Part shown: in pieces, positions 1 through 42,998 of the stretch | Numbering within the stretch: the stretch's first letter is position 1 | How the letters are laid out: the number at the start of each line of letters is the position of its first letter | Source of the DNA: Candidatus Kapaibacterium sp. | GTDB taxonomy: Bacteria; Bacteroidota; Ignavibacteria; Kapaibacteriales; UBA2268 | Direction: 5' to 3' | Assembly: GCA_026390675.1 (NCBI GenBank) | Contig: JAPLFM010000175.1 | Coordinates: 1-42,998 of the forward strand | DNA: 42,998 nucleotides | The notes under the pieces: model-generated | Told to the model about the DNA's origin: nothing | The model's input: the letters and a program-made list of their open reading frames with translations, nothing else | The model's database searches: none | Program-made: the position numbers and the translations under genes

Positions 1-225
1 TATAATTTGAGGGTTTGTATTAACAATAATAACGTCACCACTTACTATGGTAACATTATCTGCTGAGGTAGGAACTACAGCACCCGCCCAAGTAGTAGTA
101 GAGTTCCAAGAACCTCCACCTGTACCGTTGGAGCTAATATTAGCTGCCCATACATCAATATTCGCAAACCCAAGCATTGCTGCCATGAATAAGGCGAATA
201 TCAGTATTCGGTTTTTAGCTTTCAT
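1..225 (-). CDS. N-terminus of a secreted/surface protein, truncated by the window edge
   Basis: Reverse strand from ATG at 225: MKAKNRILIFALFMAAMLGFANIDVWAANISSNGTGGGSWNSTTTWAGAVVPTSADNVTIVSGDVIIVNTNPQII. Signal peptide followed by the motif typical of Bacteroidota-type surface proteins; open to the edge. Confidence 0.7.
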   Translation of the reverse strand, partial: MKAKNRILIFALFMAAMLGFANIDVWAANISSNGTGGGSWNSTTTWAGAVVPTSADNVTIVSGDVIIVNTNPQII

Positions 226-383
226 AATTTATCCTATAAGATATTATTAAAAATTTATTGAAAAAAGTTTTTTTATTGATTTAGTTCTGTTTTGCTTTAC
301 CGTTTTTTTTGTAGTGGTTTTCTAATCAATAATCCGGAACTTAAAGTAGCCTGGAGATCTAATCTCCGGCATTCTCAAATCGT

Positions 384-620
384 TCATGAATCCTCCATAA
401 TTTGATTGATAATTATTCCACATCCTGTGTGTTTATTTATTGACTGTGGGATTTTTTTAAAGTTTAAATATTTCATTTTCATACATATATCGTCAAGAAT
501 AGCACAAACTTTAGTAAATTTGTGCAAAACTCTATTTAATTTTGATTTATAAGCACTTATGGCTGTTGCTATTAGCCATAAATTTCTAAATTGTATATTA
601 TTAACCATTTTTGCTGACAT
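384..620 (-). CDS. hypothetical small protein
   Basis: 78-aa ORF, no recognisable family, AT-rich context; may be spurious. Confidence 0.2.
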   Translation of the reverse strand: MSAKMVNNIQFRNLWLIATAISAYKSKLNRVLHKFTKVCAILDDICMKMKYLNFKKIPQSINKHTGCGIIINQIMEDS

Positions 621-978
621 TTTTATGTTTTTATAAGCATTATATACTTACTATTTCAATCAAAATGCCAAAGTATTTTTTTCTATTTTCTACCCTACTA
701 TCACTCGCCTACCAATTCAGTCTGTATCTATCTGTAAAGCTATTTAAATTTTTATTTTATGAGGATTGAAACTTTAAAAAATTTCAATATTTCTTGCCTT
801 TTAAGTATAATCTATTAATACGGGTACTATCCGTTGATTTTATAATCGGTTATTCTTTACAATAACTTTAATATTATTTTAAAATAAAGTTATAATTAAG
901 TAAAAATACCGAGAAATTGAATTATGAGTTAATAATTATGAATTATGAATTATGAATTTAGGAAACTTTGTATAAAAA

Positions 979-1010
979 AAATGTCTGAAACAATTTCGTT
1001 TCAGACATTT
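979..1010 (-). terminator. intrinsic terminator downstream of the four-helix-bundle gene
   Basis: Perfect 13-bp stem AAATGTCTGAAAC / GTTTCAGACATTT with 6-nt loop; on the minus strand it is followed by a T-run. Confidence 0.8.
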
Positions 1011-1067
1011 ATATTAGATTCAGGATTAAGTATTAATTATGAATTATGAATTATTAATTGAATAGTA

Positions 1068-1421
1068 TTATATGATATTTTTTGAGGTTTTGATTATGCT
1101 AGTTATTATTTTCTTAAGCTCAATGGCATCAACTATTATACTATCAAATTGAGTTTGGCTTACATAATCTGTGTTATATAATAGCTCCAGCCAATAAATT
1201 GTTTCATTTATTTCTTTTTGTGCAATGGAAAGTTTATGAATAAAATCAGCTTTACTTTCAGCATTTTCTGATTCTCTTACTAAAGCACCAACCGAAGTTC
1301 CACTTCTTAAAACTTGCTTTGACAATACAAATTCTCTTTTGTCATTAATAAGATACTGGCTAAATTTTACAATTCTAATAGCAAAAGAAAAGCTTTTCTC
1401 TTTAATTATATTTTTTTTCAT
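1068..1421 (-). CDS. four helix bundle protein (23S rRNA intervening-sequence protein-like family, PF05635/TIGR02436)
   Basis: 117 aa; motifs VLRSGTSVGALVRESENAESKADFIHKLSIAQKEINETIYWLELL are characteristic of the family. Confidence 0.9.
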   Translation of the reverse strand: MKKNIIKEKSFSFAIRIVKFSQYLINDKREFVLSKQVLRSGTSVGALVRESENAESKADFIHKLSIAQKEINETIYWLELLYNTDYVSQTQFDSIIVDAIELKKIITSIIKTSKNII

Positions 1422-1448
1422 ACTATTTCTTTAAGCTTATAACAAAAA

Positions 1449-1558
1449 CTCATAATTCATAACTCATAACTCATAACTCATAACTCATAATTCATAACTC
1501 ATAATTCTTAATTCATAATTCATAACTCATAATTCATAACTCATAATTCTTAATTATC
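1449..1558. repeat. heptamer direct-repeat tract (ATAACTC/ATAATTC)n
   Basis: Uninterrupted 7-bp units ataactc/ataattc/ttaattc; complementary GAATTAT units occur at about 919-957 and 1031-1060 on the other side of the gene. Confidence 0.85.
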
Positions 1559-2391
1559 TAACAGCATCCAGGTTCGCAACAAGATTCTTTCTTTTCACCA
1601 TAAACAGTAATACTTGCAATTGCATTACCACTTAATTTGTATTCAGATAGTTCATCTTTGGAAAGATACTGTAACATTATATCATCAGGTATTTCAATAT
1701 TTTTTTCTTTCTGCACTTTAATATTAGTAAATCCAGCATCAGCCAATCCTTTTAAATAATCTTCTATTTGCATAGCTCCTGAAACACAACCTGCATACAT
1801 CTCACTTGCCTCTTTTACGCCTTTTGGCAGGTTACCTTTTAGTACCACATCGGACACACTAAAATGCCCATTTGGTTTAATGATTCTAAACATTTCAGAA
1901 AATGCTTTTGGTTTATTGGGAACTAAATTGAGCACACAATTAGAAACAACAACATCAACTCTATTTGAAGCAATTGGAATTTTTTCAATTTCGCCAAATC
2001 TAAATTCAACATTATTAAACCCAAGCTTTTCCGAATTTTCTCTAGCTTTGTCAATCATTGCTTCAGTCATATCTATTCCAATTACTTTTCCTGTTTCACC
2101 AGTAATTGCTCTAGCCACAAAACAATCATTACCTGCTCCTGAGCCAAGATCAACAACTGTATCACCTTCTTTGATTAGTGCAAATTCAGTAGGCAAGCCA
2201 CAGCCCAATCCTAAATCAGCATCAGCATTATATCCATCGAGTTTTGAATAATTTTCACTAAAGATAGTATAATCTACAGTTGCACAACCTCCCACACCAC
2301 AGCAAGATGTTTCATTTTCTGTTTTACTCTGCAATGCTATTAGTGAGTATTTTTCTTTCACCATTTCTTTTATTTGAATATCTGTTTCCAT
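1558..2391 (-). CDS. arsM: arsenite S-adenosylmethionine methyltransferase
   Basis: SAM motif VVDLGSGAGNDCFVA, ETSCCGVGGCA and a Cys-rich tail ESCCEPGCC; sits directly after an ArsR-family gene. Confidence 0.9.
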   Translation of the reverse strand: METDIQIKEMVKEKYSLIALQSKTENETSCCGVGGCATVDYTIFSENYSKLDGYNADADLGLGCGLPTEFALIKEGDTVVDLGSGAGNDCFVARAITGETGKVIGIDMTEAMIDKARENSEKLGFNNVEFRFGEIEKIPIASNRVDVVVSNCVLNLVPNKPKAFSEMFRIIKPNGHFSVSDVVLKGNLPKGVKEASEMYAGCVSGAMQIEDYLKGLADAGFTNIKVQKEKNIEIPDDIMLQYLSKDELSEYKLSGNAIASITVYGEKKESCCEPGCC

Positions 2392-2402
2392 ATTTTCTCC
2401 AT

Positions 2403-2735
2403 TTAGCAGTTACAAGCTGCCAAATCTATACTTTTATTTAAAAATTTATCAATTAGTTTTTTTATATTTAAAAGAGCATCATTATTTATACAATAGCAAA
2501 CGTTTTTACCATTTATTTCACCTTTGATTATACCAGCCTCTTTTAGCTCATTCAAATGCTGGGTAACAGTTGTTCTACTTAATGGTAGTTCTAAAGCGAT
2601 ATTACCCGAAAAGCAAATATTCTTTTCAGCCAAATAGATAATAATAGCTAATCTTGCTGGATGAGAAAGTGCTTTATTTATTCTTGCCAAGTCCTGCAGT
2701 TCTTGACTAAAATTTTCGGCTTTTGATGTTGACAT
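2403..2735 (-). CDS. arsR: ArsR-family winged-helix transcriptional regulator
   Basis: ALSHPARLAIIIYLAEKNICFSGNIALELPLSRTTVTQHLNELKEAGIIKGEINGKNVCYCI, the classical ArsR HTH; C-terminal CNC. Confidence 0.9.
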   Translation of the reverse strand: MSTSKAENFSQELQDLARINKALSHPARLAIIIYLAEKNICFSGNIALELPLSRTTVTQHLNELKEAGIIKGEINGKNVCYCINNDALLNIKKLIDKFLNKSIDLAACNC

Positions 2736-2773
2736 ATAGTATTATATATAAATGTTTTTAAATATTTGTTATT

Positions 2774-2794
2774 TCGTATGACGTAAACATACGA
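2774..2794. promoter_or_regulatory. candidate ArsR operator
   Basis: Perfect inverted repeat TCGTATG-acgtaaa-CATACGA, 39 bp upstream of the arsR start. Confidence 0.6.
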
Positions 2795-2899
2795 CATATT
2801 ATTTTAATATTAAAATAAAATTTTAAAATAATTAGTTTATTTGATAAATTAATATTAATTTAATATTATTAAATATTATTAATTTCACTTTTCTTAAAA

Positions 2900-5617
2900 A
2901 TGAACTATCCTTACAATAGCGATAATACACTTAATAAATTAATAAATTCAAATTCTTATTGCATTTTTGTAGTTGATTTGGACTATAACTATACCTATTG
3001 TAATGAAACATTACTCAACAAGCTAGATTTTACATCTGATTATCTATTATCATTAAAAATTGATTCCCTTATCCACCAAGAAGATTTCAATGCTTTTTCA
3101 AATGTATTTAAAAATTGCATTGAAGATTCAACATTAAATTTAGAAATAAACATAAGACTTAGAACAAAAAACAACTCTTATTTAGACACTCAGTTAGATC
3201 TTTCATCAATTATTAATGATAATGGTCAAGTTGGTGGTGTTTTATGCTTAGGGACAATAAAAAGACAATATAATATTGAAAACGAATTATTAGACAACAA
3301 AATTTTATTTTCAGAGGGTCATGCAGTTATTTTCAAATGGTCATCTGATAGAGAAGTAATTAAAACTCTTTACGTATCTGAAAATTGTAAATTGTTTGGA
3401 TATAAAAGTGAAGACTTAATAGGTAAATCATTTTTAGATTTTATTCATCCTGATGATTTTTCAAAAAGTAGAGAATCTTATAATAGGGCATTTGAAAATA
3501 TCAAGAACAATGACAAAGATTCTCAAAAATATTTAGAATTGACTTATAGATTTTTATGCAAAGACGGACAATATAAATGGGTGCAAGATTATAGCTATCC
3601 AATTTTCGAAGATTTCGAAATTAGATATGTTTATGGATACATAATAGATGTAAATGAACTTGTACTAGCTCGTGAAATGATTTCGGAAAGTGAAACTAGA
3701 TTTAAAGATATGGCTAATTCCGTACCTGTTATAATTTGGAAAGAAGATGCTGATAGCAATTGTACTTACGTAAACAATGCTTGGACTGAATTTACAGGAG
3801 AAAGTTTTGAAAAATCTCTAGGTAAAGGCTGGTCTGCTTTAGTTCACAAAGATGATAAAAGTATTTTAGATAGATTAAATAGAAAAGACTTGATTGAATT
3901 CAAACCATTTGAAGTGGAATATAGATTAAAGTCAGCAAATGGTGAATATAGATGGGTAATGGATAAAGGTATTCCAAGATTTGATTCTAATAATAAATTT
4001 ATAGGGTATATAGGTAGTTGTGTTGATTTAACTGATCAAAAAAATGCTGCACACGAAATAATTGAAAAAAACAAAAACTTAGAAAGAGCTTTGATTGAAG
4101 CTGAAAGATTAAGCATGATTGTAAATAAAACTACTAATGTAGTTATTTTAGCAGATGCTAATGGCAAAATTGCTTGGGTTAATAAAGCATTTACCGATCA
4201 TACTGGTTATAGTTTTGAAGATGCACTAAACCAAATACCTGAAGATTTAATACAAGGTCCATTAACTGATTTTAAAACCAAGATGGCTATAAAAAAAGCT
4301 ATGACTGATAGAAAATCAATTAGAACAGAAATATTAAATTATACAAAGGATAAAAATACTTTTTGGGTGGAGTTATCTATTGATCCTCTTTATAATAACT
4401 ATGGAATTTTTGAAGGTTATATTGGTATTTTGAATGATATTTCAGAAAGAAGAGATATTGAAGATAAGATAGTTGAACAAAACCTCCAATTAAGTTATTT
4501 TCAAAAAGCATTAAACTCTTCTACTTACATCACAATAATTGACCAAAATTGTCTTATAACTGAAATTAATCAAAAATTTGAAACTATTTCCGGTTTTCCA
4601 AAACAAAAATTAATTGGCACTAAACCAAATATATTTATTGAAGGATTTTTAGAAGAAAGTCAATTTATTGAATTAAATAAAATCTCAGAAAATAAAAGCT
4701 ATTGGAGAGGCGAAGTTGTTGAACTTAAATCCGATGGAAGTCAATTTTGGTTAGATACTACTGTAATACCATTATATAATGTAATAAATGAGCATATTGG
4801 ATTTATTTCAGTTGGTATAAATATTACCAACAGATTAGAATATCAACAAAAATTAAAAGACTTCAATACAATCCTTGAACAAAAAATTACTGAAAGAACT
4901 ACTATACTTCAAAATATTAATGAAGAAAAAGATCATCTATTAGCAATAGTTAGCCACGATTTAAAGAATCCTCTTGCTGGGCTAATGTTGAATATCGAGT
5001 TATTAGAAAATTTAGCGATTAAAAATAATGACTCTATTTTGCTAAATAGAGCTAAGAATATTTCTAAAGCTACTAAACACATGCAAGACATTATTTCAAA
5101 AATACTGGATGCTTATAGGATGGAAACAGGTAATTTAAGTCCAAAACCTGCTACTTTTCTTCTATGGGATTTACTTAAAGTTTGTATTGATGAAATTTCA
5201 GTACAAGCTAATAATAAGAATCTTAATATAAGTGTTAAAGGTAATACTCATATTCAAATGAATAATGACTATCTATTTGTTTATCAAATTGTAGATAATC
5301 TAATTTCTAATGCAATTAAATATTCTAAAATTGATGGTGAAATTCAACTTGATGTTTCTACCAAAAAAGGAGATTTGATTTTTAAAGTTATTGATTGTGG
5401 TGTAGGAATTCCAGAAGACGAAATTCATTTAATTTTTGATAAATTTTCAAAAGTATCATCTTGGCCAACTGCTGGTGAAGTAAAAACAGGAATTGGTTTA
5501 TCAACAGTGAAAAAACTTTCTGAACTTCTTAATGGTACGATTACTTGCAAAAGCAAAATTGATTCAGGCTCAGTTTTCTGTTTAACAATTCCATTAGATT
5601 ATATACAAATTATTTAA
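2900..5617 (+). CDS. multi-PAS/PAC sensor histidine kinase
   Basis: 905 aa with several PAS/PAC segments; HisKA box LLAIVSHDLKNPLAGLMLN and HATPase N/G boxes (DNLISNAIKYSK, DCGVGIPEDEI, GIGLSTVKKL). Confidence 0.93.
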   Translation: MNYPYNSDNTLNKLINSNSYCIFVVDLDYNYTYCNETLLNKLDFTSDYLLSLKIDSLIHQEDFNAFSNVFKNCIEDSTLNLEINIRLRTKNNSYLDTQLDLSSIINDNGQVGGVLCLGTIKRQYNIENELLDNKILFSEGHAVIFKWSSDREVIKTLYVSENCKLFGYKSEDLIGKSFLDFIHPDDFSKSRESYNRAFENIKNNDKDSQKYLELTYRFLCKDGQYKWVQDYSYPIFEDFEIRYVYGYIIDVNELVLAREMISESETRFKDMANSVPVIIWKEDADSNCTYVNNAWTEFTGESFEKSLGKGWSALVHKDDKSILDRLNRKDLIEFKPFEVEYRLKSANGEYRWVMDKGIPRFDSNNKFIGYIGSCVDLTDQKNAAHEIIEKNKNLERALIEAERLSMIVNKTTNVVILADANGKIAWVNKAFTDHTGYSFEDALNQIPEDLIQGPLTDFKTKMAIKKAMTDRKSIRTEILNYTKDKNTFWVELSIDPLYNNYGIFEGYIGILNDISERRDIEDKIVEQNLQLSYFQKALNSSTYITIIDQNCLITEINQKFETISGFPKQKLIGTKPNIFIEGFLEESQFIELNKISENKSYWRGEVVELKSDGSQFWLDTTVIPLYNVINEHIGFISVGINITNRLEYQQKLKDFNTILEQKITERTTILQNINEEKDHLLAIVSHDLKNPLAGLMLNIELLENLAIKNNDSILLNRAKNISKATKHMQDIISKILDAYRMETGNLSPKPATFLLWDLLKVCIDEISVQANNKNLNISVKGNTHIQMNNDYLFVYQIVDNLISNAIKYSKIDGEIQLDVSTKKGDLIFKVIDCGVGIPEDEIHLIFDKFSKVSSWPTAGEVKTGIGLSTVKKLSELLNGTITCKSKIDSGSVFCLTIPLDYIQII

Positions 5618-5745
5618 AGCAAGGTCTAAAACAATTTTAAAGTTTACTTATCATTCTATACTTACTTAAATGGTTATTTTTTAAATAGTATAGAATGGAT
5701 AAATAAATAATTTGAAAGACTTGATTTTTAAAACTCTAAGAGATA

Positions 5746-8214
5746 CTACTTCTGAATAACAAATGGCTTGTCAATAACTTTGTCAAATTGTTTGAGTTCT
5801 ATAAAATAAATACCACTAGACAATTCTAAAAATGGGATTTCTAACTCAAATTCTCCTGCATTTTTAAAACCTTTAAATAAGTTAATTAAGGTTTGTCCAT
5901 TTGAATTTAATATATTAATCTCAATTTTTGAATCATTAGAAATTACATATTTTGCTTTAGTCCCTGCATTTGTAATTGGATTTGGGCTAATGTCAAATAT
6001 CTTTGTTGTTAAGGCTTCACTATCATTTACTGGGTTTGTGCTTTGAAGAGTTGCTGACACATCTAAAATATATTTAACAGAACATTCATCTTCAATTCCT
6101 ATCATATCAACAACTGATGATGAATTGGAAGAACCTAGACTAGGGTTGAATGAAATTTTCACTAATATTGAATCTCCAATATTAAAAGCTTTAGTTTTAT
6201 CCCATTCAACTGCTTCAATTTTAAATCCTACATTGTTTTTTTGTAATTTAATATCTTTAATTTTAATATTTTTCTTACTTTCATTTTTAAGTATTATTTC
6301 TTTATTCATTGAATTAGAATTTTGTTTAAATATACCAAATTTTCTTTCACTTGCAGAAGTAATCCTAGTTGCAATATTTTCAATTGAAATAATAGTATCA
6401 TTTCCAGCCTTATCTTTAAAAACTATAACTGCTTTTGAATCAGAAAATGGATTTATAGGAGTTAAATTCCAAGTCGCTTTCCCAGTATTACCAGAAATAA
6501 TATTTGAAACTTTAAATCTATAATTATATGAAAAACTGGAATCTAAAAACATATATGCATCTGCAAGTTTTGAACTTGCGTTACTATTTATAATATCTGT
6601 AACATCTGCAATTGTATTTATTCCAACAGATCCATCACAGTCTATAGTATATTTAGGAATTGGTTTTGCGAAATCTTGAGTTTCAATTTGAGCCATAGCT
6701 GTAGAAGTTGGATAACCATAAGAATCATTCATATCACTTCCATAAGAATAACAAGCAAATTTATATCCAGAGAGGCTTCTTACTCTTAAAACTCCTGATG
6801 AAGGTACATTAATAGTTTTACTAGTAAAACGTTTGTCTTTGATTAATATATTTTTGAATTTTCTTTCTTTCCCTTCTAAAGTGTTCAGCTTTTCATAATT
6901 CCATTGATTTCCATTCCAAGTTCCAAGCTCAATATCATCAGGTAAATTACCATTTTGATCTAATTCACACACAATGCTCATATAATTATTTTTCATAATG
7001 AAACCACCTGCAGCATTTATAGCTGCAAACATAATATCACTTTGAAATTGTTCTAAAGGTGTCAAATTCATTTGAAATGGGTCTGATTCGTTAGATGTAG
7101 CATCGTCATTTGAACCTGGATTGTAATATACTATTGAGAAAGGTTTATCGGCTGAATAAATTACAGGGTAAATTGAATTTGAATCATATTGATTAGTTGC
7201 TCTATCTTCATACCAACCTTGTTCAATTTTACCACCAGCTGTTCTAATTGTTTTATAAAACTTTCCGTCTTTGTAAATTTTAGTATCAGGATATTTAGCA
7301 AATACTCTAATAATACCAGGTTTTTTTCTATTTTCACATACTGGAATTAATATATTCTGCCCCCAAGTATCAGTTGGAAGCTCCATTTCGGCATTGTAAT
7401 CACAAGCATTAACATCAAGTGGTATATTAGCACAAAGAACCCCAGAAGTTACGGCAACTGGATAATTTGATGTTATTTTGGAACCAGACATTTCCATTAA
7501 TGGTGATTTAGTGCCTAAAACATAAACATCACCTTTTTGAAGATTAAAGTTTACAGATTTGCCAAATGTGAGGACTGAATCAGAAGTTTCAATTTGCGAA
7601 ATCCCATCACCACCCATTGTGAATTTTACTTCTGTATTGTCATAAGCCGCTGTTATTAAAGTCCAAGCTGGAGAACCACTCCAATATGAAGCTGTATAAG
7701 GGGAAACAATATATTCATTGCCTAAAGCATTATTAGGTAGTGCAAGAAATCCATCAGATGAGAATTTAAATCTTATTATTACATAAACTACAATAGGATT
7801 TTCACTTTTAATATGAATTCCTCTTTGCTGATAAACTTTTGCTTTTGGAGTTAAAGTCATTAAAAAATGTCTGAATGGCTGTCCTTCAGAAGCATCCAAA
7901 TCAAATACAGCCAAGCCACCTGCTTGAATCTCTTTTGTTTGATTATATCCAATACCTTCTATTTCGCAATTAACAAAATTTCTATTAGGGCTAACACAAT
8001 AAATTCTAAAAAAACTTTTATCCGAATTTTCATCTTCATAACAAGGTGGTATAGAAAACCAATATTCTCTTCCTGCACTTGTTGTTCCAGCTATAATAGG
8101 TAACTTTTTCATTATTTCAGTTTCATCAAACTTTTCCCCTGCTTTTAAGCTCATCGATAAAGCTCCAGCAAAAAGTAAAGTGATCAATAGAAACTTTTGT
8201 AAAAACTTAGTCAT
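5746..8214 (-). CDS. secreted IgGFc-binding-like N-terminal domain protein with T9SS type A sorting tail
   Basis: Signal peptide; YWFSIPPCYED ... GIHIKSENPIVVYVIIRF ... WTLITAAYDNTEVKFT; C-terminus NPITNAGTKAKYVISNDSKIEINILNSNGQ ... GIYFIELKQFDKVIDKPFVIQK. Confidence 0.8.
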   Translation of the reverse strand: MTKFLQKFLLITLLFAGALSMSLKAGEKFDETEIMKKLPIIAGTTSAGREYWFSIPPCYEDENSDKSFFRIYCVSPNRNFVNCEIEGIGYNQTKEIQAGGLAVFDLDASEGQPFRHFLMTLTPKAKVYQQRGIHIKSENPIVVYVIIRFKFSSDGFLALPNNALGNEYIVSPYTASYWSGSPAWTLITAAYDNTEVKFTMGGDGISQIETSDSVLTFGKSVNFNLQKGDVYVLGTKSPLMEMSGSKITSNYPVAVTSGVLCANIPLDVNACDYNAEMELPTDTWGQNILIPVCENRKKPGIIRVFAKYPDTKIYKDGKFYKTIRTAGGKIEQGWYEDRATNQYDSNSIYPVIYSADKPFSIVYYNPGSNDDATSNESDPFQMNLTPLEQFQSDIMFAAINAAGGFIMKNNYMSIVCELDQNGNLPDDIELGTWNGNQWNYEKLNTLEGKERKFKNILIKDKRFTSKTINVPSSGVLRVRSLSGYKFACYSYGSDMNDSYGYPTSTAMAQIETQDFAKPIPKYTIDCDGSVGINTIADVTDIINSNASSKLADAYMFLDSSFSYNYRFKVSNIISGNTGKATWNLTPINPFSDSKAVIVFKDKAGNDTIISIENIATRITSASERKFGIFKQNSNSMNKEIILKNESKKNIKIKDIKLQKNNVGFKIEAVEWDKTKAFNIGDSILVKISFNPSLGSSNSSSVVDMIGIEDECSVKYILDVSATLQSTNPVNDSEALTTKIFDISPNPITNAGTKAKYVISNDSKIEINILNSNGQTLINLFKGFKNAGEFELEIPFLELSSGIYFIELKQFDKVIDKPFVIQK

Positions 8215-8390
8215 ACATTGTACTCCAAATAGTTTTATAATAGTATTTTATTTAATTTTATTTTCAAGTTTTACAATATATCTAATTTTTTGTACATATA
8301 CTTAAATTTATTAACAGTTAACTGAAGGTTTTGTTACACAATTTTTGAAAATAGTTTGTTTTATTTTGTTTACGAATATTATTACAAAAA

Positions 8391-8422
8391 AAAGCCCTCA
8401 AACACATTTGTTTGAGGGCTTT
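8391..8422 (-). terminator. intrinsic terminator of the 8446-13002 gene
   Basis: AAAGCCCTCAAAC-acattt-GTTTGAGGGCTTT, 13-bp perfect stem; T-run follows on the minus strand. Confidence 0.85.
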
Positions 8423-8445
8423 TAATTTATAAGATTGTGGTAGAA

Positions 8446-11400
8446 TTATTTTTGTATTATTAACTGTTTGGTATCTGTAAAGAAACCAGAACGGTAAACA
8501 ATATTATAAGTTCCACTACCTAAATCTTGAATTGGAATTGCAACTTCATATTCACCTTCTTTCATTACACTGCTTACAGGTACTGAAATTGATTGTCCTG
8601 CTGAATTAATGATACTCAATTCAGTTGCTCCTTCTGTAGCTACTCTAAATTTAATTAATCCACCTGCACTTGTTACTGGGTTTGGATTTACTTCTTGTAA
8701 AGCATATCCACCACTTGCTCCAACTACTATTGGTCTAATATCTGAGGCACATACTGGATCTAAAGTAATAGAAATAGGCACTCTTGCTTGGAAATTAAAG
8801 CATAAGTTATTGCCATCTCCTAGATTATGAGTAATCTCTGATTTATAAACTACTTTACCATTTGCATCTCTCGGCAAATCTTCACCTGCAGTTGTACTTG
8901 TATATGATGGTAAGAATGAGTTAAATCTTAAAGTAACCAATTCTCCACTTCCATCAAATACATTAGCACCTATCGCAACTATTTTGAATGAAATAATGTG
9001 ATCTTGGGTTGTTGGGTTTGAAACTTCACTTACTGAGTTAGGATCTATTTGGAATTTACCAGCATAATCTTTACCTATTGCTAATGAATATTTGTTCAAA
9101 TCTGACATAGCTGTTTTATCTAAAATAGCTTTTAAGAATTTGCCTGGATAAGTTATTGATGCATCCATATAAGTTACTTTAGCTTTTGCCATAGCACCTG
9201 TACTATTAAAAGTAATCTTATAACCTACTTGATCTTGTACTTTGATACTTGCTGTTGCATCCAAAAATGCATTAGCTGATACTCTGTGCATTGAACTTGT
9301 AGAGCCACCTGTGAAGCTATAACCCTCTACTGTAAAATCAATACTTTGTTTTTCTTTACCTAGTATATCAGTATCATATGTTAATTGGATTGTACTTGTA
9401 GCTATATCTGCCATTGGAGCAAATAAAACTGTTATTGTCTTTGAAGCTCCTACTGTTAATACTTCTGTAGTTGGTGTTGTTTCAAAACTTAAAGCATTAG
9501 TACTGCTTAATGCAAAGTTTGATACTCTAAAGAAAGTTCCAACATTTAAAACACCAGTGTTTGTTATTACAAAATTTAATTTAACTGGTGTACCAACACA
9601 AGTTGAGGCATCTTCTTTTGTTGTTGCAAAAGATTGTGTCAACCCAGAACCAAGCCATTTTGAATTTATAAATGAATTACCTGCATCTGCATCACATACC
9701 AAATCCATATCTGATGATACTGATGGTTGAGCTTGTGCTACAAATTCAGCTTGCAAAATTTGTAATGAATCACCTGGGGCCAATCTATATGGTTTCAAAG
9801 CTGTAATTTTAACTTTGTTACCCATATCATCTATTAAACTGTTACCATCATATCTAAATCCCGCTGTTCCATAAGTTGTCATATCACTTGATATGTCAGC
9901 ATTTGTTTTTATAGCTGTTATTGTTACTGTATCTCCATAAATCCAATCGCCTGGTGCATTTGTCTTAGCTGGATTGTAGATAACTATATCTCTTTTTTGT
10001 GGTTTTGAACCATCTTTTATCAAAGTTTTGCCAAAATCTACTACTGGAGTTATATTTATTCTTGGTACTAAACCAACACCTTTAACTGTACTTACTACAC
10101 CACTAATATTCGCTTGATTATTAAATGTTATTTTTACTTCGTGAGGTCCTGTTGTTTTTGGAGAAAAATAAATTTGTTTAGTTATATTTTTACCTGCTGG
10201 CACTACTATTGAATTATAAGTTGTACCAATTTTGTCCAATGTTGTTACTTTGTCTTCTAGTAAAAATTCTGTTGCATCACCTGGTGTTGCTTCTGCAATA
10301 GTAATATTCTCTACTATTACATCTTTACTTCCATCATTAGTTAAAGTGAATACATATTCACCATTTACATCTTTACCATTTGTTTCAGTAATAGGGAATG
10401 CTGCTCTATTTATTCGTTTTTCACCCCAATCATAGCTATTTACTTTTAATTCTGATTTAATGCCTTCACCTTCCAAAATACACAAACTATCTGTTATTCT
10501 TGCATCTGAGCTAAATACTATTGTGTCTTTGAACTTATTTGGAGTGTTTGGTTTGAATGATGCTGTGAATTCTTTATACTTACCTGCTGCTACTATTAAA
10601 GGATTAGCTTTTGATAAGTTTGGATACAAAGCTTTCAAATCTGTTGTAAATTGTGTTAAATGTAATGCTGTAAATCCTGTAATTGCCAAATCCGCTGCTT
10701 TTGAATTATTAGTTATACGAATTACTTTGGTTTGTGCATTAGCATCTGCTACATTCACTTGACCAAAATCATAATCATCTACTAATATTTCTGGCTCGCC
10801 TATACCTGCTCGTACTTCTACTTTATAACCAAATGTACACTCGTCTCCAACACCTAATGAATCTAAGAACGAAGTTGCTCCTGAGTTCAATAATGTCAAA
10901 TCTGGTGTAAAGGTTACTTTAATTGGAAGTGAATCTCCTATAGCTAAAACTTTAGGTAATACCCAGCTTAATGGCTCTATGGTAAATCCTACATTCTTTT
11001 TAAGCAATTGTAATTTTGTTACAGTTACAACTTTTTTACTCTCATTTTTAAGCCAAAAATCTTTAGTTACTGCCAAGTCTCCTGGTTTGAAATTACCATA
11101 AGCTTGATCTTTGTAGATTTTTAGTTTAGTTGCATAATTTTCTATTGTAACCATAGTATCATTACCAGCTCTATCTTTGAATACTAATACTGCTCTTGAA
11201 TCTGCAAATACATCAATTGGTGTTAATGACCAATTAGCAGTAACAGTTTCTCCAGAAATAATTTCACCAACTTTAAAGATGTAGTTGTAAGATGAATCTG
11301 GATCTTCAATCATATAAACATCAGATAAATTAGATCTTGTTGCTTCATCATCTGGTTTATCTGTAACAGTTGCTGTTGATGAAACACCTACACTACCATC

Positions 11401-13002
11401 ACAATCTTTTATATATATTGGTAATGGTTTTACCGAATCTTTTATTTCCAAAGCTGCAAGTGCTGTTGAAGTAGGAAAACCATAAGAATCGTAAGAGTCA
11501 AAACCATAAGAGTAACAACCGAACTTGTATCCTTTTGCACTTCTTACTCTAAAAACTCCATTACCAGGTACAATAATATTTTTCATACCATAAAACATTC
11601 TTTGTGTTGTATCACCATCTCTAAAAATTGGAACATTTTTGTTATAAGGAATTTCTGCACCATCCATACCTTGCAGTTTTTTATAAACCCAAATTGATCC
11701 GTTCCAAGTACCAAACTCCAAATCGTCTGGCATAAAACCAAATTTATTCATTTCAAAAACAATATTCATAAAATTGTTACCAATTTTAGCTCCACCTGCT
11801 GCATTTACTGCTGCAAACATTATATCACTTTGAAATTGTTCTACTGGTGTTAAAACCATTTGAAAAGGGTCTGTATTTACTTGTACTGGATCATCTGTTG
11901 TTCCAGGATTATAGTACATAATAGAAAATGGTTTGTCAGCTGTATAAATTACTGGAAATGGAGAGCGAGGATCACTCATTGGTGTTGCTCTTTCTTCAAT
12001 ATAGCCAGAACCAATTTGTCCACCACTTGTTTTAATATTTGTTAAAAAGTTTCCTTCTCTATAAACTTTTGTATTTGGATATTTTGCAAATATTCTAATC
12101 AATCCCGGTTTTTTTCTATTCATACAAACAGGTACTAAAATCGCTTTACCCCATGTTTCAGTAGGTAATTCCATTTCGCCATTATAATCGCAAGCATAAA
12201 CATCAGTAGGAATATTAGCACAGTGAATACCAGAGGTTACTGCTACTGGTTTATTAGCTAAAATTTTAGAACCTGCAATATCCATTAGAGATTGCTTAGC
12301 ACCAACAACATAAACATCACCTTTTTGAAGATTAAAGTTTACTGATTTACCAATTGTTAAAATACCTTTTGTTTCAGTTTCAACTTGCGATACTCCATCA
12401 CCACCTAGGGTGTAAGTTACTTTCGTATTATCATAAGCTGCAGTTACCAATGTCCAAGCAATTAGTCCGCTCCAAAATGAAGAAGTATATGGACCAGCAA
12501 TATATTCCTTACCTAAACCATTAGTTGGTAAAGCTAAAAAACCATCTGTAGTGTACATAAATCTAACTATTACATATACTACCATTGGATTATCTGAATA
12601 AACGTGAATACCTCTACCAATGTATGTTCGTGCCGGTGGTGTTGCTTCCCCAAAATCATGCATAAAAGGCTGACCGATACCTGGATTTAAATCAAATACT
12701 GTCAAGCCACCTGCTGCTACTTTCGTTGTTTTGAAATAGCCCGGTCCATCAATTGCACATGATATTTTGTTTTTACCAGGACTTACACAAAATACTCTAA
12801 TAAAATTTGCACCTGTTACTTCTTCGTAACATGGTGGAATTGCAAACCAATAATCTCTACCAGAACTGGTAGCTCCTGCCATTAAAGGCATCTTCCTTGC
12901 TATTTCATCTTCATCAAACTTTTCGCCTGCTTTCAAACTCATTGATAGAGCTCCAACAAAAAGTAGAGTGATTAATAGAAACTTTTGTAAAAACTTTGTC
13001 AT
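8446..13002 (-). CDS. large paralog of 5746-8214: IgGFc-binding-like domain + choice-of-anchor D/ASH-type repeats + T9SS sorting tail
   Basis: 1518 aa; N-terminus nearly identical to the neighbour (MTKFLQKFLLITLLFxGALSMSLKAGEKFDE); repeats such as PEILVDDYDFGQVNVADANAQTKVIRITNNS; C-terminal GTYNIVYRSGFFTDTKQLIIQK. Confidence 0.8.
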   Translation of the reverse strand: MTKFLQKFLLITLLFVGALSMSLKAGEKFDEDEIARKMPLMAGATSSGRDYWFAIPPCYEEVTGANFIRVFCVSPGKNKISCAIDGPGYFKTTKVAAGGLTVFDLNPGIGQPFMHDFGEATPPARTYIGRGIHVYSDNPMVVYVIVRFMYTTDGFLALPTNGLGKEYIAGPYTSSFWSGLIAWTLVTAAYDNTKVTYTLGGDGVSQVETETKGILTIGKSVNFNLQKGDVYVVGAKQSLMDIAGSKILANKPVAVTSGIHCANIPTDVYACDYNGEMELPTETWGKAILVPVCMNRKKPGLIRIFAKYPNTKVYREGNFLTNIKTSGGQIGSGYIEERATPMSDPRSPFPVIYTADKPFSIMYYNPGTTDDPVQVNTDPFQMVLTPVEQFQSDIMFAAVNAAGGAKIGNNFMNIVFEMNKFGFMPDDLEFGTWNGSIWVYKKLQGMDGAEIPYNKNVPIFRDGDTTQRMFYGMKNIIVPGNGVFRVRSAKGYKFGCYSYGFDSYDSYGFPTSTALAALEIKDSVKPLPIYIKDCDGSVGVSSTATVTDKPDDEATRSNLSDVYMIEDPDSSYNYIFKVGEIISGETVTANWSLTPIDVFADSRAVLVFKDRAGNDTMVTIENYATKLKIYKDQAYGNFKPGDLAVTKDFWLKNESKKVVTVTKLQLLKKNVGFTIEPLSWVLPKVLAIGDSLPIKVTFTPDLTLLNSGATSFLDSLGVGDECTFGYKVEVRAGIGEPEILVDDYDFGQVNVADANAQTKVIRITNNSKAADLAITGFTALHLTQFTTDLKALYPNLSKANPLIVAAGKYKEFTASFKPNTPNKFKDTIVFSSDARITDSLCILEGEGIKSELKVNSYDWGEKRINRAAFPITETNGKDVNGEYVFTLTNDGSKDVIVENITIAEATPGDATEFLLEDKVTTLDKIGTTYNSIVVPAGKNITKQIYFSPKTTGPHEVKITFNNQANISGVVSTVKGVGLVPRINITPVVDFGKTLIKDGSKPQKRDIVIYNPAKTNAPGDWIYGDTVTITAIKTNADISSDMTTYGTAGFRYDGNSLIDDMGNKVKITALKPYRLAPGDSLQILQAEFVAQAQPSVSSDMDLVCDADAGNSFINSKWLGSGLTQSFATTKEDASTCVGTPVKLNFVITNTGVLNVGTFFRVSNFALSSTNALSFETTPTTEVLTVGASKTITVLFAPMADIATSTIQLTYDTDILGKEKQSIDFTVEGYSFTGGSTSSMHRVSANAFLDATASIKVQDQVGYKITFNSTGAMAKAKVTYMDASITYPGKFLKAILDKTAMSDLNKYSLAIGKDYAGKFQIDPNSVSEVSNPTTQDHIISFKIVAIGANVFDGSGELVTLRFNSFLPSYTSTTAGEDLPRDANGKVVYKSEITHNLGDGNNLCFNFQARVPISITLDPVCASDIRPIVVGASGGYALQEVNPNPVTSAGGLIKFRVATEGATELSIINSAGQSISVPVSSVMKEGEYEVAIPIQDLGSGTYNIVYRSGFFTDTKQLIIQK

Positions 13003-13271
13003 ACTTTGTACTCCGGATAGTTTTATAATAATATTTTAATAAATTTCATTTTCAATATTTATAAATTATTTAATTTTTTGTTAACAAAAAACAAATATTT
13101 TCTTTTTTTGTAAATATCTTTAAACTTATTAACAATTAATTGTGGATTTTGTTACACACTTTTTGAAAATAATTTAAAATTTATTGAATATTTATTTTTT
13201 TTGCAAACTATTTTCAAATAGAATATTCCTAATTACGTAAATTTGTAAGCTAATAATCAAACAAAACAAAA

Positions 13272-15533
13272 ATGAATCCAAGAAGATTAATAATTATACT
13301 TGCCTCTACTACTATTTTTACTTTTGCGGCAGTAAGTACTTTAGTTTATTTTACAGTAAAGGGTAATTTGCCTTCACTAGAGCAATTAGAAAATCCACCT
13401 GTTAACCAAGCTACCCAAATTCTTAGTGAAAATGGTGATTTGCTAGATCACTTTTTTATTGAAAAAAGAGTGAATCTAAGCTTTAATCAAATTCCAAAAG
13501 ATTTTATTAATGCATTAGTTGCTACCGAAGATAGAAAATTCTATAGTCATTGGGGAGTAGATATTGATAGAATTATTAAGGCTGGTCTAAAAAATATAGC
13601 GGCTAGACACGCTAAAGAAGGTGCTTCCACTCTTACTCAACAGCTTGCAAGAAATTTATTTCTTGACCAATCTCCTACTTTTGGTAGAAAAATTAAAGAA
13701 GCAGCAACTGCTGTACAAATCGAAGATACTTATACCAAAGAAGAAATTTTAGAAATGTATGCAAATACTGTTGGATTTGGCAGAGGTGCTTATGGGATTA
13801 ATGTTGCTGCAAAAACTTATTTTAACAAAAAAGCAAATGAAATGTCACTTGCTGAATGTGCTTTTTTAGTTGGCTTACTAAAAGCACCATCAAGATATGA
13901 TGCTAGAGCAAATTATGATAGAGCATTAAATAGAAGAAATTTAGTTTTGAACTTAATGTCTGATCAGGGGTTCATAACAAAAGAACAATTTTGGGGAGCC
14001 TCTGAAGAACCAATCAATATTAACTTAGGTAAAAGAAAAAGAGTTGATGCTGATATTGCACCTCATTTTGTTGAAAATATTAGACAACAATTAAATAATG
14101 ATTCCAAATTAGAACAATATGATTTGTATAGAGATGGATTAATTATAAATACTACACTTAATTCTACAATTCAAAAATATGCAAATGAATCAATTGAACA
14201 ACATTTAAAAGAGTTTCAAAAAACTTTTGATGCATCTTGGAAATGGAGTAATAATCAAAAATTATTAAACTCTGTAATTGCTGATGGAATTCGAAAAAAT
14301 AACGAATACAAATCTGCTTCAAAAGAAAACAAACCTGATATTGAAGCTAAATTACGTAAAAATTTAAAATTCATTGATTCAGTTAAAAATGTTGCCTCAA
14401 CTATTCAAGTTGGTTTGATTGCTTTAGATGCTCATACTGGTGCCATAATTGCAATGGTTGGGGCTTCTCCAAAATTTATGGATGAAAATCCTGAGTACAA
14501 ATATTCCCTTAACCATACTACACAAATCAGAAGGCAACCTGGTTCGTCATTTAAACCATTTGTTTATGCCATGGCATTAAAGCAAGGTATGAAACCTGAA
14601 GATATGATTGAATGTGGTCCTTATTCATACAGAGATCCCGGTTCTGGACTTATTTGGTCGCCAAGTGTAACCGAGGATGATTGTCAAGATGCTGGCTCTA
14701 GACTGCCACTTAGTGAAGCTTTGAGAAAGTCTATTAATTCTGTTGCTGCAAGATTAATCACCCAAGTTACTAACCCTACTGATGTAAAAAACTTAATAGA
14801 ACAAGCTGGTGTAAAGTCCAAATTGCTTGCTGTTCCTGCTTTAGCTTTAGGTGCAGGTGGAGAGGTTAGTCCATTGGAATTAACTTCTGCATATAGTATT
14901 TTTGCAAATGAAGGTATTCACGTTGAACCATATTTGATAAAATCTATTTTAGACAAAAATGGGAATACTATTTTTGAAAGAAGAGGTGGAAATGTTACTA
15001 CTGAAGTTTTGGATAAAGAAATTGCTAAAACTATGACTAAAATGCTTAGGCAAGTTGTTGATGCTGGTACTGCTGCTAGAATTAGACAGGTATTTAAAGG
15101 TATAGAAGCTGCTGGTAAAACTGGTACTACCAACGACAATGCAGATGCTTGGTTTGTAGGATATACACCTCAATTAATTTGTGGAATATGGGTAGGTTTT
15201 GATGATCAAAGAATTAATTTTGATGTGATTGGTAGGCAAGGACAAGGTGGTAGAGCGGCTGCTCCTATTTGGGCTTTGCTAATGAACAAAATCTATAATG
15301 ACCCAAACCTACCATATAAACAAAAAACATTTGGATATGATGTTGTTGATTCATTGAATTTGAACGAATCGCTTATAGCTCCTCAAGTGCAAGCTACTCA
15401 GACCAAAGCTCCTACTAACCAAAGAGCTGAAATTACTACAACCAAAAAAAATGAGCCAAAGCCAGAAGCAAAAAAAGAAAACCCAGTTACTACACAAGGC
15501 AATAGCACTTTACCAAAGTTACCTAAGAAATGA
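13272..15533 (+). CDS. penicillin-binding protein 1A-type transglycosylase/transpeptidase
   Basis: ATEDRKFYSHWGVDIDRIIKA, GASTLTQQLARNLFL (GT51), RRQPGSSFKPFVYAMAL, SINSVAARL, AAGKTGTTNDNADAWFVGYTP (transpeptidase). Confidence 0.95.
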   Translation: MNPRRLIIILASTTIFTFAAVSTLVYFTVKGNLPSLEQLENPPVNQATQILSENGDLLDHFFIEKRVNLSFNQIPKDFINALVATEDRKFYSHWGVDIDRIIKAGLKNIAARHAKEGASTLTQQLARNLFLDQSPTFGRKIKEAATAVQIEDTYTKEEILEMYANTVGFGRGAYGINVAAKTYFNKKANEMSLAECAFLVGLLKAPSRYDARANYDRALNRRNLVLNLMSDQGFITKEQFWGASEEPININLGKRKRVDADIAPHFVENIRQQLNNDSKLEQYDLYRDGLIINTTLNSTIQKYANESIEQHLKEFQKTFDASWKWSNNQKLLNSVIADGIRKNNEYKSASKENKPDIEAKLRKNLKFIDSVKNVASTIQVGLIALDAHTGAIIAMVGASPKFMDENPEYKYSLNHTTQIRRQPGSSFKPFVYAMALKQGMKPEDMIECGPYSYRDPGSGLIWSPSVTEDDCQDAGSRLPLSEALRKSINSVAARLITQVTNPTDVKNLIEQAGVKSKLLAVPALALGAGGEVSPLELTSAYSIFANEGIHVEPYLIKSILDKNGNTIFERRGGNVTTEVLDKEIAKTMTKMLRQVVDAGTAARIRQVFKGIEAAGKTGTTNDNADAWFVGYTPQLICGIWVGFDDQRINFDVIGRQGQGGRAAAPIWALLMNKIYNDPNLPYKQKTFGYDVVDSLNLNESLIAPQVQATQTKAPTNQRAEITTTKKNEPKPEAKKENPVTTQGNSTLPKLPKK

Positions 15534-15737
15534 ACCGAAAATGAGTAATAAAAATGATTAATGTAGAAGTTCAGCAAATAAAATCAAAATAGCGTCTTTT
15601 AGACCACTTAGAAGTATTCACATCTATTCGATAAATACTGAATTTTTAACAAATAAAGACTAAATGTTTAATAGAATAGAACTAAAAAAAGACTTTATAT
15701 ATAATTTGATACACCCAATGGAAAAATAAAAATAAAG

Positions 15738-16751
15738 ATGATTAAAAGCGAAATAATTTTATATCAAAACCAAGATGGCTCTATAAAATTAGATGTACAT
15801 CTTGAAGAAGAAACTGTTTGGCTTAATCAAGCTCAAATTGCTGAATTATTTGGTAAAAGTCGAACAACTATTACAGAACACATAAAAAACATTTTTTCAG
15901 AAGGTGAATTGATTGAAATTTTGGTATGTCGGAATTTCCGACACACCATTCAACATGGTGCTATTAATGATAAAACACAAAGCAAAGAAGTAAAATACTA
16001 TAACCTTGATGTTATCATTTCAGTTGGCTATAGAGTTAAATCTTTACAAGGAACTCAATTTAGAATTTGGGCTACTCAACGTTTAAAAGATTATATAGTA
16101 AAAGGCTTTGCATTAAATGACGACAGGTTTAAGTCTGGTAATTCTATGAATTACTTTAATGAACTTCAAAACCGAATTCGTGAAATACGTTTATCTGAAC
16201 GTTTTTTTTATCAAAAGATTAAAGATATTTACATCACAAGTATTGATTATAACCCAAAAGATGAAAAAACAATTGAGTTTTTCAAAATTGTTCAGAACAA
16301 ACTATTATGGGCTATTAGTCAGCAAACAGCAGCAGAATTAGTTTATCGTAGAGTAGATGCAAGTTTGCCCTTGCTTGGTATGCTATCAATTGATAAATCA
16401 AATACAGATAAAATTAATATTAAAGATGTCAGTATTGCTAAAAATTATTTAAATGAAGATGAAATTAAGTTGTTAGGACTTTTGGTTGAGCAATATTTAG
16501 CTTTTGCTGAAACTATGGCTCAACAACAAACACCAATGTATATGAAAGACTGGATAAACAGGTTAGATAGTATTTTACAACTAAATGGTAGAGAATTATT
16601 AAATCATGCCGGAAAAATAAGTCATGAATCTGCTCTTGATAAATCCAAAGAAGAGTATGAGAAATATAAATTTGCTCAAAATGAATTGGAAAAAGAGCAT
16701 AGTTTAAAAGAAATTGAAGCTGATATTAATATGTTAAAAATAATTAATTAG
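15738..16751 (+). CDS. RhuM family protein
   Basis: EIILYQNQDGSIKLDVHLEEETVWLNQAQIAELFGKSRTTITEHIKNIFSEGEL ... YYNLDVIISVGYRVKSLQGTQFRIWATQRLKDYIVKGFALNDDR is the RhuM hallmark. Confidence 0.92.
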   Translation: MIKSEIILYQNQDGSIKLDVHLEEETVWLNQAQIAELFGKSRTTITEHIKNIFSEGELIEILVCRNFRHTIQHGAINDKTQSKEVKYYNLDVIISVGYRVKSLQGTQFRIWATQRLKDYIVKGFALNDDRFKSGNSMNYFNELQNRIREIRLSERFFYQKIKDIYITSIDYNPKDEKTIEFFKIVQNKLLWAISQQTAAELVYRRVDASLPLLGMLSIDKSNTDKINIKDVSIAKNYLNEDEIKLLGLLVEQYLAFAETMAQQQTPMYMKDWINRLDSILQLNGRELLNHAGKISHESALDKSKEEYEKYKFAQNELEKEHSLKEIEADINMLKIIN

Positions 16752-16836
16752 AACTTTTTACTAATTTGTACAATGTTATTCAAATTTCCTGTTAGACCAA
16801 ATTCAAAACATACTATTTATTCAAACGAATTAATAA

Positions 16837-16945
16837 AAGCCTACCTTACAAACAAAAATATTTAGATATTAGGTTTTTGATTCTGACAATTAGTAAGCCA
16901 AAGCTAGAAGCAAAAAAAAGAAAACCAAGTTACCTAAGAAATGAT
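16837..16945 (+). pseudogene. decayed duplicate of the PBP1A 3' end
   Basis: cctaccttacaaacaaaaatatttagatatta ... agccaaagctagaagcaaaaaaaagaaaaccaagttacctaagaaatga matches 15308-15533 with an internal deletion and substitutions. Confidence 0.75.
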
Positions 16946-16974
16946 GTTTCATTAATAATTATCTAAATTTAATT

Positions 16975-18795
16975 TTACCTCTTTACAACTAATTTCTTTA
17001 CATAATTTTTACTACCTAAATTTAGTACTATAAAGTATATTCCTTCTGTAAGATTTGCTGTATCAAAATCATATCTATACATTCCTATTTCTTCCAATTT
17101 ATTATCAATAATTGTAGAAACTTTTTGACCAAAAATATCAATTATTTCCAAACTTACATTTGTTTCACTTTCATTAAAATATTCAAGCATTATATGATTT
17201 GCAGATGGATTTGGAAAAGTATTAAACTTTTCATTTCTTGATTTTTGGATTTTTTCTTCAATTCCAGAAGCAATCTGATTTTTACAAGGCAGATTCCAAT
17301 TTGCAAAAAATGTTTCATAAGCTGAATTCAAAGTATCGGCATCTCCGTATAACTTATAACTCCATCTGAAAAAATTAGTTCTTTGAATTTTTACGTTTTC
17401 ATTATTAGTTGCATTTGAGTAAGTAATATATGGTGCAGCAACTAAATCTTTTACAGCAAAATCAACAGAATGAATATAATCTGGTGGGTTTACATAGTAG
17501 TTATATATATCTGTAAATGGTGGGTTTATCTCTGTTGTAAAAATATTACCCATTAGTTTATTAATATATCTATACCCTGCCCAATATGGAATATCTCCAG
17601 TTTCGTCAATTGTATAAATTCTACCTAACTTTATACCTTTTGCTGCATATTTTGACAATGAGAAAGTGTCAAGTGTATTTTGAACATTCTTAATAAGCAA
17701 AGTATCATAAAGTCCTTTATGTAAATCTTGGCTTAATTTTGTCTCAATTTTAATCCAATCTATTGCAATTGAAGTTGTATCTAAATAAACTACTTCTATA
17801 TTTAAGCTGTCGATGGGACTATAAGCATCTCCTGTAACACCCGGCTTAAAATGTGGATTTACATCAACACCATTGCAAATAAATTTAGCAGAAATAGTAA
17901 TATCTCTATCACTTCCATTTGGAAGCATATTTTTTGTAATATATAAAGTATTTGTAGGGTAAACACTTTGCAAATTTTGATATTTACCTCTATTATAAGT
18001 TTGTATTATAGTATCATTTGCTGTTGGGCTTGGTAATTCACTAAATTTAATATATCCACTTGAGCTATCAAGTGTAACATAAGGCATCCTAATTGCAAGA
18101 ACTTTTGTAGTATCTTGTACACCACTTGCATAAAGCCTCCGTAAGTTAATTGTAAAATACATTTCATAACAATTATAATCTCGATAATATACTCTTGGAC
18201 TAGCATGAGGAATAGTATCCAAATCACTTGACTTTATATACTCAAATTGATTACATACCCAAGGTTTTGATAAAACAGTATCTCCTATACTTGCATAAGT
18301 AGGCATAACAACTAACCTATTATAATTTTCATTCGTCGAATTTGTATCAATATATCCTTTATAAGATTTAAACCCAAATATTGCATTTGAGCTGTCATTT
18401 GGTCTTGTATTTTTTCCAATATTATCGATTATTAAAGTAGGCTCATATTTAATACTTCTGCCATATAAAGGACTAAAAACTGCCCAATTAAACCAATTAC
18501 TTATGCTTGGAACATTTACTAATAAATTTATATTTTCAGCCAAATCAGCAGTATCTGCTTTTATACCAGCACCTATATTTACATGACCTTGATTCATATC
18601 AAGAGCTTTAGTCATTGATTTTCCAGAACACCAGTGCCAGCCTAATAAGAAGTTGTCTTGCTTAAAATCTGCACTATCTGCACTTAGATATTTTGATGTT
18701 CCATTTACATTAAATTGATGTTGTGCAGGTTCAGTATTTTGTGAGTATATGCTAAAATAATTTAGAATAAATATAATTAAAAGTAATTTTTTCAT
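16975..18795 (-). CDS. secreted protein with T9SS type A sorting domain
   Basis: Signal peptide; C-terminal FNTFPNPSANHIMLEYFNESETNVSLEIIDIFGQKVSTII ... GIYFIVLNLGSKNYVKKLVVKR. Confidence 0.8.
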   Translation of the reverse strand: MKKLLLIIFILNYFSIYSQNTEPAQHQFNVNGTSKYLSADSADFKQDNFLLGWHWCSGKSMTKALDMNQGHVNIGAGIKADTADLAENINLLVNVPSISNWFNWAVFSPLYGRSIKYEPTLIIDNIGKNTRPNDSSNAIFGFKSYKGYIDTNSTNENYNRLVVMPTYASIGDTVLSKPWVCNQFEYIKSSDLDTIPHASPRVYYRDYNCYEMYFTINLRRLYASGVQDTTKVLAIRMPYVTLDSSSGYIKFSELPSPTANDTIIQTYNRGKYQNLQSVYPTNTLYITKNMLPNGSDRDITISAKFICNGVDVNPHFKPGVTGDAYSPIDSLNIEVVYLDTTSIAIDWIKIETKLSQDLHKGLYDTLLIKNVQNTLDTFSLSKYAAKGIKLGRIYTIDETGDIPYWAGYRYINKLMGNIFTTEINPPFTDIYNYYVNPPDYIHSVDFAVKDLVAAPYITYSNATNNENVKIQRTNFFRWSYKLYGDADTLNSAYETFFANWNLPCKNQIASGIEEKIQKSRNEKFNTFPNPSANHIMLEYFNESETNVSLEIIDIFGQKVSTIIDNKLEEIGMYRYDFDTANLTEGIYFIVLNLGSKNYVKKLVVKR

Positions 18796-20129
18796 TATTT
18801 ACTCACAATTATTTTAGTAGAAAGATTTACATTTTTCCCTGTTACTTTGCAAACATAAACTCCATTTGGAATTAATTGAGTATTCCAATAATAAATATGT
18901 TCTCCAACTTCTAAGTTACCAGAGAATAAATTGTTAATCAATTTTCCAGTATTATCAAAAATTGAAATATTGAAATAATTAGGAGTTGAATTTTTAAGAG
19001 TAATTAATGAGTTCCCATTTATTGGATTGGGACTTATTGTTATGGTATTTGTTAAATTAGAAATATCTTTTACTTCAGTTAAGGCATTATTAAAATTATA
19101 TAGGGTTAATAACCAAGCAGTTGCACCTGCAATATATTTTTTATTTTTATCCATCTCTAAAGCGTTTCCACCATCAGGTAAAATATCTGACTTAGTAAAG
19201 GTATAGATTAATTTTTCAGCATCAATATTAAATACTCTAATGGTCCCGCCACCCAAAATTATATATTTTACATCTTCAGAAATACAAATTTGTTTTAAAG
19301 CCCCACTTAATTTAGGTATTATTTTTATTTTCTTAAAGTCTTTAGTATCAAATATTCTTACTTGCCCTCCAAACGCTGAACATAAATAGCTATTATCTGA
19401 TGAAAATTTAATTGAACTAATATTGAGCGTATCAGTTTCAATTTCTTTAACAACTTTAAAAGTATTTTCATCCCAAAGTAATAATTTTTTTGTTTTATCT
19501 TTGGACATAAATATTCCATTTTCCCAATCAGTAACAAAATACTTCCCATCAGAAGATGCAGCTACATGGTTCATAGCACCGGGGTAATCAATGTATTCAT
19601 CTACTTCCATAGTTTCAGTATTTATCTTCATCAAACTATAATTTGGATTATTAAATGAATTACCAGGGGCACCAACGCTTAATATAAATTTATTATCAGC
19701 AGTTAAGGTTAAATCATGATATTGATAACCAATATATTTCAAATTTTTTAATGAATCTAATATTTGAAATGTTGTTGCATCTAATTTTTTATATTTGGAA
19801 GTATATATGAACTTATTATCACTCGACATAACTTTAAAACCACCTACTCCTGAAATGGTTCTAATACTATCACCTGTTAAAGAGTTTATTATCCAAACAC
19901 GGTTATAAATTGTTTCCACTCCATTAATACTACCAATATACATAGTAGAAACATAAACTTGAGAGCCATCTTGTGAAAACATAACCCCAACTACCTCTTC
20001 GGGCCAAATATTCTTTGTCCAAACAGTATCAGGCAAATCCTCTTTTTGGTTTGGTGTTGGCTCATCGACTTGTGCAAAGAGAGAAAAGTTGCAAATTACA
20101 AACGCAACAAAAACAAAAAACTTCTTCAT
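18795..20129 (-). CDS. WD40/YncE-like beta-propeller protein with T9SS sorting domain
   Basis: Signal peptide, repeated propeller-like blades (VMFSQDGSQVYVS, IKFSSDNSYLCSAFGGQVRIFDTKDFK), tail ITISPNPINGNSLITLKNS ... GVYVCKVTGKNVNLSTKIIVSK. Confidence 0.75.
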   Translation of the reverse strand: MKKFFVFVAFVICNFSLFAQVDEPTPNQKEDLPDTVWTKNIWPEEVVGVMFSQDGSQVYVSTMYIGSINGVETIYNRVWIINSLTGDSIRTISGVGGFKVMSSDNKFIYTSKYKKLDATTFQILDSLKNLKYIGYQYHDLTLTADNKFILSVGAPGNSFNNPNYSLMKINTETMEVDEYIDYPGAMNHVAASSDGKYFVTDWENGIFMSKDKTKKLLLWDENTFKVVKEIETDTLNISSIKFSSDNSYLCSAFGGQVRIFDTKDFKKIKIIPKLSGALKQICISEDVKYIILGGGTIRVFNIDAEKLIYTFTKSDILPDGGNALEMDKNKKYIAGATAWLLTLYNFNNALTEVKDISNLTNTITISPNPINGNSLITLKNSTPNYFNISIFDNTGKLINNLFSGNLEVGEHIYYWNTQLIPNGVYVCKVTGKNVNLSTKIIVSK

Positions 20130-20572
20130 AAATGCTCCTAAAAAATAAAATTCTATGTTTTCTATGGCTTTAAAATTGGTGGTTTTAATGAAAGAACAGA
20201 AACAAAAACTATATGTACTACTTAAAAATTTACTTTATATTTTTTCCGATTTTATTATATTATTGGCTATTTGATTATCTGAAATTAAGTAAATAAAATC
20301 AAAGCACAAAATGAAATCTGCAAATACTCGTCTTTAGTTACTGTTTTGTCTCTTTGCTCTTTGATATTAAATTATCATTAGAAAAACAAAATCTACAAAA
20401 TATGAACATTTGTTAATAAAACTTTCTCAAAAAAGGCTTTTTTTGTGCAATTTGTGCAAAAATAGGGCTTAACTTATTGAAATATAATGAGATAAGCTAC
20501 TGCAAAACGTAAGTTGTTGATATATAGATAGTTAATGTTATTTCTTCATTGATTTTGATTTTTTGCACCAAA

Positions 20573-20968
20573 CTACCTCAAGCAAGAAGCTTTTTGAGTA
20601 AACCAAGGGTAAATTTCATAAATTAATCTTCCAGATTTTATAGCCATATCTGTAGATAAATTACTTTTTACTTCATCTTCATTTTTACAGTTAAATATAA
20701 ATATACCAATTATATCTCTTTTGGCGGCTATTGGTCCAGCCATATCTAACAACTTTGCCTCATAAAGTCTATTTATGTTCGCAATATGAGCTTTTTGGAT
20801 GTTTGCAGCCTCTAGGCTATCTTGATTTCTATTTGGTCCAGCTTTTAGCAATACCAAGTAATAAACTTTCATATTACTCATGTCTGGTATAGAATCATTT
20901 TTTACTTTTTGACCAAACAATTCTTGAGTCAATGCAAAAATTACAATTATCAATACAATCTTTATCAT
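20573..20968 (-). CDS. secreted YciI-like protein
   Basis: MKVYYLVLLKAGPNR..QDSLEAANIQKAHIANINRLYEAKLLDMAGPIA resembles YCII-related domains; N-terminal signal peptide. Confidence 0.65.
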   Translation of the reverse strand: MIKIVLIIVIFALTQELFGQKVKNDSIPDMSNMKVYYLVLLKAGPNRNQDSLEAANIQKAHIANINRLYEAKLLDMAGPIAAKRDIIGIFIFNCKNEDEVKSNLSTDMAIKSGRLIYEIYPWFTQKASCLR

Positions 20969-21024
20969 AAGTTACTCGTATTATAAATTTTAGAATTATC
21001 AAAATTAAATACATATTACTTAAA

Positions 21025-21669
21025 ATGCAATCAAAATATTTATTTCAAGATATTGTTCCAAAATTAGAATTAAGACTGCAATCAGATTTGCCTGGATTTG
21101 AATCTCATTTAAAAATGGCTCCTATATTTAAAGGAACAAAATTCAGGAATTTCAATCCTACTGCTGATGCTAGAAATAGTGCTGTTTTAATTTTACTAAT
21201 GCCTTTGGAAAATAGCTTTGAAATATTATTTACTTTAAGAAGCGAAAAATTAAATAGTCATAGTGGTCAAATTTCATTTCCAGGTGGTAGGCAAGACAAA
21301 GGCGAAAGTTTTGTAGAAACTGCACTCCGAGAAACTAAAGAAGAAGTAGGTATTCATCCTGATAAGATTAAAGTATTAGGCAGTCTTTCACAATTATTTG
21401 TGCCACCATCCAATTCTGTAATTACACCTATAGTTGGAATTGCTGATAAAATCGATAATTATACTTTAAGTGAAAATGAAGTACAAGAAGTTTTTACAGT
21501 CGATTACAATAAATTTGTTACCGATGATTTTTTTGCAAAAGAAATTAGAAATATGAATGGATTAGATGTTGAAGTTCCATATTGGAATGTTCATTCAAAA
21601 ACAAAATTATGGGGAGCCACTGCTATTATTTTGCAGGAATTCATTGATATAATTGAAGAATTAGTATAA
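21025..21669 (+). CDS. NUDIX hydrolase (CoA pyrophosphatase-like)
   Basis: Nudix box GGRQDKGESFVETALRETKEEVGI and upstream LNSHSGQISFPGG typical of the CoA pyrophosphatase (NudL-like) branch. Confidence 0.9.
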   Translation: MQSKYLFQDIVPKLELRLQSDLPGFESHLKMAPIFKGTKFRNFNPTADARNSAVLILLMPLENSFEILFTLRSEKLNSHSGQISFPGGRQDKGESFVETALRETKEEVGIHPDKIKVLGSLSQLFVPPSNSVITPIVGIADKIDNYTLSENEVQEVFTVDYNKFVTDDFFAKEIRNMNGLDVEVPYWNVHSKTKLWGATAIILQEFIDIIEELV

Positions 21670-21739
21670 ATATTTTACAAAAAAAAAGAATCCAAAATTA
21701 ATTGAATTCTTCTTTTTATTTAATTCTAAATCGTAAATT

Positions 21740-22084
21740 CTAAACTCCAGTACTACCAAAGCCTCCAGTACCTCTATCTGTATCACTTAATGTTTCTTTT
21801 TCATTCCAAGTAATATGCTCATACTTAGCAATTACAAGTTGTGCAATTCTATCACCAGACTTTACAACAAAAGTATCCTTCCCAAAATTTGCTAAGATTA
21901 CTTTTATCTCTCCTCTATAATCAGAATCAATAGTACCGGGTGAATTCAAACAAAATAGTCCACTCTTGGCTGCTAGCCCACTGCGAGAACGAACTTGACA
22001 TTCATATCCAGATTGCAATGCAATTGATAAATTAGTAGGTATCATAGCCACCTTCCCAGCCGAAATTGCAATTTCTTCATCCAT
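21740..22084 (-). CDS. dut: dUTP diphosphatase, apparently N-terminally truncated (lacks motif I)
   Basis: QVRSRSGLAAKSG, LNSPGTIDSDYRGEIKVIL, FVVKSGDRIAQLVI, TDRGTGGFGSTGV = dUTPase motifs II-V. Homology starts at YAAMDEEIAISAGK; the AGxDL segment and first ~25-30 residues are absent. The track ORF extends to 22273 only through out-of-frame rsmI. Confidence 0.8.
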   Translation of the reverse strand: MDEEIAISAGKVAMIPTNLSIALQSGYECQVRSRSGLAAKSGLFCLNSPGTIDSDYRGEIKVILANFGKDTFVVKSGDRIAQLVIAKYEHITWNEKETLSDTDRGTGGFGSTGV

Positions 22085-23597
22085 TGCAGCATACACCACT
22101 AAACTTACCACCTTTCTTAATACCGCCACTTCTTCTTGGTCTAGAATCGCCCTCTGGCTTTTCGAATTTTTTAGCTCTACTCTCTCTATCAGATGAGTCC
22201 CATCTCTTTTTCTTATCATCAGATCCAGAAGCAGTCCTATCTGTACCGGGAGTATATTCCCTCTTAGGTCCATCTACTCTTGTCGAAGAGTAAATTCTCT
22301 TTGGTCTGTCTTCACTACTACGTGGAGTATATTCTCGCTTTGGTCTATCTTCACTACTGCGTGGTGTATATTCTCGCTTTGGTCTATCTTCACTACTGCG
22401 TGATGAATATTCTCGCTTAGGTCTATCTTCACTACTGCGTGATGAATATTCTCGCTTAGGTCTATCTTCACTACTGCGTGATGAATATTCTCGCTTAGGT
22501 CTATCTTCACTACTGCGTGGTGTATATTCTCGCTTAGGTCTATCTTCACTACTGCGTGGTGTATATTCTCGCTTAGGTCTGTCTTCACTACTAGAACTAT
22601 AAGCTCTTTTTGGTCTTTCACCATCACCTATACTTTCTCTTCTTGGAGGTCTATCTCCAGCGTCCATATCTCCATCAGGTCTTGGTGGTCTTTCTTCTCT
22701 ACCAAATCCTCTAAATCTATCTTTCTTAAAATCGCCTTCTTTTCTTTTTTTGTCTTTTCCGCCTCTATATCCAAACTCTTTATCATCATTGTCATCAATA
22801 GTTCTAGTAGGTTTAAATTTATTTCTATCTTCTCTAAATGGAACCACAGCAACTGGTACATTATTCTCTCTACCTTCAAAACAAATCACAACCTCAGCAC
22901 GCACCGATAATGTTTCAAATTTCTTCTTTAGTTCTTCAAAAGTACCATAATGATGTGTTTCAAATAGTGTTGTCAAATTCATACCAATATAAGCTCTACG
23001 TTCTGGCATTACTTCGCAAGCTGCATCAAGAAATGGGCGAAGTCTGTAAGGAGTTTCCAAAAGTACAACTGTATGTGGCTGTCTTTCCAATGCTTTTAAT
23101 GCTTCTATTCTTAGCTCAGTTTTTTGAGATACAAATCCTGCATAATAGAATTTGTCAATTGGCAAACCGCTACGTACTAAGGCAGCCATAATTGATGTTA
23201 CTCCGGGAGCAACTTCAATTTCAATTCCAGCAGCAAGTGCTGCACTTACCAAATTTGCACCCGGATCTGCAAATACAGGAGTTCCACAATCAGAAATCAA
23301 TCCAATTCTAGTTCCTTCTTTCATCTTTTTTATATATTCAGCTACACGTTGGGTTTCATTTTGTTCATTTAGATTATCTAAATCTTTGCGTATATTATGT
23401 GTTTTTAATAGCTGTGCCCCAACTCTAAACTCTTCACAAACAATTAAGTCCGATAATTTTAGTAGTCTTATTGCTCTTTGAGTAATATCTTCTTCGTTTC
23501 CAATTGGGGTAGATATAATATAAAGTTTACCAACTTTTGGCTCTTCTATTTCTATCTTTTTACGCATAGAAAGATCTTCATTTTCAAATTTTCTCAT
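22077..23597 (-). CDS. rsmI: 16S rRNA (cytidine-2'-O)-methyltransferase RsmI with a long Arg/Asp/Ser-rich repetitive C-terminal extension
   Basis: GKLYIISTPIGNEEDITQRAIRLL, LISDCGTPVFADPGANLVSAALAAGIEIEVAPGVTSIMAAL are RsmI signatures; the ~260-aa extension carries SSEDRPKREYTPR repeats. Confidence 0.9.
   Translation of the reverse strand: MRKFENEDLSMRKKIEIEEPKVGKLYIISTPIGNEEDITQRAIRLLKLSDLIVCEEFRVGAQLLKTHNIRKDLDNLNEQNETQRVAEYIKKMKEGTRIGLISDCGTPVFADPGANLVSAALAAGIEIEVAPGVTSIMAALVRSGLPIDKFYYAGFVSQKTELRIEALKALERQPHTVVLLETPYRLRPFLDAACEVMPERRAYIGMNLTTLFETHHYGTFEELKKKFETLSVRAEVVICFEGRENNVPVAVVPFREDRNKFKPTRTIDDNDDKEFGYRGGKDKKRKEGDFKKDRFRGFGREERPPRPDGDMDAGDRPPRRESIGDGERPKRAYSSSSEDRPKREYTPRSSEDRPKREYTPRSSEDRPKREYSSRSSEDRPKREYSSRSSEDRPKREYSSRSSEDRPKREYTPRSSEDRPKREYTPRSSEDRPKRIYSSTRVDGPKREYTPGTDRTASGSDDKKKRWDSSDRESRAKKFEKPEGDSRPRRSGGIKKGGKFSGVCCNG
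22305..22600 (-). repeat. 39-bp in-frame tandem repeat inside rsmI (13-aa unit SSEDRPKREY[TP/SS]R, ~8 copies)
   Basis: Direct reading of DNA units tcttcactactgcgtg(g/a)tg(t/a)atattctcgctt(a/t)ggtcta. Confidence 0.9.
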
Positions 23598-23991
23598 TTA
23601 TTCTTATAGATTTGTTAAAATAATTTTTACAAACATACCTATAAATGCCCTATTTTCATAGTAACATTATGATATTAAAGAAAATAGATTGTAAATAGCA
23701 GAATTAAACTTAAGTATATAACTTTGATATGCAGATAATTTTATATAAATACTCATATTATCATCTTCATCAAACAAAAAAATAGGCACTTTTTTAGACA
23801 GCATTCAATTCAAAGTTCCGTAGGAACGACCAGATTGTAGTAAATAAAACAAATATTATATTATTAATTCCCTAGATGTAACATTGGAGCTCCTTTGGTG
23901 CTTAAAAGAAATTAATTTGCTACAAATATTGAACTCCTTTGGAGTTCTAAAAGAATATAAAATAAAATTAGATAAAAAGTGATTTGTAATA

Positions 23992-24546
23992 TTACTCATT
24001 TACAATACACGAATTAGGTATCATATAACCTTCTACAATTTGGTTATTTGTAAAAAACCAAAGGCGTCCTTCAGCAGAATCAATTCTACTATGGCTACCA
24101 AAAGCAATTGTAAACTTATCACTTTGCGAATGTGGTAAATACCAGTATCCATAGCCCCAATTATATCCTATTTTTTTGTCTCTCTCTCTTTCTATTGAGT
24201 CACACGTTGGTTTGTGGAACATTTACCATAAGTCAATTTGATAAATTTTGTTGATCTTAATTTTACTTCGCTCTAAATTATCATATAATTTGTTTTTATA
24301 GTACATTATATAAATTGTATCTTTAAACTGATTGATAGCCTGAATACTCTCATAGCAATATTCATTTGAAGTATCTTCTAATACTTGTGAATTCCCTAAA
24401 AGTATTATATTTGTGTCAATAACTCTAATTTTCATTTTATAAATATTATCATTTGGCTTAATCAAATTTTGATTTGAGTTTAATTCAAATGAAACTAAAA
24501 ACAAAATAATATATAATATGCAATTAATTTTCACTTTTTTATCCAA
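23992..24546 (-). pseudogene. hypothetical secreted protein split by an in-frame TAA (ORFs 24223-24546 and 23992-24222 are in the same frame)
   Basis: ...KINKIYQIDLW-TAA-MFHKPTCDSIERERDKKIGYNWGYGYWYLP; the second ORF starts at the codon right after the stop, in the same frame. Confidence 0.45.
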
Positions 24547-24648
24547 TACTTTTATAAATTTAGATAATGATTGATTGTAAATAAATTAGCAAAATTAATA
24601 AAACCTAAACTTACTTAGGAGCTTTACCTACTTTAGAGCATTACCGAA

Positions 24649-25152
24649 TTAATTATTTTTTTTACGACGAACAGGTTTTATAATTTCCATTTTGCAATAA
24701 TAAACTTCTTTTACAGTACACATTAAATCTTCTCTTATACAATTTTTTTGAAGTTCAATGTTAGCTGCAGTATTTGGGTAAATTATTGTTTTGTATCGTT
24801 CATCCCAATTGAATGGAGTTAACTTTACCTTACTCCCAGCTTTAATTTGACCTTTAAAGTTAGCATCAACAAAACCTAAAGTATCATTTTCATTTGTAAT
24901 AGCAATTAAAAAACTTGACCAAAAAACCATATCATAATGCAAAACAGGTGCAAACATTAATACTTTAGCTTCTTTCTCTTCTAATAAGTCTTTGTAAACC
25001 CATTGTTTCTTACACTCAGATGCAATTGATGATTTTATCTTTGCATTATGCTTGCTCTTATGTTTGCTTTGTTGTACGTCAGGCTTTGTCTCAGCAAAGC
25101 ATGCAATTACAAATAAGAAAGAAAGTATTGTATTTAAAGCTTTATTTTTCAT
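24649..25152 (-). CDS. hypothetical secreted/lipoprotein-like protein
   Basis: MKNKALNTILSFLFVIACFAETKPD (signal/lipobox-like), 167 aa, 6 bp after the upstream ORF. Confidence 0.55.
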   Translation of the reverse strand: MKNKALNTILSFLFVIACFAETKPDVQQSKHKSKHNAKIKSSIASECKKQWVYKDLLEEKEAKVLMFAPVLHYDMVFWSSFLIAITNENDTLGFVDANFKGQIKAGSKVKLTPFNWDERYKTIIYPNTAANIELQKNCIREDLMCTVKEVYYCKMEIIKPVRRKKNN

Positions 25153-25158
25153 AACTAT

Positions 25159-25380
25159 CTACTTTTTATCTACAGGTTTGTGAGATTCTTTATCTGGATA
25201 TCCTTCATATAAATGATAATCTTTTTTATCTTTATCCTTAACGATTAAATTGCGAAGAAATTCAATATTTACATCTTTGATTGAAGTAACTTTAATTTTT
25301 GGTTCCGTTCTAAGATTTATAACTGATGTAGGATCAAAATAATATTGTCTTTTGTCCATTATACGGAAGGAATTTTTCAT
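25159..25380 (-). CDS. orphan ORF with short Rhs-core-like N-terminus
   Basis: NSFRIMDKRQYYFD resembles KNFFRILDKKQYELKD of the Rhs-core ORF at 28462-29643; remainder unrelated. Confidence 0.45.
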   Translation of the reverse strand: MKNSFRIMDKRQYYFDPTSVINLRTEPKIKVTSIKDVNIEFLRNLIVKDKDKKDYHLYEGYPDKESHKPVDKK

Positions 25381-25381
25381 A

Positions 25382-25612
25382 TTGGTTACTCCCTCCCCGA
25401 TTTTAACTTGTTAAAATCTTTGGTGGAGGGTTGGGGTGGGGTTCTTAGCGTATTTCCAGCTAAGAAAAACACATCTAATAATATATTTGTTTTAGTTTTC
25501 ATTTATAACTTAAATTCAATTTCATTCTTGCAATTTAACAACTTTTTGTGGTAAAACAGCATTTTTTTTAAGAACCCACCTCATTCCTGCCCCAAGGGGA
25601 GGAAGTAACCAA
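25382..25612. mobile_element. ~231-bp MITE-like element, copy 1
   Basis: Terminal inverted repeats TTGGTTACTCCCTCCCC / GGGGAGGAAGTAACCAA; internal palindrome GATTTTAAC-tt-GTTAAAATC and inner inverted repeat GGTGGGGTTCTTA / TAAGAACCCACC. Confidence 0.7.
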
Positions 25613-25690
25613 CTTCTGAGTTAAGTTTATTCAATATAATAATTTATTTCGTTTTTCGTGTAATTGTAAAAAGAAAATAGTAAAAATAAA

Positions 25691-26167
25691 TTGAATAAAC
25701 AAAAAGTATATATAGAGACTAGTGTAATAAGCTATTTGACTTCAAGACCAAGTAGAGATATAATAGTTTCAAGCCACCAACAAATTACAAACCAATGGTG
25801 GAAGAAGTCTAAAAGTAAATTTAATAATTATATCTCAGAATTTGTAATTGATGAAATATCAAAAGGAGATAAATCTGCTTCAGAAATTAGACTTGCTTCA
25901 GTAAAAAATATTCAATTGCTTGAATATGATGATGATATTGTTGAAATTGCAATTAATTATGCTAATTTATTATCAATTCCAGAAAAAGCTAGACTTGATG
26001 CATTTCATTTAGCTATTTCTGTATATTATGAAATAGACTTTTTACTTTCTTGGAATTGCAAACATATTGCAAATGCTGTGGTTATGAGTAAATTAAGAGA
26101 TTATAATAAAACTAAAAATTTATTTACACCGATATTATGTACACCATTAGAATTATTAGAGGTTTAA
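25691..26167 (+). CDS. PIN-domain protein (probable toxin-like nuclease), TTG start
   Basis: KVYIETSVISYLTSRPSRD ... ARLDAFHLAISVYYEIDFLLSWNCKHIANA = PIN acidic motifs. Confidence 0.85.
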   Translation: MNKQKVYIETSVISYLTSRPSRDIIVSSHQQITNQWWKKSKSKFNNYISEFVIDEISKGDKSASEIRLASVKNIQLLEYDDDIVEIAINYANLLSIPEKARLDAFHLAISVYYEIDFLLSWNCKHIANAVVMSKLRDYNKTKNLFTPILCTPLELLEV

Positions 26168-26168
26168 T

Positions 26169-26321
26169 ATGTTCAAAGATAAAATAGTAGATGAAGTTAG
26201 GAAAAATCGTGAAAAGATTTTTGCAGATTTTGATTATGATATGAAAAAATATTCCAAATATATTATTGAAATGCAAAAAAATGAGACTAGACATTTGGTA
26301 AATAAAGATTCAATTACTTAA
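26169..26321 (+). CDS. small partner protein of the PIN gene (50 aa, not in the supplied ORF track)
   Basis: MFKDKIVDEVRKNREKIFADFDYDMKKYSKYIIEMQKNETRHLVNKDSIT*, starts 1 nt after the PIN stop codon. Confidence 0.7.
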   Translation: MFKDKIVDEVRKNREKIFADFDYDMKKYSKYIIEMQKNETRHLVNKDSIT

Positions 26322-26440
26322 ATACTATAATCACACACACTTTTCTCATCTACTACAAAGCTATTACCACTTGGTGTCTTCATATCTCCTATAGCTACAC
26401 GCACACTTCCTAAGTGGTCTTTAAGATTGTCCCAAACTGC
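26318..26440 (-). pseudogene. Rhs core fragment
   Basis: Reverse strand reads WDNLKDHLGSVRVAIGDMKTPSGNSFVVDEKSVCDYSI*, matching LKDHLGNVRVAIGDMK...FVVDEKAVNDYY of the ORF at 28462-29643. Confidence 0.8.
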
Positions 26441-26523
26441 TTTCGGCACTTCGGGAGCCCTTTCTTATTGTTTTTGTCAATACCATTTGAAAATGTATTA
26501 AGGAGTATTTAAAGAAAATAAGA

Positions 26524-26750
26524 TCAAATAACTTTGTTGAAATCATCTATACTTATATCTGCTTGTTCTAATATAACTTTTAATGTTATTTTTTTTATAG
26601 GATTATGAACTGGAATTGTAATTTTATAAGTTTTATTTATACTAAGTTTATGTAGTCTAATGTGGCTTACTTTTGTCTAACTACCACAAAACCAAGTCTT
26701 TGAAGCCCATTAATGACTTCTTTATATGATAATAATGGAATTGGAGTCAT
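26524..26750 (-). pseudogene. hicA: HicA-family toxin gene with apparent 1-nt frameshift
   Basis: Frame 1 MTPIPLLSYKEVINGLQRLGFVVVRQK then stop; shifted frame continues SHIRLHKLSINKTYKITIPVHNPIKKITLKVILEQADISIDDFNKVI*. Start overlaps the hicB stop (ATGA). Confidence 0.8.
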
Positions 26751-26950
26751 ATTGAAATTTCATCATAAATTCTATTATTTATTTGAATCATTTCATCTTC
26801 AATCGGCTCAAGGTATAGTTCTATTGCTTCCTTTATGTTTAAAAGAGCTTCATCTCTTGAGTCACCTTGACTTATACACCCCTGCAAAGAAGGAACATAA
26901 ACCACGAAACCACCCTCTTCAGCTTTTTCTAAAACTACTTTAATATTCAT
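26747..26950 (-). CDS. hicB: HicB-family antitoxin
   Basis: MNIKVVLEKAEEGGFVVYVPSLQGCISQGDSRDEALLNIKEAIELYLE, the HicB pseudo-RNase H fold signature. Confidence 0.92.
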   Translation of the reverse strand: MNIKVVLEKAEEGGFVVYVPSLQGCISQGDSRDEALLNIKEAIELYLEPIEDEMIQINNRIYDEISI

Positions 26951-27080
26951 TTTTAATCTCTAATTATTTTATTTGAAGTCGTTTCATTTTAAATATTATT
27001 TTACTTGACTTAGTTCAAACAACTTCAGAAGACAAATTGCTCTTACAATTTTCCAAGGGGAGGAAGTAACCAACTTCTGA

Positions 27081-27133
27081 AAATCTTCCTTGTTGTTCAT
27101 TACCGTATATATGCCATTCATAGAGTTTGGGCA
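27081..27133 (-). pseudogene. Rhs core fragment
   Basis: Reverse strand MPKLYEWHIYGNEQQGRFS matches PKLSEWHIYGNEQQGRFT of the Rhs ORF. Confidence 0.75.
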
Positions 27134-27231
27134 TTTTGGAAATGTTTGCTATATTTGAGTTAGGTTTATTCAATATAATAATTTATTTCGTTTTTCGTGT
27201 ATTTGTAAAATATCAAAATCACAGAAATTAA

Positions 27232-27840
27232 ATGCAAGAAAAAACACTAACTTATGAGCAATTAATCAATCTTTTTAGTGAATTAAGAGATTCTCAAGCT
27301 AAAACTGATGCTCAATTAAAAGAATCACAAGCTAAAACTGATGCTCAATTAGCCAAAACTGATGCTCAATTAGCTGAAACGAATAGATATATCAAAGAAT
27401 TAGGAATTCAAATAGGTGGAGTAAATAGAAGTTTTGGAAAATTTACTGAAGAATTATTTATGAGCTCACTTGAAATAATGATGAAATCAAACTTTGGTAT
27501 TCAATCATTTGATCCAAATCCTTCACGTAAGTTAGAATCTGATAGTATTGAAATAGATGCTATGGGAATTATTAATGGCAGTATTAACAAAGTTTATATT
27601 GCTGAAATTAAATCTACTTATAGCAAAAAAGCAGTAAAGCAGTTAAGTAAAATAATGGCTAAATTCAACTCTTTTTATCCAGAATTAAGTGATAAAAAGA
27701 AATTTGGAATTATTGCTGTACCATTTTTGAAAGAAGAACAAATAAAAGAAATTTCAAATGCAGGATTTTATCCAGCTGTTTTCAAAAATGAAATGTTAGT
27801 TATTCAATCTCCTGATAATTTCAAAGCAAAAGCTTTTTAA
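27232..27840 (+). CDS. PD-(D/E)XK nuclease-like protein (DUF3782-like), paralog 1
   Basis: Coiled-coil N-terminus with AKTDAQL repeats; IEIDAMGIINGSINKVYIAEIKS fits the D...ExK motif. Confidence 0.75.
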   Translation: MQEKTLTYEQLINLFSELRDSQAKTDAQLKESQAKTDAQLAKTDAQLAETNRYIKELGIQIGGVNRSFGKFTEELFMSSLEIMMKSNFGIQSFDPNPSRKLESDSIEIDAMGIINGSINKVYIAEIKSTYSKKAVKQLSKIMAKFNSFYPELSDKKKFGIIAVPFLKEEQIKEISNAGFYPAVFKNEMLVIQSPDNFKAKAF

Positions 27841-27908
27841 TTACTAATTGATTTCAAAGAACTTATACATATTTCAATCTTCTAAACTTACTCAGGAGCA
27901 TTACCCAA

Positions 27909-28427
27909 TTACCACATACTAAATGTAGTTTTATCGCCAATATTATACTCTGGGAAATTAATTTTTAATATTTCAATTAATTCAAGCGAATTTTTATGAA
28001 TATACAATACTTCATTATCATGACCAACTTGAATTTCTATTAAAATAAATCCGCCTGCTAAATTCACAATGTTTAACTTTCTATATTTCCATTTATTCAT
28101 TTTAAGTTCTTTTTGAAAATATTTTGTATATCTAAACCCTTTTATATTGAGTAATCCTTCTGAATTCAAAGAAACATGTGTTAAAGTATATCTATCTAAT
28201 TTGAAATATCTTAATTCCAATAATATAAATAGAAATTCAAAAATCATAAAAACAATAAAGAATGAAATATTTGTAGTTAAAATTAAAAACACATTAATGC
28301 AGGTATAAATAATGAAACCATTGAAAATAATAAATATTAAAATATTTATAGTAAAATATAGTTTTATAAAAAAATTATATTTCTTTTTCTCATAATAATA
28401 TAAGTTTTGATTGTAGGAATCTTCCAT
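27909..28427 (-). CDS. membrane protein downstream of Rhs tip; candidate immunity protein
   Basis: 172 aa, two or more strongly hydrophobic segments; 34 bp after the Rhs-core ORF, same strand. Confidence 0.55.
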   Translation of the reverse strand: MEDSYNQNLYYYEKKKYNFFIKLYFTINILIFIIFNGFIIYTCINVFLILTTNISFFIVFMIFEFLFILLELRYFKLDRYTLTHVSLNSEGLLNIKGFRYTKYFQKELKMNKWKYRKLNIVNLAGGFILIEIQVGHDNEVLYIHKNSLELIEILKINFPEYNIGDKTTFSMW

Positions 28428-28461
28428 ATTAAATAAAATTTTGTGAACAAATACTTTTACA

Positions 28462-29643
28462 TTATTTTTTAGGTTTAACTTTTGGTATTAATGGTATCTC
28501 AATAGAATTTTTAGTTTCATTCACATTATTTATAGCACTTATTGTACTATTAACTTTTTGTAACATTAATGGAGCTTCTCTAATTTCTTTAATATCTTTT
28601 CTTAAATTTAATATATTCCCTATAATTTCGCCAATATTCCCAGCATTTTCAGTACCAAATTTTTCATCAATTTTATTTCCAATTGTTCTTCCAATCAATG
28701 GTGCGATACTAGTAGGAGAAGCAGGTTGGTTACGATTTATTGCATTTTGTGATGTTGAAAACAAATTATATACAAAGTCAATTGCCAAAATTGTAGTAGC
28801 AACTGGAGTTGCAACCGTTGCAGTAGCAACAATTGCAGTAAAAGTAATTGGAGCTGTAATACTTAATAATATTAAATCATTTCCTCGAGATTGTTGGTCT
28901 TTAAAATATTCTCCTGGTTTGCCTGGTATATCAAATAGACTACTATATGGTTTTCCTTTATACTCATACGAATTTACATCTGAATTTGGACCAAGATATT
29001 TGTGGTCGTCATAAATAGGTCTATAACCATTAGGACCACTAAAACATTTTGGATGTTCTACAACCTGAAAAGTCCCATTTGATTGTTCTTCAACTTTCCA
29101 CATAAAGACTGTATGTTTTGATTTACCATCTTTATCAATAGAATTTATCGGACTATCACCTGCATACACATAAGAACTCTGAAATGCAAACTTATCTTTC
29201 AATTTATCAGGTGTAGGGAATCTTATTATTCTTGGATCAAATACTCTTTCACCAAAGTCCAAGCTATTACCAGTTCCTTTCAGCTCATTATCATTTTCTT
29301 TACCATTATATCCATACCTACTACTTCCACTGCTCCAGCTTCTGTCACATATAAGCATGCCATAAGGGTAATAGTCGTTTACTGCTTTCTCATCCACAAC
29401 AAAAGGTGCTACCCCTCTCACAGCAGTAGGTATCTTCATATCTCCTATAGCTACTCTTACATTGCCTAAATGGTCTTTTAGTTCATATTGTTTTTTATCA
29501 AGTATTCTAAAGAAATTCTTATTTGTTACATCACTTGTCAAAACATCAAGGTAATACAAAGGTTCTGCATCTGGCTTTCTTACTGTAAATCTTCCTTGTT
29601 GTTCATTTCCGTATATGTGCCATTCAGATAGTTTTGGTTTCAT
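28462..29643 (-). CDS. truncated Rhs repeat-associated core protein with variable C-terminal tip
   Basis: YELKDHLGNVRVAIGDMK, YYPYGMLICDRSWSSGSSRYGYNGKENDNELKGTGNSLDFGERVFDPRIIRFPTPDKL ... SPINSIDKDGK = Rhs core; N-terminus truncated at the TIR element. Confidence 0.85.
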   Translation of the reverse strand: MKPKLSEWHIYGNEQQGRFTVRKPDAEPLYYLDVLTSDVTNKNFFRILDKKQYELKDHLGNVRVAIGDMKIPTAVRGVAPFVVDEKAVNDYYPYGMLICDRSWSSGSSRYGYNGKENDNELKGTGNSLDFGERVFDPRIIRFPTPDKLKDKFAFQSSYVYAGDSPINSIDKDGKSKHTVFMWKVEEQSNGTFQVVEHPKCFSGPNGYRPIYDDHKYLGPNSDVNSYEYKGKPYSSLFDIPGKPGEYFKDQQSRGNDLILLSITAPITFTAIVATATVATPVATTILAIDFVYNLFSTSQNAINRNQPASPTSIAPLIGRTIGNKIDEKFGTENAGNIGEIIGNILNLRKDIKEIREAPLMLQKVNSTISAINNVNETKNSIEIPLIPKVKPKK

Positions 29644-29644
29644 A

Positions 29645-29876
29645 TTGGCTTCTCCCTCCCCGATTTTAACTTGTTAAAATCTTTGGCGGAGGGCTGGGGT
29701 GGGGTTCTTAGCATATTACCAACTAAGCTAATCACTTCCAATAATATTTTATTTTTAACTTTCATTTATAACTTAAATTCAATTTCATTTGTTGCAATTT
29801 AACAACTTTTTGTGTAAAATCAGCATTTTTTTAAGAACCCCACCTCATTCCTGCCCCAAGGGGAGGAAGTAACCAA
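29645..29876. mobile_element. ~232-bp MITE-like element, copy 2
   Basis: Same layout as copy 1 (TTGGCTTCTCCCTCCCC ... GGGGAGGAAGTAACCAA; gattttaacttgttaaaatc; ggggtggggttctta ... ttaagaaccccacc). Confidence 0.7.
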
Positions 29877-29954
29877 CTTCTGAAATAAATTGCCATTATA
29901 ATAATTTATTTCGTTTTTCGTGTATTTGTAAAATAACAAAATCACAGAAATTAA

Positions 29955-30509
29955 ATGCAAGAAAAAACATTAACTTATGAGCAATTGATAAATCTTTTTC
30001 AAGAAGATAGAAAACAATTTCAAGAAATTAAAGAAGCTCAATTAAAAACTGATAAACAAATCAAAGAGCTAGGTATTCAAATCGGAGGTTTAGGTAATAG
30101 GTTTGGTCAATTTACTGAAGATTTGTTTTACAATTCTCTCTCTAAAATTATGAAAGAGAAATTTGGAGTTCAATTTTTTGAACCAAATAGATCGAGAGAA
30201 AAAGGTGATGCTTCAATAGAAATTGATGCCATGGGCATTGTTAATGGTAGTATAAATGCTGTATATTTAACTGAAATTAAATCAAAATATAACAAAAAAG
30301 CAATTGAACAACTTACTGTAATAATTAAAAAGTTTGATTCATTTTATCCAGAATTAAGTGATAAAAAGAAATTTGGAATAATTGCTGTGCCTCACTTAAA
30401 TGAAAATCAAGCTAATGAAATACTTAAGGCTGGTTTTTACCCAGCAACATTAAAAAATGATTTGGTTGTGATAGATACTCCTAAAAATTTCAAACCTAAA
30501 GAGTTTTAG
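29955..30509 (+). CDS. PD-(D/E)XK nuclease-like protein (DUF3782-like), paralog 2
   Basis: Near-identical start MQEKTLTYEQLINLF; IEIDAMGIVNGSINAVYLTEIKS; PELSDKKKFGIIAVP as in paralog 1. Confidence 0.75.
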   Translation: MQEKTLTYEQLINLFQEDRKQFQEIKEAQLKTDKQIKELGIQIGGLGNRFGQFTEDLFYNSLSKIMKEKFGVQFFEPNRSREKGDASIEIDAMGIVNGSINAVYLTEIKSKYNKKAIEQLTVIIKKFDSFYPELSDKKKFGIIAVPHLNENQANEILKAGFYPATLKNDLVVIDTPKNFKPKEF

Positions 30510-30790
30510 TAATTTTATTTAAATGAACTAAATCCAAATAATTATACATTTTAAAGAACTCGATGCAGATGATTTGGAGATCAAAAAGAAGCTTAAAAAA
30601 AATCGACGTAATTTGACAAAAAACGCACTTTGGAAAACTTATTTGGAAAATTTTTCCAAATTTTCTAAATGTACTCACATATACTCTAATTCCTTTTGAA
30701 AATATTTGTGATTCTAAAATCAATTTACCTCAGATCACTCTTTGGCATAAATCTTGTAAACTATATGATAAATTTACAAATTAAAAGTCA

Positions 30791-31492
30791 ATGAACGGTA
30801 AACAATTACTTACAATAATATTACTTGCATCTTTATCAATTACATTGATATTTAGTATGCTTGCTGGTATTTATAAATATAAACCAGACTGGTTAGGTTA
30901 TCCACCATTGCCTGGTGATACTGTAAAAGTGGTTAAAAAAGACACTGTCTATTTAGAGCCAACTGTACAAATTACTGAGAAGAGATTGGCTGAATTAAAT
31001 AGAGATGTTGCACAAAAACAGATTTTTCAAACTGAAAAAGATTCGCTTTATGCAAAAAACAAAAGAATAGTTGATTCCCTTAATATTTACAAGAACAAAA
31101 TTGCATTTTATTTAGATTCAATCTCAAGAGTTCAAAAAGTTTTAGGCAACACCAAAGGATTTGGAAACAATTTGCAAGACTCTATAAAAAAACTTGTTTC
31201 TAAATTTAAAGACGCTCAAGATAAGTTAAAGATAGCTGAACAAAGAGCAAGTGATCAAGAAAAGTTTATTTCAACTAAACAAGATACACTTGAGAAAAAA
31301 AGTTTTCAAGATTTTGCAAAGATATATAATAACGCTAATCCAAAAGATGTAGCGAAGATATTAGAACAATTAGATGAAAGAGATGCCGCTCACATTTTGA
31401 AGTTGATGTCAAAGAAAAAAGCTGGCAAGATTATTGAAAGTATGAAACCACAGAAGGCTGCTGCAATTCTTTTGCTAGGCGATTCTGAATAA
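30791..31492 (+). CDS. MotE/MgtE-N-domain flagellar-associated protein
   Basis: TM segment, coiled coil, then IYNNANPKDVAKILEQLDERDAAHILKLMSKKKAGKIIESMKPQKAAAIL. Confidence 0.75.
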   Translation: MNGKQLLTIILLASLSITLIFSMLAGIYKYKPDWLGYPPLPGDTVKVVKKDTVYLEPTVQITEKRLAELNRDVAQKQIFQTEKDSLYAKNKRIVDSLNIYKNKIAFYLDSISRVQKVLGNTKGFGNNLQDSIKKLVSKFKDAQDKLKIAEQRASDQEKFISTKQDTLEKKSFQDFAKIYNNANPKDVAKILEQLDERDAAHILKLMSKKKAGKIIESMKPQKAAAILLLGDSE

Positions 31493-31527
31493 AAAAATGG
31501 ACAGGATGTCCCATAAATATATAATAT

Positions 31528-33486
31528 GTGCAGGAAGCACCAAATATGATAGATTTAGCCAAAAATAAAGCTTCTCAATCAAAAGATGTTTTTGAAAGTT
31601 TAAATAAATTCAATAATATCCAAAAAGATACAGGAAGTAAAAACAAAGATGATTACTCGTTTTCCTCTTTAATTACGTTATCTGATAAGAACTTACAGAA
31701 GCTTAAAGGTAAATTTAAAGAAGAAAATGTTAGTATCAATTCGCCATTCGAAGAAGTTCCTTTTGAAAACTTCAAATCATTTATTAATGGTTTGCTTTCA
31801 GCTGGCGACTTAGATAATACAAACTTTGATACTGCTTTTAATACAAGTAATAATAGTACTCAATTTGGTTTTTTAGCAAACGATATGGCTAAAAATATTG
31901 ACCAATTGGAGAATATTAAACAAAAAATTAGTGAATTTGGATCTGGTCAAATCATTTCATTTGATGATTTATCAATTGGAGATTTAAAAACTTTAGAAGC
32001 AAATAATATAACACTTAATTTGAAACCTAAGACAAATGGGTTAGAAAAAGCAGATTTAAATTTAGATAATCTTAATATTAAAGATTTACTTATTAAGTCA
32101 AATGAAGGAAATAATTTATTAAGCAAAGAAGATATAAACCTTCTAAAGAATGTTTCTGACAAACTTAATCTTTCTGAAAAACTTAGTATTAAAGATTTAA
32201 TTGTAAAATCAAATGAATTAAGTGATTTAATCAGTAAAGAAGATATAAACTTTCTAAAAAAAGTATCTGACAAACTTAATCTTGAAGAATCAAACTTTGA
32301 TGATTTAACATTGGACAGCTCTAAAATGGGTGATACTTTAATTTTGGAAAATCAAACTTTAGGATTAAACAATAATGTATCTTCAACAATAAATATTTTA
32401 GATAATTTGTCAAAAGTTGATTTTAATAAAATTGAAATTAACCTTACAAATTCAAACACTATATCAGATTTAAAAGGAAACAAAGTAACTTTATCTGACA
32501 AAACAATTAGTGCTATTGATAGTTTGGATGAATTTGTGAACGAAGAAACAGCAAGTAACAAATCTGTTGGATTTAATAATAGTAGTTCAGATAATAGCAT
32601 CAAGCCAATTACAAATACTAAAACTAATAAACTTTCAGACATAGTAATGTTTAAAGATGCATATATTAAAATTGAAAAGAACACTAAGCACACAAATCAA
32701 GATATTCAACCTCAACAGATTTATACGAATGACGGTTTAAAACTTAACAACTTTTTGATTAATCAAAATGTTAAAATAAATGACAAAACAACAAGTGATA
32801 ACAATTTTATTTTTAATGATACAGGCAATGAAATTGTTTCACAACATTTCGAATTACAAAAAGAAACAAATTTAGAAAATGATTCCAATGGCAAGAGTAA
32901 TAACTTCTTTGACTTCTCTAAAAAGGAAACATTGGTTGAAGATAATATATTAAAAACTCAAGTAGATTTAGTAGGACAATCAAAATTTAAAACTGAGTTT
33001 TTCAAAGCAGAAATGAAAGAAATTCCTGCTCGCTCATTTTCAAATGTTAATCCTAATGAGATTAATGCTCCAATTTTGAAAACCATCAACGATATGCATG
33101 GTGATGGCTCAACAGTTGCAAATTTAATACTCAACCCAGCCAATCTTGGTATGATAAGAGTAGAAATAGCAATAAAAGATAATGTAGCTAAAATTAAAAT
33201 TAATGCAGAAAGCGCTGATGTAGCAAAAACAATAGAAGCTCAACTTCCAGCATTAAAAGATAAATTAGCAGAAAGTGGTATTAAAACAGACAATTTAGAT
33301 TTGAATTACAACAAAAAAGAAAGTGAAAGTAGTGATCACTTTGCACAAAATCAGCAAAATGCAAAACAAGAGGAAGGCGAAGTTAGGAAAAAATATTTAG
33401 AATTTATGAAGCGCTTAGGGGAATTAGAAAAAGGCTTTAGCGAAAAATTCGGATATGATCCTGAACCGTCGAAAATAAAAGTATGA
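31528..33486 (+). CDS. fliK: flagellar hook-length control protein FliK
   Basis: C-terminal LILNPANLGMIRVEIAIKDNVAKIKINAESADVAKTIEAQLPALKDKLAESGIKTDNLDL; followed by flgD. Confidence 0.88.
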   Translation: MQEAPNMIDLAKNKASQSKDVFESLNKFNNIQKDTGSKNKDDYSFSSLITLSDKNLQKLKGKFKEENVSINSPFEEVPFENFKSFINGLLSAGDLDNTNFDTAFNTSNNSTQFGFLANDMAKNIDQLENIKQKISEFGSGQIISFDDLSIGDLKTLEANNITLNLKPKTNGLEKADLNLDNLNIKDLLIKSNEGNNLLSKEDINLLKNVSDKLNLSEKLSIKDLIVKSNELSDLISKEDINFLKKVSDKLNLEESNFDDLTLDSSKMGDTLILENQTLGLNNNVSSTINILDNLSKVDFNKIEINLTNSNTISDLKGNKVTLSDKTISAIDSLDEFVNEETASNKSVGFNNSSSDNSIKPITNTKTNKLSDIVMFKDAYIKIEKNTKHTNQDIQPQQIYTNDGLKLNNFLINQNVKINDKTTSDNNFIFNDTGNEIVSQHFELQKETNLENDSNGKSNNFFDFSKKETLVEDNILKTQVDLVGQSKFKTEFFKAEMKEIPARSFSNVNPNEINAPILKTINDMHGDGSTVANLILNPANLGMIRVEIAIKDNVAKIKINAESADVAKTIEAQLPALKDKLAESGIKTDNLDLNYNKKESESSDHFAQNQQNAKQEEGEVRKKYLEFMKRLGELEKGFSEKFGYDPEPSKIKV

Positions 33487-33520
33487 TTTTTTTAAACAAA
33501 TTAATTTGGGGGGTAGCTAT

Positions 33521-34237
33521 ATGTCAAGTGTAGTGCCAAATAGTTTAGGGAGCATTGCAAATGCAACCACAGATTCAACCACTTCAACAGGAAGTGGTAA
33601 AAAAGCGCAAACAGCTCAAGAACAGAAGAATCAGTTCTTGATATTGCTTACGCAACAGTTGAAGTCACAAGATCCATTAAAACCTTATGACAATCAACAA
33701 TTCGCTGCTCAATTAGCGCAGTTTTCTCAACTAGAGCAACTTTCGGGTATTCGTACTTTGCTAGAAACTCAAGGGCAATCGAATTTATCGTTATCTAATA
33801 CGATAACAAATACAGCATTGCCAGGTATGCTTGGTAAAATTGCGAAAGCATATACTGAAAATATCAACTATGCTGGTGATGGTTCCAACCTTCAATTAGG
33901 TTTTTCAATTGATAAACCCGGAGAAGCTGGACTAATGTCGATTTATAATGGAGATGGTCAAGTAATTAGACATTTAAAAGTTGCTAAATCCGAATTAAGT
34001 TCCGGTGATCATAATGTTAATTGGGATGGTAAAGATGACTTTGGTAGAAATGTTCCAAAAGGTACATATACATATTTTACTGATTACCAAGACAAAAATG
34101 GTGATACTTTTAAAGGTAAAACTTTTAATTATGGTACTATAGAAGCAGTAAGATTTAAAAGTGATGGTACAATGCTTGTAATTGGAGGTTTAGAAGTACC
34201 TTTAGGCAATGTAACTGATATTTCAACTAGAAATTAA
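33521..34237 (+). CDS. flgD: flagellar hook capping protein FlgD
   Basis: QNQFLILLTQQLKSQDPLKPYDNQQFAAQLAQFSQLEQLSGI; GDHNVNWDGKDDFGRNVPKGTYTY. The ATG at 33521 with a GGGGGG-rich RBS fits better than the track start at 33506. Confidence 0.93.
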   Translation: MSSVVPNSLGSIANATTDSTTSTGSGKKAQTAQEQKNQFLILLTQQLKSQDPLKPYDNQQFAAQLAQFSQLEQLSGIRTLLETQGQSNLSLSNTITNTALPGMLGKIAKAYTENINYAGDGSNLQLGFSIDKPGEAGLMSIYNGDGQVIRHLKVAKSELSSGDHNVNWDGKDDFGRNVPKGTYTYFTDYQDKNGDTFKGKTFNYGTIEAVRFKSDGTMLVIGGLEVPLGNVTDISTRN

Positions 34238-34263
34238 TTGTTCTTATAAATTGAGAGGTAAAT

Positions 34264-34650
34264 ATGCCGGAAATTAATGGGCTAAGTGTTCCTTTTCTAC
34301 CGGCAGGTGGAGCCTCAGGATTGCAACATCGTTCAGCTTTTATTAATCAAAATCGTCAAAGTACAAAATTTGGAGATTTATTTAATCAAGAGCTGAATAA
34401 GTTAAAATTCTCAGGTCATGCTCAAAGTAGAATTGATAGCAGAGATGTTTCTATATCACCACAAGATATGGTAAGATTGGAATCAGCTGTACTTAGAGCA
34501 AAAGAAAAGGGATCAAATGAATCGCTTGTACTCATGGATGAAAAAGCATTTATTGTCAATATCCCAAATAAAACTGTTGTTACAGTTTTTAACAGGCAAA
34601 ATATGGAATCGAATGTTGTAACTAAAATAGATTCGGCTGTATTTGCGTAA
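34264..34650 (+). CDS. flagellar operon protein (TIGR02530-like)
   Basis: FSGHAQSRIDSRDVSISPQDMVRLESAVLRAKEKGSNESLVLMDEKAFIVNIPNKTVVTVF; lies between flgD and flgE. Confidence 0.8.
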   Translation: MPEINGLSVPFLPAGGASGLQHRSAFINQNRQSTKFGDLFNQELNKLKFSGHAQSRIDSRDVSISPQDMVRLESAVLRAKEKGSNESLVLMDEKAFIVNIPNKTVVTVFNRQNMESNVVTKIDSAVFA

Positions 34651-34769
34651 TTTAATTAACGGGTTGGACTCTTGTCTAGGATGGATAAGAGAGACCCAAG
34701 CATACTGAACGATTGATGTATGCTATTTTATAAATAACCTATTTCTTAATTAACCAAGGAAGGTTCAAA

Positions 34770-36101
34770 ATGGGTCTTATTAGATCTCTTACAGTTGGTG
34801 CCAGCTCAATGATAGCTCACCAAAGAAAATTTGATGTAATTTCAAATAATTTGGCAAACGCTAGTACTATTGGATACAAATCCAATAGAGCAACATTTGT
34901 TGATCAGCTAAGTCAAACATATAGAACGGGTTCAACACCAAGTACAGATACCGAAAAAGGTAGTGGTGGTGTTGATCCTATGCAATTTGGGATGGGGGTA
35001 AAAATAGGTTCAGTGCAAATGAATATGAATCAAGGTATTATCGAAAATACAGATAGACCTTTGGATATGGCATTGAATGGGGATGGATTTTTTGTTTACA
35101 AACAAAACGGCGTGCAGAAATTCTCTCGAGCTGGAGCAGTTTCGAAAGATAAAGAGGGTTACTTAGTTGATGCCAATTCAGGTTCTTTTTTGCAAGGTTA
35201 TAATGTTTTACCTGATGCAAATGGAAAACCTTCTAAAGGTAGTAACGATGAAATCAAACTAGATAGAAAAATTGCAAATTTGAGAATTGCTCCTAGTACA
35301 ATATCTCATGCGAAACAAACCACAATTGTGTCTGTAAATGGTAATCTTGATTCTGGTACAAAAGAATCTGATGGTTTAAAACCTACTTCTATTCAAATAT
35401 TTGATAATACTGGTATTGGTAGAAATATCGAAGTAAATTTTAAGAAAACCGCCAATATAAATGAATATGAGTTGAGCGCAAATCTTGATGGAAAGAGTTT
35501 ACCTATATCAGAAACCATAATTACTTTCAATGCAGATGGAACTTTGAAATCTCCTTTTAATGTTAAAATAACTGCTGCAAATCTGAATACATCTGTTGGT
35601 GGTGGTAATGTGTTTGATGCTGTTACTCCACAAGATCTTACTATTATTTTAGGTAGTTCAAATAATTCGACAAGTGATAGTATAACTCAGTTTTCTGGTG
35701 CATCTTCAGCTTCTTTAAGTACTCAAGATGGTTACAAAGCTGGTACTCTTCAAAGTTACGAAGTTGACACTAAAGGTAAAGTATTAGGATCTTTTTCTAA
35801 TGGTAGAACTGAAACTTTAGGTCAGGTTGTACTTGCAAGGTTTACGAATTCAGAAGCTTTACAGAAGCAAGGTAACAACTTTTATATTCCTTCGCCAGAT
35901 AGTGGTATTCCAAACTTTGGTACAGCTACTGAAAATTTTGCTTCAACAACTGTAATTGGTAGGTCTTTAGAGCAGTCAAATGTTGATTTGACTGAACAAT
36001 TTACTGATATGATTTCTACTCAAAGAGCTTTTGAAGCTGCTTCAAGAACTATTACTGTTAGTGATCAATTACTTACAGAAATTAATTCTATAAAGAGATA
36101 A
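34770..36101 (+). CDS. flgE: flagellar hook protein FlgE
   Basis: N-terminus MGLIRSLTVGASSMIAHQRKFDVISNNLANASTIGYKSNRATF; C-terminus LEQSNVDLTEQFTDMISTQRAFEAASRTITVSDQLLTEINSIKR. Confidence 0.92.
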   Translation: MGLIRSLTVGASSMIAHQRKFDVISNNLANASTIGYKSNRATFVDQLSQTYRTGSTPSTDTEKGSGGVDPMQFGMGVKIGSVQMNMNQGIIENTDRPLDMALNGDGFFVYKQNGVQKFSRAGAVSKDKEGYLVDANSGSFLQGYNVLPDANGKPSKGSNDEIKLDRKIANLRIAPSTISHAKQTTIVSVNGNLDSGTKESDGLKPTSIQIFDNTGIGRNIEVNFKKTANINEYELSANLDGKSLPISETIITFNADGTLKSPFNVKITAANLNTSVGGGNVFDAVTPQDLTIILGSSNNSTSDSITQFSGASSASLSTQDGYKAGTLQSYEVDTKGKVLGSFSNGRTETLGQVVLARFTNSEALQKQGNNFYIPSPDSGIPNFGTATENFASTTVIGRSLEQSNVDLTEQFTDMISTQRAFEAASRTITVSDQLLTEINSIKR

Positions 36102-36134
36102 TTTAATTATATTATTTTCTTCTTACTCCTAAAT

Positions 36135-36168
36135 AGGGCGATATTCTTTTTTAAGAAATCGCCTTTTT
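36135..36168 (+). terminator. terminator after flgE
   Basis: AGGGCGATATTCTT-ttttAAGAAATCGCCTTTTT stem with T-run. Confidence 0.75.
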
Positions 36169-36272
36169 ATGTTCAAAGTATATATTTTTTAGGTTAAATA
36201 AAAACACTTCTTTTTTATATTTTGATATAGAATTATATTTGTAATTATATAAATAACATTTTAGGATAAAAA

Positions 36273-37292
36273 ATGAAAATAAAATTAAGTTTTATCTTCA
36301 CACTTGCATTAGCACTTGTAATATTGTCTGCTTGTAATCAAGGACCCAAACCAATTGAAATCTCAAGCCTTGATAAAATTGTTGAGCCAAATTACAAATA
36401 CGAAATTAGTATTCCTAGTAATTGGCAAAATTCAAAGAGTTCAAAAAGAGTAGCCTCTTTTTCTAACAAAGAAACGTCAGAAAGATTTAGAAAATATGAT
36501 GCAACTGGATTTCCGGGAGCTAAAGTAGATTTAGAAATAGCAACTATTGACTCATCTGGTTTAGAAGGTTTGATAGCTAAAAAGAAAGCTTTCTCTGGCG
36601 AAGCTTATTCAGCACCTATACAAGTTACTATTGATGGGATTCAAGTAACAAAACTTGCTTATTCTTTCCCACTCGATGATGGTGATTTTGATGGTGAAAT
36701 GTATGTTGGTACTAAGGACAATAAAACTGCTACTATTATTAACTTTGGGACTTTTGCTGGAACAAAAGATAAATATAAAGACAAATTTGCTGAAATAATT
36801 AAATCTATTAAACTTGCAATTACACCTGAAAAGAAAGAGGACGATGTAGTAATTAATAATATTGAAGCTACTCCAGCATCAAAAACATTAAAATCAACTT
36901 CTGGAACAGGATTTAGTGTTAGTATTCCTGATAATTTCAAAACTGAAGCAGGTGGTGCAAAAGCACTTTTCTCAAAAAGGTATATTGGTGAAAGAAGAGG
37001 TGATTGTTACTTACAAGTAGATGTAATAGATTCAAAAAAATCAAACAATCTTAAAAATATCGCCGATGGTACTAAAACTGCTGTTAAAGGTGGCGAGCTA
37101 AAAGAAACAAAATTTGGTGGACAAACTGCATATTTCTTTTCATACAATCCTGCCAAAGAAGTAAATGGCAGAATTTACTTTGCTTTAAAAAATGACAATC
37201 TTTATAGATTCACAATTAATTGGTTTAAAGGCGAAGAAGCAGATTATTTGCCTGTATTTGAAGAAGTAATTAAATCATTCAATATAAAATAA
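36273..37292 (+). CDS. lipoprotein with two related domains
   Basis: Lipobox LVILSACNQG; internal similarity YEISIPSNWQNSK / FSVSIPDNFKTEA. Confidence 0.65.
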   Translation: MKIKLSFIFTLALALVILSACNQGPKPIEISSLDKIVEPNYKYEISIPSNWQNSKSSKRVASFSNKETSERFRKYDATGFPGAKVDLEIATIDSSGLEGLIAKKKAFSGEAYSAPIQVTIDGIQVTKLAYSFPLDDGDFDGEMYVGTKDNKTATIINFGTFAGTKDKYKDKFAEIIKSIKLAITPEKKEDDVVINNIEATPASKTLKSTSGTGFSVSIPDNFKTEAGGAKALFSKRYIGERRGDCYLQVDVIDSKKSNNLKNIADGTKTAVKGGELKETKFGGQTAYFFSYNPAKEVNGRIYFALKNDNLYRFTINWFKGEEADYLPVFEEVIKSFNIK

Positions 37293-37392
37293 ATTCTATC
37301 AAAAAACAGAAATTATAAAAGAGGCTTTCTAATTTAAAGAAAGTCTTTTTTATTTATTAGAATCTATTCAATAAATCTTTTAAGATATGATT

Positions 37393-37437
37393 ACAAAAAA
37401 AAGACTTTTTCAATAATTTGAAAAAGTCTTTTTTTAA
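37393..37437. terminator. bidirectional terminator between lipoprotein and rpsD
   Basis: aaaaaaaagactttttcaataatttgaaaaagtcttttttt long A/T-flanked hairpin. Confidence 0.8.
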
Positions 37438-37456
37438 AACTCAAAATATGTAATAA

Positions 37457-38059
37457 TTAACGTGAGTAGTATTCAACTACGAGTGGAATTTCTACAATTA
37501 CAGGAACTTCTTCTTTCAAAGGTACATATAAAAATTTTGCTGTAAAATCTACTTTAGATACTTCAAGATAAGCAGGAGCATTAATAGCACGAACTGATTC
37601 TTGAATAACATCCATTTTTTGACTTTTAGTTTTAATAGAAATAACATCATTAACATTTACATGATATGATGGTACATTAACTCTTTTTCCATTTACTAAT
37701 ACGTGGTTATGTCCGACAAATTGACGAGCTGCATACAAAGTACGAGCAAAACCTGCACGATATACTAAAGCATCAAGACGTGATTCTAAAATTTGAATAT
37801 ACAAATCTCCAGTATTTCCTGTCATGTGAGCTGCTTTTTTGTAATAATTAGCCATTTGACGTTCAGAGATGTTGTATTGAAATCTCAAACGTTGTTTTTC
37901 TAATAATTGTTTACCATAGTCAGATAACTTGTTTCTTCTTTTAGAAGCACCATGTTGACCAGGAGGGTAATTTTTTTTACCCATAATCTTTTTCGCTTTT
38001 GGAGTCAAATTGAGTCCAAGTTTGCGGGAGATTTTTACTTTAGGACCGTTGTAATTCAT
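37457..38059 (-). CDS. rpsD: 30S ribosomal protein S4
   Basis: YNGPKVKISRKLGLNLTPKAKK ... LESRLDALVYRAGFARTLYAARQFVGHNHVLVNGKRVNVPSYHVNVNDVISIK; lacks N-terminal zinc cysteines. Confidence 0.96.
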   Translation of the reverse strand: MNYNGPKVKISRKLGLNLTPKAKKIMGKKNYPPGQHGASKRRNKLSDYGKQLLEKQRLRFQYNISERQMANYYKKAAHMTGNTGDLYIQILESRLDALVYRAGFARTLYAARQFVGHNHVLVNGKRVNVPSYHVNVNDVISIKTKSQKMDVIQESVRAINAPAYLEVSKVDFTAKFLYVPLKEEVPVIVEIPLVVEYYSR

Positions 38060-38279
38060 TGTTCCTCAATAACAAATATATATATTTTAAATTCAATTCT
38101 AGTATTCGCAAAGAATAGGATTACAAATATAATGCAAATATTGTTTTCCACAAAAGTTTTATTGAAAATATTTAATATTTATTTCATTTTTCGTATTTTT
38201 CAAAATATAATTTCCATAAATACTAAAATTGTAATATATTATAATATTCATTTTTCTAAAATTAATTTAAGTTTTAATA

Positions 38280-39770
38280 TTGTTAAATATGAAGAACAAC
38301 AAGTTCAAATTATTATTTTTTTACGCTTTTGTAATTTCAGTCTTTTCTACTGGAACCTTTCTTGTTTTAAGGTTTGGAAAGATATTAGAGATTCATAAAT
38401 TTAGTACTGAAGTAATTGGCAATACTCTTTCTTCCTTTAAAAGTGAATTAAATCCACATAATACTCTTACTGCCTTTGATATTTTTTATAATGATGTTTT
38501 CTTAAATTTACACAGTCCATTAACTATTCTGTTTTTGCAAATAATTTCAATAATTGTATTGTCAAGAATATTAGGATATCTTTGCAATAAGATAGGTCAA
38601 CCTTCAGTAATTGGCGAAATTATAGCGGGAATAATATTAGGACCTTCTATTTTAGGTTACTACTTTCCTTCAATTTCATCTTATCTTTTTCCACTTAAGT
38701 CTCTAGCAAACCTACAATTTTTAAGTCAAATAGGTTTAATTTTATTCATGTTTGTAGTCGGAATGGAATTAGATTTAAAGCTGTTAAAAAATAGAGCTCA
38801 AGAAGCTGTAATAATTAGCCATTCAAGTATTGTAACTCCTTTTTTTATGGGTGTAACTTTATCATATTTTTTATATGATAAATTTGCTCCTATAAATGCA
38901 TCTTTTATTGAGTTTGCATTATTTATTGGAACAGCTATGAGTATAACTGCTTTTCCAGTGCTTGCAAGAATAATTCAAGAAAAGGGACTTTCTAATACAT
39001 ATTTAGGAAGTATGGCTATTACTTGTGCTGCAGCCGATGATGTATCTGCTTGGTGCATTTTAGCTGCAGTAATTGCTATTATCAAAGCAGGTACTTTTTT
39101 AAACGCCTTCTTTAATATTGCAGCAATCACTTCGTTTGTTTTATTTATGATTTATTATTTTAAACCTTTAATTAGAAATCTTGGTTCTCTTTATATTGAT
39201 AAGCCTCACAACAATAAAACAATTATGGCTTTTGTATTTGTTATTTTGCTTACTTCTTCTTTTGTAACAGAATCATTAGGACTTCAGGCTTTATTTGGAG
39301 CTTTTTTGGCTGGAGTTATTATGCCTGATAATCTACATTTTAAAAAATTGCTTATTAAGAAAGTTGAAGATATTAGTTTAGTGCTTCTTTTACCTTTATT
39401 TTTTGTTTTTACTGGGCTTAGAACTCAGATAGGATTAGTTTCAAGTGGCGAACTTTGGTTCTATGCTATTATAGTATTAATAACCGCTGTTATGGGAAAG
39501 TTTTTTGGTAGTACTCTAAGTGCAAGGTTTGTTGGTATGTCATGGAAAGACTCTTTTTTACTTGGTACATTGATGAACACAAGAGGACTAATGGAGTTAA
39601 TAGTTTTAAATATTGGTTATGATTTAGGAATCTTAAAACCCGAAATTTTTACAATTTTAGTATTAATGGCTCTTACAACAACATTTATGACATCACCAAT
39701 TTTATCAATAATAAACTTTATTTTTAAAGAAAAAAATGAAACTGAAGTGAAAATAATTGATACTATTTAA
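38280..39770 (+). CDS. cation:proton antiporter (CPA2 family)
   Basis: LGYLCNKIGQPSVIGEIIAGIILGPSILGYYFP, FMFVVGMELDLKLLK, GTAMSITAFPVLARII, ALFGAFLAGVIMPD. Confidence 0.92.
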   Translation: MLNMKNNKFKLLFFYAFVISVFSTGTFLVLRFGKILEIHKFSTEVIGNTLSSFKSELNPHNTLTAFDIFYNDVFLNLHSPLTILFLQIISIIVLSRILGYLCNKIGQPSVIGEIIAGIILGPSILGYYFPSISSYLFPLKSLANLQFLSQIGLILFMFVVGMELDLKLLKNRAQEAVIISHSSIVTPFFMGVTLSYFLYDKFAPINASFIEFALFIGTAMSITAFPVLARIIQEKGLSNTYLGSMAITCAAADDVSAWCILAAVIAIIKAGTFLNAFFNIAAITSFVLFMIYYFKPLIRNLGSLYIDKPHNNKTIMAFVFVILLTSSFVTESLGLQALFGAFLAGVIMPDNLHFKKLLIKKVEDISLVLLLPLFFVFTGLRTQIGLVSSGELWFYAIIVLITAVMGKFFGSTLSARFVGMSWKDSFLLGTLMNTRGLMELIVLNIGYDLGILKPEIFTILVLMALTTTFMTSPILSIINFIFKEKNETEVKIIDTI

Positions 39771-39802
39771 AGGACATTGAATTTTAATTATAACTAACTT
39801 TA

Positions 39803-41500
39803 TTAGGTAATTAAATTAGCTTCTGCTTGGATAATAGGAATTTTAATCATAACTTTAGTGCCAATATTTAGTTGAGATTTTATATGCAATTCACCACCTA
39901 TAATTTTTAGAATTTGTTTTACAAGTGCTAAACCCATACCTACCCCAGGTATATTCCCAACATTTTCTCCTCTATAAAATATTTCAGTTACTCTTGATAT
40001 ATCTGTCTCTGGAATTCCAATTCCCTTATCTTCTATTGATAAAATATGAAAATTTCCAACTTTTTCACAAGTGATCTTTGCATAAACAACATCTTTTGAA
40101 TAACGTAAAACATTGTCTAATATATTTTCTACTATTGGAGCAATTGATTCTATACTATACTGAAGTATCAAGCTTTCAGGTATATTTAAATCAAAATTTA
40201 AAGGTTTATCAACAAAACTATTATAAGATGATATCTTGTTTCTAAACACATCAATTAATTTTATACCTGCTGCCGATGTTACCTTAACCTCATTTACTTG
40301 TTCATATTTATTAATATTTAACAAAACCATTGATAAATAATCAATGACAAGTAAATTTCTTGAAGTAAGTTTGTTTATTTCAGCTTTTTCAAGTCTGTCA
40401 TAATGATTTTTTAATATTTCTGAATTGTTTCTAACTATTGTAAGTGGTGTTCTAAATTCGTGAGAAACCATTAGTAAGAATTTTGTTTTTAGTTCTGAAT
40501 ATTTCTTTTCACTTTCTGCTGTAAATTCTGCTTTTTTTCTCAAACTAATTTGACTTTCAAGTTCATTAATAGTATATTCCAAATCAGATGTTCTCATTTT
40601 AATCAGAGATTCTAATTCGTCTTTTGAGCGTTCCAAAACTTTTTGAGCTACTTTTTGGTCTGTTATATCAATAAATGATTCAACTAAATATTCAGCACCA
40701 AAAATTGTAGTAACAATGTTTTTTCTCAATACATCAATACTTTTACCATTTATATCTTTAAGTTTTGATTCAAAATGATTATTTGCAATGTTGTTTTCTT
40801 GTTTTAAAAAGTTACTTATTGGTTTATTGGTTAATTCTGTATGGGTTGTACCAATTAGTTTGTTAGCCATTGGGTTACTTTTTAGTATAGCGCCGGTTTC
40901 TTTAAATGCTATTATTACACCTGCTTGAATTGCATTTAGAATTGTATTAATATCATCTTGACTTTCGTATGTTTCTACTACTTGTCCATGTTTTAAATTT
41001 CCAATCTCTGATTTAAGATTTTGATTTTCTTTAGAAAAAAAAGTATTATCTAATGCATAAGTTAAAAAATCAGATTGAAGTTCACAGAATTTTATACAAG
41101 ATTCTTTATCTTCCATCCAATGCTCATCAAGTACAAGTAAAATTAAGTATTCTGTTCCAAAACTACAAGATAATGGTATTAATACATAATAAGTTTTGTT
41201 TTCTCTAGATAGTAATTCAGGATAAAATATTACACCTCCTGAATTTAACGATTGACCTACAATTCCTTTGCTTGAAAGATTTTCAAATTCTTTTATAGAT
41301 AATTCTTGAAACTCTTCTTTGATAGTGGAATGATGTTCAAACATAAATGTTTCTTTATCTAAATTGTATAATGAAACAAATTTGATATTAGGAAGAATCG
41401 TGAAATTATTGAGAGTGGACACAACAATATCGCTATCTAATGCAATTTTTTTTGAAAGAGATAGTGAACTTAAATTTTGTAATAGTATAATTGATTCCAT
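39803..41500 (-). CDS. PAS-domain sensor histidine kinase
   Basis: FLLMVSHEFRTPLTIVRNNSEIL (HisKA), ENILDNVLRYSKDV, IEDKGIGIPETD, GVGMGLALVKQILKIIGG. Confidence 0.93.
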   Translation of the reverse strand: MESIILLQNLSSLSLSKKIALDSDIVVSTLNNFTILPNIKFVSLYNLDKETFMFEHHSTIKEEFQELSIKEFENLSSKGIVGQSLNSGGVIFYPELLSRENKTYYVLIPLSCSFGTEYLILLVLDEHWMEDKESCIKFCELQSDFLTYALDNTFFSKENQNLKSEIGNLKHGQVVETYESQDDINTILNAIQAGVIIAFKETGAILKSNPMANKLIGTTHTELTNKPISNFLKQENNIANNHFESKLKDINGKSIDVLRKNIVTTIFGAEYLVESFIDITDQKVAQKVLERSKDELESLIKMRTSDLEYTINELESQISLRKKAEFTAESEKKYSELKTKFLLMVSHEFRTPLTIVRNNSEILKNHYDRLEKAEINKLTSRNLLVIDYLSMVLLNINKYEQVNEVKVTSAAGIKLIDVFRNKISSYNSFVDKPLNFDLNIPESLILQYSIESIAPIVENILDNVLRYSKDVVYAKITCEKVGNFHILSIEDKGIGIPETDISRVTEIFYRGENVGNIPGVGMGLALVKQILKIIGGELHIKSQLNIGTKVMIKIPIIQAEANLIT

Positions 41501-41522
41501 AATATTAACTATTTAACTTTGG

Positions 41523-42392
41523 TTAACCACCAAGTAATTCCCTCATTTCAATTACTTCTCTTTTAAAAACAGGCAGATTTTTTGTAAAGAACTGTTTGTC
41601 AATATCAATATGTTTCCATATATCTTTGTTTAAAGTAGGTACTAAATCAGTTCCAGAATCTCCTATTCTCAACATTGAAGAAGCTACCATTGCCAAATGA
41701 ACTATAGTTGCATGTGAATGAAATTTACCATCAACTAAACCAGAGTATTGATTTTCAAACATTGTACTTATATCTTTAGGTAATTTCCATTTTTCTGAAA
41801 GTAATTGTGCAATCAAAGAGTGAGTAATTCCCAAAACAGCTTTTTCAACATCTCTTAATTTCATTTTTTTAGCTTTGCCTGCTCCCACAACTTTTGAATA
41901 AAGTTCAGGTACACCAATTAAAAAAAACAGTTTGCCAATACCATGTATAATTCCAGCTACAAAAAGATCTTCAGGATTTGGCAACCTTAGTTCTTTAGCC
42001 AAATTTCTGCTAATTGAACCCACAGCAAATGAATATTCCCACAAGTCTATTGGACGCAAGCCATCTGTCTCTTTTGCTCCAGAAAAAAGCTTCATAATAG
42101 CTAATGCTAATACAATTGCTTTAATTTCCTTTGTTCCAATTATAAATACAGCATCTTGAATTGAAGTTACTTTTCTTAAATTACCGTAAATTGCTGAATT
42201 TGATACTTTAAGTACTTTGACTGCTGATGACTGATCTTGTGAAATAACATTCGCAATATCTGTAGCACTACACATAGGGTTAGCCATAGCTGTAGTTAAA
42301 GCTGTGTAAATAGTTGGCAAAGTTGGAAAATCATTCAACTTTGACATTATATTTTTAAGGATATTATCCCTGTTCTGTTCTGCTATGCTCAT
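41523..42392 (-). CDS. HDOD-domain signalling protein
   Basis: LNDFPTLPTIYTALTTAMANPMCSATDIANVISQDQSSAVKVLKVSNSAIYG ... FVAGIIHGIGKLFFL. Confidence 0.92.
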   Translation of the reverse strand: MSIAEQNRDNILKNIMSKLNDFPTLPTIYTALTTAMANPMCSATDIANVISQDQSSAVKVLKVSNSAIYGNLRKVTSIQDAVFIIGTKEIKAIVLALAIMKLFSGAKETDGLRPIDLWEYSFAVGSISRNLAKELRLPNPEDLFVAGIIHGIGKLFFLIGVPELYSKVVGAGKAKKMKLRDVEKAVLGITHSLIAQLLSEKWKLPKDISTMFENQYSGLVDGKFHSHATIVHLAMVASSMLRIGDSGTDLVPTLNKDIWKHIDIDKQFFTKNLPVFKREVIEMRELLGG

Positions 42393-42693
42393 TATTTGCT
42401 ATGTTAATTACAGCTGCGTTAAACAAATCTATTTCTATAGGTAAAGAACATTCAAAATCCATAAGTGCCTCTAATATTGCTTTTGCGGCTGACAACTCTT
42501 CTGGTGAAATATCTACTGAATCTTCTAAACCTTCTACCAATACACCTGGAATGCTCCAAGTAACAAAAATCTTTTTATGCCTTTCACCAAGTTCAACTCC
42601 CTTAGCCAACATCAAATAGCCTTGTCTATTTTTGATGTCTTCGGCTAAAATCATTCCTTCTTTGATTTCTTCTATTTTAACGTAGCTTGCCAT
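42364..42693 (-). CDS. small regulatory protein resembling N-terminal (DUF3391-like) HD-GYP-associated domains
   Basis: VKIEEIKEGMILAEDIKNRQGYLMLAKGVELGERHKKIFVTWSIPGVLVEG; overlaps the HDOD gene by 29 nt, indicating coupling. Confidence 0.65.
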   Translation of the reverse strand: MASYVKIEEIKEGMILAEDIKNRQGYLMLAKGVELGERHKKIFVTWSIPGVLVEGLEDSVDISPEELSAAKAILEALMDFECSLPIEIDLFNAAVINIANNEHSRTEQG

Positions 42694-42865
42694 TTCATTT
42701 AAATTAAGTTAACTTTATACAAAACATAAAAGACAAATTTAATAAAAAAATTACTTTAAATATTAAACTAATCATAGAAATTAAAAAAAAAACTAATTTA
42801 AGAGTAAATATCTTTATAAACAACATTTAAAATCTACTTTATGGATATAGAAATTAAAATCTTTC

Positions 42866-42998
42866 TTAATTGAAAAATGAATTGTAAATCCTATGTCCAT
42901 AATTTGCAAAATTTGAAAAGTATCCTGTATACCATTGGCATAACGACGCTCCACTTGATAATGAATCATCAAAATCACTTTTAAACTCTATACCACCA
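42866..42998 (-). CDS. C-terminal fragment of a CDS running off the window edge
   Basis: Reverse strand open frame GGIEFKSDFDDSLSSGASLCQWYTGYFSNFANYGHRIYNSFFN*; protein-like but short. Confidence 0.4.
   Translation of the reverse strand, partial: GGIEFKSDFDDSLSSGASLCQWYTGYFSNFANYGHRIYNSFFN

Follow-up and report, generated by a model that had tools for sequence, protein, structure and literature searches.

An Rhs orphan-tip island at a flagellar breakpoint in Candidatus Kapaibacterium, probably reshuffled by homologous recombination

Gene content of the island

The window, a stretch of 42,998 nucleotides from Candidatus Kapaibacterium sp. (GCA_026390675.1, JAPLFM010000175.1), holds a 7-kb island of Rhs-core fragments, a core-plus-tip gene, PIN and Hic genes, DUF3782 paralogues, REP-like elements and leaders. 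Each type of part (Rhs, toxin-antitoxin, DUF3782, REP-like element, leader) recurs elsewhere in the genome; the components are of known kinds, and it is the manner of their joining that is unusual. The assembly is a draft of 330 contigs that breaks at these repeats, and genome-wide copies of the island tracts are often located at contig ends.

The leftmost part of the island consists of an ORF without Pfam match (23992-24222) and a small ORF on the minus strand (24223-24546) for which no NCBIfam match was obtained. The next ORF on the minus strand (24649-25152) has a signal-peptide-like start, belongs to no family and is a putative immunity gene, as judged by its position. It is followed by an ORF (25159-25380, minus strand) that begins at the edge of a REP-like element and whose first ~15 residues (KNFFRILDKKQY) resemble an Rhs core; the same junction of element and Rhs codon recurs in L025 at 4659.

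The initial annotation described a PIN gene with a partner and a HicBA pair. The PIN-domain-like toxin gene (25691-26167, plus strand) matches Pfam PIN below the cut-off (E = 0.008), and its partner, a 50-aa ORF directly 3' of it (26169-26321, plus strand), has no family and is a candidate antitoxin by position. The hicB antitoxin gene (26747-26950, minus strand) was recovered with a solid match to HicB_lk_antitox in Pfam (E = 1e-10), but the hicA-like gene (26535-26752, minus strand) is broken by a frameshift or stop, with its two halves in different frames. A search with PADLOC gave no match for the DUF3782, PIN or HicB genes, and a role for them in anti-phage defence was dropped. A structured RNA was likewise dropped as a candidate, there being no Rfam match in 23600-30900.

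Rhs fragments and orphan tips

Several truncated Rhs cores are located within this one locus. Two of the three fragments listed in the initial annotation were recovered, one at 26327-26428 (minus strand, E = 1.2e-6, 74%), with homologous DNA in L023, L025, L027 and L030, and one at 27075-27134 (minus strand), a cassette start (KMPKLYEWHIYGNEQQGR) identified in the core search. The third, covering the first residues of the 25159-25380 ORF, is a weak match of 15 residues (tblastn E = 0.66). The truncated core with a tip was confirmed at 28462-29643 (minus strand, TIGR03696 E = 3e-11); its core is 64-85% identical to other genomic copies and continues into a unique C-terminal tip. Neither this orphan tip nor the neighbouring ORF of 172 aa (27909-28427, minus strand) matched any family in Pfam or NCBIfam; the neighbour is membrane-protein-like and, from its position and hydrophobicity, a candidate immunity gene. 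The displaced core-plus-tip fragments are probably accompanied by immunity genes.

Across the genome, Rhs cores recur with different frames beyond the core. The homology starts near one codon and the upstream sequences are unrelated, with a mean pairwise identity of 0.92 just inside this boundary and ~0.3 from 45 bp outwards. No full-length Rhs carrier gene was recovered in the genome among the matches listed, where the longest core-bearing frame is 516 aa. A search for the carrier with a shell query returned C211 only, as a weak match, and the contigs C58 and C163 begin inside Rhs cores. The PF05593 search was uninformative, since it gave no match here nor in the E. coli control. We consider the tips to be orphans because their frames are short and no full-length carrier was recovered, and most of them probably stay silent as long as recombination does not place them in a carrier gene.

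Both the existence of orphan tips and their transfer into carriers by recombination have been documented (PMC3967940, PMC3482391). As in the orphan rhs-CT/rhsI modules of Salmonella and other bacteria, short Rhs cores with unique tips occur in arrays, and the common core offers homology for recombination (PMC3967940). The island differs from these modules in that no carrier was recovered among the matches listed, in that the tips are interleaved with DUF3782 genes, toxin-antitoxin genes and REP-like elements, and in that several tips have an in-frame ATG close to where the core begins. A constant 5' part, an exchangeable 3' tip and candidate immunity neighbours are likewise found together in polymorphic toxin loci that have standalone cassettes (PMC3482391), whereas here a second family, DUF3782, also has a constant 5' part and an exchangeable body.

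DUF3782 genes and their leader

The two paralogous nuclease-like genes that had been noted from the sequence proved to be DUF3782 genes, both on the plus strand. Gene 2 (29955-30509) has a Pfam DUF3782 match of 38.2 bits (E = 1.6e-9), while gene 1 (27232-27840) scores 18.2 bits, below the Pfam cut-off of 24.4 bits. Like the described family of coiled-coil PD-(D/E)XK endonucleases (PMC4786415), they combine an N-terminal coiled coil with a PD-(D/E)XK domain carrying the D...ExK signature, and D91, E107 and K109 are invariant in the DUF3782 alignment. The predicted fold of gene 2 (pLDDT 81) matches EndoMS and Can2/Card1 nucleases, with an EndoMS-type protein as the best match (E = 6e-5) at modest TM-scores (0.36). 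They depart from the described family in the sub-threshold score of gene 1, in their multiplication in the genome and in their pairing with Rhs fragments.

The genome contains ~15 DUF3782 copies, with reading frames open throughout. A scan of a wider collection of genome contigs with the DUF3782 alignment gave a single distant locus. The bodies of the C40 and C60b copies are 94% identical and their first 48 nt only 65%, whereas C40 and nuc1 have bodies that are 63% identical and first 48 nt that are 94% identical. On these identities, the copies are mosaics in which 5' ends that resemble one another run into distinct nuclease bodies, a pattern that indicates real recombination.

Leaders matching in sequence precede gene 1 (27163-27231) and gene 2 (29894-29954), and the promoter part of the leader lies before the PIN gene (25625-25671, 98% identical to 27164-27210), all on the plus strand. 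In the genome-wide comparison proposed with the initial annotation, both the leader and the REP-like element were found at other sites. The leader occurs at 15 sites (E = 6e-30 to 8e-10; next match E = 0.01), followed by a DUF3782 gene at 13, a PIN gene at one and a BrnT gene at one, so that the same junction sequences do stand beside different cargo, as had been claimed. Copies of the island repeats are distributed over more than 20 contigs, which rules out a single local duplication as the origin of the repeats.

We considered whether the leader and the REP-like element are recognised joints of a dedicated platform for the exchange of toxin, toxin-antitoxin and nuclease cassettes. The same joints beside DUF3782, PIN and BrnT genes and beside different tips are what such a platform would produce, but the association of the leader is with DUF3782, in other genera, too, DUF3782 genes are preceded by short motifs of the leader, and the BrnT leader still carries the first codons of DUF3782, which suggests decay. 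In addition, the REP-like element adjoins ordinary non-Rhs genes, no recombinase-like gene was seen among the island ORFs in Pfam or NCBIfam searches, and no attachment site of the integron type is defined. The platform that had been proposed is therefore unlikely. Because 13 of the 15 sites precede DUF3782 genes, the leader is, as far as its sequence context indicates, mainly a DUF3782 promoter region and not a generic cassette joint, and we infer that the PIN and BrnT genes took over leftover DUF3782 promoters.

An Rhs fragment lies within 260 bp of nine of the 15 leaders, every one in divergent orientation. The chance that a random site falls within 700 bp of an Rhs fragment is ~1%, and ~0.2 leaders would be expected at such a position. 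The spacer between Rhs start and leader is common to nuc1, C265, C257, C51 and C60, and the junction of the two recurs with different tips. Random debris accumulating in a permissive gap could contain a broken hicA and Rhs fragments, and the high copy numbers of the DUF3782, Rhs and REP families could yield some recurrence; the excess of Rhs-adjacent leaders, all with the same orientation, the common spacer and the open DUF3782 frames argue against decay as the whole explanation, which we regard as very improbable.

The fixed divergent position by Rhs starts at nine sites could also reflect mobile, selfish DUF3782 nucleases that insert near the starts of Rhs cassettes and drive the copying of tips, like free-standing homing endonucleases, and the PD-(D/E)XK fold and the number of copies would be in line with this. 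However, relatives that carry many DUF3782 copies almost lack the pairing: of 54 DUF3782 matches in the family's other genomes, at least one lies near an Rhs core among the cores listed, and a conserved DUF3782-Rhs partnership outside this genome was rejected. Moreover, at least two leader sites in this genome, C100 and C107, have no adjoining Rhs trace, C40 and C223 have none that passes the search, and the copies share no sharp boundary on the right, the "post" segment being located behind some of them only. Mobility of this kind is unlikely, and it is still less probable that cutting by DUF3782 nucleases at or close to the starts of Rhs cassettes drives gene conversion between islands. If it did, a nuclease family with its own promoter would be the missing engine of tip exchange and polymorphic-toxin diversification, and would shuffle its own bodies likewise.

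REP-like elements and other repeats

The REP-doublet-like element is present in two copies that are 90% identical (25375-25621 and 29638-29885), the ends of the first being inverted copies of each other (GGTTACTCCCTCCCC / GGGGAGGAAGTAACC). A remnant of the right end (30 bp, 27053-27082) is 100% identical to 29856-29885. The initial annotation placed repeats at each junction; element and leader are indeed repeated, but the element is missing from some junctions. The left 71 nt of copy 1 fold into a hairpin (z = -3.8), and the ~245-bp element is a dispersed palindromic repeat in an inverted pair. Such a doublet exceeds the typical REPIN length.

Y1_Tnp (RAYT-type) genes are present in the genome, and short hairpin repeats dispersed in inverted pairs are features of REP and REPIN sequences (PMC3116915, PMC2817692). 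Unlike in a RAYT-linked system, no element copy was seen immediately beside a Y1_Tnp gene, and only a diverged repeat lies ~1.6 kb from one of these genes.

The "post" repeat (27841-27908), which follows DUF3782 genes and also stands between Rhs tips, has copies in L023, L024, L028 (two), L030 and L031, and a further interspersed repeat (30572-30662) has more than 20 genomic copies. The edge of the REP-like element (GGGGAGGGAG-n8-ATGAAA) might supply a ribosome-binding-like site and a start codon to orphan Rhs fragments; since cassettes that lack the element can begin with MKPKLSEW as well, such a role is not established.

Recombination among paralogous islands

The recurrence of the junctions can be explained by copying through homologous recombination among paralogous repeats. 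The locus is probably an Rhs orphan-tip island of known kind that has been rearranged through homologous recombination with its paralogues and is located at a chromosomal breakpoint. Under this explanation, repeated recombination would leave displaced core-plus-tip fragments, interleaved with DUF3782 genes that have their own promoters, toxin-antitoxin genes and dispersed REP-like repeats. Copies of one ancestral junction of Rhs start and leader, with the DUF3782 gene pointing away from the tip, would have reached several islands, there to be altered later. The paralogous tracts would be the Rhs core start, the leader with the first codons, the post segment and the REP-like element, and recombination between them would exchange sequence beyond each tract. 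Ordinary homologous recombination accounts for the data. In one uncultured lineage, short repeats and a nuclease-like family that has multiplied would recombine with orphan toxin tips as linked tracts.

The flagellar breakpoint

The right flank of the island is a MotE-like (MgtE_N) flagellar gene (30791-31492, plus strand). The 30 nearest genomes of the comparison set include none of the same genus. In every one of the 28 relatives whose upstream sequence could be read, fliJ is located directly 5' of the MotE-like gene. Here, the island is upstream instead, and of the genomes compared this is the only one in which the two genes are parted; fliJ is on a separate contig, where it adjoins a restriction-modification locus. 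The island thus sits at a breakpoint of an otherwise constant flagellar cluster, although a wrong assembly join may be present at either breakpoint. Since the other breakpoint is a restriction-modification locus and not an Rhs island, the rearrangement was no plain swap between one Rhs island and another. We infer that recombination between islands caused both the mosaics and the chromosomal rearrangement. The locus suggests that Rhs orphan-tip islands can mark the point at which a flagellar gene order that is constant elsewhere has been broken.

An accessory island at a break in the flagellar gene cluster

The window (contig C72) belongs to a draft genome of 3.66 Mb in 330 contigs, 94% complete. 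Flagellar genes and T9SS-type tails give it a Bacteroidota-like appearance. It contains an island that extends from ~23.8 to 30.7 kb. The plus strand of the island carries two DUF3782 genes (nuc1, 27232-27840; nuc2, 29955-30509) and a PIN-like gene, and the minus strand carries hicB, a frameshifted hicA, ORFs without family, an Rhs core-plus-tip gene (28462-29643) and, after it, a membrane-like ORF (27909-28427). Rhs-core fragments, also on the minus strand, are located at 27075-27134 and 26327-26428. Every component of the island is of a known kind. A second Rhs-core gene, with a PIN-like gene close by, was found toward the far end of the contig (L157:16666-17553; C72:59385-59564). To the left of the island, a methyltransferase-like gene contains a 39-bp tandem repeat (22246-22631) that gives its product a C-terminal tail with an SSEDRPKREY repeat, and tandem repeats of 7-bp units (AACTCAT/AATTCAT; 1433-1560 and 918-1059) have inverted counterparts ~500 bp off.

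The right flank of the island is a MotE-like gene (30791-31492), which is the first gene of a run that includes fliK- and flgD-like genes. The end of fliJ is at most ~70 bp from this gene in all 28 relatives with readable upstream DNA (27 identified by profile and one, L125, by ORF reading, with a TTG start for fliJ; L141, with too little upstream sequence, is outside this count). In the present genome, another contig, C233, carries fliI and fliJ (fliJ at L156:3058-3501); immediately after fliJ come a TdeIII-type restriction gene, an AIPR/AbiU-like gene and a DNA methyltransferase (L156:3660-7559). The flagellar cluster is therefore split in two, and each of the cut ends borders on accessory genes: the island at the MotE-like gene and restriction-modification genes after fliJ. 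A simple mis-join at the breakpoint is less likely, because the split is seen on two independent contigs and the copies of a nearby interspersed repeat are mostly no more than ~92% identical to each other. We know of no earlier description of an Rhs-type island at a flagellar breakpoint.

Leaders, DUF3782 genes and Rhs starts

Across the genome, the 69-nt leader upstream of nuc1 (27163-27231) is matched strongly at 15 sites, and the best match beyond these has an E-value of 0.01. The leader precedes DUF3782 genes at 13 sites, a PIN gene at one and a BrnT gene (Pfam E = 4e-25) at one. Retention of a DUF3782-like start (ATGCAAGAAA) on the BrnT side suggests that this site is the remnant of a decayed DUF3782 gene, while the PIN-side leader retains the promoter part alone. 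In other genera, AATAAT (9/22 vs 2.6 in shuffles) and CGTT/GTGTT (7/22 vs 0.9) are enriched 30-60 bases 5' of DUF3782 starts, which is suggestive only, since the motifs were picked after sequence inspection.

The DUF3782 gene bodies form groups (nuc1/C112/C265; C211/C107 and, loosely, nuc2; C223/C60b/C40; C51/C100), with a between-group identity of 61-74%, low for global alignment of AT-rich genes. A different grouping is seen for the first 48 nt. Direct evidence for recombination within the family comes from the C40 copy, the 5' end and body of which match different copies: its first 48 nt are 94% identical to nuc1 and 65% to C60b, and its body 63% and 94%, respectively. Such body shuffling has, to our knowledge, not been described. 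The fold is predicted to be PD-(D/E)XK, based on the invariant residues D91, E107 and K109, an AlphaFold model (pLDDT 81) and Foldseek matches, EndoMS being the best, followed by Card1/Can2 nucleases, with modest TM-scores.

An Rhs core or start fragment is present within 260 bp of nine of the 15 leaders, as compared to ~0.2 expected, and the two are divergent every time. At several sites, Rhs start and leader are separated by a common short spacer; these sites are thus probably copies of one ancestral junction. Among relatives, DUF3782-Rhs pairing was found for 1 of 54 DUF3782 matches (G009:C77, within an orphan Rhs array); arrays of short Rhs frames in themselves are common across the family. 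We are aware of no previous description of the divergent joint, and DUF3782 is seldom mentioned in the literature searched.

When nine Rhs copies were aligned on the WHIYGNEQQGR codons, identity was 92-93% over the first 30 nt inside the starts and ~30% from 45 nt outwards; the sequence 5' of the starts varies from copy to copy. No long Rhs carrier was found in the genome, where core-bearing frames reach at most 516 aa; searching with a relative's shell as query gave a sole, weak match on C211. A carrier may have been left out of the assembly, since some contigs start within Rhs cores.

Repeats and recombination

An element of ~245 bp with inverted ends and hairpins has two island copies (25375-25621 and 29638-29885; 90% identical), and copies of its left 71 nt adjoin ordinary genes on C233, C237, C153, C49 and C229 at 94-97% identity. 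These features fit a REP-doublet repeat. Y1_Tnp genes are present in the genome, and no copy of the element was found directly flanking one.

Homologous recombination at shared tracts is documented in orphan rhs modules (PMC3967940) and, more widely, in polymorphic toxins (PMC3482391), and it accounts for the recurrence of junctions beside different cargo. Recombination at tracts of this sort would also fit the rearrangement of the flagellar cluster, a route that we infer; nuclease-driven recombination is possible and unproven.

A second, interspersed repeat (30572-30662) is present in more than 20 copies genome-wide. It terminates in a TTTGGAAAA/TTTTCCAAA hairpin (also in L053, L046, L044 and L162), and copies are sometimes spaced by 200-300 bp and sometimes close to REP-like elements. 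At its outer edge, the REP-like element has the sequence GGGGAGGG...AATATGAA(A/G) (window 25380 and 29643; L025:4659; L024:12181; L036:9588 and 9981), and the ATG of this edge is in frame with Rhs sequence at the three Rhs fragments, that at 25380 being weakly Rhs-like. Nearly identical starts (METSFQNRITEKQSYET...) of genes without family, at L024:12673, L025:5105 and L028:4497, adjoin REP-like, Rhs or IS3-like genes.
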